Positions 1-64,000 of a stretch of 64,000 nucleotides of DNA are shown here, piece by piece; within the stretch, counting starts at the first letter, position 1; every line of letters starts with the position of its first letter. The notes under the pieces were generated by a model. It was not told where the DNA came from, ran no database searches, and was given only the letters and a program-made list of their open reading frames with translations. This DNA is from Thiomonas arsenitoxydans. GTDB lineage: Bacteria > Pseudomonadota > Gammaproteobacteria > Burkholderiales > Burkholderiaceae_C. The position numbers were made by a program, and so were the translations under genes. Location: NCBI RefSeq assembly GCF_000253115.1, contig NC_014145.1:124001-188000 (forward strand), written 5' to 3'.

Positions 1-762
1 TCTGGCGATGCGGTCGCGATCCAGGGTGGCGGTGACCACGGCCTCGCCTTCAGCCTGCATCGCCAGCACGTCGCCCCAAGGGTCGATGACCATGCTGTGG
101 CCCCAGGTGCGGCGGCCGTTTTCATGCACGCCGCCCTGCGCGCAGCCGACGACGTAGGCGAGGTTTTCGATGGCGCGGGCGCGCAGCAGTACTTCCCAAT
201 GCTTTTCGCCGGTGGTGTGGGTGAACGCGGCGGGCAGCAGGTAGGCATCGCACGCGGAGGGCTGCGATAGCGCCCGAAACAGCTCGGGAAAGCGCAGGTC
301 GTAGCAGATGGTCAGACCCATGCGCCAGCCTTCGCAGTCGAACGCGACGGGCTGGGCGCCGGGGGTGATGCTGTCGGCTTCGGCGTAGCGCTCAGTGCCG
401 CGCTGGAAGGCGAACAGGTGCATCTTGTCGTAGCGCGCGGCCAGTTCGCCCGCGGGGTTGAACACCAGGGTGGAGTTGAGTACGCGGTTGGGGTCGGGGC
501 TTTCCAGCGGCAGGGTGCCGCCGACGACCCACAGGCCGAGGCGGCGGGCGGTGCTGGCGAGAAAGTCTTGAATCGGGCCGCTGCCGGGTTTTTCGCGCAC
601 GCGCACTTTGTCGGCGTCGGTCTGGCCCATGAGGCAGAAATATTCGGGCAGCACGGCCAGCCGCGCGCCAAGGGCCGCGGCCTGTTCGAGCAGGCTTTGG
701 GCGCGTTGCAGATTGGCGGTAACGGAGGTGCCGGAAACCATTTGAAGGGCGGCGATTTTCAT
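1..762 (-). CDS. Carbon-nitrogen hydrolase, Nit2/omega-amidase-like, cut by the window edge
   Basis: The gene runs off the left edge, so the C-terminus is missing; 254 residues are visible from the ATG at 762. The nitrilase-superfamily triad can be read directly: Glu in LPEYF (about residue 40), Lys in RYDKMHLF (about 113) and Cys in TICYDLRFPEL (about 150). The family hydrolyses C-N bonds of small amides such as deaminated glutathione or omega-amides; the exact substrate cannot be read from sequence. It lies 39 bases downstream of the yhdP-like gene on the same strand and is probably co-transcribed with it, a pairing I recall as common in beta- and gammaproteobacteria. Confidence 0.9.
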   Translation of the reverse strand, partial: MKIAALQMVSGTSVTANLQRAQSLLEQAAALGARLAVLPEYFCLMGQTDADKVRVREKPGSGPIQDFLASTARRLGLWVVGGTLPLESPDPNRVLNSTLVFNPAGELAARYDKMHLFAFQRGTERYAEADSITPGAQPVAFDCEGWRMGLTICYDLRFPELFRALSQPSACDAYLLPAAFTHTTGEKHWEVLLRARAIENLAYVVGCAQGGVHENGRRTWGHSMVIDPWGDVLAMQAEGEAVVTATLDRDRIAR

Positions 763-801
763 GGCGGCATGCAGTGAATCGGTGGATGGCCCCAGCTTAC
801 G

Positions 802-3800
802 TCAGGGCGTGGCGGGCGTGGCGTCTGCGGGTTTGGGGGCGTTCAGCGAGGCTTCGGTGACGATGGGGGTGAGCCAGGTGCCGGTGATGTCGTACACATG
901 GGTGAAGGCGCGCGCCAGGGGTTCGCGAGCGATGTATTGCGCCAGGAAAGTGCCCAGACCGATGACGGGGTTGATCAGGGCATAGGCCAGCGAGGCCGCG
1001 CCGGCGTTGATGTTGGGCACGACGACCACGCGCAGATTCTGCGTTTCGGCGGCCAGGTTGGTGCTGCCTTCGATGCGCACCGAAGCGGCCACACCGCTCA
1101 TGCGGAAGTCGCGGGTGGTGGCGATGCCGCTGGCCACGTTCACGTCGGCGTCGACCTTGTCGAAAGCGAAGCCGGACGAGAACAGGTCGCGGAAATCGAG
1201 GGTGAAGCGGCGCGGCAGGCTTTGCAGACTGAGCACGCCCAGCAGCTTGGCGATGCCGGGGTCGGCCTTGAGAAATTGCCCCTGCCCGAGCTGCAGATTG
1301 AACTGCCCGTCCAGGCTGGGAAAGTCCAGACTCAGCGGCGAGCCCAGCCAGGCCAGGTTGCCGCTGATGTCGCCCTTGCCGCCTTTGAGCAGGCCCGGTT
1401 TGCCCAGGGTGGCGAGCAGGCTGCCGGCGTCAAGGATGTCGAGCTTGAACTGCATGGTCGTGCGCCGCGCGGGCGAGGCGGAATCGGTGCTGCCGGGCGC
1501 GGTGAGTTGCGTACCCACGCTGGACCAGGCGCCGCTGCCGCTGAGCACGCCGCCGGGCGCGGAGAGCTGGAAGTGGGTGAGCTGCCACACCTTGCTGTCA
1601 TCGACCCGGCCACGGTTGACGGCCTGCACTTCGAGGCGGGTGAAGTGGTGGCCGTGCAGATCGACGTTGTCGGCCACGATGTCCAGCGCGGGAATGCTCT
1701 TGGGTTGTTCGTCGAGCAGGTTTTCTACGTCGGAGTCGCTCGACTTGGGGAGTTCCAGCCGCGCCAGCCGGGCGCTCAGGGTGCCGGGGTTGCTGCCGCT
1801 GCCGATCTGCCAGCCGATATAGCCCGACATCTGGCGCGAGTTCACATTGGCCTGCAGCAGATCGCCGCTGCGGTTGCCGCCGATCACGACCTGATTGATC
1901 ACGCGGTGCATCAGCGTGAGGCGGCCGATGTCCAGCGCCGCGGTGGTGGGCAGCAGCCCGATCAGCCCGCGATCACTGTTCGCGCGAAACACCACGGGCG
2001 TCTGCGCCGAGGTGTCGGGCAGCAGGGGTTTGATTGCGGCTTCCCAGGCATCGAGATCGAGCAGCGGCAGTTGCACATTGGCCTGCACGCCGGAGCTGGG
2101 TTGCGGCAACGCGACCTGCGGGCCGATGGCCAGTGCGCCGCTGAGCACGCGAAAATCTTCTGCCGACGCACCAGAGCCCGCTGCCGCGGGCAGCGGATCT
2201 TCCAGCGCGTAGCGGGCGCGGGCGATGCCGCCCAGGTCGATCTGCACCGTATTGCGGCGGGCGCCACTCGGGGCGGCGGGCAGCGGGGTGCGGGTGTAGA
2301 GCAGCGACTCGGGCGCATCCGCAGGCTTGCCCAGCGGCGGCGGCAGGTTGATGGCAACCCCCGCCAGATTGCTGCGCAGTTCCAGCGTGGGTTCCGGTGA
2401 GGCGCCGGGCTGCGCGGCTCCGGAGGGACTGGCGCTGCGACGCGGCTGGGTGATGCGCAGGGAGTAGGTGGACTGGCCCTGCAACACTTTGCCCAGCGTC
2501 TGCATCCACTGCGGCTGGGCGGCGCGCAGCCCGGCGCTGCTGAAGCCGCCGCTGGCGAGCAACTGCAGCGGCTCGCCCGGTTGCTGGCCGCCGCTGAGCT
2601 GAACCGCGCCGCCCAGCACATCCGGAGCCCTGAGCGCCACACGGAAGCCGTCGTGGGTGAAATCGACCGTGCCGCGCACCTGGTTGAACCGGGGCAGATC
2701 GCGGCTCCACAGCACGTCCACGCCTTGCAGTGTGGCCTGCCCCTTGACGGTGGCGGCCTCCATGTCGTCGAGCGGGAGCTTGAGGGCGATGTCCAGCGCT
2801 ATCGGCCCTTGCGCCTGGACGTGGTCGAACACGCCGCCGAGTTGCCGGTTGATCGGGCTGTCGAGCAGGTAGCGCAGCGCATCGCTGGCGGGCGCCTGCG
2901 CCTTGCCGCTGATGCTCAGCACGCCGCGGTTGAAACTAGGCAGGCTGCCATTGACCGCGCTGAGCCGCGCGCCATACGCCTGGGCCGAGGCGTTGCGCAC
3001 GTCGAGGCTGTGCGAGGTGATGCGCAGCTGGCCGTTGACTTGGGTGAGTTCCGGCCACTGCGCATTGGCGTGCACCGTGGCGGCGCTGGCGGTCTGCCCC
3101 GGCGGCAACAGGCTGCGCGGCGCGTAGTTGAGCACGCCGTCCTCGATCTGCGCGCTCACCTCGAAGGTGCCGCCAAACGAGCCATCCTTGGCCGGGACGT
3201 CGAAGGGGAAGTCTTCGAGCGGGCCCTTGACCGCAAACTCCACGTTCTGCGCCCTGCCCGCGGCGATGGCGCTGCGCAGGTAGTCGCGGGTGTGCAGGGG
3301 AATGTCGATGGGCAGATAGCGCCACACCGCGCGGGCGTCGGCGCGGCTGAGCTGCCCCTGCAGGTCGATACTGCCCATGCCTTGGGCCGCGCCGCGCCAG
3401 CTCAGCGTGGCCTGGCCCGCCGCATCGGCGTTGGCGAAATCCAAGCGCTGGGCGTTGACCAGCCACTGCCCGGTTTTGTCGCGCTTCCAGTCGAGGTCGG
3501 CGCGCAGGGTGTCGAAGCCCAGCCGGGCCGGGGCGTAGATCAGCGGCAGATCGAGAGCGCCGCCACGGCTGAGCTGGATTTGCGCTTTGCCGCCTTGCTG
3601 CGTCGCGCTGAGCGTGCCTGAGAGTCCGCTGACGCCGGGCAGATCGGCCGGGAGTTGCAGCACTTTTGCGGCCGCCTTGCCCCGGTCGATCAGCGGGCGG
3701 GGGTTGGCCGGGGGCGTGAGCTCTCCGCTGCCTGCCGGGCTGTTCCAGCGCAGGTCGGCAAACTGGGTTTGCAGTTGATAGCTCGGCGGCAGGCCGGTGG

Positions 3801-5082
3801 GCGCCACACCCTTGGGCCAGCTCGCCTGCGCGGTGAACGCGGCGACCCGGCCCTGCGGCTGCAGGACGGCCAGTCGCGCGTGCCACAGCGCGGGCAGCGG
3901 CAGGCGCTGCGCCAGGGCCGAGAGCGTGCCCAGGTCGAGCGCGCCAGTCTGCAGCCGCGCCTGCGTGGCGCCGCCCTTGGGCTGCTGCAATTGCCAGTCG
4001 ATGGTGACGGGCGCCAGGCTTTGGCCCTGCGCGGTGCGGAACTGCAAGTTCTGCAAACTGGCGTTTTCGCCACCGGGCAGCGGCGCCCAGGTCATGCGGG
4101 TGGATAAGGTGTCGAGAGCGAAGGGGGGTAATGAGGCAGGCAAGGCGGGCGGCAAGGGGCCGGGGGTCTTGCTGGGCGCGAGTTGCAGGGCGACGCCGCG
4201 CAGCGCCAGATCGGCGGTGAAGGCGGTGGGCGCGGCTTTGTCGAGCTGCGCCCAGGCGCGCACGGAGCCGCGTCCGGTCTGTGTGGTGGCGGGCAGGGTC
4301 AGCGGCAACTGGGGCTGCAGCGCGGCGAGATCGACATTGGATGCCTCGCCGTACAGCGTGCCCTTCCAGCGCGAAAAATCGGCGGTATGGCGCAGAAAGA
4401 ACGGTTGGCGGAAGCTGGCGCGCAAATCGATGGGGCCGCCAAAACCTGCTGGCGGCGTGGCGGTGAGCGCGGCGCGGTGGGTGAGCAGGGTATTGCGCAA
4501 CAGCAGGTTGACCTGGGTGAGCGGCAGCGGCGGGGCCTGCTGCGCGGCGTTTTCCCAGGTGAGGCGGCTGTCGAGAATCAGGATTTCGTCCTGCTCGAAC
4601 AGCCAGTCGGCGAACTGCTGCGCGGCGTCGCTTTGGCCGCTGCTGTTCAGCGCGATGCGTATGCCGCCGATCTCCAGATGGTTGGCGTCGGGCCGGGTCA
4701 CGGTGAGGTCGGCGCCGCGGATCACCAGTTGATCGAAGGTGGGGGTGAGGCGGGTCAGGCTTTTCCACGAGGGCGTGGCTTCAACGGCGGCGAACTGCAG
4801 AGCGGGCTGGCCCTGCGGGCCGTCGATGCGCACATCGTGCAGGGCGAACTGCGGCATCAGCCCGTGCCATTGCGTCTGGATCGCGCCGATATGCACCGGC
4901 AGCCCCAGCGCCTGGCTGCTGACCTGCTCGACCCAGGGGCGGAACTGTTGCGCATTGGGCAGCACGGCGTAGCGCAAGGTCAGCAAGCCCGCGCCGAGCA
5001 CGAAATACACCGTGAGCACGAGCAGAACAGCCGCCTCAAAGATGCGGGTGGCGGCGCGCAGCGAAAGATGGAGCAGAGACAA
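802..5082 (-). CDS. yhdP: YhdP-family AsmA-like envelope protein (DUF3971)
   Basis: A 1426-residue protein with one N-terminal membrane anchor (about residues 13-38) followed by a very long, beta-rich, low-cysteine region typical of TIGR02099/YhdP proteins. Family members are inner-membrane-anchored periplasmic bridges, and YhdP of E. coli helps move phospholipid to the outer membrane. Length and the C-terminal AsmA-like part (about residues 1240-1400, with repeated Leu-Gly-Gln and phenylalanine-rich strands) agree with the family. It starts 208 bases from the divergent glnE and is followed closely by the nitrilase-like gene. The paralogue assignment is by general architecture, so YhdP rather than another AsmA-like member is likely but not proven. 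Confidence 0.85.
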   Translation of the reverse strand: MSLLHLSLRAATRIFEAAVLLVLTVYFVLGAGLLTLRYAVLPNAQQFRPWVEQVSSQALGLPVHIGAIQTQWHGLMPQFALHDVRIDGPQGQPALQFAAVEATPSWKSLTRLTPTFDQLVIRGADLTVTRPDANHLEIGGIRIALNSSGQSDAAQQFADWLFEQDEILILDSRLTWENAAQQAPPLPLTQVNLLLRNTLLTHRAALTATPPAGFGGPIDLRASFRQPFFLRHTADFSRWKGTLYGEASNVDLAALQPQLPLTLPATTQTGRGSVRAWAQLDKAAPTAFTADLALRGVALQLAPSKTPGPLPPALPASLPPFALDTLSTRMTWAPLPGGENASLQNLQFRTAQGQSLAPVTIDWQLQQPKGGATQARLQTGALDLGTLSALAQRLPLPALWHARLAVLQPQGRVAAFTAQASWPKGVAPTGLPPSYQLQTQFADLRWNSPAGSGELTPPANPRPLIDRGKAAAKVLQLPADLPGVSGLSGTLSATQQGGKAQIQLSRGGALDLPLIYAPARLGFDTLRADLDWKRDKTGQWLVNAQRLDFANADAAGQATLSWRGAAQGMGSIDLQGQLSRADARAVWRYLPIDIPLHTRDYLRSAIAAGRAQNVEFAVKGPLEDFPFDVPAKDGSFGGTFEVSAQIEDGVLNYAPRSLLPPGQTASAATVHANAQWPELTQVNGQLRITSHSLDVRNASAQAYGARLSAVNGSLPSFNRGVLSISGKAQAPASDALRYLLDSPINRQLGGVFDHVQAQGPIALDIALKLPLDDMEAATVKGQATLQGVDVLWSRDLPRFNQVRGTVDFTHDGFRVALRAPDVLGGAVQLSGGQQPGEPLQLLASGGFSSAGLRAAQPQWMQTLGKVLQGQSTYSLRITQPRRSASPSGAAQPGASPEPTLELRSNLAGVAINLPPPLGKPADAPESLLYTRTPLPAAPSGARRNTVQIDLGGIARARYALEDPLPAAAGSGASAEDFRVLSGALAIGPQVALPQPSSGVQANVQLPLLDLDAWEAAIKPLLPDTSAQTPVVFRANSDRGLIGLLPTTAALDIGRLTLMHRVINQVVIGGNRSGDLLQANVNSRQMSGYIGWQIGSGSNPGTLSARLARLELPKSSDSDVENLLDEQPKSIPALDIVADNVDLHGHHFTRLEVQAVNRGRVDDSKVWQLTHFQLSAPGGVLSGSGAWSSVGTQLTAPGSTDSASPARRTTMQFKLDILDAGSLLATLGKPGLLKGGKGDISGNLAWLGSPLSLDFPSLDGQFNLQLGQGQFLKADPGIAKLLGVLSLQSLPRRFTLDFRDLFSSGFAFDKVDADVNVASGIATTRDFRMSGVAASVRIEGSTNLAAETQNLRVVVVPNINAGAASLAYALINPVIGLGTFLAQYIAREPLARAFTHVYDITGTWLTPIVTEASLNAPKPADATPATP

Positions 5083-5290
5083 GGCGGATGCGCTGGGAGA
5101 AAAAGCGAAGTAGGAGCGAAACGTCGGAATCGATGGTAGTCAAACGCCATGGCGCTCCCTGCCGGAATGACTGAGATTTGCGCCGCGTCTTCGATTCCTG
5201 CGCTGGGGCGTCAGACACTGGTGAGGCCCGGTGCAGCCTTGTCTGCGCTGGCCTATGCTCCGCCCTCATCGCAGTTGCAGGATGGCCCCA

Positions 5291-8026
5291 ATGGAGTTGT
5301 CGCAGTTTTCACGTTTTTATCGTCGTCATGTCGGTCGGTTCGACGAGGTGCTGGCCTGCTGGCCGCAGGGCATTCCCGCGCGGGGCGAAATCGACGCCGC
5401 CATCGCCGCCTTGCACCAGGCCGGCGCGCCGCTGCCCACGGTGTTGCGACGGGTGCGCAATGCGCTGATGCTGCGACTGATCGAATCCGATCTGGCGGGC
5501 GCGCCGCTGGAGGCCATCTGCATCGGCATCAGCGATCTGGCGGAAAGCGTGGTGGCCGCCGGGCTGCGCGCGGCGCATGCCGAGCTGCAACCGCGTTTTG
5601 GCGCGCCGCGCACCGAGACCGGCGAGGTGGCGCAGTTTCTCGTGGTCGGCATGGGCAAGCTGGGCGGGCGCGAACTCAATGTGTCGTCCGACATCGATCT
5701 GGTGTTCGTGTACGACGAAGACGGCCAGACCGATGGCGCCGTGCCTTTGAGCAACCGCGAATACTTCGGCCGCGTGGTGCGCGCCTTCGTGCCTCTGCTG
5801 TCGGACGTGACGGGCGACGGCTTCGTCTTCCGCGTCGATACCCGGCTGCGGCCCAACGGCGATAGCGGCCCGCCAGTGGTCAGCCTGGGCATGCTCGAAG
5901 AATATTTTCTGGTGCAGGGGCGCGAGTGGGAGCGGTTTGCCTGGCTCAAGTCGCGCGTGGTTTCGCCGCTCGACACGCCTCAGGCACAGCGCGCCGCGCA
6001 AGGGCTGGCGGCGGTGGTCGAGCCCTTCGTCTGGCGGCGCTATCTCGACTTCGGCATGCTCGAAGCCCTGCGCGCGCTGCACCGGCAGATTCGCGCCGAG
6101 GCCACCAAACGCGCCGCCGCCCGGCCCGACAAAGCCAACGATGTCAAGCTGGGCCGGGGCGGTATTCGCGAAATCGAATTCACCGTGCAACTGCTGCAGG
6201 TGGTGCGCGGTGGGCGCATGCCGCAGATTCGCGAAAGCGCCACCCTGCCCGCACTGCAATTGCTCGTTGCCCACGATCTGCTGCAGGCTGAAGCGGCCGA
6301 GCGGCTGGCGTCGAGCTACCGCTTTCTGCGCCGCCTGGAGCATCGCATTCAATACCTCGACGACGCGCAGACCCACAGCATGCCGTCTGAAGACGCCGAC
6401 CTGCACGCACTGGCCTGGTCGATGGGCTTCGTCGATGACGACGCCAGCCAGCGCGCTGGCTGCCCCAAGGGCTGCAAGCTGTTGCGCGAACTCGACAAGG
6501 TGCGCGAATTCGTCGCCAGCGAGTTCGACGCCCTGCTGCATAACGGTCCGCAATGCACCGGCTGCAGCAAGCCGCCAGAAAGCATGGACGCGGTGCGGCA
6601 CCGGCTGGCCAAGGCTGGCTTGGCGCACGACGCCATCGTCGCGCGGCTCAAGGCGCTTGAAACCTCGCCGCGCTACAGCGCTTTGAGCGACACCGGGCGG
6701 CTGCGGCTGCTGCGCGTGCTCGACCGGGTGATCGGCATGGCCGCCGAGCGCGCCACCGCCGAAGTGTGCCTGACCCGCGTCATCGACCTGCTCGAAGCCA
6801 TCGGGCGGCGCGAAACCTATCTGGCGTTTTTCGCCGAGCAGCCCGCCGCGCTGGCGCGGCTGTGCAATGTGCTCGAAACCTCGGCCTGGGCAGCCGATTA
6901 CATCAAGCGCCACCCCGCCGTGGTGGACGAACTCATCACCCCACCGAGCGAGCGCTTCAACGCCGCGGACTATCGGCTCGGCTTGCTGCGACACCACGCG
7001 CAACTGGCGGAGCGCGGGCGCTGGGATGCCGGCGAGGGCATGGACTTGCTGCGGCAAGGCTTTCACGCCGAAATGTTCCGCACCCTCTCGCGCGATCTGG
7101 CTGGGCTGATCAAGGTCGAGCAGGTGGCCGACGAACTCTCCGCCCTGGCCGATGCCACCGTGCAACTGGCGCTGGAATGGTGCTGGAAGGAACTGCCGCA
7201 GCGTCACCGCGAACAGCCCGCCTTCGCCGTGATCGCCTACGGCAAACTCGGCGGCAAGGAACTGGGCTACGGCAGCGATCTCGACATCGTCTTTCTCTAC
7301 GACGACAGCGCGGACGGGGCGCAAGAAATCTACGCCGCCTTCGCCCGCAAGCTGGTGTGGTGGCTCACCGCGCACACCGCCGCAGGCCGTCTGTTCGAAA
7401 TCGATACCCGGTTGCGCCCCAACGGCAATGCCGGGCTGCTGGTCACCAGCGTCGAGGCCTTCGACGGCTACCAGCGCGGCCGCGGCAGCAACACCGCGTG
7501 GACCTGGGAACATCAGGCGCTCACCCGGGCGCGCTGCTGCGCGGGCGATCTGGCCATCGGCGCGCGCTTCGAGGCCATCCGCACCGCCGTGCTCACCACC
7601 CGGCGCGATGCGGACGCGCTGCGCACTGAAATCCTCGCCATGCGGCAGAAAGTGGCCGACGGCCACCGCAACCCCAGCGGCCTGTTCGACGTCAAGCACG
7701 ACGCAGGTGGCATGGTCGATGTCGAATTCGCCGTGCAGTATCTGGTGCTGGCGCACGCCGCCGACTACCCGCAGCTCACCGCCGATCTAGGCAACATCGC
7801 CCTGCTCGGCATGGCCGATGCGCTGGGCCTGCTGCCCGCCGGGGTCGGCCGACCCGCGGCCGACGCCTACCGCGAACTCCGCCGCATCCAGCACCGCGAA
7901 CGCCTGGCCGGGGCCGACGCCGCCCGCGTGGCCGCAGACACGCTGCAGGCCCAGCGCGCCGCGGTGCACGCGCTCACCAACGCCGTGTTCGGCGCGCAGC
8001 GGGTGGCGCAAGAGGCCGAGGCGTAG
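5291..8026 (+). CDS. glnE: Bifunctional glutamine synthetase adenylyltransferase/adenylyl-removing enzyme
   Basis: A 911-residue GlnE with both nucleotidyltransferase domains. The first has GMGKLGGREL followed by SSDIDLVF (about residues 120-137), the second has AYGKLGGKEL followed by GSDLDIVF (about 650-665); the paired acidic residues are the metal ligands. The enzyme adds or removes AMP on glutamine synthetase in response to PII and glutamine. I chose the ATG at 5291, which has AGGA eight bases upstream; an ATG at 5282 and longer in-frame starts exist but lack as good a ribosome site. It ends before a strong hairpin that separates it from the DAB operon. Confidence 0.95.
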   Translation: MELSQFSRFYRRHVGRFDEVLACWPQGIPARGEIDAAIAALHQAGAPLPTVLRRVRNALMLRLIESDLAGAPLEAICIGISDLAESVVAAGLRAAHAELQPRFGAPRTETGEVAQFLVVGMGKLGGRELNVSSDIDLVFVYDEDGQTDGAVPLSNREYFGRVVRAFVPLLSDVTGDGFVFRVDTRLRPNGDSGPPVVSLGMLEEYFLVQGREWERFAWLKSRVVSPLDTPQAQRAAQGLAAVVEPFVWRRYLDFGMLEALRALHRQIRAEATKRAAARPDKANDVKLGRGGIREIEFTVQLLQVVRGGRMPQIRESATLPALQLLVAHDLLQAEAAERLASSYRFLRRLEHRIQYLDDAQTHSMPSEDADLHALAWSMGFVDDDASQRAGCPKGCKLLRELDKVREFVASEFDALLHNGPQCTGCSKPPESMDAVRHRLAKAGLAHDAIVARLKALETSPRYSALSDTGRLRLLRVLDRVIGMAAERATAEVCLTRVIDLLEAIGRRETYLAFFAEQPAALARLCNVLETSAWAADYIKRHPAVVDELITPPSERFNAADYRLGLLRHHAQLAERGRWDAGEGMDLLRQGFHAEMFRTLSRDLAGLIKVEQVADELSALADATVQLALEWCWKELPQRHREQPAFAVIAYGKLGGKELGYGSDLDIVFLYDDSADGAQEIYAAFARKLVWWLTAHTAAGRLFEIDTRLRPNGNAGLLVTSVEAFDGYQRGRGSNTAWTWEHQALTRARCCAGDLAIGARFEAIRTAVLTTRRDADALRTEILAMRQKVADGHRNPSGLFDVKHDAGGMVDVEFAVQYLVLAHAADYPQLTADLGNIALLGMADALGLLPAGVGRPAADAYRELRRIQHRERLAGADAARVAADTLQAQRAAVHALTNAVFGAQRVAQEAEA

Positions 8027-8047
8027 GCGAGTTCGGTTTGCGTCCCG

Positions 8048-8080
8048 GTCTTTCTGTTCAGGGTAGCTGAACAGAAAGAC
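8048..8080 (+). terminator. Perfect 14-bp hairpin between glnE and the DAB operon
   Basis: Arms 8048-8061 and 8067-8080 are exact reverse complements, with a five-base loop (GGTAG). There is no immediate T-run on the plus strand (AGAATTTATCAATTTT follows), so it is not a textbook intrinsic terminator. It lies 21 bases after the glnE stop and about 160 bases before dabB, so it may end glnE transcription, protect an mRNA end or act as an operator for the DAB operon. Confidence 0.6.
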
Positions 8081-8242
8081 AGAATTTATCAATTTTCCTT
8101 ACCTAAAGCCGCCCTTAGGATTACTCCTGCCGTCGGCTTATGCAGGGCGGTCCTCTTGTTGCGGCGGCCTGAGCAAGGTTTCGCAGGCTGCCGCTCCCCT
8201 TCGATCTGTTGCAGCAGACTTCCGTGCGAAAGCCCCAAGCCG

Positions 8243-9937
8243 ATGAACTGGATTGATGTTGCCGTTCTGGCCCTGCCAGCCTTGCCCCTGCTGTCCGCTG
8301 CTCTGATTCCCTTGTCAACCGGGGGGCATCCACGTCGCGCGGCGCGCTGGAGCATCGGGTTCACCACCTTTACGCTGCTGGTGGCGCTGGCGCTATTGGT
8401 GCAGCATTTGCGCGGCGCGGAGGGGCAGTCGCTGTTTGTCGGCGTGCAGAGTATCGGACTGCTGCTCGATCCGCTGAGTCTGGCCATGTCGGTGCTGGTG
8501 GCGGGCATCAGCCTGATCGTGCATGTGTATTCGCTGAATTACATGGCCGATGAGCCCGGTTATGTGCGCTTTTTCTCCCTGCTCGATCTGATGACGGCGA
8601 CCATCCTGCTGATGGTCAGCGCAGGCGATCTGATCACGCTGCTGGTGGCGTGGTTTGCCGTGGGGCAGTTGCTGTATTTCCTGTTGGGGCACAACACCCA
8701 GCGCGAGGTCACCGGGCGCTACGCCTTCTGGACGTTCATCACCTACCGTTTGGGCGACCTACCTTTGGTGGGCGCTGCGTTGTTGCTGGTCAAAGCCTAT
8801 GGGGCGTGGGATCTGCCCACGCTGTTCGCGCGCGTCGCCGCCGATCCGCATCTGCAACTGGGCGGCGTTGCCGTGGTGCCGGTGGCCGCTCTGCTGGTGG
8901 CTCTGGCGGCTTTTGCGCGCTCGGCCCAGTTTCCGCTGCACATCTGGCTGCCCTACACCATGGACGGCCCCACGCCCGTGTCGGCGTTGATGCACGCGGG
9001 CATCGTCAATGCGGGCGGCTTTCTGTTCAACCGCTTCGCGCCGCTGCTGATCCACGCGCCGGACGTGTTGCACCTGGCTTTCGTCGTCGGCTTGGTCACG
9101 GCCTTGCTCGGCTCGGCACTGATGCTCACGCAAAACGACATCAAGAAGTCGTTGGGCTACTCCACCATGGGCCAGATGGGCTTCATGATCATGGAGTGCG
9201 GCCTGGGGGCGTTTTCACTGGCGGTGTATCACCTCATTGCGCACGGTCTGTTCAAGGCCACGCTGTTTCTTGGCTCGGGCAATGTCATTGGCGACACCCG
9301 GCGCGATGACGGCGTGCCCGCCGATGACATCTACACCTTCGTGGTCGAACGGCGCCCGCTGCGTGCGGTGAAGGTGCCCTGGCTGCTGGCCGCGACGATC
9401 ACGGTGCTGGTGCCCGCTGTGGTGCTCGGGCTGTCGCACTGGCTGGTGGCCGCCGACTTCTTCCACAAACAGGGCGCAATCGTGCTGCTGTTCTTTGGCT
9501 GGGTCACGGGGGCGCAGGTGTTTTTCTCCATCCACAAGCTGCCCAGCGAGAACCCGTGGCGTTCGCTGACCCTGATTTTTTTGTCTTTCCTCATCGTGGT
9601 CGTGGGCTACACCCTGATCGCACACGCGTTTGAGACCTTCCTTTATCCCGATCCGGTGTTGCGCGACGCCACCTATGCCGCTGCGGGCATCAACCTGCTG
9701 GCTTTCGATCTGATGATCATTTTCTTCACCCTGGTGCTGGTCGGCGCCTGGCTGGTGACGTTTTATGCGCAATCGCTCGATCTGGAAGGGCGGCAGGGCA
9801 CGCTGTGGAACGCTATTTATCTCAATCTCTACGCCCTGTTTTCGCGTGAGTTCTACATCTCCGACATCTACACCCAGATGTCGCACGCCACGGTCGCAGC
9901 GTCCAAGCGGGTGAACGTCTGGCTGCGCTGGGTTTGA
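8243..9937 (+). CDS. dabB: DAB inorganic carbon pump, membrane subunit (NADH dehydrogenase subunit 5-like)
   Basis: A 564-residue polytopic protein of the proton-conducting antiporter family (NuoL/ND5-like). Recognisable segments include PLSLAMSVLVAGISLIVHVY, the HAGIVNAGGFL stretch (about residues 252-262) and the TQNDIKKSLGYSTMGQMGFM stretch that follows. In DAB systems it is the cation-coupling partner of DabA, letting proton or sodium flow drive vectorial CO2 hydration. I chose the ATG at 8243 (MNWIDVAVLALP) because the residues encoded upstream are not membrane-like. It is 15 bases ahead of the next membrane gene. Position directly before dabA and the Rubisco operon makes the DAB assignment much more likely than a stray complex I subunit. 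Confidence 0.93.
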   Translation: MNWIDVAVLALPALPLLSAALIPLSTGGHPRRAARWSIGFTTFTLLVALALLVQHLRGAEGQSLFVGVQSIGLLLDPLSLAMSVLVAGISLIVHVYSLNYMADEPGYVRFFSLLDLMTATILLMVSAGDLITLLVAWFAVGQLLYFLLGHNTQREVTGRYAFWTFITYRLGDLPLVGAALLLVKAYGAWDLPTLFARVAADPHLQLGGVAVVPVAALLVALAAFARSAQFPLHIWLPYTMDGPTPVSALMHAGIVNAGGFLFNRFAPLLIHAPDVLHLAFVVGLVTALLGSALMLTQNDIKKSLGYSTMGQMGFMIMECGLGAFSLAVYHLIAHGLFKATLFLGSGNVIGDTRRDDGVPADDIYTFVVERRPLRAVKVPWLLAATITVLVPAVVLGLSHWLVAADFFHKQGAIVLLFFGWVTGAQVFFSIHKLPSENPWRSLTLIFLSFLIVVVGYTLIAHAFETFLYPDPVLRDATYAAAGINLLAFDLMIIFFTLVLVGAWLVTFYAQSLDLEGRQGTLWNAIYLNLYALFSREFYISDIYTQMSHATVAASKRVNVWLRWV

Positions 9938-9952
9938 GGGAAAGAGAAAGCG

Positions 9953-10717
9953 ATGATCGAACTGCTGATCTGTGCCGTTTTGCTGCTGCCGCTGCTGCCT
10001 TTCAGCCTGGCGGTGAATGCTGCGCTCCAGGCCTTGCCCAACTGGCTGCGCGCGCTGCTGCTCATTGCCCTGCCGGTGGCGGGGGCGGTGGTGCTCGGCG
10101 GCGTGCCTGTGCCGACAGGTGCGTTGGCCAGCGTGATCCAGGTGGCCGCGGCGCTCACCGCGCTGTTCTATGCCTGGCGACTGCTTTCGGTGCGCGAACT
10201 GTTCGTTTGGGCGCGGCTGCAGGCCACCTCGGCCTGGGCGTTGATCTGGCTGGCCTGGCTGTTCGGGATGTCGGGTGAGCGCTTGATCGCTGTAGCGCTG
10301 GCACTGAGCCTGCCGGCTGCTGTGCTCACCCTGCTGGCCTGTGCGCTGCAACGTCGTCTGGGCGGCGCTTATCTGGGCCTGCGCGGGCGGCTCGGTGCGA
10401 TCTACCCCCGCCTCACCGGGGCGCTGGTGGTGGCGCTGGTGGCGGCGCTGGCCGCGCCGCCGTTCCCGGGGTTTTTCGCCCTGCTGGCCGTGCTGCACCA
10501 GGTGTCGGCCGTTAGCGTGTTCATCGTGCTTGCAGTCTGGATTTTGTGGAGTTGGGCGGCTTCGCTGCTGTGGCAGCACAGTTTGTTCGGCGAGCCCTGG
10601 CCGCAGCCAGTCGGCACAGTCGATCTGTCGACAACGATGGCCGCCGTGTGGGTTTTGCTGGCGCTGGCGGCAATTTCTCTGGGTCTGATCGGGGGTTGGG
10701 TATGGTCGATGCACTGA
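9953..10717 (+). CDS. Uncharacterised polytopic membrane protein inside the DAB operon
   Basis: A 254-residue very hydrophobic protein with about six to eight predicted membrane spans. One stretch, AAPPFPGFFALLAVLH (about residues 161-176), resembles the Pro-Gly-Phe turn found in antiporter-like NuoL/M/N subunits, which hints at a short divergent relative of the DabB family; this is an impression from the motif, not a search result. It starts 15 bases after dabB, and its stop lies 16 bases inside dabA, so translation is probably coupled. The location suggests a third DAB component or an assembly factor. The function is unknown. Confidence 0.8.
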   Translation: MIELLICAVLLLPLLPFSLAVNAALQALPNWLRALLLIALPVAGAVVLGGVPVPTGALASVIQVAAALTALFYAWRLLSVRELFVWARLQATSAWALIWLAWLFGMSGERLIAVALALSLPAAVLTLLACALQRRLGGAYLGLRGRLGAIYPRLTGALVVALVAALAAPPFPGFFALLAVLHQVSAVSVFIVLAVWILWSWAASLLWQHSLFGEPWPQPVGTVDLSTTMAAVWVLLALAAISLGLIGGWVWSMH

Positions 10718-13700
10718 ATCTGGCCAAGCGCCTGCGGGTGCGCTCTACGGCCTACGTGGCGGGCGAACCGGTGCCTTATTTCTGGCCGATGCGCACCTTC
10801 ATTCACCACAATCCGCTGTACGGGCTGGAGCACTTGCCGTTCGAGCAGGCGGTGCGCCGCGGCGCGGAGTTGTTTCACGCGCGCATGTTCCTGCCCCGCA
10901 GCAACTATCAGCACTGGCAGCGTGAGGGCAAGGTGCAAGCGCAGACGCTGGCCCAGGAAATCGAACGGCGCGCGCAGCAACTGCCCGCGGTGACGGGGAT
11001 CGACTGGCCACAATGGCTGCATGCCATGATGCAGGCCGAGCATGACCGTGATTTTGTCGTTCCCGGCGCGCTAACGGCCGATGTGCACGCGGCCCTGCAC
11101 GCGCAGACCGCGACTCAGCAGACGGTCGATGTCGCCACGCTACTGCCCGCCCTGAAGCATCGTCTGCACGCGCATACCCTGCCCGAGGCGGTCGATGCCT
11201 TGTGGGGCACCCGCCTGGCCGACGAACTCGACGAACTGGTGATCAAGAGCTGTCTGGACTTTTTCGACGAAGACCAGTCGTCCTGGCGCATGCCAGGGCG
11301 CGAGCGCGGGCTGTTTGCGGCCTGGAGCGAAGTCACCCGGCGCAATGCCCGCATGTTTCTTCGGGGGCTCAACGTTCGGCGCATTCTCGACCGCGTCGAA
11401 GATGCCGAAAGCGCTGTGGTGCATGTCATGGAGGAAATGGGCGTCGACACCGAGGACTGGTCGGCCTATTTCACCCGCGAGCTCACCCGCCTGCACGGCT
11501 GGACCGGCTTCGTGCGCTGGCGGGCCTCGGCCAAGCATTACTACTGGGCGCAGCGCTACCCGGCCGACATCGTCGATCTGCTGGCCATTCGGCTGATCGT
11601 GGGGCTCGCCTTGTTGCAAGAGAGCGCGCGCCATCGCGGCACGCCGGTGCAGCGCGGGCAACTCGACGCCTTGCTGCAAGAGCGCAGTGCCGAATGTCTG
11701 CTGCGCGAAGCACTGCACAGCGGCGCGGTGCTGCCCGACTGGGCGCAGCGCATCGACGACACGCTGGCGCGTGGCCACTGCGCCCGCTGCGACGACCTGC
11801 TGCAGCGCTACTGGCCGCTGTGGCAGCGCAAACTCGCGCAGGAGCAGGCCGACGCGTTGCGAGCGCTGACCGTTGCCGCCAAAGCCACGCCCGCGCTCGA
11901 AGCGCTCGACCCCAGCGGGGTGCAAGGGCTGCTGCAGGGCTTGCAGGAATTTGGCGAGCAGGAGGGCATGGTCTGGACTCTGGCGATGGAGGCGCAGTCC
12001 ATCGACCATCTGCTGGCTCGGGTGCAGGTGCCCCAAGACCTGCCTGCCGACAAGCGTCCGTTTGCCCAGGCCTGGTTTTGCATCGACGTGCGCTCTGAAC
12101 CCATTCGCCGCCATTTGGAGCGCGTGGGCGACTATCAGACCTTCGGCATCGCCGGATTTTTCGGCGTGCCCGTGGGCTTTCTGGGATACGGCAAAGGCAG
12201 CGAAAGCCACTTCTGCCCGGCGGTGGTCACGCCCAAGAATCTGGTGCTCGAACTGCCCGCGGCCCTCGATCCCAACGACGAAGACTTTGTCAGCACCCTG
12301 GGGCATGTGCTGCACGACCTCAAAAGCTCGGTGCTCTCGCCCTACGTCACCGTCGAGGCGGTGGGCATGTTGTTCGGTCTCGATCTGTTCGGCAAGACTC
12401 TGGCGCCGCTGGGCTACAGCCGCTGGCGCAGTCGCATCGACGCCGAAAAGCCCGTCACCCGCCTGCTGGTCGACAAGCTCACCCGCGAGCAGGCCGATTC
12501 CATCATCCGCACCCTGCAGCGGGCCATGATCGTCAAGGCGCTGCATGCCGAGTTGCACATTGACCGCGAACGGGTCGATGACGCCATGATCCGCGAACTG
12601 CGCGAAACCGCGCTGCGCCACCGCAGCGGACCCACGCGTCTGCGCGAGTCGTTCGGCGTGTCGGACAAGCAAGAAGCCGAATTCATCGACAAGTTGCGCG
12701 AGGTGTACCGCGTCGATCCCGACTTTGCCGGCTACCAACTGGTGCGGCTGGGACGAATTGGCTACTCGCTCGACGAGCAGGTCAACTATGTGCATACCGC
12801 GTTGACCATGATCGGTTTGACCCAGACCTTCTCACGCTTCGTGCTCATCGTCGGCCACCAGGGTCAAACCGAGAACAACCCCTACGAGTCGGCGCTGGAT
12901 TGCGGCGCCTGCGGTGGCGGCAGCGGTCTGGTCAACGCCCGGGTGCTGTCCCAGATGGCCAACAAGACGGCGGTGCGCGAGCGCCTTGCGACCATGGGCA
13001 TCACCATCCCGGAAGACACCTGGTTCCTGCCGGCCGTGCACACCACCACCACCGATTCCATCGAACTGCTCGACCTCGACCTGCTGCCCCCGCGCCTGCT
13101 CGTCTATCTGGAGCGCTTGCGCAACGGCCTGCGGGCGGCTTCGCGCCTGGCCGCAGCCGAGCGCATGCCCAAGTTGATGTCCAGCCCGCGTGAACTCGAT
13201 CCGGCCCATGCTTACCGCCTGGCACACCGTCTGGCGGTCGATTGGTCGCAGACGCGGCCCGAGTGGGGGCTATCGAAGAACGTCTACGGCATCATCGGTC
13301 GCCGCAGTCTGACCGAGGCCGCCGATCTGGAAGGGCGGCCCTTTCTGCAGTCCTACGACTGGCGCTGTGACCCCAAGGGGCGTCTGCTCGAGAACATTCT
13401 CGCGGCGCCCGTCGTGGTGGGCGAGTGGATCAACCTGGAGCATTTTTTCTCCACCGTCGATAACGCCCACATGGGCAGTGGCAGCAAGGCCTATCACAAC
13501 GTCGCTGGACGCTTCGGGGTGATGACCGGCAATCTGAGCGACCTGCGCACCGGCCTGCCGATGCAAACGGTGATGCGCGAAGGACGCCCCTACCACGAGC
13601 CGATGCGGCTGATCGCCTTAATTGAAGCTCCGCTCGACTTTGCCGGGCGGGCGCTGCAAAGCGTGGTCAAGGTCAAGAGCCTGGTGCTCGGCGGCTGGAT

Positions 13701-13815
13701 CCGCGCCATCGTCATCGACCCCACTCAGGGCTACAAACCTTTCGTCTACAACAACGGGCAATGGGAGGAGCGCGCACCGCTCGTTGCCCAGACTCAGGAG
13801 GATCTCGTCGCATGA
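10702..13815 (+). CDS. dabA: DAB inorganic carbon pump, carbonic anhydrase-like subunit (DUF2309)
   Basis: A 1037-residue soluble protein of the DUF2309/UPF0753 family, which works with DabB to convert CO2 to bicarbonate unidirectionally at the cytosolic face of the membrane. The beta-carbonic-anhydrase-like zinc residues can be placed: Cys460 and Asp462 in CIDVRSE, His719 in IVGHQGQTE and Cys734 in LDCGACGG. The His-to-Cys spacing of 15 is the one I recall for the Halothiobacillus enzyme. The start at 10702 has a GGGGG/TTGGG ribosome site and overlaps the upstream gene by 16 bases. Its stop overlaps the next start by four bases (ATGA). A longer in-frame extension upstream is discounted because it would overlap the membrane gene extensively. 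Confidence 0.95.
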   Translation: MVDALNLAKRLRVRSTAYVAGEPVPYFWPMRTFIHHNPLYGLEHLPFEQAVRRGAELFHARMFLPRSNYQHWQREGKVQAQTLAQEIERRAQQLPAVTGIDWPQWLHAMMQAEHDRDFVVPGALTADVHAALHAQTATQQTVDVATLLPALKHRLHAHTLPEAVDALWGTRLADELDELVIKSCLDFFDEDQSSWRMPGRERGLFAAWSEVTRRNARMFLRGLNVRRILDRVEDAESAVVHVMEEMGVDTEDWSAYFTRELTRLHGWTGFVRWRASAKHYYWAQRYPADIVDLLAIRLIVGLALLQESARHRGTPVQRGQLDALLQERSAECLLREALHSGAVLPDWAQRIDDTLARGHCARCDDLLQRYWPLWQRKLAQEQADALRALTVAAKATPALEALDPSGVQGLLQGLQEFGEQEGMVWTLAMEAQSIDHLLARVQVPQDLPADKRPFAQAWFCIDVRSEPIRRHLERVGDYQTFGIAGFFGVPVGFLGYGKGSESHFCPAVVTPKNLVLELPAALDPNDEDFVSTLGHVLHDLKSSVLSPYVTVEAVGMLFGLDLFGKTLAPLGYSRWRSRIDAEKPVTRLLVDKLTREQADSIIRTLQRAMIVKALHAELHIDRERVDDAMIRELRETALRHRSGPTRLRESFGVSDKQEAEFIDKLREVYRVDPDFAGYQLVRLGRIGYSLDEQVNYVHTALTMIGLTQTFSRFVLIVGHQGQTENNPYESALDCGACGGGSGLVNARVLSQMANKTAVRERLATMGITIPEDTWFLPAVHTTTTDSIELLDLDLLPPRLLVYLERLRNGLRAASRLAAAERMPKLMSSPRELDPAHAYRLAHRLAVDWSQTRPEWGLSKNVYGIIGRRSLTEAADLEGRPFLQSYDWRCDPKGRLLENILAAPVVVGEWINLEHFFSTVDNAHMGSGSKAYHNVAGRFGVMTGNLSDLRTGLPMQTVMREGRPYHEPMRLIALIEAPLDFAGRALQSVVKVKSLVLGGWIRAIVIDPTQGYKPFVYNNGQWEERAPLVAQTQEDLVA

Positions 13816-14138
13816 ACGCCATCAAGCTGTATCCGCTGAAAAAACTCGAAATCATCCTGGAAGGAGCGCACAAGGAATTCGCCACCGACCTGCTCGACCG
13901 CGCCGGTGTGAAGGGTTACACCATCGTCGGCAACCTGTCGGGCAAAGGCAGCCACGGCATGTACGAAGGCCACCTCATGTTCAATGAGGACGATGCGCTG
14001 ATCATGATCATCGCTGCGGTGCCCGAGGAACTCGTGGGCCCGCTGCTCGAAGGCTTCCAGCCCTTTTTCGAGGCGCACTCCGGCGTGGTGTTCGTGCACG
14101 ACATTCAGGTCGGGCGCCCCATCAAATTCCGCAACTGA
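13812..14138 (+). CDS. Carboxysome-associated PII-like protein (CPII)
   Basis: A 108-residue PII-superfamily protein. The ferredoxin-like fold pattern is visible: beta strand KLEIILEG, helix FATDLLDRAG, a shortened T-loop around GNLSGKGSHG (about residues 41-50), then LIMIIAAVPEE and a C-terminal VVFVHDIQVGR. A protein of this type from Thiomonas intermedia K12 has been described as binding ADP/AMP and bicarbonate; the sequence here looks like the same protein, by memory only. It overlaps dabA by four bases, which fits a role in regulating carbon uptake by the DAB complex according to bicarbonate and energy state. It is the last gene before the roughly 295-base cbbL leader. Confidence 0.92.
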   Translation: MNAIKLYPLKKLEIILEGAHKEFATDLLDRAGVKGYTIVGNLSGKGSHGMYEGHLMFNEDDALIMIIAAVPEELVGPLLEGFQPFFEAHSGVVFVHDIQVGRPIKFRN

Positions 14139-14433
14139 TCGGCGCCGAGACGGATCGGATGATTTAGTTTTCCTGAACGAAAGTGTTGTCGATATAAATT
14201 GATTCTTATGTGAGCGGGGCGGTATTCTTCAATCCGCTTTCAAGGATATGCGGTTTGTGCAGAGATCTTCTGACCTCTCACGGCTGCTTGGAATTCCAAG
14301 CAGCGCAACGCAAGACGGGTCGTCCCGACTTGTTCTGTGTTGCGGTATCAAAGAGACTTTTTGTTGGCCGCCCGTACCTGTTGGCCAGAACATTGAAATT
14401 TTTGTCACGTTTCATCGCTAAGGAGTGATCGAT
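14139..14433 (+). promoter_or_regulatory. Promoter and leader region of the cbbL carboxysome operon
   Basis: This 295-base gap has no gene. It holds a TTA-N7-TGA element at 14164-14176 that fits the TNA-N7-TNA pattern of CbbR half sites, a TATAAA at 14193-14198 that could be a -10 box with a poor -35 near 14170, and a perfect 22-base palindrome at 14283-14304. The AAGGAG ribosome site for cbbL is at 14420-14425. Promoter assignment is inference from motif and position. The GC content is clearly lower than in the flanking genes. Confidence 0.5.
14283..14304. repeat. Perfect 22-bp palindrome in the cbbL leader
   Basis: GCTGCTTGG followed by AATT and CCAAGCAGC: nine-base arms around a self-complementary centre containing an EcoRI-type site. 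In RNA it would form a nine-pair stem with a four-base loop, about 130 bases before the cbbL start. It could be an operator, a transcript-stabilising stem or an attenuator. Confidence 0.7.
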
Positions 14434-15855
14434 ATGGCAGTTAAGACCTATCAGGCCGGCGTTAAGGAGTACCGGCAAACCTATTGGATGCCGGAGTACA
14501 CCCCTCTGGACACCGATCTACTGGCCTGCTTCAAGATCACCCCGCAAGCGGGCGTCGATCGCGAAGAGGCTGCAGCCGCTGTGGCGGCCGAGTCGTCCAC
14601 CGGCACCTGGACCACGGTGTGGACCGATCTGCTGACCGACATGGACTACTACAAGGGCCGCGCCTACCGCATCGAAGACGTGCCCGGCGACGACACCTGC
14701 TTCTACGCCTTCATCGCCTATCCGATCGACCTGTTCGAAGAAGGCTCGGTGGTCAACGTGTTCACCTCGCTGGTGGGCAATGTGTTCGGCTTCAAGGCCA
14801 TCCGCGCCCTGCGCCTGGAAGACATCCGCTTCCCGATCGCCTACGTCAAGACCTGCAACGGCCCGCCCAACGGCATCCAGGTCGAGCGCGACGTGATCAA
14901 CAAATACGGCCGTCCGCTGCTGGGCTGCACCATCAAACCCAAACTGGGTCTGTCGGGCAAGAACTACGGCCGCGCCGTGTACGAATGCTTGCGCGGTGGT
15001 CTCGATTTCACCAAGGACGACGAGAACATCAACTCGCAGCCCTTCATGCGCTGGAAGCAGCGTTTCGACTTCGTGCAGGAAGCCACGCTCAAGGCCGAGC
15101 AGGAAACCGGCGAGCGCAAGGGCCACTACCTGAACGTGACCGCCCCGACCCCGGACGAAATGTTCAAGCGTGCGGAGTACGCCAAGGAAATCGGCGCGCC
15201 CATCATCATGCACGACTACATCACCGGCGGCTTCTGCGCCAACACCGGCCTGGCGCAATGGTGCCGCGACAACGGCATGCTGCTGCACATCCACCGCGCC
15301 ATGCACGCCGTGCTTGACCGCAACCCGCACCACGGCATCCACTTCCGCGTGCTGACCAAGATCCTGCGTCTGTCGGGTGGCGACCACCTGCACACCGGCA
15401 CCGTGGTGGGCAAGCTCGAAGGCGACCGCGCTTCCACCCTGGGCTGGATCGACCTGCTGCGCGAATCGTATGTGCCGGAAGACCGCAGCCGCGGCATCTT
15501 TTTCGATCAAGACTGGGGCTCCATGCCCGGCGCCTTCGCCGTGGCCTCCGGTGGCATTCACGTGTGGCACATGCCCGCGCTGGTGACCATCTTCGGCGAT
15601 GATTCCGTGCTGCAGTTCGGCGGCGGCACCCTCGGCCACCCCTGGGGCAACGCGGCCGGCGCCGCAGCCAACCGCGTGGCGCTCGAAGCCTGCGTGCAAG
15701 CCCGCAATGAAGGTCGTCAGGTTGAAAAGGAAGGTCGCGAGATTCTCACCGCAGCCGCCCAGCATTCGCCCGAACTGAAAATCGCCATGGAAACCTGGAA
15801 AGAAATCAAGTTCGAGTTCGACACCGTCGACAAGCTGGACGTCACCAACAAGTGA
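14434..15855 (+). CDS. cbbL: Ribulose-1,5-bisphosphate carboxylase/oxygenase large subunit, form IA
   Basis: A 473-residue Rubisco large subunit. The active site is intact: [10 protein letters not shown] contains Lys194, the lysine carbamylated for Mg binding (spinach Lys201), and the loop-6 region and [13 protein letters not shown] motif are present. The enzyme fixes CO2 on ribulose bisphosphate; linkage to cbbS and csoS2 marks it as the carboxysomal form IA type. The start at 14434 (MAVKTYQAG) has AAGGAG eight bases upstream; an ATG nine bases earlier has no suitable ribosome site. cbbS follows after 68 bases. Codon use is strongly biased, as expected for a highly expressed gene. Confidence 0.98.
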
Positions 15856-15923
15856 CCGATCCCGGTGCGGTGGCCGCTGAGGCCGCCGCTGCCTGACACC
15901 GTTTGCTCTCAAAGGAATTCATC

Positions 15924-16253
15924 ATGGCCACTGTGCAAGCCTACAAAGCCACCAAGAAGTACGAAACCTTCTCTTATCTGCCGCAAATGACGCCCGAACA
16001 GGTGCGTCGCCAGATTGCCTACACCATCGCCCAGGGCTGGAACCCCGCGGTGGAGCACACCGAAAAGGGCACCTCAGCTCGCGTGAGCTTCTGGTACATG
16101 TGGAAGCTGCCGCTGTTCGGCGAGCAGTCCGTCGATGCGGTGCTGGCTGAACTTGAGGCCTGCCACCGCGAATTTCCTGACCACATGGTGCGTTTTGTCG
16201 CTTATGACAACTACGCCCAGAGCCAGGGTCTCGCGTTCGTGGTCTACCGCTGA
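15924..16253 (+). CDS. cbbS: Ribulose-1,5-bisphosphate carboxylase small subunit
   Basis: A 109-residue form IA small subunit, recognised from [19 protein letters not shown] at the N-terminus and the [20 protein letters not shown]-terminal strand pair. It caps the large-subunit octamer. Together with CbbL it forms the surface that the CsoS2 N-terminal repeats bind in alpha-carboxysomes. The ATG at 15924 has AAAGGA upstream. The 115 bases that follow before csoS2 contain small hairpins, which may lower downstream expression relative to Rubisco. Confidence 0.98.
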
Positions 16254-16311
16254 TCGCGGATCTGGCGTGATGGCATGGATGCCGTCGCGCCGGTTTTCCG
16301 GGGCCGCGTGC

Positions 16312-16334
16312 CTCGGGTTCAGGCTCCGAGTTTT
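16312..16334 (+). terminator. Possible attenuator hairpin between cbbS and csoS2
   Basis: CTCGG (16312-16316) pairs with CCGAG (16326-16330) around a nine-base loop and is followed by TTTT. A second small stem, CCGG-TTTT-CCGG, lies at 16290-16301. Both are weak, so at most a partial terminator is suggested. The position fits the need for much more Rubisco than CsoS2. Confidence 0.35.
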
Positions 16335-16368
16335 CTGAATTCACGACTTCTCTGCTTCGAGGTCCACC

Positions 16369-19107
16369 ATGACATATCCTGCCGAACGCCATGCGCAGGC
16401 GACCCTTTCGGGTCGCGAGCTGGCACTCAAGCGGCGCCAGGCCATGGCGCTGCATGGCAAGGCCGGTTCGGCCAAGCCTGCTGGCGCCCCTGCGCGCCAA
16501 AGGCCGGAGATGGCTGCCGCATCTTCTGCTGCTTCTTCGCAGTCGCGGCCCGCCTCCGCCGTATCGGCAGCCCCTGTCGTGCGTGCGGCCGCCTTTGCCT
16601 CCGCCTCTGCGCCCACCGCGTCCTTGAATCCGCCGCAGGCGCAGCTCAGTCCAGCGCGTGCGCGCCGCCAGGCGCTGTCGCAGCAGGGCAAGGCAGCGAT
16701 CAAACTGGCTGGAAGCGGCGGCCCGAGCGCGCATCTGCGCCCCTCGGTCGCTGCGATCTCTAGTGAGGCTTCTTCTCGTGATGCATCCGCGAGTTGCGGC
16801 TGCGCCACCGAGCAGTCCTGTGGTTGCGGTTGCGCCGATGCGGCTGCGGCGCCATCCACCCAGAGCGCGATGTTCGCACCCGCTGCCGAGGTGTCAAACG
16901 CTGTTCGCGCGGTGCCGATGGCGGGAGGTCGCGCCCTGGCGCAGGCCCGCCGTGCCGCGCTGGCGCAGGATGGCAAGGCTGGTCTGCGTCGTGTGGCGCA
17001 GGCCACCAAGATTGCGGCGTCGCTTCCGGGGCAGGATTGGCAAGTCGCCATGAGCAAGGGAGCAACCGCTCGCCAAGTGGCGATGCAGCGTCGTCATGTG
17101 CAGTCGCTCGTCGGCCGCGCGGGCGCCTGCGCCTCTGCCGAGTCCTCGCGCCCCAGTGGTCGCATGAAGGCTCGCAACACGCAGGCTCCCGTGCCGATGA
17201 AGGTCGAGGAAGGTCACACCCTTTCGGGCCAACGCGTGACGGGCACTCAAGTCGAACGCAGCCAGCGCGTCAGCGGCAACGAGCCGGGCTCCTGCCGCGC
17301 CATCACCGGAACCGAATACATCGGCTCCGAGCAATTCGACACCTTGTGCAAGACCCGCCCCGCTCCCAATCCGCCGAAGGTGGGCGTGAGCACCACGCTG
17401 CGCGAACAGCGGGTCACCGGGACCGAAGTGGGCCGGTCCTCCAAAATGACCGGCGACGAGCCAGGTTCTTGCCGCGCCATCACCGGTACCGACTATTTGA
17501 GCGCAGAGCGGTACAAAGAATTCTGCGACACCCGCCCTCAACCCGGCGCTCAAAAGGTCGGCCGCGGCACCACCGAAATGGGTCAGCGCTTCACCGGCAC
17601 TTTGGTGGATCGCCCGGTGAAAGTCACCGGCGGCGAGCAAGGCTCGGATCGCACCGTCACCGGCACCAGTTACAGCATGGCCAGTGCGGATACCGCGCCG
17701 AACAAGGTCGAGATTTCCACCACGGCGCAAGGCAAGGCCGTGACGGGAGCGGGTCTGGGTGCGCGCAAAGGTATGACGGGCGATGAGGCCGGCGCCTGCC
17801 GCCCGGTGACGGGCACGCAATATCTGTCGAGCGAGCAGTTCGTGCAGGTCTGCGGCACCGAAGCCCCGGCGCAGCCGCGCAAGGTCAGCGTGATGTCCAG
17901 CCGAGATGGTCAGAGTGTGACCGGCACCGATGTGGGTCGCAGTCCGCAAGTGACCGGCAGCGAAGCGGGTTCCGCTCGCGCCATCACGGGCAATCAGTAT
18001 TTCAATGCCAAAGACTTCGGCGGCGCTTCCACTGCGGCGCCGGCCAAGGTCAGTTCGATGCAGACGCTCAGTGGCCGGTCGGTGACCGGTTCAGAGGTCG
18101 CGCCCAGCCCAAAATTGTCCGGTGATGAGTCATACGGGTGCCAACCCGTCACCGGCGTCGACTATATCGGCACCCAACAACTGGCCGCAGTGTGCGAAAC
18201 CGCACCGGCCATCGCACCCGTCGCGAAAGTGGCGGTCGACCAGACCTGGAAGGGTCAGAAGGTCACAGGAAGTCATGCGGGCCGTAGTCAGCGCGTCACC
18301 GGCAACGAGGCCGGCGCCTGTGCGCCCATCAGCGGCAACAGCTATTTCGGCCAGGGGCAGTATGCCGAGTTCTGCGCGGCGCCTGCGCTGCAGCAACAGC
18401 GCAACCTGCAACGTGACAGCACCACGGTTTCGCTGCGCGCCATTACCGGAGACCGGCCTGGCGCCGGAGGCTCGGTGATGACCGGTGACGAACGTGGCGC
18501 CTGCGAGCCGGTAACTGGTACGCCTTATCTGGGCATGGACACCATGCCGGGCCAATGCGCCACCAGTGGCCGTTTCGTCTCGCGCGCTCGACCGGTCGAG
18601 GAGCCTGTGCGCGATCCGGCTCCTGCGGGCTTCAGCATTCTGACCCGCGGGCATGCCTCGCTGGGACGTGAACGCGATCAAGCCGTGACCGGTAACGGTA
18701 TGGGCTCGGAGCGCATCTCCGGCTCGATCAACAAGGCCGAAGGTCTGATTACCGGCACCCCCGAGTTCCGCAAGCAGGATGTGCAGCGACTGCAAGCCCA
18801 GCAGCAGGTGCAGAAAGACGCTCTGCTGCAACGTGCGGCGCAGCGCCTGAGTGGCGAGGGCAGTCAGCAAGGCACCAAAGTTTCGGGTGACGTGTGGCTC
18901 GACAAATCGCGCGTAACCGGCACGGAAGGCACGTCGAGCTTGATGCGCAATCTGTCGATGCGCGGCCAGCCCCGTGGTGCGGGCGCCAATGCCACCACGT
19001 TCCGCGAGGTGGAGCGTCCCGAGGTGCCCGCATCGCGTGTGACCGGCTCGTCAGGCAACACCGAACGCGGTGCGCCGGTGACCGTTTCCGGCGGCGCGCG
19101 CGGCTGA
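16369..19107 (+). CDS. csoS2: Carboxysome scaffold protein CsoS2
   Basis: A 912-residue, largely disordered scaffold. N-terminal Rubisco-binding repeats (basic helices with RRQ/RR cores) are at about residues 15-31, 96-108, 187-203 and 234-249. The middle region, about 282-680, holds about seven M-type repeats with the pattern VTG...VTG...ITGTxY, each mostly ending in a paired-Cys module. The shell-binding C-terminal region (about 683-912) ends in SRVTGSS...VTVSGGARG. A Cys-rich cluster, CGC-x4-CGCGC, lies at residues 143-154 between N-repeats 2 and 3. The protein links Rubisco to the shell from inside the carboxysome. No slippery run of six T or A was seen that would explain the frameshifted short form known in Halothiobacillus. 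Confidence 0.97.
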   Translation: MTYPAERHAQATLSGRELALKRRQAMALHGKAGSAKPAGAPARQRPEMAAASSAASSQSRPASAVSAAPVVRAAAFASASAPTASLNPPQAQLSPARARRQALSQQGKAAIKLAGSGGPSAHLRPSVAAISSEASSRDASASCGCATEQSCGCGCADAAAAPSTQSAMFAPAAEVSNAVRAVPMAGGRALAQARRAALAQDGKAGLRRVAQATKIAASLPGQDWQVAMSKGATARQVAMQRRHVQSLVGRAGACASAESSRPSGRMKARNTQAPVPMKVEEGHTLSGQRVTGTQVERSQRVSGNEPGSCRAITGTEYIGSEQFDTLCKTRPAPNPPKVGVSTTLREQRVTGTEVGRSSKMTGDEPGSCRAITGTDYLSAERYKEFCDTRPQPGAQKVGRGTTEMGQRFTGTLVDRPVKVTGGEQGSDRTVTGTSYSMASADTAPNKVEISTTAQGKAVTGAGLGARKGMTGDEAGACRPVTGTQYLSSEQFVQVCGTEAPAQPRKVSVMSSRDGQSVTGTDVGRSPQVTGSEAGSARAITGNQYFNAKDFGGASTAAPAKVSSMQTLSGRSVTGSEVAPSPKLSGDESYGCQPVTGVDYIGTQQLAAVCETAPAIAPVAKVAVDQTWKGQKVTGSHAGRSQRVTGNEAGACAPISGNSYFGQGQYAEFCAAPALQQQRNLQRDSTTVSLRAITGDRPGAGGSVMTGDERGACEPVTGTPYLGMDTMPGQCATSGRFVSRARPVEEPVRDPAPAGFSILTRGHASLGRERDQAVTGNGMGSERISGSINKAEGLITGTPEFRKQDVQRLQAQQQVQKDALLQRAAQRLSGEGSQQGTKVSGDVWLDKSRVTGTEGTSSLMRNLSMRGQPRGAGANATTFREVERPEVPASRVTGSSGNTERGAPVTVSGGARG

Positions 19108-19123
19108 GGCGAGGGCAAGTCCG

Positions 19124-20689
19124 ATGAACACGCTCAAGCGCAGAACGGCTCTCCAGGCCAGTGGCGCCTACCTGCCGACGCAGGAGGGTTCAGCGCCGCA
19201 TTTGCACGCCGTCCGCCCCGCGTTGCATGCAGGCGAGCATGCGATCGACAACCCGGCCTGTGTCATCGGCCCCGGGCAGCGCTGCGAACATGCCTTGGTC
19301 GATTCCGAGCTCAACTGCCGCTTGTCCGACTATGAGCGCATCGTGCGCGGCCGCTTCAGCGGCATTGTCGACGTGCTCAAGGAAATCTCCGCGCTGCAGC
19401 ACGAGCGAGACTTCGCCGAGCGCGCGCAGCGGCTGGCGCAGGAACGGCTGGGCTATGCCTTGCCGCAACAATTGCTCGACGATGCCTGGGTGTCAGGCCT
19501 GGACATGAAGGCGCTGCATACGCACTGCATTTTCCAGAGTTTCAAGGTTTGCGTGGATCGCACCGATGCCGACCAGTCGCTGTGGCTGAACCGCATGGCG
19601 CTCACGCCCGAGTTTCTCGCCGCCTGCGGTTATCACACCGTGGACGTCACTCCCTGCGCCGACGGTCGCCTGCAAGGTTTGCTGCCTTTCGTCTTCCGCA
19701 TGGCGCCCAACCGCAACGTCTATCTCAAGGCGTATGCGGGGGCGATGTTCGATGTCGAAGCCGATATGGTCGATTGGGGTCATCGCGAGATCGAGCGACT
19801 GAGCGGCGGAATTCCCGGTGGCGAATCGCAGAACTATCTGAAGATCGCGGTGTACCACTTCAGCAGCTCGCACTCGCATGAACAGGGCTGCGCCTTTCAT
19901 GCCAGCAATGACAAGCAGGCGGTGGAGTCGGCCAAGCAGCGTCTGGACGAATTGCGCATCGCCATCGAACGCACCTATGGCGTGGGCGCCGCGCCGGACA
20001 TTCTGCTCGTCGGCCTCGACACGGATGTGGATGCGCTGCGCATTCACCTGCCGGATGCCGACGGCGATGTGAATCCCTACCGTTACGTCGATACGGCAGA
20101 GCTGTACCGCGAAACCGTGGGGCTGACGGCACAAGCCGCTCGGGCTCACATTGCGCAGCGGGTGGACGAAGCGCAGAACATGGACGGTTGGGCGCAGGGA
20201 CGCGGCGTGATGATCCCGGGCATGCGGCAGCTAGTACTGGCGCTGGCTGAGGCCAATCTGTCGCAGATCGAGTATGTGATCCATCACCATCAGGGCCGCT
20301 ACACCGTGCTGGGCCACGACGAAGAGTTCATCTGCGCCGGCGAAGCCACGCAGTATGTGCAGATGCGCAATAAGTATTACTTCGCCCATCTCGATACGGT
20401 CGAGGAAGGCGCGGCCGATGTCGATGTCGGCATCAAGATTTTTACCGGCCTGAACGTGCGGCATGGCCTGAGCGTGCCCGTGCTGGTGCATTTTTACTAT
20501 TCGTCGCGCGTGCCCGGCTCGCGCGAACGCGCGCTCAACCGCGCAAAACAAGTCAAGGCGGCCATCGAAGCGAGGTATCCGGCGCTGGTGGCGCGGGAAC
20601 TGCTGACCTGCCGCATGGCGCTGTCCGACCGTTTCGACACCGAACGCTGCGTGTTCGTTGACGAGGCGGAGGCGGACTCAGGACATTGA
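19124..20689 (+). CDS. csoSCA: Carboxysomal carbonic anhydrase CsoSCA (CsoS3)
   Basis: A 521-residue beta-class-derived carbonic anhydrase that dehydrates bicarbonate to CO2 next to Rubisco in the carboxysome lumen. Zinc ligands can be assigned as Cys178 in PCADGRL, His245 in YHFSSSH and Cys256 in EQGCAF, with the catalytic Asp180/Arg182 pair in the same CxDxR motif. The first 60 residues are low complexity and probably carry the Rubisco- or shell-docking segment. The ATG at 19124 follows the csoS2 stop by 16 bases with GAGGG as ribosome site. csoS4A follows after 10 bases. Confidence 0.97.
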   Translation: MNTLKRRTALQASGAYLPTQEGSAPHLHAVRPALHAGEHAIDNPACVIGPGQRCEHALVDSELNCRLSDYERIVRGRFSGIVDVLKEISALQHERDFAERAQRLAQERLGYALPQQLLDDAWVSGLDMKALHTHCIFQSFKVCVDRTDADQSLWLNRMALTPEFLAACGYHTVDVTPCADGRLQGLLPFVFRMAPNRNVYLKAYAGAMFDVEADMVDWGHREIERLSGGIPGGESQNYLKIAVYHFSSSHSHEQGCAFHASNDKQAVESAKQRLDELRIAIERTYGVGAAPDILLVGLDTDVDALRIHLPDADGDVNPYRYVDTAELYRETVGLTAQAARAHIAQRVDEAQNMDGWAQGRGVMIPGMRQLVLALAEANLSQIEYVIHHHQGRYTVLGHDEEFICAGEATQYVQMRNKYYFAHLDTVEEGAADVDVGIKIFTGLNVRHGLSVPVLVHFYYSSRVPGSRERALNRAKQVKAAIEARYPALVARELLTCRMALSDRFDTERCVFVDEAEADSGH

Positions 20690-20699
20690 GGGAAGACAG

Positions 20700-20954
20700 A
20701 TGCGCATCATGCGAGTGGAAAAGACGCTGGTATCGACGAATCGGATCGATTCGTTCGGTCATCGTCCGCTGCTCGTCGTCCAGGAAAAAGCGGGTGGCAC
20801 GCGCAGCGTGGCGGTCGATGCAGTGGGCTGTGTGCCGGGAGATTGGGTGATCTGTGTGGGTTCTTCTGCTGCGCGGGATGCCGCAGGCGCCAAGGATTTT
20901 CCGTCCGATCTGACCATCGTCGGCATCATCGACCATTGGACTGCGGAGGGCTGA
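20700..20954 (+). CDS. csoS4A: Carboxysome pentameric vertex protein CsoS4A
   Basis: An 84-residue member of the EutN/CcmL pentamer family that closes the icosahedral vertices of the shell. The pattern MRIMRVEKTLVSTNRID, LLVVQEK and the C-terminal DLTIVGIIDHW are typical of CsoS4A. The start at 20700 is preceded by GAGGGAAG; 14 further codons upstream are in frame but overlap csoSCA. The stop overlaps the csoS4B start by one base (TGATG), so translation is coupled. Confidence 0.96.
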   Translation: MRIMRVEKTLVSTNRIDSFGHRPLLVVQEKAGGTRSVAVDAVGCVPGDWVICVGSSAARDAAGAKDFPSDLTIVGIIDHWTAEG

Positions 20955-21199
20955 TGGAAATCTGGCGCGTCAAGGACGAACTGGTTTGTACCCGGCGTGC
21001 GCCGGGGCTGAAGTCCGCTTCGTTGCGCGTTTTGCAGGGACAGACAGGCAATATTCAGGTGGCCACCGATCCGGTGGGTGCGCCGGTGGGCAAATGGGTG
21101 TTTACCACCCTGGGCAGTGCAGCAAGGCTGGCCATGCCCGACCCGAGTGTCACCACGGATCTGACCATCTGCGGAATTATCGAGGGCTGGGAGGAGTGA
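20954..21199 (+). CDS. csoS4B: Carboxysome pentameric vertex protein CsoS4B
   Basis: An 81-residue paralogue of CsoS4A (MEIWRVKDELVCTRRAPGL... ending DLTICGIIEGWEE). It is another vertex pentamer needed in about 60 copies per particle at most. Translation is coupled to csoS4A by a one-base overlap. Two hairpins lie in the 105 bases after it, ahead of the abundant csoS1 hexamer genes. Confidence 0.96.
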   Translation: MEIWRVKDELVCTRRAPGLKSASLRVLQGQTGNIQVATDPVGAPVGKWVFTTLGSAARLAMPDPSVTTDLTICGIIEGWEE

Positions 21200-21265
21200 A
21201 CCCGTCAACGGGTTTTCCGTGCAGTCGTGTGAGCAAGAGGGCACCTCGGGCACCGGGCTCGGTGC
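21199..21265 (+). terminator. Two hairpins between csoS4B and the first csoS1 gene
   Basis: The first stem is AACCCG-TCAA-CGGGTT (21199-21214), followed by TT. The second is GCACCG-GGCT-CGGTGC (21250-21265), followed by TT. Neither has a long T-tract, so partial termination or mRNA processing is more likely than full termination. They separate rare vertex proteins from abundant facet proteins. Confidence 0.4.
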
Positions 21266-21304
21266 TTATGGGTGGGAAGTCGACTTTTAGACAAGGAGTG
21301 ACAA

Positions 21305-21601
21305 ATGGCTGAACGGATGGGCATTGCCCTGGGAATGATCGAAACACGCGGCCTGGTGCCGGCGATTGAAGCAGCGGATGCCATGTGCAAGGCGGCGGAC
21401 GTGCGCCTCATTGGCCGCCAGTTCGTGGGAGGCGGCTACGTTACCGTGCTGGTGCGTGGCGAAACCGGTGCGGTGAACGCGGCGGTGCGTGCGGGCGCCG
21501 ATGCCTGCGAGCGCGTGGGTGACGGCCTGGTGGCTGCGCACATCATCGCCCGCGTGCATGGTGAAGTCGAGGGCATTCTGCCCGAAGCGCCGTCGGCCTG
21601 A
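21305..21601 (+). CDS. csoS1: Carboxysome hexameric shell protein CsoS1, first paralogue
   Basis: A 98-residue single BMC-domain protein (MAERMGIALGMIETRGLVPA...). It forms the hexamers that tile shell facets, with a small central pore for bicarbonate and phosphorylated sugars. The pore motif region RQFVGGGYVTV is intact. The AAGGAG at 21293-21298 is a strong ribosome site, matching the need for thousands of copies. It is nearly identical to the next two genes over residues 8-92. Confidence 0.97.
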   Translation: MAERMGIALGMIETRGLVPAIEAADAMCKAADVRLIGRQFVGGGYVTVLVRGETGAVNAAVRAGADACERVGDGLVAAHIIARVHGEVEGILPEAPSA

Positions 21602-21646
21602 GCTGGCGGCAGGCATTGGTAATTGCAAACCTTTGAGGAGCGAGAA

Positions 21647-21943
21647 ATGGCGAACGTGAATGGAATTGCCCTGGGTATGATCGAAACGCGCGGACTGGTG
21701 CCGGCGATCGAAGCGGCTGATGCCATGTGCAAGGCAGCGGAAGTGCGACTGATCGGTCGCCAGTTCGTGGGCGGCGGCTACGTCACCGTGCTGGTGCGCG
21801 GCGAAACCGGCGCGGTCAACGCGGCGGTGCGCGCGGGTGCCGATGCCTGCGAGCGCGTGGGTGACGGCCTGGTGGCTGCGCACATCATCGCCCGCGTGCA
21901 CAGCGAAGTCGAAGGTATTCTGCCTTCCACGCCGAGCGCCTGA
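21647..21943 (+). CDS. csoS1: Carboxysome hexameric shell protein CsoS1, second paralogue
   Basis: A 98-residue BMC-domain hexamer subunit starting MANVNGIALGM. It differs from the first copy at only about ten positions, mostly at the N-terminus and the last ten residues (SEVEGILPSTPSA). The ribosome site is GAGGAG just upstream. In Halothiobacillus the three csoS1 products co-assemble in the facets; the same is inferred here. Confidence 0.97.
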   Translation: MANVNGIALGMIETRGLVPAIEAADAMCKAAEVRLIGRQFVGGGYVTVLVRGETGAVNAAVRAGADACERVGDGLVAAHIIARVHSEVEGILPSTPSA

Positions 21944-22047
21944 TCGGCGCTGATTGGCGCTGATTGGCGTTCAGCATGAATGCGCCGACCCCGCCCGCAT
22001 GGTTGCGCCCAGCGGCGGATGCGGTGAAACCTGATGGAGATTTGGAA

Positions 22048-22386
22048 ATGGCAAGTGTGACGGGTATTGCCCTTGGCATGATCGAAACGCGTGGTCTGGT
22101 GCCCGCGATCGAAGCGGCCGACGCGATGTGCAAGGCAGCGGAAGTGCGACTGATCGGTCGCCAGTTCGTAGGGGGGGGCTACGTGACCGTACTGGTGCGT
22201 GGCGAAACCGGTGCGGTGAACGCGGCGGTGCGTGCGGGCGCCGATGCTTGCGAGCGCGTGGGCGACGGCCTGGTGGCTGCCCACATCATCGCCCGCGTGC
22301 ACAACGAGGTGGAAGGCATACTGCCGACCAGCCCCGATGCAGAGGGCGGTGGCCGCGATGCGGAAATCACCTCCACCCGCAGTTAA
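22048..22386 (+). CDS. csoS1: Carboxysome hexameric shell protein CsoS1, third paralogue with C-terminal tail
   Basis: A 112-residue BMC-domain protein starting MASVTGIALGM. The core matches the two upstream copies, but it carries about 14 extra C-terminal residues (AEGGGRDAEITSTRS-like), comparable to the extended CsoS1B of Halothiobacillus. I chose the ATG at 22048, with GGAG/TTTGG upstream; an in-frame ATG at 21976 would add a proline-rich segment not seen in the family. The 104-base gap before it shows short direct repeats (GGCGCTGATT twice around 21950-21965). Confidence 0.95.
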   Translation: MASVTGIALGMIETRGLVPAIEAADAMCKAAEVRLIGRQFVGGGYVTVLVRGETGAVNAAVRAGADACERVGDGLVAAHIIARVHNEVEGILPTSPDAEGGGRDAEITSTRS

Positions 22387-22412
22387 ATACGCAGCTAAGC
22401 ACGCAGGTCCAT

Positions 22413-22844
22413 ATGCCGGTAGATTCCCGCACCCTGGGTTGGTTGACGCGCGCACTCGGTCATGAAATGACCGCAGTGCAGCAGTACCTTGCCCAAAGCG
22501 TGCTGGCCCGGCTGTGGGGCGATGCGGCCTTGGCCGCTGAGCTGCGGCGCGAGGCGCTCGAAGAGCTTGATCACGCCAGCGCGCTGATGGAACAACTCAT
22601 TCTGCACGGCATCGCGCCTTGCGCGGGCAATTTGCCGCCCGCCCGTCTGGGGCGCAGTCCAGCCGAGTTGCAGGTGCATGATGCGCAGTTGGAGACCTCG
22701 GCGGTGCATTTGTATGCAGACGCCCTGCGTCATGCGCAGCGGGTGCGCGATGGCGAGTCGGCCGCCTTGTTTGCGCGCCTGCTCAACGAAGAATCGCAAC
22801 ATCTGCAGCGGGTGCAGCATACCGAAGGAGCCTCACATGGATGA
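22413..22844 (+). CDS. Carboxysome-locus bacterioferritin-like protein
   Basis: A 143-residue four-helix ferritin-like protein. Candidate di-iron ligands are Glu in GHEMTAVQQY (about residue 18), the ELDHA motif of helix 2 (about 52), Glu in LETSAVHLY and the EESQHL motif of helix 4 (about 128). Members of this group are a recurring accessory in alpha-carboxysome loci, where a role in iron or redox handling near Rubisco has been proposed but not shown. The ATG at 22413 has only a weak AGG upstream, so expression may be low. The stop overlaps the acRAF start by eight bases. Confidence 0.88.
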   Translation: MPVDSRTLGWLTRALGHEMTAVQQYLAQSVLARLWGDAALAAELRREALEELDHASALMEQLILHGIAPCAGNLPPARLGRSPAELQVHDAQLETSAVHLYADALRHAQRVRDGESAALFARLLNEESQHLQRVQHTEGASHG

Positions 22845-23103
22845 ACAAACCGCATCGTGGCGCGAGCAGGGCAAACCGCCGATGCTGTTCAAGCGCTTCG
22901 CCTTCGGCAGTTACGCCCAGACGCGCGCCTTTCTCGATGCGCTGGCGGCCTTGTCCGAAGAAACCGGGCAGCATCCGCAGAACATCAACTTCGGCACGAC
23001 CTACGTCAACATCACCCTCGATGCGGCCGACGGTGCCACGCTGGGCGAGGCCGAGCGCGCCTTTGCCGCCCGGGTGAATGCCTTGGCGGGAAGTTCGGGC
23101 TGA
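22837..23103 (+). CDS. Rubisco assembly factor acRAF (pterin carbinolamine dehydratase-like)
   Basis: An 88-residue protein of the PCD-like fold (KRFAFGSYAQTRAFLDALAALSE ... NINFGTTYVNITLDA). In alpha-carboxysome loci this family is a Rubisco assembly chaperone, and it lacks the full His-His-His active site of true dehydratases. The start at 22837 has AAGGAG about seven bases upstream and overlaps the ferritin-like gene. mcdA follows three bases after the stop. Confidence 0.93.
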   Translation: MDEQTASWREQGKPPMLFKRFAFGSYAQTRAFLDALAALSEETGQHPQNINFGTTYVNITLDAADGATLGEAERAFAARVNALAGSSG

Positions 23104-23106
23104 GTC

Positions 23107-23745
23107 ATGGCAGCCGCCCAAGTGCTGGCCGTCATCAACCAGAAGGGCGGCGCTGGCAAGACCACGCTGGCCATGAATCTGGCTGCCGGGCTGGCCCGGC
23201 GCGGGCCGACGGTGGTGGTGGACCTCGATCCGCAAGGCTCTGCGCTGCAATGGGGTGGCGCAGGCGCGCAGCCCTACCCGGCCACGGTCAAACAGATCTC
23301 GGGCCGCTGGGACGGCGCCGGGCTTCGGCAGACTTACAAGGCCTATCAGCACATCGTGCTCGATTGTCCGCCCTCGCTCGACAGTCATGCCTCCAGCCAG
23401 GCGCTGCGGTCCGCCGATGTCGCGCTCATCCCCGTACTGCCCTCGCCGGTGGATCTTTGGGCCAGCCTGCGCCTGCCGCAAGAGGTGGAAGCCGCGCGCA
23501 CGCAAAACCCGGGGCTGCGTGCCTTTCTGGTGCTCAACCAGATCGAGCAACGCAGCGCCCTTTCGGCCGCCATGCAGGATGCGCTGGCCGAGTTCGGCCT
23601 GCCCGTGCTGCAGGCCGCCATGCGCCGCCGCGCCATCTATCGCGCCTCGGCGCTTGACGGCCTGTCGGTTTACCAGATGGGCGCCCGCGGCCAGGGCGCC
23701 GCGGACGAAATCGACGCCATACTCAAGGAGGTTTACCCATCATGA
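23107..23745 (+). CDS. mcdA: Carboxysome-positioning ParA-type ATPase McdA
   Basis: A 212-residue ParA/MinD-family ATPase with a deviant Walker A (NQKGGAGKTTLAMN, residues about 11-24), the DLDPQGSALQW switch region and the VLDCPPSLD Walker B. Inside an alpha-carboxysome operon and directly ahead of mcdB, it is the McdA that forms nucleoid gradients to space carboxysomes and ensure inheritance. The stop overlaps the mcdB start by four bases (ATGA). Confidence 0.95.
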   Translation: MAAAQVLAVINQKGGAGKTTLAMNLAAGLARRGPTVVVDLDPQGSALQWGGAGAQPYPATVKQISGRWDGAGLRQTYKAYQHIVLDCPPSLDSHASSQALRSADVALIPVLPSPVDLWASLRLPQEVEAARTQNPGLRAFLVLNQIEQRSALSAAMQDALAEFGLPVLQAAMRRRAIYRASALDGLSVYQMGARGQGAADEIDAILKEVYPS

Positions 23746-23999
23746 GCAGCATCAAGGAAAAGTTGACCCAAAGCGTGCGTCAGGCACGCTCCACCCAACC
23801 CGCCAAGACAGCCGGCGCCCCGGCTCGCGCCGCAACGCCCGCCACTGAGGCGGCGAGCAAGCCCGCGTCCGCAGTCAAGGCAGCCGCAGTCGCCAAGCCT
23901 GCTCCGCGCACGGTCGCCAAGGCGTCGGCAATGCCCCTGGCGGCAGAGCCTGCCTCGTCGGCCTCTACGCTGTTCCCGCAGCGCGTCTGGCCCGATTGA
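23742..23999 (+). CDS. mcdB: Carboxysome-positioning adaptor McdB
   Basis: An 85-residue, Ala/Pro/Lys-rich disordered protein with no stable domain. Its end, [11 protein letters not shown], matches the conserved C-terminal motif with an invariant Trp that I recall for alpha-McdB proteins and that is thought to dock on the carboxysome shell. The basic N-terminus ([14 protein letters not shown]) is the likely McdA-contact region. Overlap with mcdA and family context make the call firm despite low complexity. Confidence 0.92.
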
Positions 24000-24066
24000 T
24001 TGCCCGATTGTGTTTTTCGCGCCGGTCGGCCCTGAGCCGTTCCGCGCTTTGTTGAGAGAGATTGCC

Positions 24067-24984
24067 ATGCGTCACGAAGACTACGTTCGCACTTATGCCC
24101 CCCGTCAGGATGCACGTCCTGCGCGAGCCGGTTCCGTCATGCCTGCCGCCCACCGCCCGGCGGCCGATCTGAGCGCAGCGCCTGCGAGCGGGCTGGACGC
24201 CTACCGTGTCGCCCGCGAGCCCTATTACCGTGCGCTGAGCGACGAAGTCGAGCTGTACGAGGCGGCTTATTCCGTGCGCCTGCCGGTCATGCTCAAGGGC
24301 CCCACGGGCTGCGGCAAAACCCGCTTCGTCGAATACATGGCCTGGAAGCTGGGCAAGCCCTTGATTACCGTGGCCTGCAACGAAGACATGACCGCCTCCG
24401 ACCTGGTGGGCCGCTATCTGCTCGATGCCAACGGCACCCGCTGGCAAGACGGCCCGCTGGCCATGGCCGCTCGCTTGGGCGCCATCTGCTATCTCGACGA
24501 AGTGGTCGAGGCGCGGCAAGACACCACGGTCGCCATTCACCCGCTCACCGATGCGCGGCGCATTCTGCCGCTGGAGAAGAAGGGCGAGATCATCGAGGCG
24601 CATCCCGATTTCCAGGTGGTCATCTCCTACAACCCCGGCTATCAGAGCCTGATGAAGGACCTCAAGCAATCCACCAAGCAGCGTTTTGCCGCGCTCGATT
24701 TCCACTACCCCGAGCACGAAGTCGAAGCCGAGATCGTGGCGCATGAATCCGGTGTGGGTCTGGAGGTGGCCAAGAATCTGGTGCACATCGCCGAACGCTC
24801 GCGTAATCTCAAGGGGCACGGGCTCGACGAAGGCATCTCCACCCGCATGCTCATCTACGCCGGCTCGCTGATCGCGCAGGGTGTGGCGCCGCTGGGAGCC
24901 TGCCGCATGGCGCTGGTTCGACCGATCACCGATGATCCGGACATGCGCGATGCGCTGGACGCCGCGGTGACCACCTATTTCTGA
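24067..24984 (+). CDS. cbbQ: Rubisco activase AAA+ subunit CbbQ
   Basis: A 305-residue MoxR-type AAA+ ATPase with Walker A GPTGCGKT (residues 78-85), Walker B ICYLDEV, and the sensor region SYNPGYQ. With CbbO it removes inhibitory sugar phosphates from Rubisco. Typical CbbQ proteins are about 270 residues; here an extra roughly 35-residue Ala/Pro-rich N-terminus precedes the core. The ATG at 24067 has GAGAGAG upstream; an ATG at 24139 would give a shorter product and cannot be ruled out. cbbO follows after 55 bases. Confidence 0.95.
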
Positions 24985-25039
24985 CCTTCGCTAGCGCTGC
25001 GGCCCCCAGTCGCCACGGGCCGCGCGCAGTGAGTCCATC

Positions 25040-27397
25040 ATGGCCATTCACCTCGAAGAATTCCAGGAACTCGTCGACGAGCTGCCGAGCGGTGCGCAGG
25101 ACGTCCTGCGCGCGTCTTGGAACGAGGCGGCGCGCGCCTTCTCCTCGCGCGGCCTAGACAACTTCCTCAAGGGAGCTGCCGCGCTGCACCAGCTTGGCCG
25201 CGGTGAAGAGCTGGTGATCACCTACCTGCAGTCCATGCCCGAACTGGCCCGCGCCATCGGTGAGGACGTGCTGCCCGATCTGGTCAATTTTCTGTTGGCC
25301 ATGGCTTCCAAGACCTCTGGCCAGGTGTTGGCGCTGATCGCTGCCACTGCGCCCCTGGCCGGTCAGCGGTTGGGCGACGAAGAGTTGTTTCGGCAGTTTC
25401 TCAGCGTGCTGTCGCTGATGCTGGCACAGGCGCCGCGAGGCTTGCGGCCCATGCTCGAAAACCTGGAGCGTTTGCTGTCGCAGCTCACCCTGGGCGGGCT
25501 GCGGCGCTGGGCCCAGTGGGGCGCGCAGGCCTACAAGGCTGATTTTGACGGGCAGGTCGCCTACTTTTCGCTGCAAAGCCCCGATGCGCTTTCGATGTTG
25601 CAGCAAGAGCGCAAAGGCACGCTGTTCGTGGACATGCAGCGTCGGCTCAACATCTATCTGCGGGCGATGTGGGGACGTGACTTTTTCATGCGCCCGACCG
25701 CAGGCGACTACGAAAATCGCGAAGGTCTCAAGCCCTTCATCGAGCGCTACGTCATTCACATCGCCGATGCCTACGACGACTTTCGCCCTCTCGGCCCCGA
25801 CACGCCGTCAGAGCAGATCGTCAGCGCGCTGGACGTCTATCGCGCCGCGGCCAACCACTGCGCCGCGCATCTGGTGTTCACCACCGAGCCGCTGTCCATG
25901 CAGGCCCTGTCGCCGCTGCAGATCGGTCTGATCGAAGTCATCGAAGACGCACGCGTCGAGGCGCTGGCTATTGCTCAGTTTCCCAATATGCGTGAGGCGT
26001 GGCTGGCCCTGCAGCCGCCTGCCGACTACAGCGAGCCCAAGACCGTGGGCGATCTGCTCAACCGACTCGCGCGCGCGCTGTTGGAGGAGCACAGCGCCGA
26101 TCCGCATCCTTGGGTACAACAGGGCGTGGCCCATTTTCGCGCCCAGCCCGACTTGTTGGATGCGAAATTCAGCTGGAACGTAGGCATCGACCTCTCACAC
26201 CCCTTGGCGGCGCTGGATCTGCCGGAATACAACCGCCGCACCGATGGTCTGCGCGCGCTTTATCGCGACGACAACCGCGCCATCTGGGAGCTGGAGGAGT
26301 ACGACGAAGCGCAGGCGTTGCAGGCCACCTGGGAGACGCAGCAGCAGGTGCGGCGCAAGGTCAGCGTCATGGAGATGGTCAACGAGGTCGATAACGAATT
26401 CGCCGGTGACGACGCGCAGGAGGTCTGGATTCTGCCCACCGAGTTCTATCTCGACCAGGAAGGGGTGACCATCAACTCGCTCGAAGGCCGCCCGCCGATT
26501 TCCGAGCCCTTTCACTATCCCGAGTGGGACTACCAGATCCAGCTCGACCGCCCAAGCTGGGCCACCGTGCTCGAGCGTCATCCGCCGGTGGGCGATCTGT
26601 CGGTGATCGACGCCATTCTGGCCGAGCACAAGCCGGTGGTGTCGCGTCTGAAATTTCTCATCGAGTCGATGATTCCGCAGGGCCTGCAGCGCATCCGGCG
26701 CCAGGAAGACGGCGACGACATCGACATCGATGCCGCCGTGCGCGCCATGACCGATGTGCGCATGGGCGTTCAGCCCGACCCGCGCATCATGGTGCGGCTC
26801 AAGCGCGCGCAGCGCGATCTGGCCGTGATGGTGTTGCTCGACATGTCCGAGTCGTCCAACGACAAGGTGCGCGGCCACGACTATTCCGTGCTCGATCTCA
26901 CCCGCGCCGCCACCGTGCTGCTGGCCGAAGCGCTGCAACGCATCGGCGACCCGTTCGCCATCCACGGCTTCTGCTCCGACGGCCGCCACGACGTGCACTA
27001 CTACCGCTTCAAGGATTTCGACCAGCCCTATGGTGATCTCGCCCGTGCGCGGCTGGCCGGCATGAAGGGCAGCTACTCCACCCGCATGGGCGCTGCGCTG
27101 CGCCATGCCGGGCACTATCTGGAGCAGCAGCCCAAGCGCAAGAAAATCTGCTTCGTCGTCACCGACGGCGAGCCCGCCGACAACGATGTGCGCGACCCGC
27201 AATACCTGCGGCACGATACCAAGCGCGCAGTCGAACAACTGCTGCAGCAGGGCGTCACGGTCTACGCGCTGTCGCTCGATCCGCACGCCGATCTGTACGT
27301 CTCGCGTATTTTCGGCGTCAAGAACTTCACGGTGATCGACAAGGTCGAACGCCTGCCCGAAAAGCTTCCTATGCTCTACATGAGCCTTACCCGCTGA
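25040..27397 (+). CDS. cbbO: Rubisco activase adaptor CbbO with von Willebrand factor A domain
   Basis: A 785-residue protein with an N-terminal helical adaptor region and a C-terminal VWA domain. The metal-ion-dependent adhesion site DMSES (Asp601, Ser603, Ser605) is intact; it recruits Rubisco to the CbbQ hexamer. The domain starts after [16 protein letters not shown] and includes TDGEPADND (about residue 711). It lies between cbbQ and csoS1D; csoS1D starts 13 bases after it, which suggests the activase and this pseudo-hexamer are made together. Confidence 0.96.
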
Positions 27398-27410
27398 AGG
27401 CGCGCCAGGC

Positions 27411-28040
27411 ATGAAAATCTCCCTGCGCACTTTCGTCTTCATCGACGCCCTGCAGCCGCAGTTGGCGTCCTATCTGGCCACTTCGTCGCAAGGCTTCTTG
27501 CCCGTGGCCGGCGATGCCTGTCTTTGGGTGGAGGTGGGGCCGGGCATGGCGGTGCACAGCCTGTCGGATGCGGCGCTGAAAAAAACCAACGTGCGCATGG
27601 GCGAGCAGGTGGTCGAGCGCTCTTTCGGCTCGATGGAGCTGCACTACCGCAACCAAAGCGAGGTGCTGGCTGCCGGCGGCGTGATCCTGCAGCAGCTCGG
27701 GGCCAGCGAGCAGTCGCGGCTGCGCTGCAAAGTGGCGTGGAACGAAATCATCCGCGCCATCACCCCCGACCACGCCACCCTCATCAACCGCCAGTTTCGC
27801 AAGGGCTCGATGATCCTGCCGGGCAAGAGCATGTTCATCCTCGAAGTCGAGCCCGCGGGTTATATCGTCTACGCCGCCAACGAGGCGGAGAAGGCGGCCC
27901 AGGTCACCCTTGTCGATGTGCGGCCGTTCGGCACCTTCGGGCGGCTGACCATGATGGGCAACGAGGCCGAAGCCGCCGAAGCGCAGCGGGCGGCGATTGC
28001 CGCCATCGAGCGGCTGAACCAGTCCGCGACGCATCACTGA
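27411..28040 (+). CDS. csoS1D: Carboxysome tandem-BMC pseudohexamer shell protein CsoS1D
   Basis: A 209-residue protein with two fused BMC domains. Segments [39 protein letters not shown] and [19 protein letters not shown] fit the CsoS1D family, whose stacked trimers have large gated pores for metabolites such as ribulose bisphosphate. The length matches Halothiobacillus CsoS1D. The start at 27411 has AGG seven bases upstream. A trypsin-like protease gene follows after only 15 bases. Confidence 0.95.
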
Positions 28041-28055
28041 ACGAGCCGCCTCCAC

Positions 28056-28880
28056 ATGGACATCGATTCCACCGCCAAGCGGCTGCTGTTTTCCACCGTC
28101 CGGGTCGACACCGTGCTCGACGACGGCAGCGAAGGCTCCGGCACCGCCTTCGTCGTGCGCCATACGCATGCCCGCGGCGTGACGGACTTCGTCGTCACCA
28201 ACCGCCATTTGGTGGAGGGCGTGCGGCGTGGCGGGCTGGTGTTCACGCAAAAGCGCCAGGGTCGGCCCGCGTTCGGCCAGCGCTTCCAGCTCAACATCGA
28301 CGAGTTCCCCGCCGCCTGGCATCTACACCCCGACGCTGAGGTCGATCTGGCCCTGGTGCCGCTCGCGCCGCTGCAGCAGGCGGCTGAGCAGCAAGGCGTG
28401 GAGCTTTATTTCGAGCCGATCGACAGCCGACTCATTCCCGACGCCGCGACCTGGCAGCAGTTCGACGCCCTGGAAGACGTGCTGTTCGTCGGCTATCCCA
28501 GCGGCGTGTGGGATCAGGTCAACCTCATGCCCATCCTGCGCCGAGGGACTACGGCGACGCCCGCCGCACTCGACTTTGAAGGGCATCGGCAGTTTCTCAT
28601 CGACGCCGCGGTCTATCCCGGCTCCAGCGGCAGCCCGGTGTTCATCGAACGCCGAGGCGGCCAGATTTCACGGCGCGAGGCCACGCGCGATCTGCTGTTC
28701 GCCGGGGTGGTTGCCGCGGTGTTTTTCCGTGAGGAAGCGCACCACATCGTGCCCGCCCCGGTGCCTGCCAACAACCGGGGCATGGCGCTGGGTTCTGAGA
28801 TGATCGATCTGGGGTTGATCATCAAATCCGATAAAGTGTTCGAGCTCATCCACTCTTACCTTCAGCGCTGGGTGGCCTGA
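28056..28880 (+). CDS. Cytosolic trypsin-like serine protease encoded in the carboxysome operon
   Basis: A 274-residue protein with a trypsin-like peptidase fold (Trypsin_2/Deg-like). The apparent catalytic triad is His51 in VTNRHLVEG, Asp97 in AEVDLALVPL and Ser191 in PGSSGSPVF. There is no signal peptide or membrane segment and no PDZ domain, so it should act in the cytosol, possibly at the carboxysome. The gene lies 15 bases after csoS1D in the same direction. I know of no established role for such a protease in carboxysomes; candidates are processing of CsoS2, shell turnover or a catalytically repurposed binding role. Family recognition is firm; function is unknown. Confidence 0.85.
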   Translation: MDIDSTAKRLLFSTVRVDTVLDDGSEGSGTAFVVRHTHARGVTDFVVTNRHLVEGVRRGGLVFTQKRQGRPAFGQRFQLNIDEFPAAWHLHPDAEVDLALVPLAPLQQAAEQQGVELYFEPIDSRLIPDAATWQQFDALEDVLFVGYPSGVWDQVNLMPILRRGTTATPAALDFEGHRQFLIDAAVYPGSSGSPVFIERRGGQISRREATRDLLFAGVVAAVFFREEAHHIVPAPVPANNRGMALGSEMIDLGLIIKSDKVFELIHSYLQRWVA

Positions 28881-28936
28881 GCGGCGACCACATCGGTCTC
28901 AACGACCGACGACCGCCCGACCGAAACGAGCTCAAC

Positions 28937-29239
28937 ATGCAAGAAAAACCGATTTATCCCGGCTATCACGCCGACGCGCACGGCATGACCCAGCTTGGCC
29001 GGGTGGTGCTAGACGCCTGGGTTTTCGGGCTGCTGCCCGAAGCCGAAGACTGCAAAGGCTGGGACCTGCAGCGCATGCAGGGGCTGATGCAGAAAGTGGA
29101 GGCCGAATGGGATCAGCACGGCAATCTGCCCAGCCGCCTGCCGCCGGAACTCGCCGAGCGTCACCGCGCCCTGTATGAGCGCGCCATGCAGCGTGCGCAG
29201 AGCAAGGGCTGGAACGCCGAGCTCGACGACGAAGACTGA
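28937..29239 (+). CDS. Small protein of unknown function at the end of the carboxysome operon
   Basis: A 100-residue acidic, Trp- and Met-rich protein (MQEKPIYPGYHADAHGMTQLGRVVLDAW...), predicted helical with no membrane segment or signal. I do not recognise a family. It follows the protease gene by 56 bases in the same orientation and ends with ELDDED. Codon use matches its neighbours, so it looks like a real gene and not spurious. It could be a carboxysome accessory or partner of the protease; this is inference from position alone. Confidence 0.75.
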   Translation: MQEKPIYPGYHADAHGMTQLGRVVLDAWVFGLLPEAEDCKGWDLQRMQGLMQKVEAEWDQHGNLPSRLPPELAERHRALYERAMQRAQSKGWNAELDDED

Positions 29240-29306
29240 TCACATGGGAGAGCTGTCGAAGCTCGCCTAAGATGATCGCTTCGCATCGCCGTCTCACTCC
29301 TCACTC

Positions 29307-30251
29307 ATGTCTGCACTCGATTCGCTGGCTGCTTCCACTGTCGTCGTGGTCGATACGGCCGATTTGGATCTGCTGTCCCGCTGGAGCGCGCGGGATGCCA
29401 CGACCAATCCCAGTCTGATTCGCAAGGCGGCCGCCGATCCGCGCTATGCCCGCCTCGTCGCGGCCGCAGTGAGCGGTTCTGCCGACGTCAATGATCGTCT
29501 GGACGCGCTGCTCGTGGCGTTCGGGGTGCAAATTCTGCAGCGTCTGCCGGGCCGGGTGTCCACCGAGGTCGATGCGCGCCTGTCCCACGATACCGAAGGC
29601 ACCTTGCGGCGCGCCCGCGCGCTGATGGCGCGATATGCGGCGCAGGGCGTGCCGCGCGAGCGCGTGCTGATCAAGATTGCCGCCACTTGGGAAGGCATTG
29701 TCGCAGCCCGCATGCTCGAAGCCGAAGGCATCCACTGCAACCTCACGCTGTTGTTCAGCTTCGCACAGGCGCAGGCTTGCGCCGCGGCGGGTGTGAAGTT
29801 GATTTCGCCTTTCGTGGGACGCATCACCGACTGGCATCGCCTTCAGGCTGGCGGGGCCTGGGACGCCGAGCAGCGTCGCGGCGCCAACGACCCCGGCGTG
29901 CAGGCTGTCAGGCGCATCTGGTATGACTACAAGCAGCAAGGCGTGCCGACCGAGGTAATGGGCGCGAGCTTTCGTGACCTGGACCAGATCGCTGCCCTGG
30001 CAGGCTGTGACCTGCTCACCATTCCACCGGCCTTGCTCGATGCCCTGGCGGCCAGCGACCGCGCGATGCCGCGTCAACTCGACGCGGCGCAGGCAGGCCC
30101 GGCGATCGACCCCCTGCCGCCCGTGCTGAGCCAGCAGGACTTTGAGCAGTGCATGCGCACCGACCGCATGGCCACCGAAAAGCTGCAAGAGGGCGTGCGC
30201 CTGTTCAGCGCAGACACTGAAGCGGTGCTGTCTCAACTGGCCGCGGCGTGA
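29307..30251 (+). CDS. tal: Transaldolase
   Basis: A 314-residue TalB-type transaldolase. The DATTNPSLI motif (about residues 30-38) and the Schiff-base lysine in VLIKIAATWEG (about residue 114) are present, and SFRDLDQI with GCDLLTIPP is the usual C-terminal part. It transfers dihydroxyacetone units between sugar phosphates in the non-oxidative pentose phosphate pathway. It sits between the carboxysome and cbb operons, 67 bases after the small unknown gene, so it may be read through from the cso operon or have its own promoter. Confidence 0.95.
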   Translation: MSALDSLAASTVVVVDTADLDLLSRWSARDATTNPSLIRKAAADPRYARLVAAAVSGSADVNDRLDALLVAFGVQILQRLPGRVSTEVDARLSHDTEGTLRRARALMARYAAQGVPRERVLIKIAATWEGIVAARMLEAEGIHCNLTLLFSFAQAQACAAAGVKLISPFVGRITDWHRLQAGGAWDAEQRRGANDPGVQAVRRIWYDYKQQGVPTEVMGASFRDLDQIAALAGCDLLTIPPALLDALAASDRAMPRQLDAAQAGPAIDPLPPVLSQQDFEQCMRTDRMATEKLQEGVRLFSADTEAVLSQLAAA

Positions 30252-30279
30252 AGCGCGCAGTTCCTACGGTCGCTCTTTC

Positions 30280-30990
30280 GTGTCGTTGCGCTTTTACATT
30301 CCGCCCACTGAGGCCATGCTGGCGCCCGGCCTGTTGACCCTGCCCGCGGCGACGGCCAAGCATGTCAAGGTCTTGCGATTGAAGGAGGGCGAACCGGTCG
30401 CCGTGTTTGACGGCACCGGCGGCGAGTGGTCGGGCGAGGTCATCGACCCCAAAACCCTGCTGCTTCGCACCCACCATGCGGTGGAGCGCGAAGCGGACGT
30501 GCGCGTCATGCTGGCCGTGGGCATGCCGGCCAACGAGCGCATGGATGCTTTGGTGGAAAAGGCGGTGGAACTGGGTGTCGCGGCCATTCAGCCCTTGATT
30601 ACGCGGCGCAGCGTGCTGCGTCTGCAGGGCGAGCGTGCGCAGCGGCGGGTGGCGCACTGGCAAGGCGTCGCCATTGCAGCGTGCGAGCAGTGCGGCCGCA
30701 ATCGCGTTCCCGAGGTGGCGCCGGTGGCGACACTGTCCGATTGGCTGCAGCACCTCGGCAACGACAACGCTCGGTTGCATCGCTGCGTGTTGAGCCCGTT
30801 GGCGACGCGTGCGCTTGAGCCCTTTGCCGCGGGCGAATCAGGCTGGATGGTCTCCGGGCCCGAGGGTGGACTGGGCGAAGACGAAATCGCCCTGCTGCAG
30901 AGATCGGGGTTTCAAGCGGTCAGCCTGGGGCCGCGCGTGTTGCGCGCCGATACCGCGCCGCTTGCTGCGCTGATGCGCGCCTGCGGCTGA
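30280..30990 (+). CDS. rsmE: 16S rRNA m3U1498 methyltransferase
   Basis: A 236-residue SPOUT-family methyltransferase. The C-terminal knot with SGPEGGLGEDEI and LGPRVLRADTAPLAAL is diagnostic for RsmE, which methylates U1498 in 16S rRNA. I chose the GTG at 30280 (reads VSLRFYIPP), 28 bases after the tal stop; an earlier in-frame ATG would lie inside tal. It converges on cbbR with a hairpin between the two. Confidence 0.93.
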   Translation: MSLRFYIPPTEAMLAPGLLTLPAATAKHVKVLRLKEGEPVAVFDGTGGEWSGEVIDPKTLLLRTHHAVEREADVRVMLAVGMPANERMDALVEKAVELGVAAIQPLITRRSVLRLQGERAQRRVAHWQGVAIAACEQCGRNRVPEVAPVATLSDWLQHLGNDNARLHRCVLSPLATRALEPFAAGESGWMVSGPEGGLGEDEIALLQRSGFQAVSLGPRVLRADTAPLAALMRACG

Positions 30991-30991
30991 G

Positions 30992-31010
30992 CGCAGCGAC
31001 CGGCGCTGCG
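30992..31010. terminator. Hairpin between convergent rsmE and cbbR
   Basis: CGCAGCG (30992-30998) and CGCTGCG (31004-31010) are reverse complements around a five-base loop. It lies one base past the rsmE stop (30990) and one base past the cbbR stop (31012). There is no T-tract on either side. Position suggests a bidirectional terminator. Confidence 0.45.
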
Positions 31011-31011
31011 A

Positions 31012-31971
31012 CTACGGCTCAGCGTTGGCCAAGTCCTTGCCGGGTGCCAGAATGTCGGTGCCGAAGGTTTCCGCCAGAAACGATTCGCCATGCTCCAGAA
31101 TGAAATAGCGGAATGCTTCCGCCCCCGGTGACAGCAGTTTGGCCAGACTGTTCACCGCGTACCAGCGTCGCAGCAAGGGCATGCCCTCGATCGACGGCAC
31201 GGTCAGCAGGTTGTTGCGCAATTCCAGGTCGATGGTGTGCAGCGACAGGAAGCTGATGCCCATATTCGCCATGACCGCCTGCTTGATGGTTTCGTTGCTC
31301 TGCATTTCGGTGAACAGGGGCAGCTCCATCTGATGCTGGTGCAGATACTCCTCAAAAGTGGCGCGCGTGCCCGAGCCGGGTTCGCGGATGATGAAGTTGA
31401 ACTGCGTCAGCAGTGTGGCCGAGTGCGGCCCTCCGGTCGATAGCGGGTGCTGTGGCGGCGCGATGATGCCCATGGGGTGGGCGGCAAAGGGTTCGGCGCG
31501 CGTGGCAACGTCTCGCGGCGGTCGGCCCATGATGGCGAGATCCAGCTCGCTGTTCTGGAGATGACTCACCAATTGTTCACGGTTGCCCACCGAGAGCCGG
31601 ACCTCCACATGGGGATACTCGGCGTGAAAGCGCGCCAGCAAGCGTGGCACGAAATACTGGGCCGTACTCACCATGCCAATGGTCAGTCGGCCGGCCTTGA
31701 TGCCCCGCAGGCGCGCCATGGCGTCCTCGGCGTCTTTGAGCGTTGCAAGAACCTTGCGGGCATAGACCACCAAATACTCTCCCGTCAAGGTCAGACTGAC
31801 GGACTTGCCCTGACGCTCGAATAGGGGGAGCCCGACCTGCGACTCCAGCTCTCTGATTTGCATGGAGACAGCAGGCGGCGTGAGGTGCATTTCCTGGGCC
31901 GCCTTGCCAAAGTGCAGGTGGCGCGCAGCGGCGCTGAAGACGCGGAGCTGACGGATGGTCGCGTTTTTCAT
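31012..31971 (-). CDS. cbbR: LysR-type transcriptional activator of the Calvin cycle genes, CbbR
   Basis: A 319-residue LysR regulator. The winged helix-turn-helix is at about residues 10-60 (FGKAAQEMHLTPPAVSMQIRELE). The effector domain begins near GRLTIGMVSTAQYFVPRLLARFH (about residue 90). I chose the ATG at 31971 (MKNATIRQLRVF), which has AGGA six bases upstream; nine more codons upstream lack one. The gene is divergent from fbp with a 408-base shared region, which is the classic arrangement for CbbR and its target operon. Binding of metabolites such as ribulose bisphosphate or phosphoenolpyruvate is known for the family. Confidence 0.93.
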   Translation of the reverse strand: MKNATIRQLRVFSAAARHLHFGKAAQEMHLTPPAVSMQIRELESQVGLPLFERQGKSVSLTLTGEYLVVYARKVLATLKDAEDAMARLRGIKAGRLTIGMVSTAQYFVPRLLARFHAEYPHVEVRLSVGNREQLVSHLQNSELDLAIMGRPPRDVATRAEPFAAHPMGIIAPPQHPLSTGGPHSATLLTQFNFIIREPGSGTRATFEEYLHQHQMELPLFTEMQSNETIKQAVMANMGISFLSLHTIDLELRNNLLTVPSIEGMPLLRRWYAVNSLAKLLSPGAEAFRYFILEHGESFLAETFGTDILAPGKDLANAEP

Positions 31972-32003
31972 CAAAATTCCTGATCTGAACATCAACAAAT
32001 CGT

Positions 32004-32044
32004 GAATTTACCTTAATTCGAGCCACCGCTTATATTCGGCCTAA
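32004..32044. promoter_or_regulatory. Candidate CbbR operator with two inverted repeats
   Basis: Two palindromes lie just upstream of cbbR: GAATT-N6-AATTC (32004-32019) and TTA-N9-TAA (32030-32044). The second contains the T-N11-A core typical of LysR-family sites. They are 33-73 bases from the cbbR start and over 330 bases from fbp, so they fit autoregulation of cbbR and activation of a divergent promoter with a long leader. Motif-based; binding is not shown. Confidence 0.45.
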
Positions 32045-32196
32045 GCGATAAAGATTAGGAATGAATTTTGTCATTCACCTTTTCGCCATGGTCATGGGTC
32101 GCACCGTTTGTGAACGGGCTCCGAAGTTCTACTTCAGGAGCTTTTACCGCAGCCAATGAAGTCTGTTCATGCGAGTCTCCGTTTTGGGGCTGCGGG

Positions 32197-32291
32197 CTTT
32201 TTGAAGTGACTTGCGCTGATGGGCGTCCTGCTGACGTCTCAGTGATTTCTCAGGGGTTGGTCCGCCGACCGCAGGTTGCTTCAAAAAGTCA
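32197..32291 (+). promoter_or_regulatory. Candidate structured RNA leader upstream of fbp
   Basis: This gene-free stretch can fold into a multi-branch structure. Closing helix P1 pairs 32197-32206 with 32279-32288 (ten pairs). P2 pairs 32214-32219 with 32239-32244 and 32222-32227 with 32233-32238 around a five-base loop (a two-base bulge and two G-U pairs). P3 pairs 32255-32260 with 32265-32270 around a four-base loop. An alternative helix, 32207-32212 with 32286-32291 (six pairs), excludes P1, so two mutually exclusive states are possible. I do not recognise a known riboswitch class. Confidence 0.4.
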
Positions 32292-32315
32292 TCGGGCCTC
32301 GAGCCAGCAGATTCA

Positions 32316-32336
32316 CCCGCACGTCTGAAGTGCGGG
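32316..32336 (+). promoter_or_regulatory. Seven-bp hairpin ahead of fbp
   Basis: CCCGCAC (32316-32322) and GTGCGGG (32330-32336) pair exactly around a seven-base loop, 44 bases before the fbp start. GGGCC at 32294-32298 can also pair with GGCCC at 32354-32358, enclosing this stem. The fbp ribosome site GGGAG is at 32368-32372. It may be the expression platform of the structured leader just upstream. Confidence 0.4.
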
Positions 32337-32379
32337 GCAGGTCTGTTGTCCCTGGCCCATAACCATTGGGAGCTCCACC

Positions 32380-33459
32380 ATGCAGTCAGGTCGCACCACC
32401 GTCTCAAAATTCCTCATCGAGCAATTGCACGGCACCGATGATCAGGCCGATCTCGCCGCCTTGCTCGTGGATGTGACCGCCGCGGTCAAGGCCATCTCCG
32501 CCATGACCTCCAAGGGGGCGCTCGGCGGCTTCCTCGGTGCGCTCGACACGCAGAACGTGCAGGGCGAAGTACAGAAAAAGCTCGACGTGCTCTCCAACGA
32601 CGCCATGATCCAGGCGTGCGAGTGGGGCGGCCTGGTCGCCGGCATGGCGTCCGAAGAAATGGACGACCCGTACACCCTGCCGAAGGAATTCGAGCGCGGC
32701 CCCTACATGCTCATTTTCGATCCGCTCGACGGGTCGAGCAACACCGACGTCAACGTCTCGGTCGGCACCATTTTTTCGGTGCTGCGCCACACCAAGATCG
32801 GCGACCCCACCGTGGCCGACTACCTGCGCCCCGGCGTGGAGCAGGTCGCTGCGGGTTACGCCATCTACGGCCCGGCCACCATGCTGGTGCTGACCGTGGG
32901 CAAAGGCACGCACGGATTTACCCTTGACCGCGAAATCGGTAACTTCATCCTCACCCATCCCAATCTGCAGATTCCCGCAGACACCAGCGAATTCGCCATC
33001 AACACCAGCAACGAGCGCTTCTGGGAGCCGCCGATTCAGCGCTATGTCGCGGAGTGCAAGGCCGGCAAGACCGGTCCGCGCGGGCGCGACTTCAACACCC
33101 GCTGGATCGCCTCGATGGTGGCCGACGTGCACCGCATTCTCATGCGCGGCGGTATTTTCATGTACCCCAAAGACACCAAAGACCCGAGCAAGCCGGGCCG
33201 TCTGCGCCTGATGTACGAAGCCAATCCGATCGGCATGATCATCGAGCAGGCGGGCGGTGCGGCTTCCACCGGGCGCGGGCGTATTCTTGAGGTGCAGCCA
33301 AGCTCGCTGCATCAGCGCGTGCCGGTGATGCTGGGCTCCAAGAACGAGATCGAGCGTCTGGAGCGCTATCACGCCGAATATGACCGGGGCGAAGACAAAG
33401 CCTTTGAGTCGCCGCTGTTCAAAGAGCGTTCGCTGTACCGCGACGAAGCCAGCCGTTGA
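32380..33459 (+). CDS. fbp: Fructose-1,6-bisphosphatase class I
   Basis: A 359-residue class I enzyme (cbbF). The metal and phosphate site [15 protein letters not shown] (about residues 113-127) is intact and the [16 protein letters not shown] motif lies near residue 287. It hydrolyses fructose-1,6-bisphosphate, and in many bacteria sedoheptulose bisphosphate, in RuBP regeneration. It is the first gene of the cbb operon, divergent from cbbR, with a GGGAG ribosome site seven bases upstream. Confidence 0.97.
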
Positions 33460-33615
33460 GCGTTGCGGCCGCAGGGTCGGCTCGTTTCGGCAGCATCGAA
33501 GCGTAGGGCCCCGCCGCCATTGCTGCGCTTTGCGCCGGATCAAACCTGGCAGCGACCCGCATCAAGACGGGCGCTGCATGCATTGATTTCCTTGTCTTGA
33601 AAAGAGGCTCGCACC

Positions 33616-34491
33616 ATGTCTGTCAAACATCCCATCATTGCCATCACCGGGTCGTCGGGCGCCGGCACCACCACGGTGATGCGCAGCTTCCAGCACATCT
33701 TCCGCCGCGAACAGCTCACCGCGCAAATCGTCGAGGGAGATTCCTTCCATAAGTTCAACCGCATGGAAATGCGCGAGGAGATGAAAAAGCAGGAAGCCGC
33801 GGGCAACCGTCACTTCAGCCACTTCGGCCCCGACGCCAACTTGCTGGGCGAACTGGAAACCGTGTTCAAGACCTACGGCGAGACCGGCGGCGGCAAGGTG
33901 CGCAAGTACATCCACGATGCGGGCGAGGCGGCCGAATTCGGCGTCGAGCCGGGCAACTTCACCGAGTGGAAGGACATCAAGCCGGGTTCCGATCTGATGT
34001 TCTACGAAGGTCTGCACGGCGGTTACGCCTCTGGCGAGATCAACGTGGCCAAACAGGTGGACCTGTTGGTAGGCGTGGTGCCCATCATCAACCTGGAGTG
34101 GATTCAAAAGCTGCACCGCGACCAGATCCAGCGCGGCTACTCGCAAGAGGCGGTGATGGACACCATCCTGCGCCGCATGCCCGACTATGTGCATCACATC
34201 GCGCCGCAGTTCTCGCGCACCCACGTCAACTTCCAGCGCGTGCCCACGGTCGATACCTCCAACCCCTTCATCGCCAAAGACATTCCCACGCTCGACGAGA
34301 GCATGGTGGTCATCCGCTTCGCGAACCCCAAGGGCATCGATTTTCCCTACCTGCTGTCCATGCTCCACGACTCGTGGATGAGCCGCCCCAACACCCTGGT
34401 CGTGCCCGGCGGCAAGATGGGCATTGCCATGCAGCTCATCTTCACGCCGATGATTCTGCGTCTGATGGACCTCAAGCGTCGCGCAGGTTAA
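33616..34491 (+). CDS. prk: Phosphoribulokinase, proteobacterial type
   Basis: A 291-residue class I phosphoribulokinase (cbbP). The P-loop GSSGAGTTT (residues about 12-20), EGDSFH for catalysis (about 40) and the [10 protein letters not shown] region are present. It makes ribulose-1,5-bisphosphate from ribulose-5-phosphate and ATP. Length and lack of regulatory cysteine pairs agree with the NADH-activated octameric proteobacterial enzymes. It follows fbp after 156 bases that show no clear feature, and tkt starts 31 bases after it. Confidence 0.97.
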
Positions 34492-34522
34492 CCGCGTTGT
34501 CCAAACCCGGAAGAATTTCAAC

Positions 34523-36550
34523 ATGACTACCGTTCAAATCGACACCCAACAGCGCCGCCGTCTGGCCAACGCCATCCGCTTTCTCGCCATCGACGGCGTG
34601 CAGGCCGCCAACTCCGGCCACCCCGGCGCCCCCATGGGCATGGCCGACATCGCCGAAGTGCTGTGGCGCAATCACCTGCACCACAACCCGGCCAATCCGC
34701 ACTGGGCCAACCGCGACCGCTTCGTGCTGTCCAACGGCCACGGCTCGATGCTGATCTACGCCCTGCTGCATCTCACCGGCTACGACCTGCCGATCGAGGA
34801 GCTCAAGCGCTTCCGCCAACTGCACAGCAAAACGCCGGGCCACCCCGAAGTGGGCTACACGCCGGGCGTGGAAACCACCACTGGCCCGCTGGGTCAGGGC
34901 ATCGCCAACGGCGTGGGCATGGCGCTGGCCGAAAAAGTGCTGGCCGCGCAGTTCAACCAGCCCGGCCATGCCATCGTCGATCACCACACCTATGTGTTCC
35001 TCGGCGACGGCTGCCTGATGGAGGGCATCAGCCACGAGGTCTGCTCGCTGGCCGGCACGCTCAAGCTCAACAAGCTCATCGCCTACTACGACGACAACGG
35101 CATTTCCATCGACGGTCATGTCGAGCACTGGTTCTCCGACAACACCGCGCAGCGCTTCCAGGCCTATGGCTGGAACGTCATCGGCCCCATCGACGGCCAT
35201 GACGCCGTTGCCGTCGAGAAAGCCACCGCCGAAGCCAAGACCAGCGACAAACCCACGCTCGTCATTTGCCGCACCACCATCGGCTGGGGTTCGCCCAACA
35301 AGGCCGGCACGCACGATGTGCACGGCGCCGCGCTCGGCCAGGCCGAGGCCGACGCCACCCGCAAGGCCCTGGGCTGGGACTACGGCCCGTTTGAAATTCC
35401 CGCCGACATTTACCAGGCCTGGGACGCCAAATTCCACGGCGCCAAGCTCGAAGCCGACTGGAACGAGCGCTTCGCCGCCTATGAGAAGGCCCATTCCGCA
35501 CTGGCCGCCGAATTCAAGCGCCGCATGGCCGGCGATCTGCCTGCCGATTGGGGTCAGACCGTGCAGACCCTGTATGCCAAGGCGCGCGAGGTCACTGCGG
35601 CGACCGCCACGCGCAAGTCCTCGCAGATCGCGCTTGAAACCCTGGTGCCCGCGCTGCCGGGCCTGTTCGGCGGTTCGGCCGACCTGACCGGTTCCAACCT
35701 CACCGCGGTCAAGGCCTCGCATTCCTTCGAGAAGGCCGCGCCCGGCACGGCGTTCAACTATCTGTCGTATGGCGTGCGCGAATTCGGCATGGTGGCCATG
35801 ATGAACGGCATGGCGCTGCATGGCGGCTTCCTGCCCTACGGCGGCACCTTCCTGATGTTCTCCGACTACTCGCGCAACGGCGTGCGCATGAGCGCGCTGA
35901 TGAAGCAGCGGGTCATCCACGTCTTCTCGCACGACTCCATCGGTCTGGGCGAAGACGGCCCGACGCACCAGCCGATCGAGCAGCCGTCCAGCCTGCGCCT
36001 CATCCCCAATCTGGATGTGTGGCGCCCGGCCGACGTGCTCGAAACCGCGGTGGCCTGGAAGCACGCCATCGAGCGCAAGCATGGCCCCAGCGCCCTGCTG
36101 CTGTCGCGGCAGAATCTCGTCTCCACCCCGCACCCGGAAGACGCCGAACGCACTATTTCGCGCGGCGGCTATGTGCTGTCCGAAGCGCAAGGCGGCAAGC
36201 CGCAGATCGTGCTGATCGCCACCGGCTCCGAAGTGGAAATCGCGCTCAAGGCGCAAGGCATGCTGGCCGAACAGGGCGTCGCGGCCCGCGTGGTCTCCAT
36301 GCCCTGCACCAACGCCTTCGACCGCCAGGATGCGGCCTACCGCAACGAGGTGCTGCCCGCAGGCTTGCCGCGCGTGGCCATCGAGGCGGGTCACCCGGAC
36401 TTCTGGCACAAGTATGTCGGCCTGAACGGCGGCATCGTCGGTATCGCCACCTTTGGCGAATCCGCCCCCGCGCCCCAGCTTTATCAGTACTTCAAGGTGA
36501 CGGCAGAGCATGCGGTCGCCGTGGCGAAGTCCGTGCTGCAAGCCGCTTGA
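34523..36550 (+). CDS. tkt: Transketolase
   Basis: A 675-residue transketolase (cbbT). The thiamine diphosphate motif [13 protein letters not shown] (about residues 155-167) begins the cofactor fold, and the catalytic His/Glu region [16 protein letters not shown] (about 415-430) is intact. It moves two-carbon units in the Calvin cycle. It is the third gene of the cbb operon; gph follows after a short gap. Confidence 0.97.
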
Positions 36551-36556
36551 GTCTGA

Positions 36557-38359
<1,803 letters not shown>

Positions 38360-38368
38360 TGCCGCCAG

Positions 38369-38410
38369 CCCCGCTGCCTTGACGACTCATCAAAACACCC
38401 GTCAGCGGGG
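38369..38410 (+). other. Hairpin between gap and pgk
   Basis: CCCCGCTG (38369-38376) and CAGCGGGG (38403-38410) are exact reverse complements around a 26-base loop. It falls in the 70-base intercistronic gap, ending 10 bases before the GAGGAGAG ribosome site of pgk. It may stabilise or process the cbb operon mRNA. Confidence 0.45.
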
Positions 38411-38429
38411 TGCAACCGAGGAGAGACTG

Positions 38430-39635
38430 ATGCAAATCCTGACCTTTGAAGAAGTGTGCAAGCGCGGCTTCGCCCAGGACAAGCGCGTATTCATTCGCGC
38501 CGATCTGAACGTGCCGTTCAACGACAAGGGCGAGATCACCGAAGACACCCGGGTGCGCGCTTCCGTGCCCGCAGTGAAAATGGCGCTCGACGCCGGTGCC
38601 GGGGTGATGATCACCTCGCACCTGGGCCGCCCGACCGAAGGTGAATTCAAGCCCGAGGATTCGCTGGCCCCCGTGGCGAAGCGCCTGAGCGAGCTGCTCG
38701 GCCTGCCGGTCAAGCTGCAGGCCAACTGGGTGGACGGCGGCTTTGACGTGCGTCCTGGCGAAGTGGTCATGCTCGAAAACGCTCGCGTCAACAAGGGCGA
38801 GAAAAAGAACGACGACGCGCTGTCGCAAAAAATCGCCAAGCTCTGCGACATCTATGTGAACGACGCTTTCGGCACCGCCCACCGCGCTGAGGCGACCACC
38901 TATGGCATCGCCAAGTACGCGCCCATCGCCTGTGCGGGCCCCCTGCTGGCGGCTGAGATCGACGCCATCAGCCGCGCGCTGGAAAAACCTGCGCGCCCGC
39001 TGGTGGCCATCGTCGCAGGCTCCAAGGTCTCCACCAAGCTCACCATCCTGCAAGCCCTGGCCGACAAGGTCGATGGCCTGATCGTGGGCGGCGGCATCGC
39101 CAACACCTTCATGCTGGCCGAAGGTCTGCCCATCGGCAAAAGCCTGGCCGAGCCCGATCTGGTGGATGAGGCGAAGAAGGTCATCGCCAAAATGAAGGAA
39201 CGCGGCGCCGAGGTGCCCATTCCCGAAGATGTGGTGGTGGCCAAGCAGTTCAGCGCCACCGCCGAGGCCACCGTCAAAGACGCCAAGGATGTGGCCGCTG
39301 ACGACCTCATACTCGACATCGGTCCCAAGACTGCGGCCAAGCTGGCGGCCAAGCTCAAGACCGCGGGCACCATCGTCTGGAACGGCCCGGTGGGCGTGTT
39401 CGAGTTCGACGCCTTCGCCAACGGCACCAAGGTGCTGGCCGAGGCCATCGCCAGCAGCCCTGCCTTCTCCATCGCGGGCGGCGGCGATACCCTGGCGGCG
39501 ATTGCCAAATACGGCATCACCGACCGCATCGGCTACATCTCCACCGGCGGCGGCGCCTTCCTGGAAGTGCTCGAAGGCAAACAGTTGCCCGCTTTCGAGA
39601 TCCTGCAGCAGCGCGCCAAGCAGCCCTTGTCTTGA
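38430..39635 (+). CDS. pgk: Phosphoglycerate kinase
   Basis: A 401-residue kinase (cbbK). The N-terminal substrate motif [12 protein letters not shown] (about residues 18-29), the SHLGRP motif and the C-terminal nucleotide motif GGGDTLAAI are present. It converts 3-phosphoglycerate and ATP to 1,3-bisphosphoglycerate in the reductive cycle. I chose the ATG at 38430, with GAGGAGAG upstream, over a longer upstream reading. fba follows after 53 bases. Confidence 0.97.
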
Positions 39636-39688
39636 AGCCCATGCTTTGATCGTTTTGAACCTGTTCACTATCTCTTGAGGAGTCCGTC

Positions 39689-40753
39689 ATGGCCCTGATT
39701 TCCCTGCGTCAACTGCTCGACCATGCGGCCGAGCATTCCTACGGCGTCCCCGCCTTCAACGTCAACAACCTCGAACAGGTGCGCGCCATCATGGAAGCCG
39801 CCGACGAGACCAACTCGCCGGTCATCCTGCAGGCCTCCGCTGGCGCGCGCAAGTACGCTGGCGCGCCCTTTCTGCGCCACCTCATCGAGGCGGCGGTTGA
39901 AGAGTGGCCGCACATTCCCGTGGTCATGCACCAGGATCACGGCACCAGCCCCGGCGTCTGCCAGCGCTCCATCCAGCTGGGCTTCAGCTCGGTGATGATG
40001 GACGGCTCGCTGGGCACCGACGGCAAGACGCCGACTACCTACGAGTACAACGTCGACGTCACTCGCCGCGTGGTGGAAATGTCGCACGCCTGCGGCGTGT
40101 CGGTCGAAGGCGAACTCGGTTGCCTGGGCTCGCTCGAAACCGGCACCGCCGGTGAAGAAGACGGCATCGGCGCCGAAGGCACGCTCGATCACAGCCAGCT
40201 GCTGACCGACCCGGAAGAGGCCGCTGACTTCGTGAAAAAGACCCAGGTCGACGCCCTGGCCATTGCCATCGGCACCAGCCACGGTGCGTACAAGTTCACC
40301 CGTCCGCCCACCGGCGACATCCTGGCCATCGGCCGCATCAAGGAAATTCACGCCCGCATTCCCAACACCCACCTGGTGATGCACGGCTCTTCCTCGGTAC
40401 CGCAAGAGTGGCTCAAAATCATCAACTCCTACGGCGGCGACATGGGCGAGACCTATGGCGTGCCGGTGGAAGAGATCGTCGAAGGCATCAAGCACGGCGT
40501 GCGCAAGGTCAACATCGACACCGATCTGCGCATGGCCTCCACGGGCGCCACCCGCAAGTTCCTCGCCGAACACCCGAAAGAGTTCGATCCGCGCAAATTC
40601 CTCATCGCCTCGACCAAGGCCATGAAAGAGATTTGCAAGGCGCGTTACGAAGCCTTCGGCACCGCGGGCAATGCGTCCAAGATCAAGCCCATCACGCTCG
40701 ATGCCATGGTGGCGCTGTACGAAAAGGGCGCGCTCGATCCCAAGATCAACTGA
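39689..40753 (+). CDS. fba: Fructose-bisphosphate aldolase class II, Calvin cycle subtype
   Basis: A 354-residue zinc aldolase (cbbA). The metal-binding HQDHGTSPG (about residues 80-88), [12 protein letters not shown] and [10 protein letters not shown] are typical of class II Calvin cycle type enzymes. It condenses dihydroxyacetone phosphate with glyceraldehyde-3-phosphate or erythrose-4-phosphate. It closes the cbb operon and is followed by a strong hairpin. No pyruvate kinase gene is found between pgk and fba here, unlike in some relatives. Confidence 0.97.
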
Positions 40754-40790
40754 CGCCTAGGGCAGTTTCTGTCCGAGTTTGATGGGATCG

Positions 40791-40816
40791 ACAACCCCGG
40801 CCTCAGCCGGGGTTGT
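40791..40816 (+). terminator. Hairpin after fba ending the cbb operon
   Basis: ACAACCCCGGC (40791-40801) and GCCGGGGTTGT (40806-40816) form an 11-pair stem with a CTCA loop, 38 bases after the fba stop. The downstream CGTCTGTGCATTGCATT is only moderately T-rich, so termination may be partial or Rho-assisted. Confidence 0.75.
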
Positions 40817-40862
40817 CGTCTGTGCATTGCATTCCCCGACAACCCAGCAAAGGAGTTTTGTC

Positions 40863-41420
40863 ATGGCCGCAACCGCCGATCCCTTGCAGCGCGGATTTCC
40901 CGCGCCCGACTTTCATCTTCCCGGCGTCGATGGACGCAGCCATACGCTGGCCGACCTGCGTGGCCCCAAGGGACTGCTGGTGATGTTCATCTGCAATCAC
41001 TGCCCTTATGTGCAGGCCGTGGCCGACCGCATGGTGCGCGATGCCCGGGAGCTGCGCGCCCTGGGCGTGCATGCGGTGGCCATCAACAGCAACGACGTGA
41101 GCGCCTATCCCGAAGACTCCTTCGACAACATGAAGCTGTTCGCCGCGCAGCACGGCTTCGGATTTCCCTACCTGTATGACGAAACGCAGGCCGTGGCCAA
41201 GGCCTACGGCGCAGTCTGCACGCCCGATTTCTTCGGCTTCAACGCCGATTTGAAGCTGCAGTATCGCGGCCAGCTCGACGCCTCGCGCAAGCAGGCCGCC
41301 CCCGCCGACGCCCGCCGCGATTTGTTCGAGGCCATAAAGCAGATCGCCGAAACCGGCATCGGCCCCGCGGAGCAATATCCCAGCATCGGCTGCTCCATCA
41401 AATGGAAAGGTGAGGCATGA
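40863..41420 (+). CDS. Thioredoxin-fold protein of the redoxin/AhpC-TSA family
   Basis: A 185-residue soluble thioredoxin-like protein. The LRGPKGLLVMFICNHCPYVQ stretch carries the CNHC motif (about residues 45-48) in place of the usual active-site CxxC, and DSFDNMKLFAAQHGF and GVTP-like CTPDF follow. It may reduce disulfides or act on peroxides; the substrate is unknown. The ATG at 40863 has AAAGGAG upstream. Its stop overlaps the CbbY-like start by four bases (ATGA), so the pair is translationally coupled. Confidence 0.85.
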   Translation: MAATADPLQRGFPAPDFHLPGVDGRSHTLADLRGPKGLLVMFICNHCPYVQAVADRMVRDARELRALGVHAVAINSNDVSAYPEDSFDNMKLFAAQHGFGFPYLYDETQAVAKAYGAVCTPDFFGFNADLKLQYRGQLDASRKQAAPADARRDLFEAIKQIAETGIGPAEQYPSIGCSIKWKGEA

Positions 41421-42181
41421 ATTCAACGCCCTTGCGCGCACTGATTTTCGACGTCGATGGCACCTTGGCCGAAACCGAGCGCGACGGTCACCGCATCGCT
41501 TTCAACCAGGCCTTCGCCGATGCCGGGCTGGATTGGCATTGGGACGTGCCGACCTACGGCCGCCTGCTCGCCATTACCGGCGGCAAAGAGCGCATGCTGG
41601 CTTATTGGCAGGAGATCGATCCGCAGGCCGCAGCTGCGCCCGAGGCGGCGGGGCTGATCGCCGAGCTCCACCGCCGCAAGACCGCGCACTATGTGCGACT
41701 GGTGGCGGAGGGCGGCATCGCCCTGCGTCCGGGCGTGCGTCGGCTGCTGGAGCAGGCGCGAGGCGCCGGGCTGCGTCTGGCCATTGCCACCACCACCACG
41801 CCCGACAATGTCGAAGCGCTGATTCACGCCACCCTGGGTGCAGGCGGCATGGACTGGTTTGAAGTGGTGGGCGCGGGCGACGCCGTGCCGCGCAAAAAAC
41901 CCGATCCCGGCATCTACACCTGGGTGCTCGAACGCATGGCGCTGGCGCCGGAGCAATGCCTGGCGTTCGAAGACTCGACCAACGGCCTGCGCGCGGCGCA
42001 CGGCGCCGGGCTGCGCACCGTGGTCACCACCGGCGCTTACACCCACCACGAAAACTTCGACGGCGCGCTGGCCTGGCTCGACGGTCTGGGCGAGGCGGGC
42101 GCTCCCGCTACGGGACGCATCGGCAGCCAGCCTTGGTCCGGTGTGGTCGGGTTGAACGAACTGCGGCAGTGGGCTGACTGA
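41417..42181 (+). CDS. cbbY: HAD-family sugar phosphatase, CbbY-like
   Basis: A 254-residue HAD-superfamily phosphatase. Motif I IFDVDGTLAETE, motif II ATTTTPDN, and motif III/IV RKKPDPGIY with FEDSTNGLRAAHGAG are intact, and the cap domain is of the beta-phosphoglucomutase type. CbbY of Rhodobacter and plants removes xylulose-1,5-bisphosphate, a Rubisco inhibitor. The position directly after the cbb operon supports this role. It is coupled to the upstream thioredoxin-fold gene by ATGA overlap. Confidence 0.9.
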   Translation: MNSTPLRALIFDVDGTLAETERDGHRIAFNQAFADAGLDWHWDVPTYGRLLAITGGKERMLAYWQEIDPQAAAAPEAAGLIAELHRRKTAHYVRLVAEGGIALRPGVRRLLEQARGAGLRLAIATTTTPDNVEALIHATLGAGGMDWFEVVGAGDAVPRKKPDPGIYTWVLERMALAPEQCLAFEDSTNGLRAAHGAGLRTVVTTGAYTHHENFDGALAWLDGLGEAGAPATGRIGSQPWSGVVGLNELRQWAD

Positions 42182-42260
42182 ATCTGGGCTGAACCCAGAT
42201 TGCCCATCAGTCTGTCCTTCGCTTCTATGCAGGCGCTGGCGGGCGCGAAGCGCTGGGCCA

Positions 42261-42410
42261 AACCCTCCCCACCCCAGCCCTCCCCACAAGTGGAGAGGGG
42301 GTCTTTTTGCACCTCATCCACTTGTGGGGGAGGTCGGGGGGGCATCCGGAGCGCCGCGTAGCGCTGTTCTCACCTCCCCCACTCGTGGGGGAGGCCGGGA
42401 GGGGGATGCA
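42261..42410. repeat. Three imperfect palindromes, REP-like element
   Basis: Three related stems of the form CCTCCCCCAC-NN-GTGGGGGAGG lie within 150 bases: 42279-42298 (one mismatch), 42312-42333 (two mismatches, TT loop) and 42373-42394 (perfect, TC loop). The intervening DNA is C/T-rich on one side and G-rich on the other. It sits between the convergent cbbY and the exported-protein gene. The whole 42182-42472 gap has no gene. It resembles extragenic repeats of betaproteobacteria. Confidence 0.75.
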
Positions 42411-42472
42411 CGGCCTGCCGCGCCATCATCCCGTGATCTGGTGAAATTCCGGCCCGGCAACAACGCCGTTGT

Positions 42473-43144
42473 TCAGCCGACCACGCTGAGCGACATCGGC
42501 GGCAACAAAATGCCTTGCGCATCCTGCGTGCCCAAGGCGCGGCGCAGATGCTCGACCTTGGGTGGCTGCGCTGCTGCCCCCGGTTCGGTGTATTGATCCA
42601 GCCGCGCGGTTTTGCTCACCCAGGTTCCCAGATTGACCCGCACCGCCTGTGCGCTGCGGTTGACGATCAGCACCCGCCCGCCCTTGGGGCCGATGAAGCT
42701 GGCGCCGGTGACCTGCTCAGGCGCACCGGGAAAGTCGAGCTTGACCAGATTGCTGGCCTGTTCCGCGGCCCGGCTCCACGCGGCGGCGAGCGGGCTGGGC
42801 GCGGGGCACAACAGGGCCATCGGCAAGACCGCCTGCTTCTCCGGCACCGTCACCTGATTGAGGTTGACCAGCAAGGCGGCAGAGGCGTCGAGCTGCGCGC
42901 GCCAGGCAGGCGCAGCGATCTTCACGCCATGGCAGTTGACCTGCAGCGCGGGCAGCAGTTGCGCGGGCAGCACGCGCATCACATCATCCGGGCCTGCAGT
43001 GAAGCTGGGCGCGTTGTCGGGTATGGGCGCGGGCGCGGCCTGCGCGAATGCAGCGGGCAGCAGCGCGGCAGCCGACAGGCCGAGTGCGGCCAGGGTGTGG
43101 CTCAGTCGGCCAGAGTAGGGGGAGCGAGGCGGGAAAATGGGCAT
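42473..43144 (-). CDS. Exported protein of unknown function
   Basis: A 223-residue protein with a clear signal peptide (hydrophobic stretch about residues 14-36, HTLAALGLSAAALLPAAFAQA). The mature part contains two cysteines, in VNCHGVKI and ALLCPAP, which may form a disulfide. I recognise no family. I chose the ATG at 43144 because upstream in-frame sequence runs through a 12-base tandem repeat encoding FFAV repeats. It is downstream of holA on the same strand. Confidence 0.75.
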   Translation of the reverse strand: MPIFPPRSPYSGRLSHTLAALGLSAAALLPAAFAQAAPAPIPDNAPSFTAGPDDVMRVLPAQLLPALQVNCHGVKIAAPAWRAQLDASAALLVNLNQVTVPEKQAVLPMALLCPAPSPLAAAWSRAAEQASNLVKLDFPGAPEQVTGASFIGPKGGRVLIVNRSAQAVRVNLGTWVSKTARLDQYTEPGAAAQPPKVEHLRRALGTQDAQGILLPPMSLSVVG

Positions 43145-43184
43145 GACGTTTCGGTGAGAGGCTGCAAAAAAGGCCGCGAATAAA

Positions 43185-43220
43185 ACAGCGAAGAAGACAG
43201 CGAAGAAGACAGCGAAGAAG
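43185..43220. repeat. Three perfect copies of a 12-base repeat
   Basis: ACAGCGAAGAAG occurs three times in tandem (43185-43220), with degenerate flanks on both sides. On the plus strand the repeats read as TAKK units like the lysine-rich tails of histone H1-like proteins, but an in-frame stop lies just upstream (TGA at 43155-43157). It lies between holA and the exported-protein gene. Confidence 0.7.
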
Positions 43221-43305
43221 GCCACGAAGCGTGTCGGACTTTGCTCAGAGCCGGGCAAGGCCGCAGAGTTCACAAGCCCGCAACTCGCGGTCTTGAGGAA
43301 TGCAC

Positions 43306-44397
43306 TCAAAGCGCCGGGTGCAGCACCAGCCTGCGGCCCTGTCGGGCGCTCGGCGGCGTGGGCCAGAGGGCGTCGAGCATGGATAGGGCGAGCACTTGCA
43401 GCGCCTCCCACGGTGCGCGCGGCAGGGAGTCAGGGCGCAGGCCCTTGACCGCCAGATCGCACTGCGCCGCGAGTTGCAGCAGCCGCTCCAGATCGGGTGT
43501 GCGCAGGCGCGGCAAGGCGCGTTCCAGCAGCTTTTCCTTCACGCCCCAGATGCGATTGGCGCGCAGCAGCGCGGGCAGCGCCTGCCCCGCATCCAGTCCC
43601 TGGCGGATGCGCAGCCAGGCGCGGATGTCGTCGGCCAGCGTCCAGTGCACTAGCACCGGGGCCACGCCTTCGGCCTGCAGACCGTCGAGCATGCGACGCA
43701 GCCGGGCGACATCGCCGCCCAGCACCGCTTCGCCGAGCTTGAACACGCTGTAGCGCGCCACGTTCAGCACCGCCTGCTCCACCGTGTCGGGATCGAGCGG
43801 GCCAGGCGGGCACAGCAGCGCGAGCTTTTCGATCTCCTGATGGGCGGCCAGCAGATTGCCTTCCACCCGCGCCACCAGAAAATCGGTGAGCGCCCTGCCC
43901 GCGTCGCTTGCGGGCAGGGTAAAGCCGTGGCGCTGCAGCCGTGCGGCGATCCAGCGCGGCAGTTGCGCAAGCTCCACGCTGTCCACCCGCACCGCCACGC
44001 CACCCTGGCTCAGTGCGCTGAACCAGGCCGACTTCTGGGTGGCCGCATCCAGACGGGGCAGGATGACCACCGCCATCACATCGGCTGAGAGATGGTCGGC
44101 CAGCGCCGCCAAGGCTTCGCCGCCGTCGCGTCCGGGTTTGCCGCCTGGAATGCGCAGTTCGATGAGCCGTCGGCCGCCGAACAGGCTGATCTCGCGGCTA
44201 CCTGCGAGCAGGTGGCTCCAGTCGAAGCCGCGTTCCACCGTGTGGCTCTCGCGTTCGTCGAAGCCCTGCTGCCGGGCGCGGGCGCGAATGGCGTCCACCG
44301 CCTCGTTCACCAACAGGGTCTCGTCGCCATACACCACGTACAGCGCGCCGAGCTTGCTGGCGAGATGGGCGTCGAGTTGGTCGGCCGCGAGCTGCAT
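43306..44397 (-). CDS. holA: DNA polymerase III subunit delta
   Basis: A 363-residue delta subunit of the clamp loader. The N-terminal AAA+-like region (YVVYGDETLLVNEAVDAIR) and the C-terminal collar helices (QALPALLRANRIWGVKEKLLERAL) fit the HolA family, which lacks a functional P-loop. It opens the beta clamp. The ATG at 44397 overlaps the last base of the lptE stop codon, so translation is coupled. lptE-holA adjacency after leuS is a very common arrangement in proteobacteria. Confidence 0.94.
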   Translation of the reverse strand: MQLAADQLDAHLASKLGALYVVYGDETLLVNEAVDAIRARARQQGFDERESHTVERGFDWSHLLAGSREISLFGGRRLIELRIPGGKPGRDGGEALAALADHLSADVMAVVILPRLDAATQKSAWFSALSQGGVAVRVDSVELAQLPRWIAARLQRHGFTLPASDAGRALTDFLVARVEGNLLAAHQEIEKLALLCPPGPLDPDTVEQAVLNVARYSVFKLGEAVLGGDVARLRRMLDGLQAEGVAPVLVHWTLADDIRAWLRIRQGLDAGQALPALLRANRIWGVKEKLLERALPRLRTPDLERLLQLAAQCDLAVKGLRPDSLPRAPWEALQVLALSMLDALWPTPPSARQGRRLVLHPAL

Positions 44398-44885
44398 CAA
44401 TTCACCTTTACCGCGGCGAGCTGGAACATCAGACGGTTGATCAGCTCCTGGCGCATGCCGCGATAGAGCAGATCGGACTCATTGGCCTTGGCCAGCGTGG
44501 CGCTGGAGTTGTAGCTCAGATTGCTGGTCTGGTTCAGGTCGGTCGGGGCGATCAGCACCTTGCCCTGCGGCGTGGTGAGCTCAAAGCGCACGGTGTAGCG
44601 CAACAGATATTGCGCCACCGTGCCATCGGCGTTGTAGGCCTGTGCGGTCTGCGTCTGCGATTCGCCCAGCAGGGTGAAAACCGCCTGAGCGGACTGGGCG
44701 TCTGGCGCGATGCGGGTCGAAGTGGTGGCGGCGATCTGCCGCTTGAGTGCCACGACGAAGGCCGAGGTCTCCGAGCCCGCCACATACAGGGTGTTGAACG
44801 ACAGATTGGTCGAGCCGCGTAGCTGAAAACCGCAGGCACTCAAGGCCAGAAGCGGTGCGAAGATGAGGACGCTGCGGCGCTTCAT
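44397..44885 (-). CDS. lptE: LPS-assembly lipoprotein LptE
   Basis: A 162-residue outer-membrane lipoprotein. The signal peptide ends in the lipobox LSAC with Cys18 as lipidation site, followed by GFQLRGS, the usual LptE start. It plugs LptD and helps deliver lipopolysaccharide to the outer surface. It starts at the base after the leuS stop codon and overlaps holA by one base, so leuS-lptE-holA form an operon. Confidence 0.94.
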   Translation of the reverse strand: MKRRSVLIFAPLLALSACGFQLRGSTNLSFNTLYVAGSETSAFVVALKRQIAATTSTRIAPDAQSAQAVFTLLGESQTQTAQAYNADGTVAQYLLRYTVRFELTTPQGKVLIAPTDLNQTSNLSYNSSATLAKANESDLLYRGMRQELINRLMFQLAAVKVN

Positions 44886-47516
44886 TCAGACCACCACATT
44901 GACCAGTCGGCCCGGCACCACGATGACCTTCTTCGCGGCCTTGCCCTCGCTGAACTTGGCGAAGTCGGCGCTGGCCAGCGCGGCGGCTTCGATAGCGGCC
45001 TTGTCGGCACTGGCCGCGACTTGAATGGCGCCACGCAACTTGCCGTTGACCTGCAGCATGAGCTCGATGGTGTCCTGCACCAGCGCGGCCTCATCGACCT
45101 GCGGCCAGCGCGCATCGAGCAGATCGCCGAACTCGGCGCCGTAGCCGAGTTCCTGCCACAAGGCGTGGGCGATGTGCGGTGTGGCGGGGTAGAGCACGCG
45201 CAGCAGAATGCCGAAGCCTTCGCGCAGCGCAACGGCCATGCCGTCGGCTGCGGCGTCCGCGCCTTCCAGCGCGTTGAGCAGTTTCATTGCTCCCGACACC
45301 ACGGTGTTGTATTGCATGCGGCCGTAGTCGAAATTCACCTGCTGCAAGGTCTGGTGCACTTCGCGGCGCAGCTTGCGTGCGGCGTCACCCGGCGCGGCTG
45401 CGGGCGCGGCCAGGGTGCTGAGCTTCAGCCCGAAGGCCCACACTCGCCTGAGGAAGCGGTGCGCGCCTTCCACCGCGGCGTCGTTCCACTCCAGCGTGGC
45501 TTCGGGTGGGGCGGCGAACATGGTGAACAGGCGGGCGGTGTCGGCGCCGTAGCGGTCGATCAGGTCTTGCGGATCGACGCCGTTGTTCTTGCTCTTGCTC
45601 ATGGTGCCCACGCCGCCGTAGTCCACCGCCGAGCCGTCGGCCTTGAGCTTGGCGCCAGTGATCTTGCCTTGCGCGTCGAGTACGTTCTCGACCTCGTGCG
45701 GCCAGAAATACTCGATGCCACCCTGCGGGGTTTTGCGCGAGTAGATGTGGTTGAGCACCATGCCCTGCGTGAGCAGACGGGTGAAGGGTTCGTCGGCCTT
45801 GACCAGCCCGAGGTCGCGCATCACCTTGGTCCAAAAGCGCGCATACAGCAGGTGCAGGATGGCGTGCTCGATACCGCCGATGTACTGGTCCATCGGCATC
45901 CAGTAGTCGGTGCGGCCGTCCACCATGGCGTCGTGGTTGTCGGCGCAGGTGTAGCGCATGAAGTACCAACTCGAATCGACGAAGGTGTCCATGGTGTCGG
46001 TTTCGCGCTTGGCCGGTTTGCCGCACTGCGGGCAGGCCACGTCGACGAACGCCGCGCACTGGTGCAGCGGGTTGCCGCTGCCGTCGGGAATCAGGTTTTC
46101 GGGCAGGACGACCGGCAGGTCTTTTTCCGGCACCGGCACCGCGCCGCAGTGATCGCAGTGGATGATGGGAATCGGCGTGCCCCAGTAGCGCTGGCGGCTC
46201 ACGCCCCAGTCGCGCAGGCGCCAGGTGGTGCGCTTCTCGCCCAGGCCTTTGGCGGCGAGCAGTTCGGCGACTTTGTCCACCGCGTCTTTGTAGGGCAGGC
46301 CGTCGAGATCGCCCGAGTTGACGCACACCGCGCGCTGTTTGTCGCCATACCAATCGGCCCAGGCGTCGGTGCTGAACGTCTCGCCCTCTACCGCGACGAC
46401 TTGCTGAATGGGCAGGCCGTACTTTTTAGCGAAGGCAAAGTCGCGTTCATCATGCGCGGGCACGCCCATCACCGCGCCGTCGCCGTAGCTCATCAGCACA
46501 TAGTTGCCGACCCACACCGGCACTTGCGCGCCGGTCAGCGGGTGGGTGACGAACAGCCCGGTGGGCATGCCCTCTTTTTCTTTCAGCGCCAGTTCGGCTT
46601 CGGTGGTGCCGCCCTGCTGGCAGCGCTCGATGAAGACGGCGAGTTCGGTATTGCCCGCCGCGGCGTGCGCGGCCAGCGGGTGCTCGGGCGCTACGGCGCA
46701 GAAGGTCACGCCCATGATGGTGTCCGCCCGGGTGGTGAACACATACAGGCGGCCGTCCTGAATCAGCGCGCCCGAGTCGTCGGCAATGCTGTGCGGGAAG
46801 GCGAAACGCACCCCGGCGCTCTTGCCGATCCAGTTCTCCTGCATCAGCCGCACTCGCTCGGGCCAGCCGGCGAGATAGTTCTTGTCTTCGGGATCGGCCA
46901 CGGCGGCCAGCAGTTCCTCGGCGTAGTCGGTGATCTTGAGGTAGTAGCCGGGAATCTCGCGCTTTTCCACCACGGCGCCGCTGCGCCAGCCGCGGCCGTC
47001 GATCACCTGCTCGTTGGCCAGCACGGTCTGGTCCACCGGGTCCCAGTTCACCACTTGGGTGCGGCGCTCGGCGATGCCTTTTTCCAGCATCTTGAGGAAC
47101 AGCCACTGGTTCCACTTGTAGTACTCGGGCGAGCAGGTCGCTACCTCGCGGCTCCAGTCGATCGCCAGACCCATGGCCTGCATCTGCCGCTTCATATAAG
47201 CGATGTTGTCATAGGTCCACTTCGCCGGGGGCACCTTGTTTTTCATCGCCGCGTTTTCGGCGGGCAGACCGAAGGCGTCCCAGCCCATGGGCATGAGCAC
47301 GTTGTGACCGTTCATCCGAAGATGGCGGGTGAGCATGTCGTTGATGGTGTAGTTGCGCACATGGCCCATGTGCAGCTTGCCCGAGGGGTAGGGCAGCATG
47401 GAGCAGGCGTAGAACTTTTCGCCCGGTTTGTCTTCGCGCACGCGGTAGGCGTCGGTGCTTTGCCAGTGGGCTTGCGCGGCGGCTTCCACCGCGCTGGCGT
47501 CATACTTCTCGTTCAT
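44886..47516 (-). CDS. leuS: Leucyl-tRNA synthetase
   Basis: An 876-residue class I synthetase. The HIGH-type motif is LHMGHVRNY (about residues 48-56), and the KMSKS-type motif is TMSKSKNNG (about 635). An editing CP1 domain lies between. It charges tRNA-Leu. The ATG at 47516 ([11 protein letters not shown]) matches the family N-terminus; upstream in-frame residues are unlike it. It heads the leuS-lptE-holA operon. Confidence 0.97.
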
Positions 47517-47667
47517 CGTGAGGCTTGCAGGTTGAGGCCGCGCGGGCGCCCGGACAAGGATGGTTAAGCGGGCTGCGGCGTGAGGCTGCATGTTAGTGGT
47601 CGCGCAGCCGCTTGCGCCCGCACGCAAGCCGGTCTCCAATAAGGCCTTGCACCGACAACCCATCATC

Positions 47668-48999
47668 ATGTCCCAGACTTCTACTGATTCCCCGCTGCCT
47701 CGCATTGTCATCGTCGGAGGCGGTGCCGGCGGGCTGGAGCTGGCCACCCGGCTGGGCGACACCCTGGGTCGCCGTCGTCAGGCCGATATCACGCTGATCG
47801 AACGCGGCCGCAGCCATCTCTGGAAGCCGCTGCTGCACCAGGCGGCGGCCGGCACCCTGGGCATCGACGACAACGAGCTGAACTACCTCGCCCAATCCAC
47901 CTGGCATCACTTCAAGTACCGCCTCGGCGCCATGGACGGGCTCGACCGCGCGCGTCGCGAAGTGCTGGTCGCGCCCACGTTAGATGAGACCGGGCGCGAA
48001 ATCGTGCCGCGGCGGCGCATCGGCTACGACATTTTGGTGATCGCCGTGGGCAGTCAGAACAACGACTTCGGCACGCCCGGCGCGGCCGAGCATGCCATTG
48101 CGCTGGACACGCCCGAAGACTCCCGGCGTTTTCACCGGCGACTGGTGAATGCCTGCATCGCCGCCAACACCCAGGTCGAGCCGCTGCGCCCGGAGCAACT
48201 CAAGGTCGTGGCCATCGGCGCCGGAGCCACCGGGGTGGAACTGGTGGCCGAGTTGCATAACTCCACGCGGGTGCTGGCCGCCTATGGCCTGGACCGCATC
48301 GACCCCGAGCGCGACGTGCGCCTGAGCCTGGTCGAGGCCGCGCCCCGCATCCTGCCCGCGTTGCCCGAGCGGCTGTCGGTCGCAGCCGCGGGCGAACTGG
48401 CCAAACTCGGCGTGCAGATGCATACCGGCAAGCGCGTGACCGAAGTCACCGCCACCGGCGTGCGCACCGCCGACGGCGACTTTCTTCCCGCCGAACTGGT
48501 GGTCTGGGCAGCGGGCGTCAAGGCCCCGGATTTCCTGCGCGACATCGACGGACTCGAGACCAACCGCATCAACCAGCTCGTCGTGCGCCCCACGCTGCAG
48601 ACCAGCCGCGACGACGCCATCTACGCGCTGGGCGACTGTGCCGCCTGCGTTTGGGAAGGCCATGCCGGCAACGTGCCGCCGCGCGCGCAGGCCGCGCACC
48701 AGCAGGCCAGCCTCATCGCCCGGCAGATCACGCGGCAACTGCGGGGCAAGCCGCTGCTGACCTTTCACTACCGCGACTTCGGCTCGCTGGTGTCGCTGGG
48801 CGAGCACAGCACCGTGGGCAATCTCATGGGTGGTCTATCGAAGGGTAGTATGTTCATCGAAGGCCATTTCGCCCGCTTCATCTACTGGCTGCTCTACCGC
48901 ATGCACCTGCACGCCCTGCACGGTTTCTGGAAGACCGCCTTCCTCACCCTGGCGCGCATGATCTCTCGCACCACCGAGCCGCGCATCAAGCTGCATTGA
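47668..48999 (+). CDS. ndh: Type II NADH:quinone oxidoreductase (NDH-2)
   Basis: A 443-residue FAD-dependent pyridine nucleotide oxidoreductase. The FAD motif [14 protein letters not shown] (about residues 12-25) and the NAD motif [17 protein letters not shown] (about 178-194) are intact, and ALGDCAAC is the second FAD contact. It oxidises NADH to quinone without proton pumping and is anchored to the membrane by its C-terminal amphipathic region ([14 protein letters not shown]). The start at 47668 lacks a good ribosome site; longer in-frame starts at 47590 exist. It is divergent from leuS. Confidence 0.88.
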
Positions 49000-49096
49000 G
49001 TTGAACCCGCATTGCCGGGCCGGAAACCACGTCCGTTACAGTTTGGCAATTCATGCGGTTTGCATTAGGCTGAATCACACGATGAGGAGAGAACAC

Positions 49097-49453
49097 ATGC
49101 GACACAAATCGTGGTTTATGGCGATCGCCACGGTAGCCATGGTTTCAACAGCATGGGCAGACAACTGGATGCCCGTGCTCAAGAACACGCCGCTGCAGCG
49201 CTTCAGCCAAGCCGACATCAACCAGCTATCGGAAGAAGGTGCGGCATTTTTGGGCAGCGATGCCACACTTCTGGAATGGCGCAACCCCGAGAGCCGCGCG
49301 GGCGGCAGTTTCAAGTTGATCGCCTCGAACACGCAAGAAGGGCGGTTGTGCAAGACCTTTCGGGTGACGCTCTACACCCCGCGTGACCCGGCCAAGTCCG
49401 CCCGTTTGCGGGCCTGCCGCCAGCCCGCGGGCGAATGGCGCCTGGTTCCTTAG
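49097..49453 (+). CDS. Small exported protein, RT0821/Lpp0805-like surface-antigen domain
   Basis: A 118-residue protein with a signal peptide (hydrophobic about residues 7-20, cleavage near AWADN). The mature region LLEWRNPESRAGGSFKL, GRLCKTFRVTL, ARLRACRQPAGEWRLV has the two-cysteine pattern of the RT0821/Lpp0805 surface-protein domain; the call is from pattern, not from a search. GAGGAGAG lies seven bases ahead of the ATG. Its function is unknown. Confidence 0.7.
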   Translation: MRHKSWFMAIATVAMVSTAWADNWMPVLKNTPLQRFSQADINQLSEEGAAFLGSDATLLEWRNPESRAGGSFKLIASNTQEGRLCKTFRVTLYTPRDPAKSARLRACRQPAGEWRLVP

Positions 49454-49495
49454 CAGCCCGCTGGTCAAGTGCTCTGGCGTATTTGAAGGACTCCC

Positions 49496-50986
49496 ATGCG
49501 CAAACCTTCCACTCCCCATCCCGGCGCTCAATCCTCGCCGCGTTCCGCCTTTTATTGCCGCTGCGGTGGCGATGAGGCCTCGCAGGTGCAGCGACGACTT
49601 GAGCGGGCTTTTTCGCGCCGCGATTTTTTGCAGAGCGCGCTGGTTTTGGCTGCAGGCGTTGGCGGGCTCAGCCCTGCCGCTTCTGCGCAGCCAGCGCCCT
49701 CCGGGTCGGCAACGGCAGTTGCAGCGCCTATGGTTTTGCGCAATGTGCAGCTTTTCGATGGTCGGCGCACCCGCTTGCAGCCAGGCCTGCAAGTCGTGAT
49801 CGAAGGCGCGCGGATTCGGGCCGTCGAGCCGCAGGGGCAAGGCGCACCGCGGGGTGCGCAGATCATCGACGGCGGCGGCCGGGTGCTCATGCCGGGGCTG
49901 ATCGATGCGCATTGGCACAGCCTGATGGCGGCGATGTCCATGCAGCACTTGCTCATGGCCGATCCCGCGCTGATTCACTTGGCGGCTGGTTCTGAGGCGC
50001 AGCGCACCTTGCTGCGAGGTTTCACTACGGTGCGCGACGCAGGCGGGCCGGTGTTTGCGCTCAAGAGCGCCATCGACCAAGGACTGGTGCAGGGGCCGCG
50101 CATTTTTCCAAGTGGCGCCATGATTTCGCAGACCGCAGGGCACGGCGACTTCCGCTTTTTGCACGAGGTCGGGCCGGGCGCGGCCTGTAGCGCGGTAGGC
50201 CATGCCGAACACCTGGGCGCGTCGGCCATTGCCGACAGCGCCGACAGTGTGCGCAAGGCCACCCGCGAGCAATTGCTGCGCGGCGCTTCGCAGATCAAGC
50301 TCATGGCCGGAGGCGGCGCGTCGTCGCTCTACGATCCACTCGATTCGGTACAGTTCACCCTGCCCGAACTGCGCGCGGCGGTGGAAGCCGCCGAGGATTG
50401 GGGTACTTACGTCATGGCCCACGTCTATCTGCCCAAGGGCATGCAGCGCAGCATCGAGGCCGGCATCAAGGTCATCGAGCACGGCCAGCTGACCGACGAG
50501 GCCACCGTGCGCCTGATGGCAGACAAAGGTATCTGGTGGTCTTTGCAGCCCTTCCTGCCGGAGGCCGCCCCGACGCCAATGGCCGATCCCGGCTCGCAGG
50601 CGAAGAGCGACGAGATCGCCACCGGAACGCGGCGGGCCTACGAACTGGCGATCAAACACAAGATGCAAACCGGCTGGGGCAGCGACATTCTGTTCGCGCC
50701 GGGAAAAACCCATTACCAAACCGTGCGGCTGGTCGCCCTGGAAAATTGGTATTCGCCCCTGGACGCGCTCAAACAGGCCACCTCGCAAAACGGCGAATTG
50801 CTGGCGCTGGCCGGTCAGCGCAATCCCTATCTCGGCGCCAAACTGGGCGTGATCGAACCCGACTCCTGGGCCGATCTCCTGGTGGTCGATGGCGATGTGT
50901 CGCGCTCGCTCAAGCCCTTGCTCGAACCCGATCAGCATCTCAAGTGCATCATCAAGAACGGCCGGGTGGTGAAAAACACCTTGTAG
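49496..50986 (+). CDS. Tat-exported amidohydrolase
   Basis: A 496-residue metal-dependent amidohydrolase. A twin-arginine signal, SRRDFLQSALVLAAG (about residues 40-54), predicts Tat export of a folded enzyme with its metal already bound. Metal motifs include DAHWHS (about residue 139) and TVRDAGG; VLMPGLIDAH is the usual beta-strand before the first His pair. The substrate is unknown; imidazolonepropionase-like or dipeptidase-like relatives are possible. The extra 40 residues before the RR motif include CRCGG and are unusual, so translation may start later. Confidence 0.8.
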   Translation: MRKPSTPHPGAQSSPRSAFYCRCGGDEASQVQRRLERAFSRRDFLQSALVLAAGVGGLSPAASAQPAPSGSATAVAAPMVLRNVQLFDGRRTRLQPGLQVVIEGARIRAVEPQGQGAPRGAQIIDGGGRVLMPGLIDAHWHSLMAAMSMQHLLMADPALIHLAAGSEAQRTLLRGFTTVRDAGGPVFALKSAIDQGLVQGPRIFPSGAMISQTAGHGDFRFLHEVGPGAACSAVGHAEHLGASAIADSADSVRKATREQLLRGASQIKLMAGGGASSLYDPLDSVQFTLPELRAAVEAAEDWGTYVMAHVYLPKGMQRSIEAGIKVIEHGQLTDEATVRLMADKGIWWSLQPFLPEAAPTPMADPGSQAKSDEIATGTRRAYELAIKHKMQTGWGSDILFAPGKTHYQTVRLVALENWYSPLDALKQATSQNGELLALAGQRNPYLGAKLGVIEPDSWADLLVVDGDVSRSLKPLLEPDQHLKCIIKNGRVVKNTL

Positions 50987-51077
50987 GCGCAGGGCCACGT
51001 CTTTTGGATTGCCTTGCGCCGCGCCGAAGTGGAGGCGGTGTGGAGGACAATGCCCGTCCACACCACCGGGGTAGCCC

Positions 51078-51377
51078 ATGAGCATGAAAAAGACAGACCT
51101 TGAAAAGCACCTTGCCAAGAAACTCGACGGCAAGCTGAAGTCGGGCACGATTCCGCAACGCTTCGGTCAGGGCGCCAAGGCCGTGGCCGCGAAGGCCGAG
51201 GCCAAACCCAAGGAGAGTGCGCCCAAACTGGTGCAACTCACCTGCAAACTGCCCACCGACCTGGCGCAACGCCTGCGCGAGCAGGCTGTGACCGTCGAGG
51301 GCGGTGTGAATGCCATCTTGGCACAGGCCGCGAGGCAGTGGCTGGAATCGGCTGCGGGGGCCAGCCGGAAGGAATAA
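51078..51377 (+). CDS. Small basic protein of unknown function
   Basis: A 99-residue, Lys/Ala-rich protein (MKKTDLEKHLAKKLDGKLKSG...). The C-terminal half, LVQLTCKLPTDLAQRLREQAVTVEGGVNAILAQAARQWLES, looks like a strand followed by two helices and could be a ribbon-helix-helix-like DNA-binding unit; this is speculative. It sits alone, 91 bases after the amidohydrolase. Confidence 0.65.
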   Translation: MSMKKTDLEKHLAKKLDGKLKSGTIPQRFGQGAKAVAAKAEAKPKESAPKLVQLTCKLPTDLAQRLREQAVTVEGGVNAILAQAARQWLESAAGASRKE

Positions 51378-51476
51378 GGGGGGGGCGGCAGGGCGAGAGG
51401 CTACGATTTGAGCTTAGGCAGAACGGTTGAAAGCGATCAAGCTAGCCCCCAAGCTTGCTGTCGAAGGAGAAGGCAA

Positions 51477-51869
51477 GTGTTCTCGCACGTTATGGTCGGC
51501 GTCGCAAACTTTGACCGAGCAATGGCGTTTTACAAGCCGGTGCTCGAAGCACTTGGCGTGCAATTCCGTTTCCAAGAGCCCGAGCGCCCTTGGGCTGGTT
51601 GGGCATCTTCGCCGGATCCGAGGCCCTTGTTTTTGATCGGCCGTCCCTACAACCAACAACCGCATCAGCCCGGCAATGGGCAAATGGTCGCTTTCCTCGC
51701 TCATTCCCGAGAGCAAGTCAATCAGGTTCACGCCTTGGCTCTCGCCAGCGGGGGTACATGCGAAGGCAAGCCTGGTCTGCGGCCTGAGTACCACGCCAAC
51801 TACTACGGCGCGTATTTCCGTGATCCCGATGGCAACAAGCTATGCGTGGCTTGCCACCAGGCCGAATGA
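51477..51869 (+). CDS. VOC-family (glyoxalase-like) protein
   Basis: A 130-residue vicinal-oxygen-chelate fold protein: MVGVANFDRAMAFYKPVLEALG at the start, and a YYGAYFRDPDGNKLCVACH end that carries the metal-binding Glu/His region. I chose the GTG at 51477 with GAAGGAGAAGG directly upstream; ATG codons further upstream in frame encode a non-family extension. Possible roles include glyoxalase, dioxygenase or lyase activity; the substrate cannot be told. Confidence 0.82.
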   Translation: MFSHVMVGVANFDRAMAFYKPVLEALGVQFRFQEPERPWAGWASSPDPRPLFLIGRPYNQQPHQPGNGQMVAFLAHSREQVNQVHALALASGGTCEGKPGLRPEYHANYYGAYFRDPDGNKLCVACHQAE

Positions 51870-51961
51870 GCGGGCCACAAGAAAGAGCTTGGGGTCAGGT
51901 CTCGCTTCACAGCACTTGCCCGCTGGTTTTCGCACCAAGAGCACGCCGAGGCAAAACAGCC

Positions 51962-53410
51962 TCAACCCACGGCTTTCTTCAGCATCTCACCGACCTGCTG
52001 TGGATTGGCGCGCCCGCCGGTGGCTTTCATCACCTGGCCGACCAAGGCGTTGAGGGCTTTGTCCTTGCCGGCGCGGTATTCCTCGACGCTCTTCGGGTTG
52101 GCAGCGAGCACGGCGTCGACGGCGGCTTGCAGTGCGGCGCTGTCGTTGACCTGCGCCAGTCCGCGGGCGTCGATGATGGCGTTGACATCGCCGCCCTGCT
52201 CGCCCGTCCACAGCGCGGCGAAGACTTCCTTGGCGGTCTTGCTCGACAGGGTGCCGTCGTCGATTTTGCGGGTGAGCGCGGCGAGTTGCGCGGCGCTCAC
52301 GGGGCTGGCGCCGATGTCGCGCTCGTCGCGGTTGAGCTGAGCGGCGAGTTCGCCCATGATCCAGTTGGCTGCGAGTTTGGGCGCGGCGCCTGCGGCCACG
52401 CAGGCCTCGAAGTAGGCGGCGTGGGCGCGGGTCTGGGTCATCTGCGCCGCGGCATCCAGGCTCAGGCCGTGGGATGCGACGAAGCGCGCGGCCATCTGGC
52501 CGGGAAGCTCGGGCATGTCGGCGCGCACCCGCTCGATCCACTCGGGCGAGATGACCAGCGGCGGCAGGTCGGGGTCGGGGAAGTAGCGGTAATCGTGCGC
52601 GTCTTCCTTGGTGCGCATGGTGCGGGTCTCGCCCTTGTCGGGGTCGTAAAGCCGGGTTTCCTGCACCACCTTGCCGCCGTCTTCGATGAGTTCGATCTGG
52701 CGGCGCACCTCGAATTCGATGGCTTTTTCGAGGAAGCGAAAGCTGTTGAGGTTTTTGATTTCGCAGCGCGTGCCCAAGGGTTCGCCGGGGCGGCGCACCG
52801 AGACGTTGGCGTCGCAGCGAAACGACCCTTCCTGCAGATTGCCGTCGCAGATGTCCAGCCACATGACCAGCGCGTGCAGGGCGCGGGCGTATTCGGCGGC
52901 TTCGCGGGCGCTGCGCATGTCGGGCTCGGTGACGACTTCGAGCAGCGGCGTGCCCGCGCGGTTGAGGTCGATGCCGCTGGCGGCGTTGCCCGCGCGGTCG
53001 AACAGCCCGGCTTCGTGCAGCGACTTGCCCGCGTCCTCTTCGAGGTGGGCGCGGGTGAGCTGCAGGCGGTGCGGTTTGCCGTCCACCAGAAACTCGACCA
53101 CCCCGCCCTGCACCACGGGAATCTCGTACTGGCTGATCTGGTAGCCCTTGGGCAGGTCAGGGTAGAAGTAGTTCTTGCGCGCGAAGACGGAGCGCGGCGC
53201 GATGGTGGCGCCCAGAGCCAGACCGAGGCGGATGGCGCGTTCCACCGCAGCGCGGTTGGCCACCGGCAACACGCCGGGCAGCGCTAGATCGACGGCGCAG
53301 GCCTGAGTGTTGGGCGCGGCGCCGAACGCGGTGGACGCGGCGGAAAACATCTTGGACTGGGTGGAGAGCTGAACGTGGGTTTCCAGCCCGATGACCACTT
53401 CCCATTGCAT
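51962..53410 (-). CDS. gatB: Aspartyl/glutamyl-tRNA amidotransferase subunit B
   Basis: A 482-residue GatB. The N-terminal [15 protein letters not shown], the [17 protein letters not shown] stretch and the C-terminal YqeY-like tail domain are characteristic. It activates Glu-tRNA-Gln or Asp-tRNA-Asn by phosphorylation for amidation by GatA. The gene is the last of the gatC-gatA-lysE-like-gatB group; only 15 bases separate it from the exporter gene upstream. Confidence 0.96.
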
Positions 53411-53425
53411 GACAAGATTCCTTGA

Positions 53426-54064
53426 TTAGTTTGAACGGCGAAACGCCGAGAGCAGCAGCGCGGCGCCGATGAACAGGGTGCCAAAACTGCGCTGCAGCCA
53501 GAGTTGATGCTGCTTTGATCGCAGGGCGCGCAGCACCCGCGCGGCCAGCAGGGTGTAGCCGTTCATCACCACGATGTCGGTGATGAACAACGACAGCCCG
53601 CACAGCAGGTATTGCGGCAGTTGCGGCGCGGCGGGGTTTATGAACTGCGGCAGCACCGCCAGCATGAACACCAGCCCCTTGGGGTTGCTGGCGTTGATGA
53701 GAAAGCCGCGCAGCACGAGCTGGCCGCGCGTGGGGGGCGTGGTGTTTTTTGCGCTGCCGTCGGCATCGACCAGCCCATGCGCCGGGGCGCGCCATTGCTG
53801 GATGCCCAGCCACAGCAAATAAGCCACGCCGAACCACTTGATCACGCTGAAAGCGGTTTCGCTCGCGGCCAGCAGCGCGCCCAGCCCAGCGGCGACCACA
53901 ACCAGAATGGCGGCGATGCCCAGTTGCAGGCCGAAGATGTTCCACACCCCCACACGCCAGCCGTGCCGCAGCCCCGTGGTCATGCACGAAATCGCGCCCG
54001 CGCCGGGCGAGAGGCTGATGAGCCAGCTTGCCACGAAGAAGGTCAGCCAGGTGTGCAGATCCAT
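53426..54064 (-). CDS. LysE/RhtB-family amino acid exporter
   Basis: A 212-residue polytopic protein with about six membrane spans. ISLSPGAGAISCMTTGLRHGWR at the N-terminus is the LysE-family signature, and FLINASNPKGLVFMLAVLPQF follows. It probably exports an amino acid; the substrate is not readable. Its position between gatA (8 bases) and gatB (15 bases) is unusual, and it is probably in the same transcript. Confidence 0.88.
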   Translation of the reverse strand: MDLHTWLTFFVASWLISLSPGAGAISCMTTGLRHGWRVGVWNIFGLQLGIAAILVVVAAGLGALLAASETAFSVIKWFGVAYLLWLGIQQWRAPAHGLVDADGSAKNTTPPTRGQLVLRGFLINASNPKGLVFMLAVLPQFINPAAPQLPQYLLCGLSLFITDIVVMNGYTLLAARVLRALRSKQHQLWLQRSFGTLFIGAALLLSAFRRSN

Positions 54065-54072
54065 CGTCGGGC

Positions 54073-55593
54073 TCAGAAGGGGCTGCGGCGATGCCAGTCG
54101 CTCGCCTGCTGGAACTGATGCGCCACCCGCAGCAGACGTTCTTCAGCGAAGTGCGGGCCGATGAGTTGCAGCCCGACCGGGCGGCGCGCGTTGGCCCCCG
54201 CCCCGAAGCCCGCGGGCACGCTCATGCCCGGCAGCCCGGCGAGGCTGGCCGAGAGGGTGTAGATGTCGGCCAGGTAATTGGCCAGCGGATCGGCCTTGTC
54301 GCCCCGGTTCCACGCCACCGTGGGCGACACCGGCCCGGCGATCACGTCGCATTGGGTGAAGGCACGGGCGAAATCGTCGGCGATGAGGCGGCGGATCTTC
54401 TGCGCCTGCAGGTAGTAGGCGTCGTAATAGCCGTGCGACAACACATAGGCGCCGATCATGATGCGGCGTTTGACCTCGGGGCCGAAGCCTTCGGTGCGGC
54501 TCTTGCCGTACATCTCGGCCAGGTCTTTGTATTGCGCCGTGCGATGGCCGAAGCGCACGCCGTCGAAGCGGCTCAGGTTGGAGCTGGCCTCGGCGGGCGC
54601 GATGATGTAGTAGGCCGGGATGGACAGTTCGGTCAGCGGCAGCGACACGTCCACCAAGGTGGCGCCCAGGCTCTCGATGGTCTTGAGGGCCGTGCGCACG
54701 GCGGATTCGACATCGGCGGCCAGGCCCGTGCCGAAGTATTCGCGCGGCAGGCCGATGCGCAGGCCTTTGAGCGGCTGCGCGGCGGTGGCGCCGGGCAGGG
54801 GTTGATCGAGCGCGGCGACATAGTCGGGCACGGCGCGCTCCACGCTGGTGGCGTCGCGCGGGTCGAACCCGGTCATCGCGGTGAGCAGGGCGGCGCAGTC
54901 CCACGCGGTCTGCGCCATCGGCCCGGCCTGGTCGAGGCTGGAGGCGAAGGCGATCATGCCGTAGCGCGAGCACAGACCGTAGGTCGGTTTGATGCCGGTG
55001 ATGCCGCACATCGCCGCAGGCTGGCGAATCGAGCCGCCGGTGTCGGTGCCGGTGGCGGCGGGGACGAGCCTTGCCGCCACCGCCGCGGCCGAGCCGCCGC
55101 TGGAGCCGCCGGGAATGGAGGCCAAGTCCCAGGGGTTGCGCACCGGGCCGTAAGCCGAGTTTTCGTTGGCCGAGCCCATGGCGAACTCATCCATATTGGT
55201 CTTGCCGACCGTGACCATGCCCGCGCCTGCAAAGTCGTCCGCGCCCGAGCCCAGACGGGCGACCACGGTGGCGTCGAACGGGCTGACATAACCGACCAGC
55301 ATGCGCGAACCGGCGGTGGCCGGCAGGGTGCGGGTGACGAACACGTCTTTGTGCGCTACCGGCACGCCCAGTAGCGGCCGGGTGTCGCCCGCGGCGCGGG
55401 CGGCGTCGGCGGCTTGCGCGGACTTCATCGCGCCGTCAGCATCGACGTGGAGGAAAGCGCCCAGATCGGCGTGGGCGGCGATGCGGTCGAGCGCCGCGCG
55501 GGTGAGCTCAGCGCTGGACACTTGCCGTGCGGCCAGCGCGGCGGACAGGGTGCGCAGGTCGGCCGTGGCGAAATCGGTCAGGGATGTGCTCAT
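54073..55593 (-). CDS. gatA: Aspartyl/glutamyl-tRNA amidotransferase subunit A
   Basis: A 506-residue amidase-signature enzyme. The Ser-cisSer-Lys machinery is present: the [10 protein letters not shown] lysine (about residue 79) and the glycine/serine-rich [14 protein letters not shown] stretch (about 154-167). It releases ammonia from glutamine for transamidation of Glu-tRNA-Gln. The ATG at 55593 overlaps the gatC stop by four bases (ATGA), and a longer upstream reading overlapping gatC is discounted. Confidence 0.96.
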
Positions 55594-55889
55594 TCGACCA
55601 CCCTCGGCACGAGGAACAGGCCGTCTTGTGCGTCGGGCGCGTTGCGCAGCGCTGCGTCGCGGATATTGCCCTCGGTCACGGCGTCTTCGCGCAGGCGCAG
55701 CGGCATGTCCTGCACGGCGGAGAGCGGGTGCGCCAGCGGCTCGACGCTGTCGGTGTTGACCGCACGCATTTGCTCGACCACGGCGAAAAACGCATTCAGG
55801 TCGGTCAGCAGTTGGTCGCGCTCGCTGGCGGTCAGATCCAGCCGGGCGAGTTGCGCTAGGCGGTCGATATCGGGAAGAGTGAGTGACAT
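55590..55889 (-). CDS. gatC: Aspartyl/glutamyl-tRNA amidotransferase subunit C
   Basis: A 99-residue GatC ([20 protein letters not shown]...). It stabilises the GatA-GatB interface. The family pattern of an N-terminal helix pair, [12 protein letters not shown], and a C-terminal LFLVPRVVE is complete. It heads the gatC-gatA-exporter-gatB operon, divergent from mreB across 236 bases that contain an ACGGG/CCCGT inverted repeat near 56036-56066. Confidence 0.95.
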
Positions 55890-56047
55890 GGTGGGGCGGC
55901 GGCAATCAGGGACGCAAAACAGGGACGCAAAACATGCCGCTCGGCAAGCGGGCGGATCGGGGAGCTTCCCCTGCAGATGGGTGCGGAAAACGTCATTTTA
56001 TGCGCATGCATGGGTTATGATGCTTCGATTTGGCGCACGGGATTTGA

Positions 56048-57169
<1,122 letters not shown>

Positions 57170-57319
57170 GCGGCGTTTTTTGCGGCGGTTTTTTGATCGG
57201 CGATCTTCCCGGGGTGCGCCAGGGTGCTTCACTGATACCGCCACGCACCTGATCCGGGCCGTTTCGATTCGAGCCGCTTCGATTTGAGCCCTTTTCGCCC
57301 TGCGTTTGTTCTCGTTCCC

Positions 57320-58267
57320 ATGGCCTACGGCACTCTTGAGCGTTCACCTCCGCCGTTTTTCCGGCAGGGGCCTTCTGCGCTCACGCGGCTGGTGCTGTTC
57401 TCCGCGCTGGCTATTTTGCTGATGGCGCTGGACGTGCGGTTCAAGGTCACGCCCATGCTGCGCCAGGGTCTGTCGGTGGCGATCTATCCCTTGCAGCGCA
57501 TGGCGCAGGCGCCGGTGGACTGGTCGCGGCAACTGAGCGGCTATCTTGAAGCGCCGGCCAAGGCGCAAGCTGAAATCAGCCGACTGCAACGCGCCAATGT
57601 GGCCTTGTCGTTGCAGTCCCAGCTCGAAGCGCAGTTGCGGCTGGAAAACAACCGCCTGCGCGGTCTGCTCCAGTTGCAGCAGAGCCTGCCGCCGAAGTCG
57701 GTGGCGGCGCAGATCAGTGCGCAGGCCAGCGATCCGTTCAGCCGCACCGTGGTGATCGACCGCGGCCGCCTGCAGGGCGTCGAACTCGGCTCGCCGGTGA
57801 TCGACGAAACCGGGCTGCTCGGCCAGGTCACGCGCGACTACCCGTGGAGCGCCGAAGTCACCCTCATCACCGACCGCGACGCCGTGGTGCCGGTGCAAAA
57901 CCAGCGCACCGGCGAGCGCGGCGTGGTGTACGGCGAGCCGGGGCTGGGCCAGGGCGGCATGGAGCTGCGCTGGATGCCCGCTGCCGCCGATGTGCGCGTG
58001 GGCGATGTGCTGGTGACCAGCGGGGTGGACGGCATCTATCCGGCGGGCCTGCGCGTGGCGCGGGTGACTGCCGTCACGCGCCAGCGCGATACCGCGTTTG
58101 CCCGGGTGATGTGCGCGCCGCTTGCCGATGTCGAAGGCGGACGGCATGTGCTGGTGCTCCAGCCGCTCACGCCGCTGGTGGCGGGGCCATCGGTCAAGGC
58201 CACCGAGCCGCAGGTGCAAAAGTCGGGCAAGGCGGTGCCCAAGCCTGCCGCTGCCGCCTCACGCTAA
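57320..58267 (+). CDS. mreC: Rod shape-determining protein MreC
   Basis: A 315-residue protein with one N-terminal membrane helix (about residues 22-40), a coiled coil (about 70-105) and two beta-barrel-like domains in the periplasm. It activates PBP2/RodA in the elongasome. The start is taken at ATG 57320 (MAYGTLERSPPPFFRQG). The 150 bases between mreB and it contain two GCGGCG-TTTTTT direct repeats at about 57171-57195 that look like weak T-tracts. Confidence 0.93.
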   Translation: MAYGTLERSPPPFFRQGPSALTRLVLFSALAILLMALDVRFKVTPMLRQGLSVAIYPLQRMAQAPVDWSRQLSGYLEAPAKAQAEISRLQRANVALSLQSQLEAQLRLENNRLRGLLQLQQSLPPKSVAAQISAQASDPFSRTVVIDRGRLQGVELGSPVIDETGLLGQVTRDYPWSAEVTLITDRDAVVPVQNQRTGERGVVYGEPGLGQGGMELRWMPAAADVRVGDVLVTSGVDGIYPAGLRVARVTAVTRQRDTAFARVMCAPLADVEGGRHVLVLQPLTPLVAGPSVKATEPQVQKSGKAVPKPAAAASR

Positions 58268-58319
58268 TCTGACTGCCGTGTCTTTCCTGCCCCGCCGCCG
58301 TCGCTCCGATCAGGGCGCC

Positions 58320-58856
58320 ATGCCTTCCGCACGAGCCCCTGCGGGCGGCGCGCGCGAGGTGTTGCTGCTGCCGGTCAACCCCTGGTTCATCGCGCTGAGT
58401 CTGCTGATGGCGCTGCTGATCGACTTTTTGCCGCTGGGCCGTCTGGCGTGGATGCCCGATATGGTCGCGCTCACCCTGGTGTTCTGGAATGTGCATCAGC
58501 CGCGCCGCGTGGGCATGGCCGTGGCGTTCGTGCTGGGGCTGGCGGTGGATGTGCAGCAGGGTTCGGTGCTGGGACAGCATGCGCTGGTCTACACGGTGCT
58601 GAGCTATTTCGCCATCACGCTGCACCGGCGGCTGCTGTGGTTTCCGCCGCTGCAGCAGGCTTTGCATGTGCTGCCGCTGTTCGTGGCCACGCAGGTGCTG
58701 TTGCTGCTGGTGGGCATGTGGGCCGGCGGCAGCTTTCCAGGCTGGGCATTTTTGCTGGCGCCGGTTGTGCAGGCGGCGCTGTGGCCCTTGTTGTCCTGGC
58801 TGCTGCTGGCGCCGCAGCGGCGCGCACCGGATTCCGACCGCAATCGGCCTTTGTGA
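58320..58856 (+). CDS. mreD: Rod shape-determining protein MreD
   Basis: A 178-residue membrane protein with about five or six spans (FIALSLLMALLIDFL, VALTLVFWNVH, VLLLLVGMWAGG). It is the third Mre component of the elongasome, inner membrane. The start is uncertain: ATG 58320 has AGGG upstream; a GTG at 58278 would add 14 residues and has no ribosome site. It lies between mreC and mrdA. Confidence 0.9.
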   Translation: MPSARAPAGGAREVLLLPVNPWFIALSLLMALLIDFLPLGRLAWMPDMVALTLVFWNVHQPRRVGMAVAFVLGLAVDVQQGSVLGQHALVYTVLSYFAITLHRRLLWFPPLQQALHVLPLFVATQVLLLLVGMWAGGSFPGWAFLLAPVVQAALWPLLSWLLLAPQRRAPDSDRNRPL

Positions 58857-58917
58857 TGGCGACCGTGCTGAACCTTGTGCCCGCAACGGGCTCAATCTTT
58901 ATTTACGCCTCTTTGCG

Positions 58918-61146
58918 ATGACCGAGCTGCGCAACATCGAACGCGAGCTGTTCCGCTTTCGCCGCCGCCTGATTCTGGCCGCGGCCGTGGTGGTGCTGAG
59001 CTTTGCGCTGCTGATCGGTCGCTGGGTGTGGCTGCAGGTGGTGCGGCATCGGCAGTTTTCGACCCAGGCGCAGGACAACCGCATTGCGCTGGTGCCGATC
59101 CCGCCGCAGCGCGGGCTGATTCTCGACCGCAACGGCATCATCCTGGCCAACAACTACGCGGCTTACACGCTGGAAATCACGCCGTCGAAGGTGAAGGGCA
59201 CATTGCAGGACACCATCGATGCGCTCAAGGCCATCGTGCCCATCACGCCTTTCGACGAGCGGCGCTTCAACAATCTGCTGGGGCAGTCGCGGCGCTTTCA
59301 GTCGCTGCCGATTCTCAACAAGCTCAGCGATGATGAGGTGGCTCGCTTCGTGGCGCAGCGCTTTCGTTTTCCGGGCGTGAATGTGCGGGCAAGGCTGTTT
59401 CGCAACTATCCGCTGGGCGCGCTGGGCTGCCATCTGCTGGGCTATATCGGCCGCATCAACCAGGCCGAGCAGCAGCGCATCGACGACAGTGACGACGCCA
59501 GCAACTACCTCGGCACCGACCATATCGGCAAGCTGGGCGTGGAGCAGGCTTACGAGACGCAGCTGCACGGCATCACCGGCTATGAGGAAGTCGAGGTCAA
59601 TGCCGTGGGGCGGCCGGTGCGCAAGATCAAGACCGTGGCGGCCACGCCCGGACAGAATTTGGTGCTCGGAGTCGATATCCGCCTGCAAAAGCTCATCGAA
59701 GACCTCTACGGCAAGCGGCGCGGGGCTTGCGTAGCCATCGATCCGCGCAACGGTGAAGTGCTGAGCTTCGTCTCCATGCCCACCTTTGATCCCAATCTGT
59801 TCGTCGACGGCATCGATCAGGTCAACTGGGACGCGCTCAACACCTCGCCCGACCGGCCGCTGCTCAACCGCGTGTTGCGCGGCACCTTTCCGCCGGGCTC
59901 GACTTACAAACCTTATCTGGCGACGGGCGCGCTGACCGACGGCATCCGCACCGCGCAGTGGAGCTTTCACGACCCCGGTTTTTTCATGTTCGCCGGACAC
60001 CGTTTTCGCGATGACGTGCCAGGCGGGCATGGCATCGTCGACATGCACAAGGCCATACAGGTGTCGTGCGACGTGTATTTCTATATGGTCGCGCACGATT
60101 GGGGCGTGGACGGCATGGCCAAGTGGACGCAGCAGTTCGGCTTCGGTCAGGCCACCGGCATCGATCTCAAGGGCGAGGCCAAGGGCGTGCTGCCTTCGCG
60201 CGAGTGGAAGCGCAAGGCCTTTCGCAGCCCGGCGCAGCAGCGCTGGTATCCCGGCGACACCATCAGTCTGGGCATCGGCCAGGGCTACAACAGCTTCACC
60301 CCGCTGCAGATGGCCACGGCGCTGTCCACGCTGGCCAATCAGGGCACGCGCTACGAGCCGCGCGTGGTGCGTGCGATCGAAGACATGGGCACGCGCCGCT
60401 TCACGCCGGTGGTCGCGCCAGTGGCCCAGCGCATCGACCTCGATCCGGCGTACTGGCAGGTGGTACACGGCGGCATGATGGCGGTGAACCAGACCGGCGG
60501 CACGGCGGCGGAAGCCTTCAAGGGCGCGCCTTACACCACGGCGGGCAAGACCGGCACCGCGCAGGTGTTCAGCGTGGGACAAAACCAGACCTATGACGCC
60601 AAGGACATCGCCCATCATCTGCGCGACCATGCGCTGTACGTGGTTTACGCCCCGGCCGACAACCCGGTGATCGCCCTGGCGATGATCGTGGAGAACGCCG
60701 GATTTGGCGGGGTTGCGGCCGCGCCCATCGCGCGCAAGGCGCTCGACTATCACCTGCTGGGCCTCTACCCCACCGACGAGGAAATCGAGAAGATCAGCGG
60801 CGCCAAGCCGCAGCCGGTGCAGTTTGCCTACGCGGGCGAGCGTGAAGGCGTGCCGATCATTCCTGGCGCCAAGCCACCGCCTGTTCCGGCGACATCCGCC
60901 CCGGCGGGCGCTGCTTCTGGAACTGCTTCTGGAGCCGCCGCAATGGGGGCCGCAGGAGTTGCGGCGAAGCCCGCACCTGCACCGGCGGCTGCGTCCAGCG
61001 CGCGCGCCCAGCCCACCGCCTTCGATGCGGAGGCCGTGGGCAACTATCCGCAAACCGCCTGCACGGGCGGGCTGCGCGCGCCGCTGTTCACCCGCTTCGG
61101 CGCTCGGCCCGATGTGAGTGATGAATCGGAAGGAGTGAGGCTATGA
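58918..61146 (+). CDS. mrdA: Penicillin-binding protein 2
   Basis: A 742-residue elongation transpeptidase. The N-terminal membrane anchor is at about residues 17-37. The transpeptidase motifs are STYK with Ser328/Lys331, SCD at 383-385 (the SxN-type box) and KTG starting at Lys544. It cross-links lateral peptidoglycan with RodA. It is longer than typical PBP2 because of an Ala/Pro-rich tail of about 110 residues (from about residue 635). The stop overlaps rodA by four bases. Confidence 0.96.
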   Translation: MTELRNIERELFRFRRRLILAAAVVVLSFALLIGRWVWLQVVRHRQFSTQAQDNRIALVPIPPQRGLILDRNGIILANNYAAYTLEITPSKVKGTLQDTIDALKAIVPITPFDERRFNNLLGQSRRFQSLPILNKLSDDEVARFVAQRFRFPGVNVRARLFRNYPLGALGCHLLGYIGRINQAEQQRIDDSDDASNYLGTDHIGKLGVEQAYETQLHGITGYEEVEVNAVGRPVRKIKTVAATPGQNLVLGVDIRLQKLIEDLYGKRRGACVAIDPRNGEVLSFVSMPTFDPNLFVDGIDQVNWDALNTSPDRPLLNRVLRGTFPPGSTYKPYLATGALTDGIRTAQWSFHDPGFFMFAGHRFRDDVPGGHGIVDMHKAIQVSCDVYFYMVAHDWGVDGMAKWTQQFGFGQATGIDLKGEAKGVLPSREWKRKAFRSPAQQRWYPGDTISLGIGQGYNSFTPLQMATALSTLANQGTRYEPRVVRAIEDMGTRRFTPVVAPVAQRIDLDPAYWQVVHGGMMAVNQTGGTAAEAFKGAPYTTAGKTGTAQVFSVGQNQTYDAKDIAHHLRDHALYVVYAPADNPVIALAMIVENAGFGGVAAAPIARKALDYHLLGLYPTDEEIEKISGAKPQPVQFAYAGEREGVPIIPGAKPPPVPATSAPAGAASGTASGAAAMGAAGVAAKPAPAPAAASSARAQPTAFDAEAVGNYPQTACTGGLRAPLFTRFGARPDVSDESEGVRL

Positions 61147-62261
61147 GTGCGACTTTCGGCCGTCCACCGCTCTGGCTGCGAGTGCGCCCCTATCTCACCG
61201 GCTTCGATGCGCCGCTGGCCGCGGCGCTGTTGTGGATGGTGGCCATCGGTTGCATCGTGCTGTTCTCCGCCCTGCAAGATGCGCATGTGCCGTTCGACGA
61301 CCATCTGCGCAATCTGGCTATCGGTTTTCTGGTGCTGTTCGTCGCGGCGCAGGTGCCGCCGCAGCGGCTGATGCAGATCGCTGTGCCGGTCTACACCTTT
61401 GGCGTGGCGCTGCTCATCGCCACGGCCCTGTTCGGGCTGGTGCGCAAGGGCGCGCGCCGCTGGCTCGATCTGGGCGTCACCGTGGTGCAGCCGTCCGAGG
61501 TGATGAAAATCGCCGTGCCGCTGATGCTGGCGTGGTATTTCCAGAAGCGCGAGGGCCAGATCCGGGTGAAGGATTTTTTCATCGCCACGGCCTTGTTGCT
61601 GCTGCCGGTGGCGCTCATCGCCAAGCAGCCCGACCTCGGCACCGCGCTGCTGGTGCTGCTCACCGGTGCCTTCGTCATCTTCTTCGCCGGGCTGTCGTGG
61701 CGGGTCATCGCCTTGCTGTTTGCGCTCGCCGCCGCCAGCGCGCCGGTGATGTGGCACTTCATGCACGACTATCAACGGCAGCGGCTGATGATGCTGCTCG
61801 ACCCGCAGAGCGATCCGCTGGGCAAGGGTTTCAACATCATCCAGAGCATGATCGCCATCGGCTCCGGCGGAGTGTTCGGTCAGGGCTATCTGCACGGCAC
61901 CCAGGCGCATCTGAACTTCGTGCCCGAATCGCATACCGACTTCGTGTTCTCGGTGCTGGCCGAGGAATGGGGACTGGCCGGCAATCTCATGCTGCTGGCC
62001 GCCTATACCTTCTTCATCGTGCGCGGGCTGATGATCGCCGCCAACGCCCCCACGCTGTTCTCGCGCCTGCTGGCCGCATCGGTCACGCTGATTTTTTTCA
62101 TCTACGCCTTCGTCAACATGGGCATGGTGTCAGGCATTCTGCCGGTGGTCGGCGTGCCGCTGCCCTTCGTCAGCTATGGCGGCACCGCGCTCATCACCCT
62201 CATGCTCGGCGCCGGTATGTTGTTTTCCATCGCCAAATCCAAGCGGTTGGTGCAGAGTTGA
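61143..62261 (+). CDS. rodA: Peptidoglycan glycosyltransferase RodA
   Basis: A 372-residue SEDS-family protein with about ten membrane spans. The conserved RWLDLGVTVVQPSEVMKIA (about residues 107-125) and PESHTDFVFSVLAEEWG (about 260) stretches are intact. It polymerises lipid II strands that PBP2 cross-links. Its ATG lies inside the mrdA stop (ATGA), so synthesis is coupled. It ends the shape cluster. Confidence 0.96.
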   Translation: MSATFGRPPLWLRVRPYLTGFDAPLAAALLWMVAIGCIVLFSALQDAHVPFDDHLRNLAIGFLVLFVAAQVPPQRLMQIAVPVYTFGVALLIATALFGLVRKGARRWLDLGVTVVQPSEVMKIAVPLMLAWYFQKREGQIRVKDFFIATALLLLPVALIAKQPDLGTALLVLLTGAFVIFFAGLSWRVIALLFALAAASAPVMWHFMHDYQRQRLMMLLDPQSDPLGKGFNIIQSMIAIGSGGVFGQGYLHGTQAHLNFVPESHTDFVFSVLAEEWGLAGNLMLLAAYTFFIVRGLMIAANAPTLFSRLLAASVTLIFFIYAFVNMGMVSGILPVVGVPLPFVSYGGTALITLMLGAGMLFSIAKSKRLVQS

Positions 62262-62395
62262 ACACTCGGTAGTTAGAGATTCGCGCGGGATCATCCATAA
62301 ATTCGATATCCGTCAGCCAAAGAAATCCCTGTTTTTGCTGCGCTGCTTCTGCGAATAATTGGCACTCCAATCATCATTACAACTGGAGGAGTCGA

Positions 62396-63391
62396 ATGAA
62401 AATCGCTCGAAGGGGTTTGCCCAAGGGGTGGATAGGAACGTGGCTGTTCGCGCTCGCTGCGGTGACGAGCGCCGCGCAGGCGGCTGTGCTGCCGGGCGCG
62501 CTGGTGACGCCGCCCTGGCTGCACGACCACGCGAAGCAGGTGCAGATCGTCGATATCCGCGACAGCCTGGGCTCGCTCACCAACGATCCCAAGTACGCCA
62601 CGGTCAATGGGCATAAGGTGCTCGAAGAGGTGGGTGGGCATATTCCGGACGCGCTGTCGGTCAACTTCTGGGGCCTGCGGCAAAAGCATGTGATCGACGG
62701 CAAGAAGATCGACTTCATGTTGCCCACGGCCAAGGAGTTTGAACAAACCATGCAGGCCGTGCAACTGGAGCCAGGCAAGCCCATTGTGATCGTGCCTACC
62801 GGCGACGACGCCACCTCGCTGCAGGAGGCGGCGTTCTTCGCCTGGGAGCTGCAGGTGTTCGGCGTGCCGCAGGAGCAGATTGCGATTCTCAATGGCGGCA
62901 TGCACGCCTGGACATCTGCCGGTTATGACGTGGATACCGACGCCATCGCCCCCATGAGTTCCAGCAAGTGGAAGGCCCGGGCGCCGAACCCGGCGCTGCT
63001 GGCGACAACGGCCGAAGTGCAGGCGGCGCAGCGTGCGCATGGTCTGCTGCTGGACGCGCGCCCGTTGGCTCAGATCGCGGGCCTCGAGCGCACGCCCGTG
63101 GTGCCGGCTGCCGGAAGACTGGCCGGCGCCTCTCCCCTGCCCGCCGAGCTGTTTTATCGCAACGCGGATGATGGCTCCTGGCGGTTTATCTCTGCGCACG
63201 TCTACCGCAAGGTGCTGGCTGGTGGCGGCGTGCAGCGCGTCGCTCCGGGCATCGTGTACTGCAACACCGGGCAGTACGCGGCTGGCGCCTGGTTCGTGAT
63301 CGACCGCATCATGGGGCGCAAGGGTCTGCGCGAATACCCCGGCGGCATGAACGAGTGGGAGCAGCGCGGCCTGCCCGTGGTCAGTTTCTGA
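62396..63391 (+). CDS. Periplasmic two-domain rhodanese-like sulfurtransferase
   Basis: A 331-residue protein with a signal peptide (hydrophobic about residues 13-29). Two rhodanese folds are visible: the first (about residues 35-180) ends ILNGGMHAWTSAGY without a catalytic cysteine; the second carries YCNTGQYAAGAW with the active-site cysteine at about residue 289. It probably transfers sulfur from thiosulfate in the periplasm. GGAGG lies upstream of the ATG. The preceding 134 bases hold its promoter, which cannot be fixed by eye. Confidence 0.88.
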   Translation: MKIARRGLPKGWIGTWLFALAAVTSAAQAAVLPGALVTPPWLHDHAKQVQIVDIRDSLGSLTNDPKYATVNGHKVLEEVGGHIPDALSVNFWGLRQKHVIDGKKIDFMLPTAKEFEQTMQAVQLEPGKPIVIVPTGDDATSLQEAAFFAWELQVFGVPQEQIAILNGGMHAWTSAGYDVDTDAIAPMSSSKWKARAPNPALLATTAEVQAAQRAHGLLLDARPLAQIAGLERTPVVPAAGRLAGASPLPAELFYRNADDGSWRFISAHVYRKVLAGGGVQRVAPGIVYCNTGQYAAGAWFVIDRIMGRKGLREYPGGMNEWEQRGLPVVSF

Positions 63392-63557
63392 GCGCCCGTT
63401 TGCGTAGGGCTTGCCGCGTGCCGGGCGGCCCTGCGCAAAGTGCGTCGGCAAGTGGCGACCAACAGCCGGTGACGGGGGATACACCCTGATGCAAATACCG
63501 TCGTCAACGCGTGATAAAAAGCATTAAAAACATTCAATCCATACCGAGGAGACAAAC

Positions 63558-64000
63558 ATGATTCATACCCCCCTTCACCGCCAGCTGATGCGCCCTGCGC
63601 GCCATCTGACTCTGGCTTTTGCCCTGCTGGGCGCCGGTCTGATGCAGGCACAGGCGGCCAATCCGTCGATGCTGAACGACTTCAAGTTCGACGCGCCGAC
63701 CTACATTCACAAGCTGCCGTTCGCCAAATACGACGTGGTGTTGCAAGTCAGCGAAGATGAACCCGCCCGCTGGGATCTGGTGCTCAACAACGCGCAGAAC
63801 ATTCTCGACGCCGTGGGCCAGGAAAATGCGCGCGTAGTGGTGGTGGCCTATGGCCCGGGGCTGAAGATGCTGTTCAAGAACAGCCCGGAGGCCAAGCGCA
63901 TTTCCTCGTTGAACGATGAAGGCATCGAATTCGACGCTTGCCACAACACCATGGAAGGCATGGCGAAAAAACTCGGCCACCTGCCGGTACTGGTGCCGCA
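63558..64000 (+). CDS. Exported DsrE-like protein, cut by the window edge
   Basis: The gene runs off the right end; 147 residues are visible. A signal peptide (hydrophobic about residues 17-34, ending near QAQAAN) is followed by a DsrE/DsrF-like alpha/beta fold (KYDVVLQVSED ... ARVVVVAYGPG) with a single cysteine in EFDACHNTM (about residue 131), a likely sulfur-carrier site. GAGGAGAC is upstream of the ATG. It follows the rhodanese by 166 bases, suggesting a periplasmic sulfur-relay pair in this sulfur oxidiser. Confidence 0.85.
   Translation, partial: MIHTPLHRQLMRPARHLTLAFALLGAGLMQAQAANPSMLNDFKFDAPTYIHKLPFAKYDVVLQVSEDEPARWDLVLNNAQNILDAVGQENARVVVVAYGPGLKMLFKNSPEAKRISSLNDEGIEFDACHNTMEGMAKKLGHLPVLVP

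Follow-up and report, generated by a model that had tools for sequence, protein, structure and literature searches.

Among the described relatives of the peptidase encoded in the carboxysome locus considered here, the HtrA/Deg proteases (family S1C: DegP, DegQ, DegS and plant Deg2) have the same protease fold, but they carry a C-terminal PDZ domain that it lacks, the bacterial types are exported to the periplasm whereas it has no signal peptide, and identity is 12–23% in the aligned regions listed. PDC-S45 of PADLOC is a candidate defence peptidase whose profile matches it over the full length (290.5 bits, residues 1–269); it lies not among defence genes but in a cso/Calvin-cycle locus, both in the window and across its clade. 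The ternary MoxR-vWA-VMAP conflict systems, in the available part of Kaur et al. (2020; PMC7159879), bring together genes for an AAA+ ATPase (MoxR), a vWA protein and a trypsin-like peptidase, as is the case here, where the adjacent AAA+/vWA pair is CbbQ-CbbO; Pfam named no VMAP-type third component among eight neighbouring proteins, and its library may lack some VMAP models. With respect to other organelles, MamO and MamE belong to the magnetosome, and the GRM3 microcompartment locus also holds a peptidase gene of unassigned role, although GRM3 is a different BMC type in different hosts and the peptidase family is unstated in the part of Axen et al. (2014; PMC4207490) consulted. In carboxysomes of Halothiobacillus neapolitanus, CsoCbbQ and CbbO form a complex when co-expressed, CbbQ is shell-associated and csoS1D is the terminal gene of the locus, with no protease named in the available sections of Sutter et al. 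(2015; PMC4633670). No description of a carboxysome-locus peptidase was found in titles and abstracts of the open-licence literature on carboxysomes or csoS1D together with proteases, nor in the accessible parts of PMC4207490, PMC4633670, PMC9164163, PMC8217296 and PMC10781756.

The window (the whole 64-kb stretch of Thiomonas DNA analyzed) contains a core cso operon recognized from its ORFs (cbbL, cbbS, csoS2, csoSCA, csoS4A, csoS4B and three csoS1 genes; 14425..22386, plus strand, as are the parA-like gene, cbbQ, cbbO, csoS1D, the peptidase gene with its catalytic codons and the 100-aa protein gene below), with the gene order annotated on the Nitrobacter hamburgensis plasmid; several gene names in the window rest on similarity together with this like-ordered annotation. 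The gene at 13761–14138, 5′ of cbbL, appears to be P-II-like by similarity to P-II genes in other cso loci. Downstream of the operon, genes for a ferritin-like and an acRAF-like protein are followed by a parA-like ATPase gene (23107..23745, Pfam), which we take to be of McdA type, and by the gene of an Ala-rich protein of 85 aa (23742–23999) that ends in FPQRVWPD and presumably resembles the carboxysome positioning protein McdB. Then come cbbQ, encoding a MoxR-type AAA+ ATPase (24010..24984; CbbQ_C and AAA_5 domains), cbbO for a vWA protein (25040..27397; VWA domain) and csoS1D for a tandem BMC shell protein (27411..28040; BMC domain; 228 bits against the CcmP model, under the model cut-off of 340). 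The peptidase gene (28056..28880) starts 15 bases past csoS1D, as the initial annotation had stated, and leads to the gene of a conserved 100-aa protein with no Pfam family (28937..29239), transaldolase and more Calvin-cycle genes.

The 274-aa product has an S1/HtrA fold, with Trypsin_2 as its sole Pfam domain (PF13365; 45.3 bits, above the curated cut-off of 27.6). Its proposed catalytic triad was borne out, since the codons for His51 (28206..28208), Asp97 (28344..28346) and the nucleophile Ser191 in the motif PGSSGSPVF (28626..28628) specify residues that are invariant in all 80 aligned homologues (the best 80 of 162 loci). Hydropathy and inspection found no hydrophobic stretch at the N-terminus, in agreement with the earlier claim that an export signal is absent. 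The sequence is thus that of a predicted cytosolic, apparently active peptidase with an intact triad. Comparison by sequence with solved structures turned up no close relative (best E 0.045). Ala185 is found at the presumed S1-pocket position, as in HtrA proteases, and from this motif the enzyme would be expected to cleave after small hydrophobic residues. dN/dS against four congeners is 0.013, 0.040, 0.038 and 0.027, with Fbp alone ever falling below the peptidase among the genes compared; the gene is under strong purifying selection.

Orthologues were collected by a scan of GTDB species genomes, and the window genes were placed by tblastn on the best 80 of the 162 confirmed loci. Fifty-five of these 80 loci, with 47–98% peptidase identity, are carboxysome or CO2-concentrating loci and form one clade; 46 of them have a core cso gene in the retrieved DNA, and cbbO is found in 43, csoS1D in 37, SbtA in 28 and SulP in 21. 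The other 25 of the best 80, with identity of 42% or less, lie outside carboxysome loci and gave no tblastn match to core cso genes, cbbO, csoS1D, SbtA, SulP or the 100-aa protein. CsoSCA was also sought in whole genomes of this set: it is present in 7 of the 9 whose clade locus lacks a core cso gene, and in 11 of 13 clade genomes (those with little or no cso in the locus DNA) versus 1 of 25 distant ones. The two clade genomes lacking it are L060, a 1.6-Mb Thioalkalivibrio assembly in which parA-cbbQ-cbbO adjoins the peptidase gene, and L076, whose gene order is the same as in the CsoSCA-positive L073 and L075. The association with carboxysome loci proposed by the initial annotation therefore holds for the clade of at least 47% identity, and the scattering of homologues far from cso loci that was to count against it is found in the distant subfamily alone. 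Within the clade, cbbO lies directly 5′ of the peptidase gene, with no csoS1D between, in nine of the best 80 loci (L041, L055, L060, L062, L064, L065, L069, L070 and L086), eight of them with a gap of about 20 bp or less.

Other neighbours in the clade belong to bicarbonate uptake (Pfam assigned representatives to the Sbt_1, P-II and SulP families). SbtA or SulP occurs in 37 of the 55 clade loci (best 80 of 162), and in 35 of the 55 one or other is no more than about 1.7 kb from the peptidase; in the Thiobacillus-type loci (L067, L073–L076) the peptidase gene is placed between SulP and SbtA-SbtB, apart from CbbO. These arrangements raise the possibility that, with CO2 in ample supply, the peptidase trims or removes the SbtA/SulP bicarbonate transporters or the regulator SbtB, a reading that also draws on the distance correlation of 0.79 between peptidase and SbtB, and that we rate as possible but rather doubtful (slightly above our earlier rating, because of those 35 loci). 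Against it, neither SbtA nor SulP is found in 18 of the 55 clade loci (best 80 of 162; some contigs are short) nor, with the same queries, in the 64-kb window; the correlation with SbtA is just 0.25; and both transporters occur in loci of the class sample that lack the peptidase (SbtA in 20 and SulP in 21 of 64).

That sample and a second one, neither selected by the peptidase, show how restricted the gene is. Among the 369 genomes of the class sample, CsoSCA is present in 68 and the peptidase profile matches in 19 (E 0.001); four genomes including the window's exceed 400 bits, all CsoSCA-positive with the two genes 6.0–7.5 kb apart, whereas the next-best match (285 bits) comes from a genome without CsoSCA and three weaker ones in CsoSCA-positive genomes are on contigs different from that of CsoSCA. 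Among the 399 genomes of the order sample, CsoSCA is present in 41 and the profile matches in 28 (E 0.001); the five matches above 400 bits, the window's included, are all in CsoSCA-positive genomes. Of the four from other genomes, two share a contig with CsoSCA (about 7 kb and about 20 kb away), another, on a short contig, adjoins csoS1D, and the last, beside SbtA-SbtB, is truncated by the contig end. Pooled, the strong matches amount to seven genomes plus the window's own, all CsoSCA-positive, at a 400-bit threshold that was set post hoc, once the gap was visible. A strong match is absent from 64 of 68 and 36 of 41 CsoSCA genomes respectively: carboxysomes can do without the peptidase, and most alpha-carboxysome lineages lack it.

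The initial annotation had proposed a special link with csoS1D and suggested checking whether the two genes co-occur. Among 60 near relatives including the window's own genome, an orthologue of nearly full length is present in ten, which are also the ten with CsoS1D. The gene content of 67 class-sample cso loci (window excluded) gave csoS1D in 30, cbbO in 19 and the peptidase in three of the fetched stretches, so that it is missing from 28 of the 30 csoS1D-bearing and 16 of the 19 CbbO-bearing loci. A csoS1D partnership as a general rule was rejected on these counts, to which the nine cbbO-adjacent loci and a distance correlation of 0.53 can be added. What stood of the proposal is the tie to carboxysome loci; a general pairing with csoS1D did not, the CsoS2, CbbO and shell proteins named by the initial annotation are putative substrates, and the gene is part of one alpha-carboxysome lineage.

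The CsoSCA tree of 130 loci (30 with and 100 without the peptidase, called per genome; in two genomes with it, the peptidase is on a different contig) explains why csoS1D-bearing loci may lack it, since one change suffices for the distribution, compared to a mean of 27 under shuffling. The 30 rows with the peptidase make up one side of a branch with SH-aLRT 93 (100 for the 29 rows without L081), and no row lacking the peptidase falls inside this clade. As 22 of the 30 came from the peptidase-directed scan (L052 is the same locus as the sampled L261), it is the window and the seven sampled genomes that speak for an absence of losses. In the peptidase tree of 84 rows, 59 cso-linked rows are united against 25 distant ones (SH-aLRT 98.8). 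Both are quick trees with roots chosen for drawing, and the 84-row tree replaces one with very long rows that gave two changes and flagged long-branch joins; left out were L104 (a copy of L103), L111, L102 and L078 and, from 16 extra rows, L147, L150–L154, L261, L269 and L270. On these trees, the peptidase was acquired once by one alpha-carboxysome lineage, apparently from a widespread stand-alone peptidase family, and is now a stable part of the locus.

Distances between peptidases correlate with those of ParA (0.89), CbbO (0.86), CsoSCA (0.84), the 100-aa protein (0.80), SbtB (0.79), CbbQ (0.78), CsoS1D (0.53) and SbtA (0.25), near-copies from the window's genus being collapsed to one; permuted labels gave an r as high as the observed one in 0 of 2000 trials, except for SbtB (2) and SbtA (27). 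A first run gave Bfr 0.75, acRAF 0.75, CbbS 0.73 (8 loci), CbbR 0.64, SulP 0.59 and CsoS4A 0.46 (a short protein). Partial correlations over 30 loci were 0.48 for ParA, 0.34 for CbbQ, 0.09 for CsoS1D and −0.01 for CbbO (given ParA, CbbQ and CsoS1D). A special tie to CbbO was thus not upheld, the high CbbO value reflecting shared inheritance, and the peptidase gene tracks the whole locus with no single neighbour standing out.

Co-inheritance with CsoSCA in a single lineage, and the position of the gene inside the cso cluster, would also fit an enzyme that processes a single shell or scaffold protein to its mature form (CsoS2, CsoSCA or CsoS1D) and has no part in quality control. We consider this improbable and place it last of the readings, because lineages without the peptidase encode the same shell proteins and because the slippery heptamer of CsoS2, a sequence linked to frameshifting, is kept in loci with the peptidase. 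In the window, csoS2 (16369–19107) has CCCAAAA 63% of the way along the gene; in nine of 11 loci with the peptidase, CCCAAA(A/G) lies at 63–65% of CsoS2 length (a tenth has it at 47% and one lacks it), and at a like position in several loci without it. The idea that the peptidase replaces CsoS2 frameshifting is disfavoured by the same retention.

The distant homologues place the peptidase in a wider family. All seven scanned of the 25 distant ones (best 80 of 162) match PDC-S45 with 302–401 bits, although the carboxysome clade is separate from them on the tree; some occur on plasmids, and among phage records one phage (two records) gave a partial weak match. The nearest relative without cso genes (G258; 42% identity, placement support 78) has as neighbours the genes for a multi-AAA/M41 fusion protease and a WD40-kinase and then a vWA-FHA gene (L271:1836–12856), a setting that resembles the conflict systems of Kaur et al. 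(2020), in the available part of PMC7159879, and that suggests a possible recruitment of the carboxysome peptidase from such a conflict-system-like family. Defence islands were not apparent: among 132 neighbouring proteins (at least 140 aa, within 5 kb) from 24 of the 25 distant loci (best 80 of 162), any one defence family matched two at most within the first 25 families per list, which is suggestive at best, and the commonest Pfam families among the first 25 were transposase (3) and integrase (2).

From this background the peptidase might be a passenger, a defence-type protease carried along by a mobile carboxysome block and without a substrate in the carboxysome, as its own PDC-S45 match, the G258 neighbourhood and the plasmid-borne kin could indicate. 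A peptidase-bearing cso locus is itself on a 295-kb plasmid in N. hamburgensis X14, where the order from cbbL to csoS1D and a “serine protease” is that of the window. We nevertheless regard it as distinctly unlikely: the CsoSCA clade holds no row without the gene (with the selection of 22 of its 30 rows in mind), dN/dS is very low, the order beside cbbO/csoS1D is kept across genera, and PDC-S45 is itself a candidate family that a 27%-identical paralogue in the same genome also matches, if weakly (77 bits). 

Transfer of the gene together with the locus is indicated by the Thiomonas delicata locus (L053), whose peptidase is 93% and 85% identical to the Nitrosomonas/Nitrobacter type; compared with Nitrosomonas eutropha, the peptidase is 93% and CsoSCA 80% identical, versus 70% and 63% compared with the window. 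Judging from such similarities, the peptidase gene moves with the cso locus among Alpha-, Beta- and Gammaproteobacteria. L053 itself looks like a Nitrosomonas/Nitrobacter-type cso locus under a Thiomonas name, by locus replacement or transfer.

To our knowledge, little is settled about carboxysome repair and removal. We propose, with a probability of roughly 0.4, that the peptidase is a dedicated protease for carboxysome or Rubisco proteins that works beside CbbQ-CbbO: the AAA+ ATPase and its vWA adaptor would remodel Rubisco or shell proteins that are damaged, or extract them, and so expose what the peptidase would cut. Assisted proteolysis is proposed because the peptidase gene is usually beside cbbQ-cbbO, and the CsoCbbQ-CbbO complex with its shell-associated CbbQ makes a proteolytic third part plausible. 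The single clade in both trees, the linkage to cso genes, the distance correlations, the low dN/dS, the nine cbbO-adjacent loci, the co-transfer indicated by L053 and the AAA+-M41 and vWA-FHA genes near the G258 peptidase count for this reading. The CbbO-bearing class loci without the peptidase, the Thiobacillus-type separation from CbbO and the many alpha-carboxysome lineages that lack the gene count against it; its odds were slightly lowered because of the CbbO partial correlation. An extended form, in which a conflict-system peptidase joined to the Rubisco activase/vWA pair would make CbbQ, CbbO and the peptidase an ATP-powered organelle protease for opening, editing or dismantling the carboxysomes of one lineage, we hold to be unlikely.

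These results suggest that some carboxysomes, the compartments in which CO2 is fixed, are equipped with a putative maintenance or control protease of their own, and one gene conserved in a lineage with the names Thiomonas, Thiobacillus, Nitrosomonas eutropha and Nitrobacter offers a handle on whether microcompartments possess one. If the extended form is true, a bacterial microcompartment would have a turnover machine dedicated to it in CbbQ-CbbO-peptidase. For alpha-carboxysome transplants, donor loci of this lineage bring the protease gene along, which may have to be kept or omitted deliberately.

The 100-aa protein is found in 31 of the 55 clade loci, within 250 bp 3′ of the peptidase in 26 (best 80 of 162). 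As a specific peptidase partner it is a weak candidate, since it occurs without the peptidase, e.g., beside cbbLSQO in L243 and L253; peptidase-less Rubisco operons with it also include L241, and the product of 28937–29239 is a conserved small protein linked to Rubisco. Additionally, a homologue of LCIB-type carbonic anhydrases, with a Pfam score just under the cut-off, is encoded beside the peptidase gene and divergently from SulP in L040 (6618–7766) and in L073–L076.
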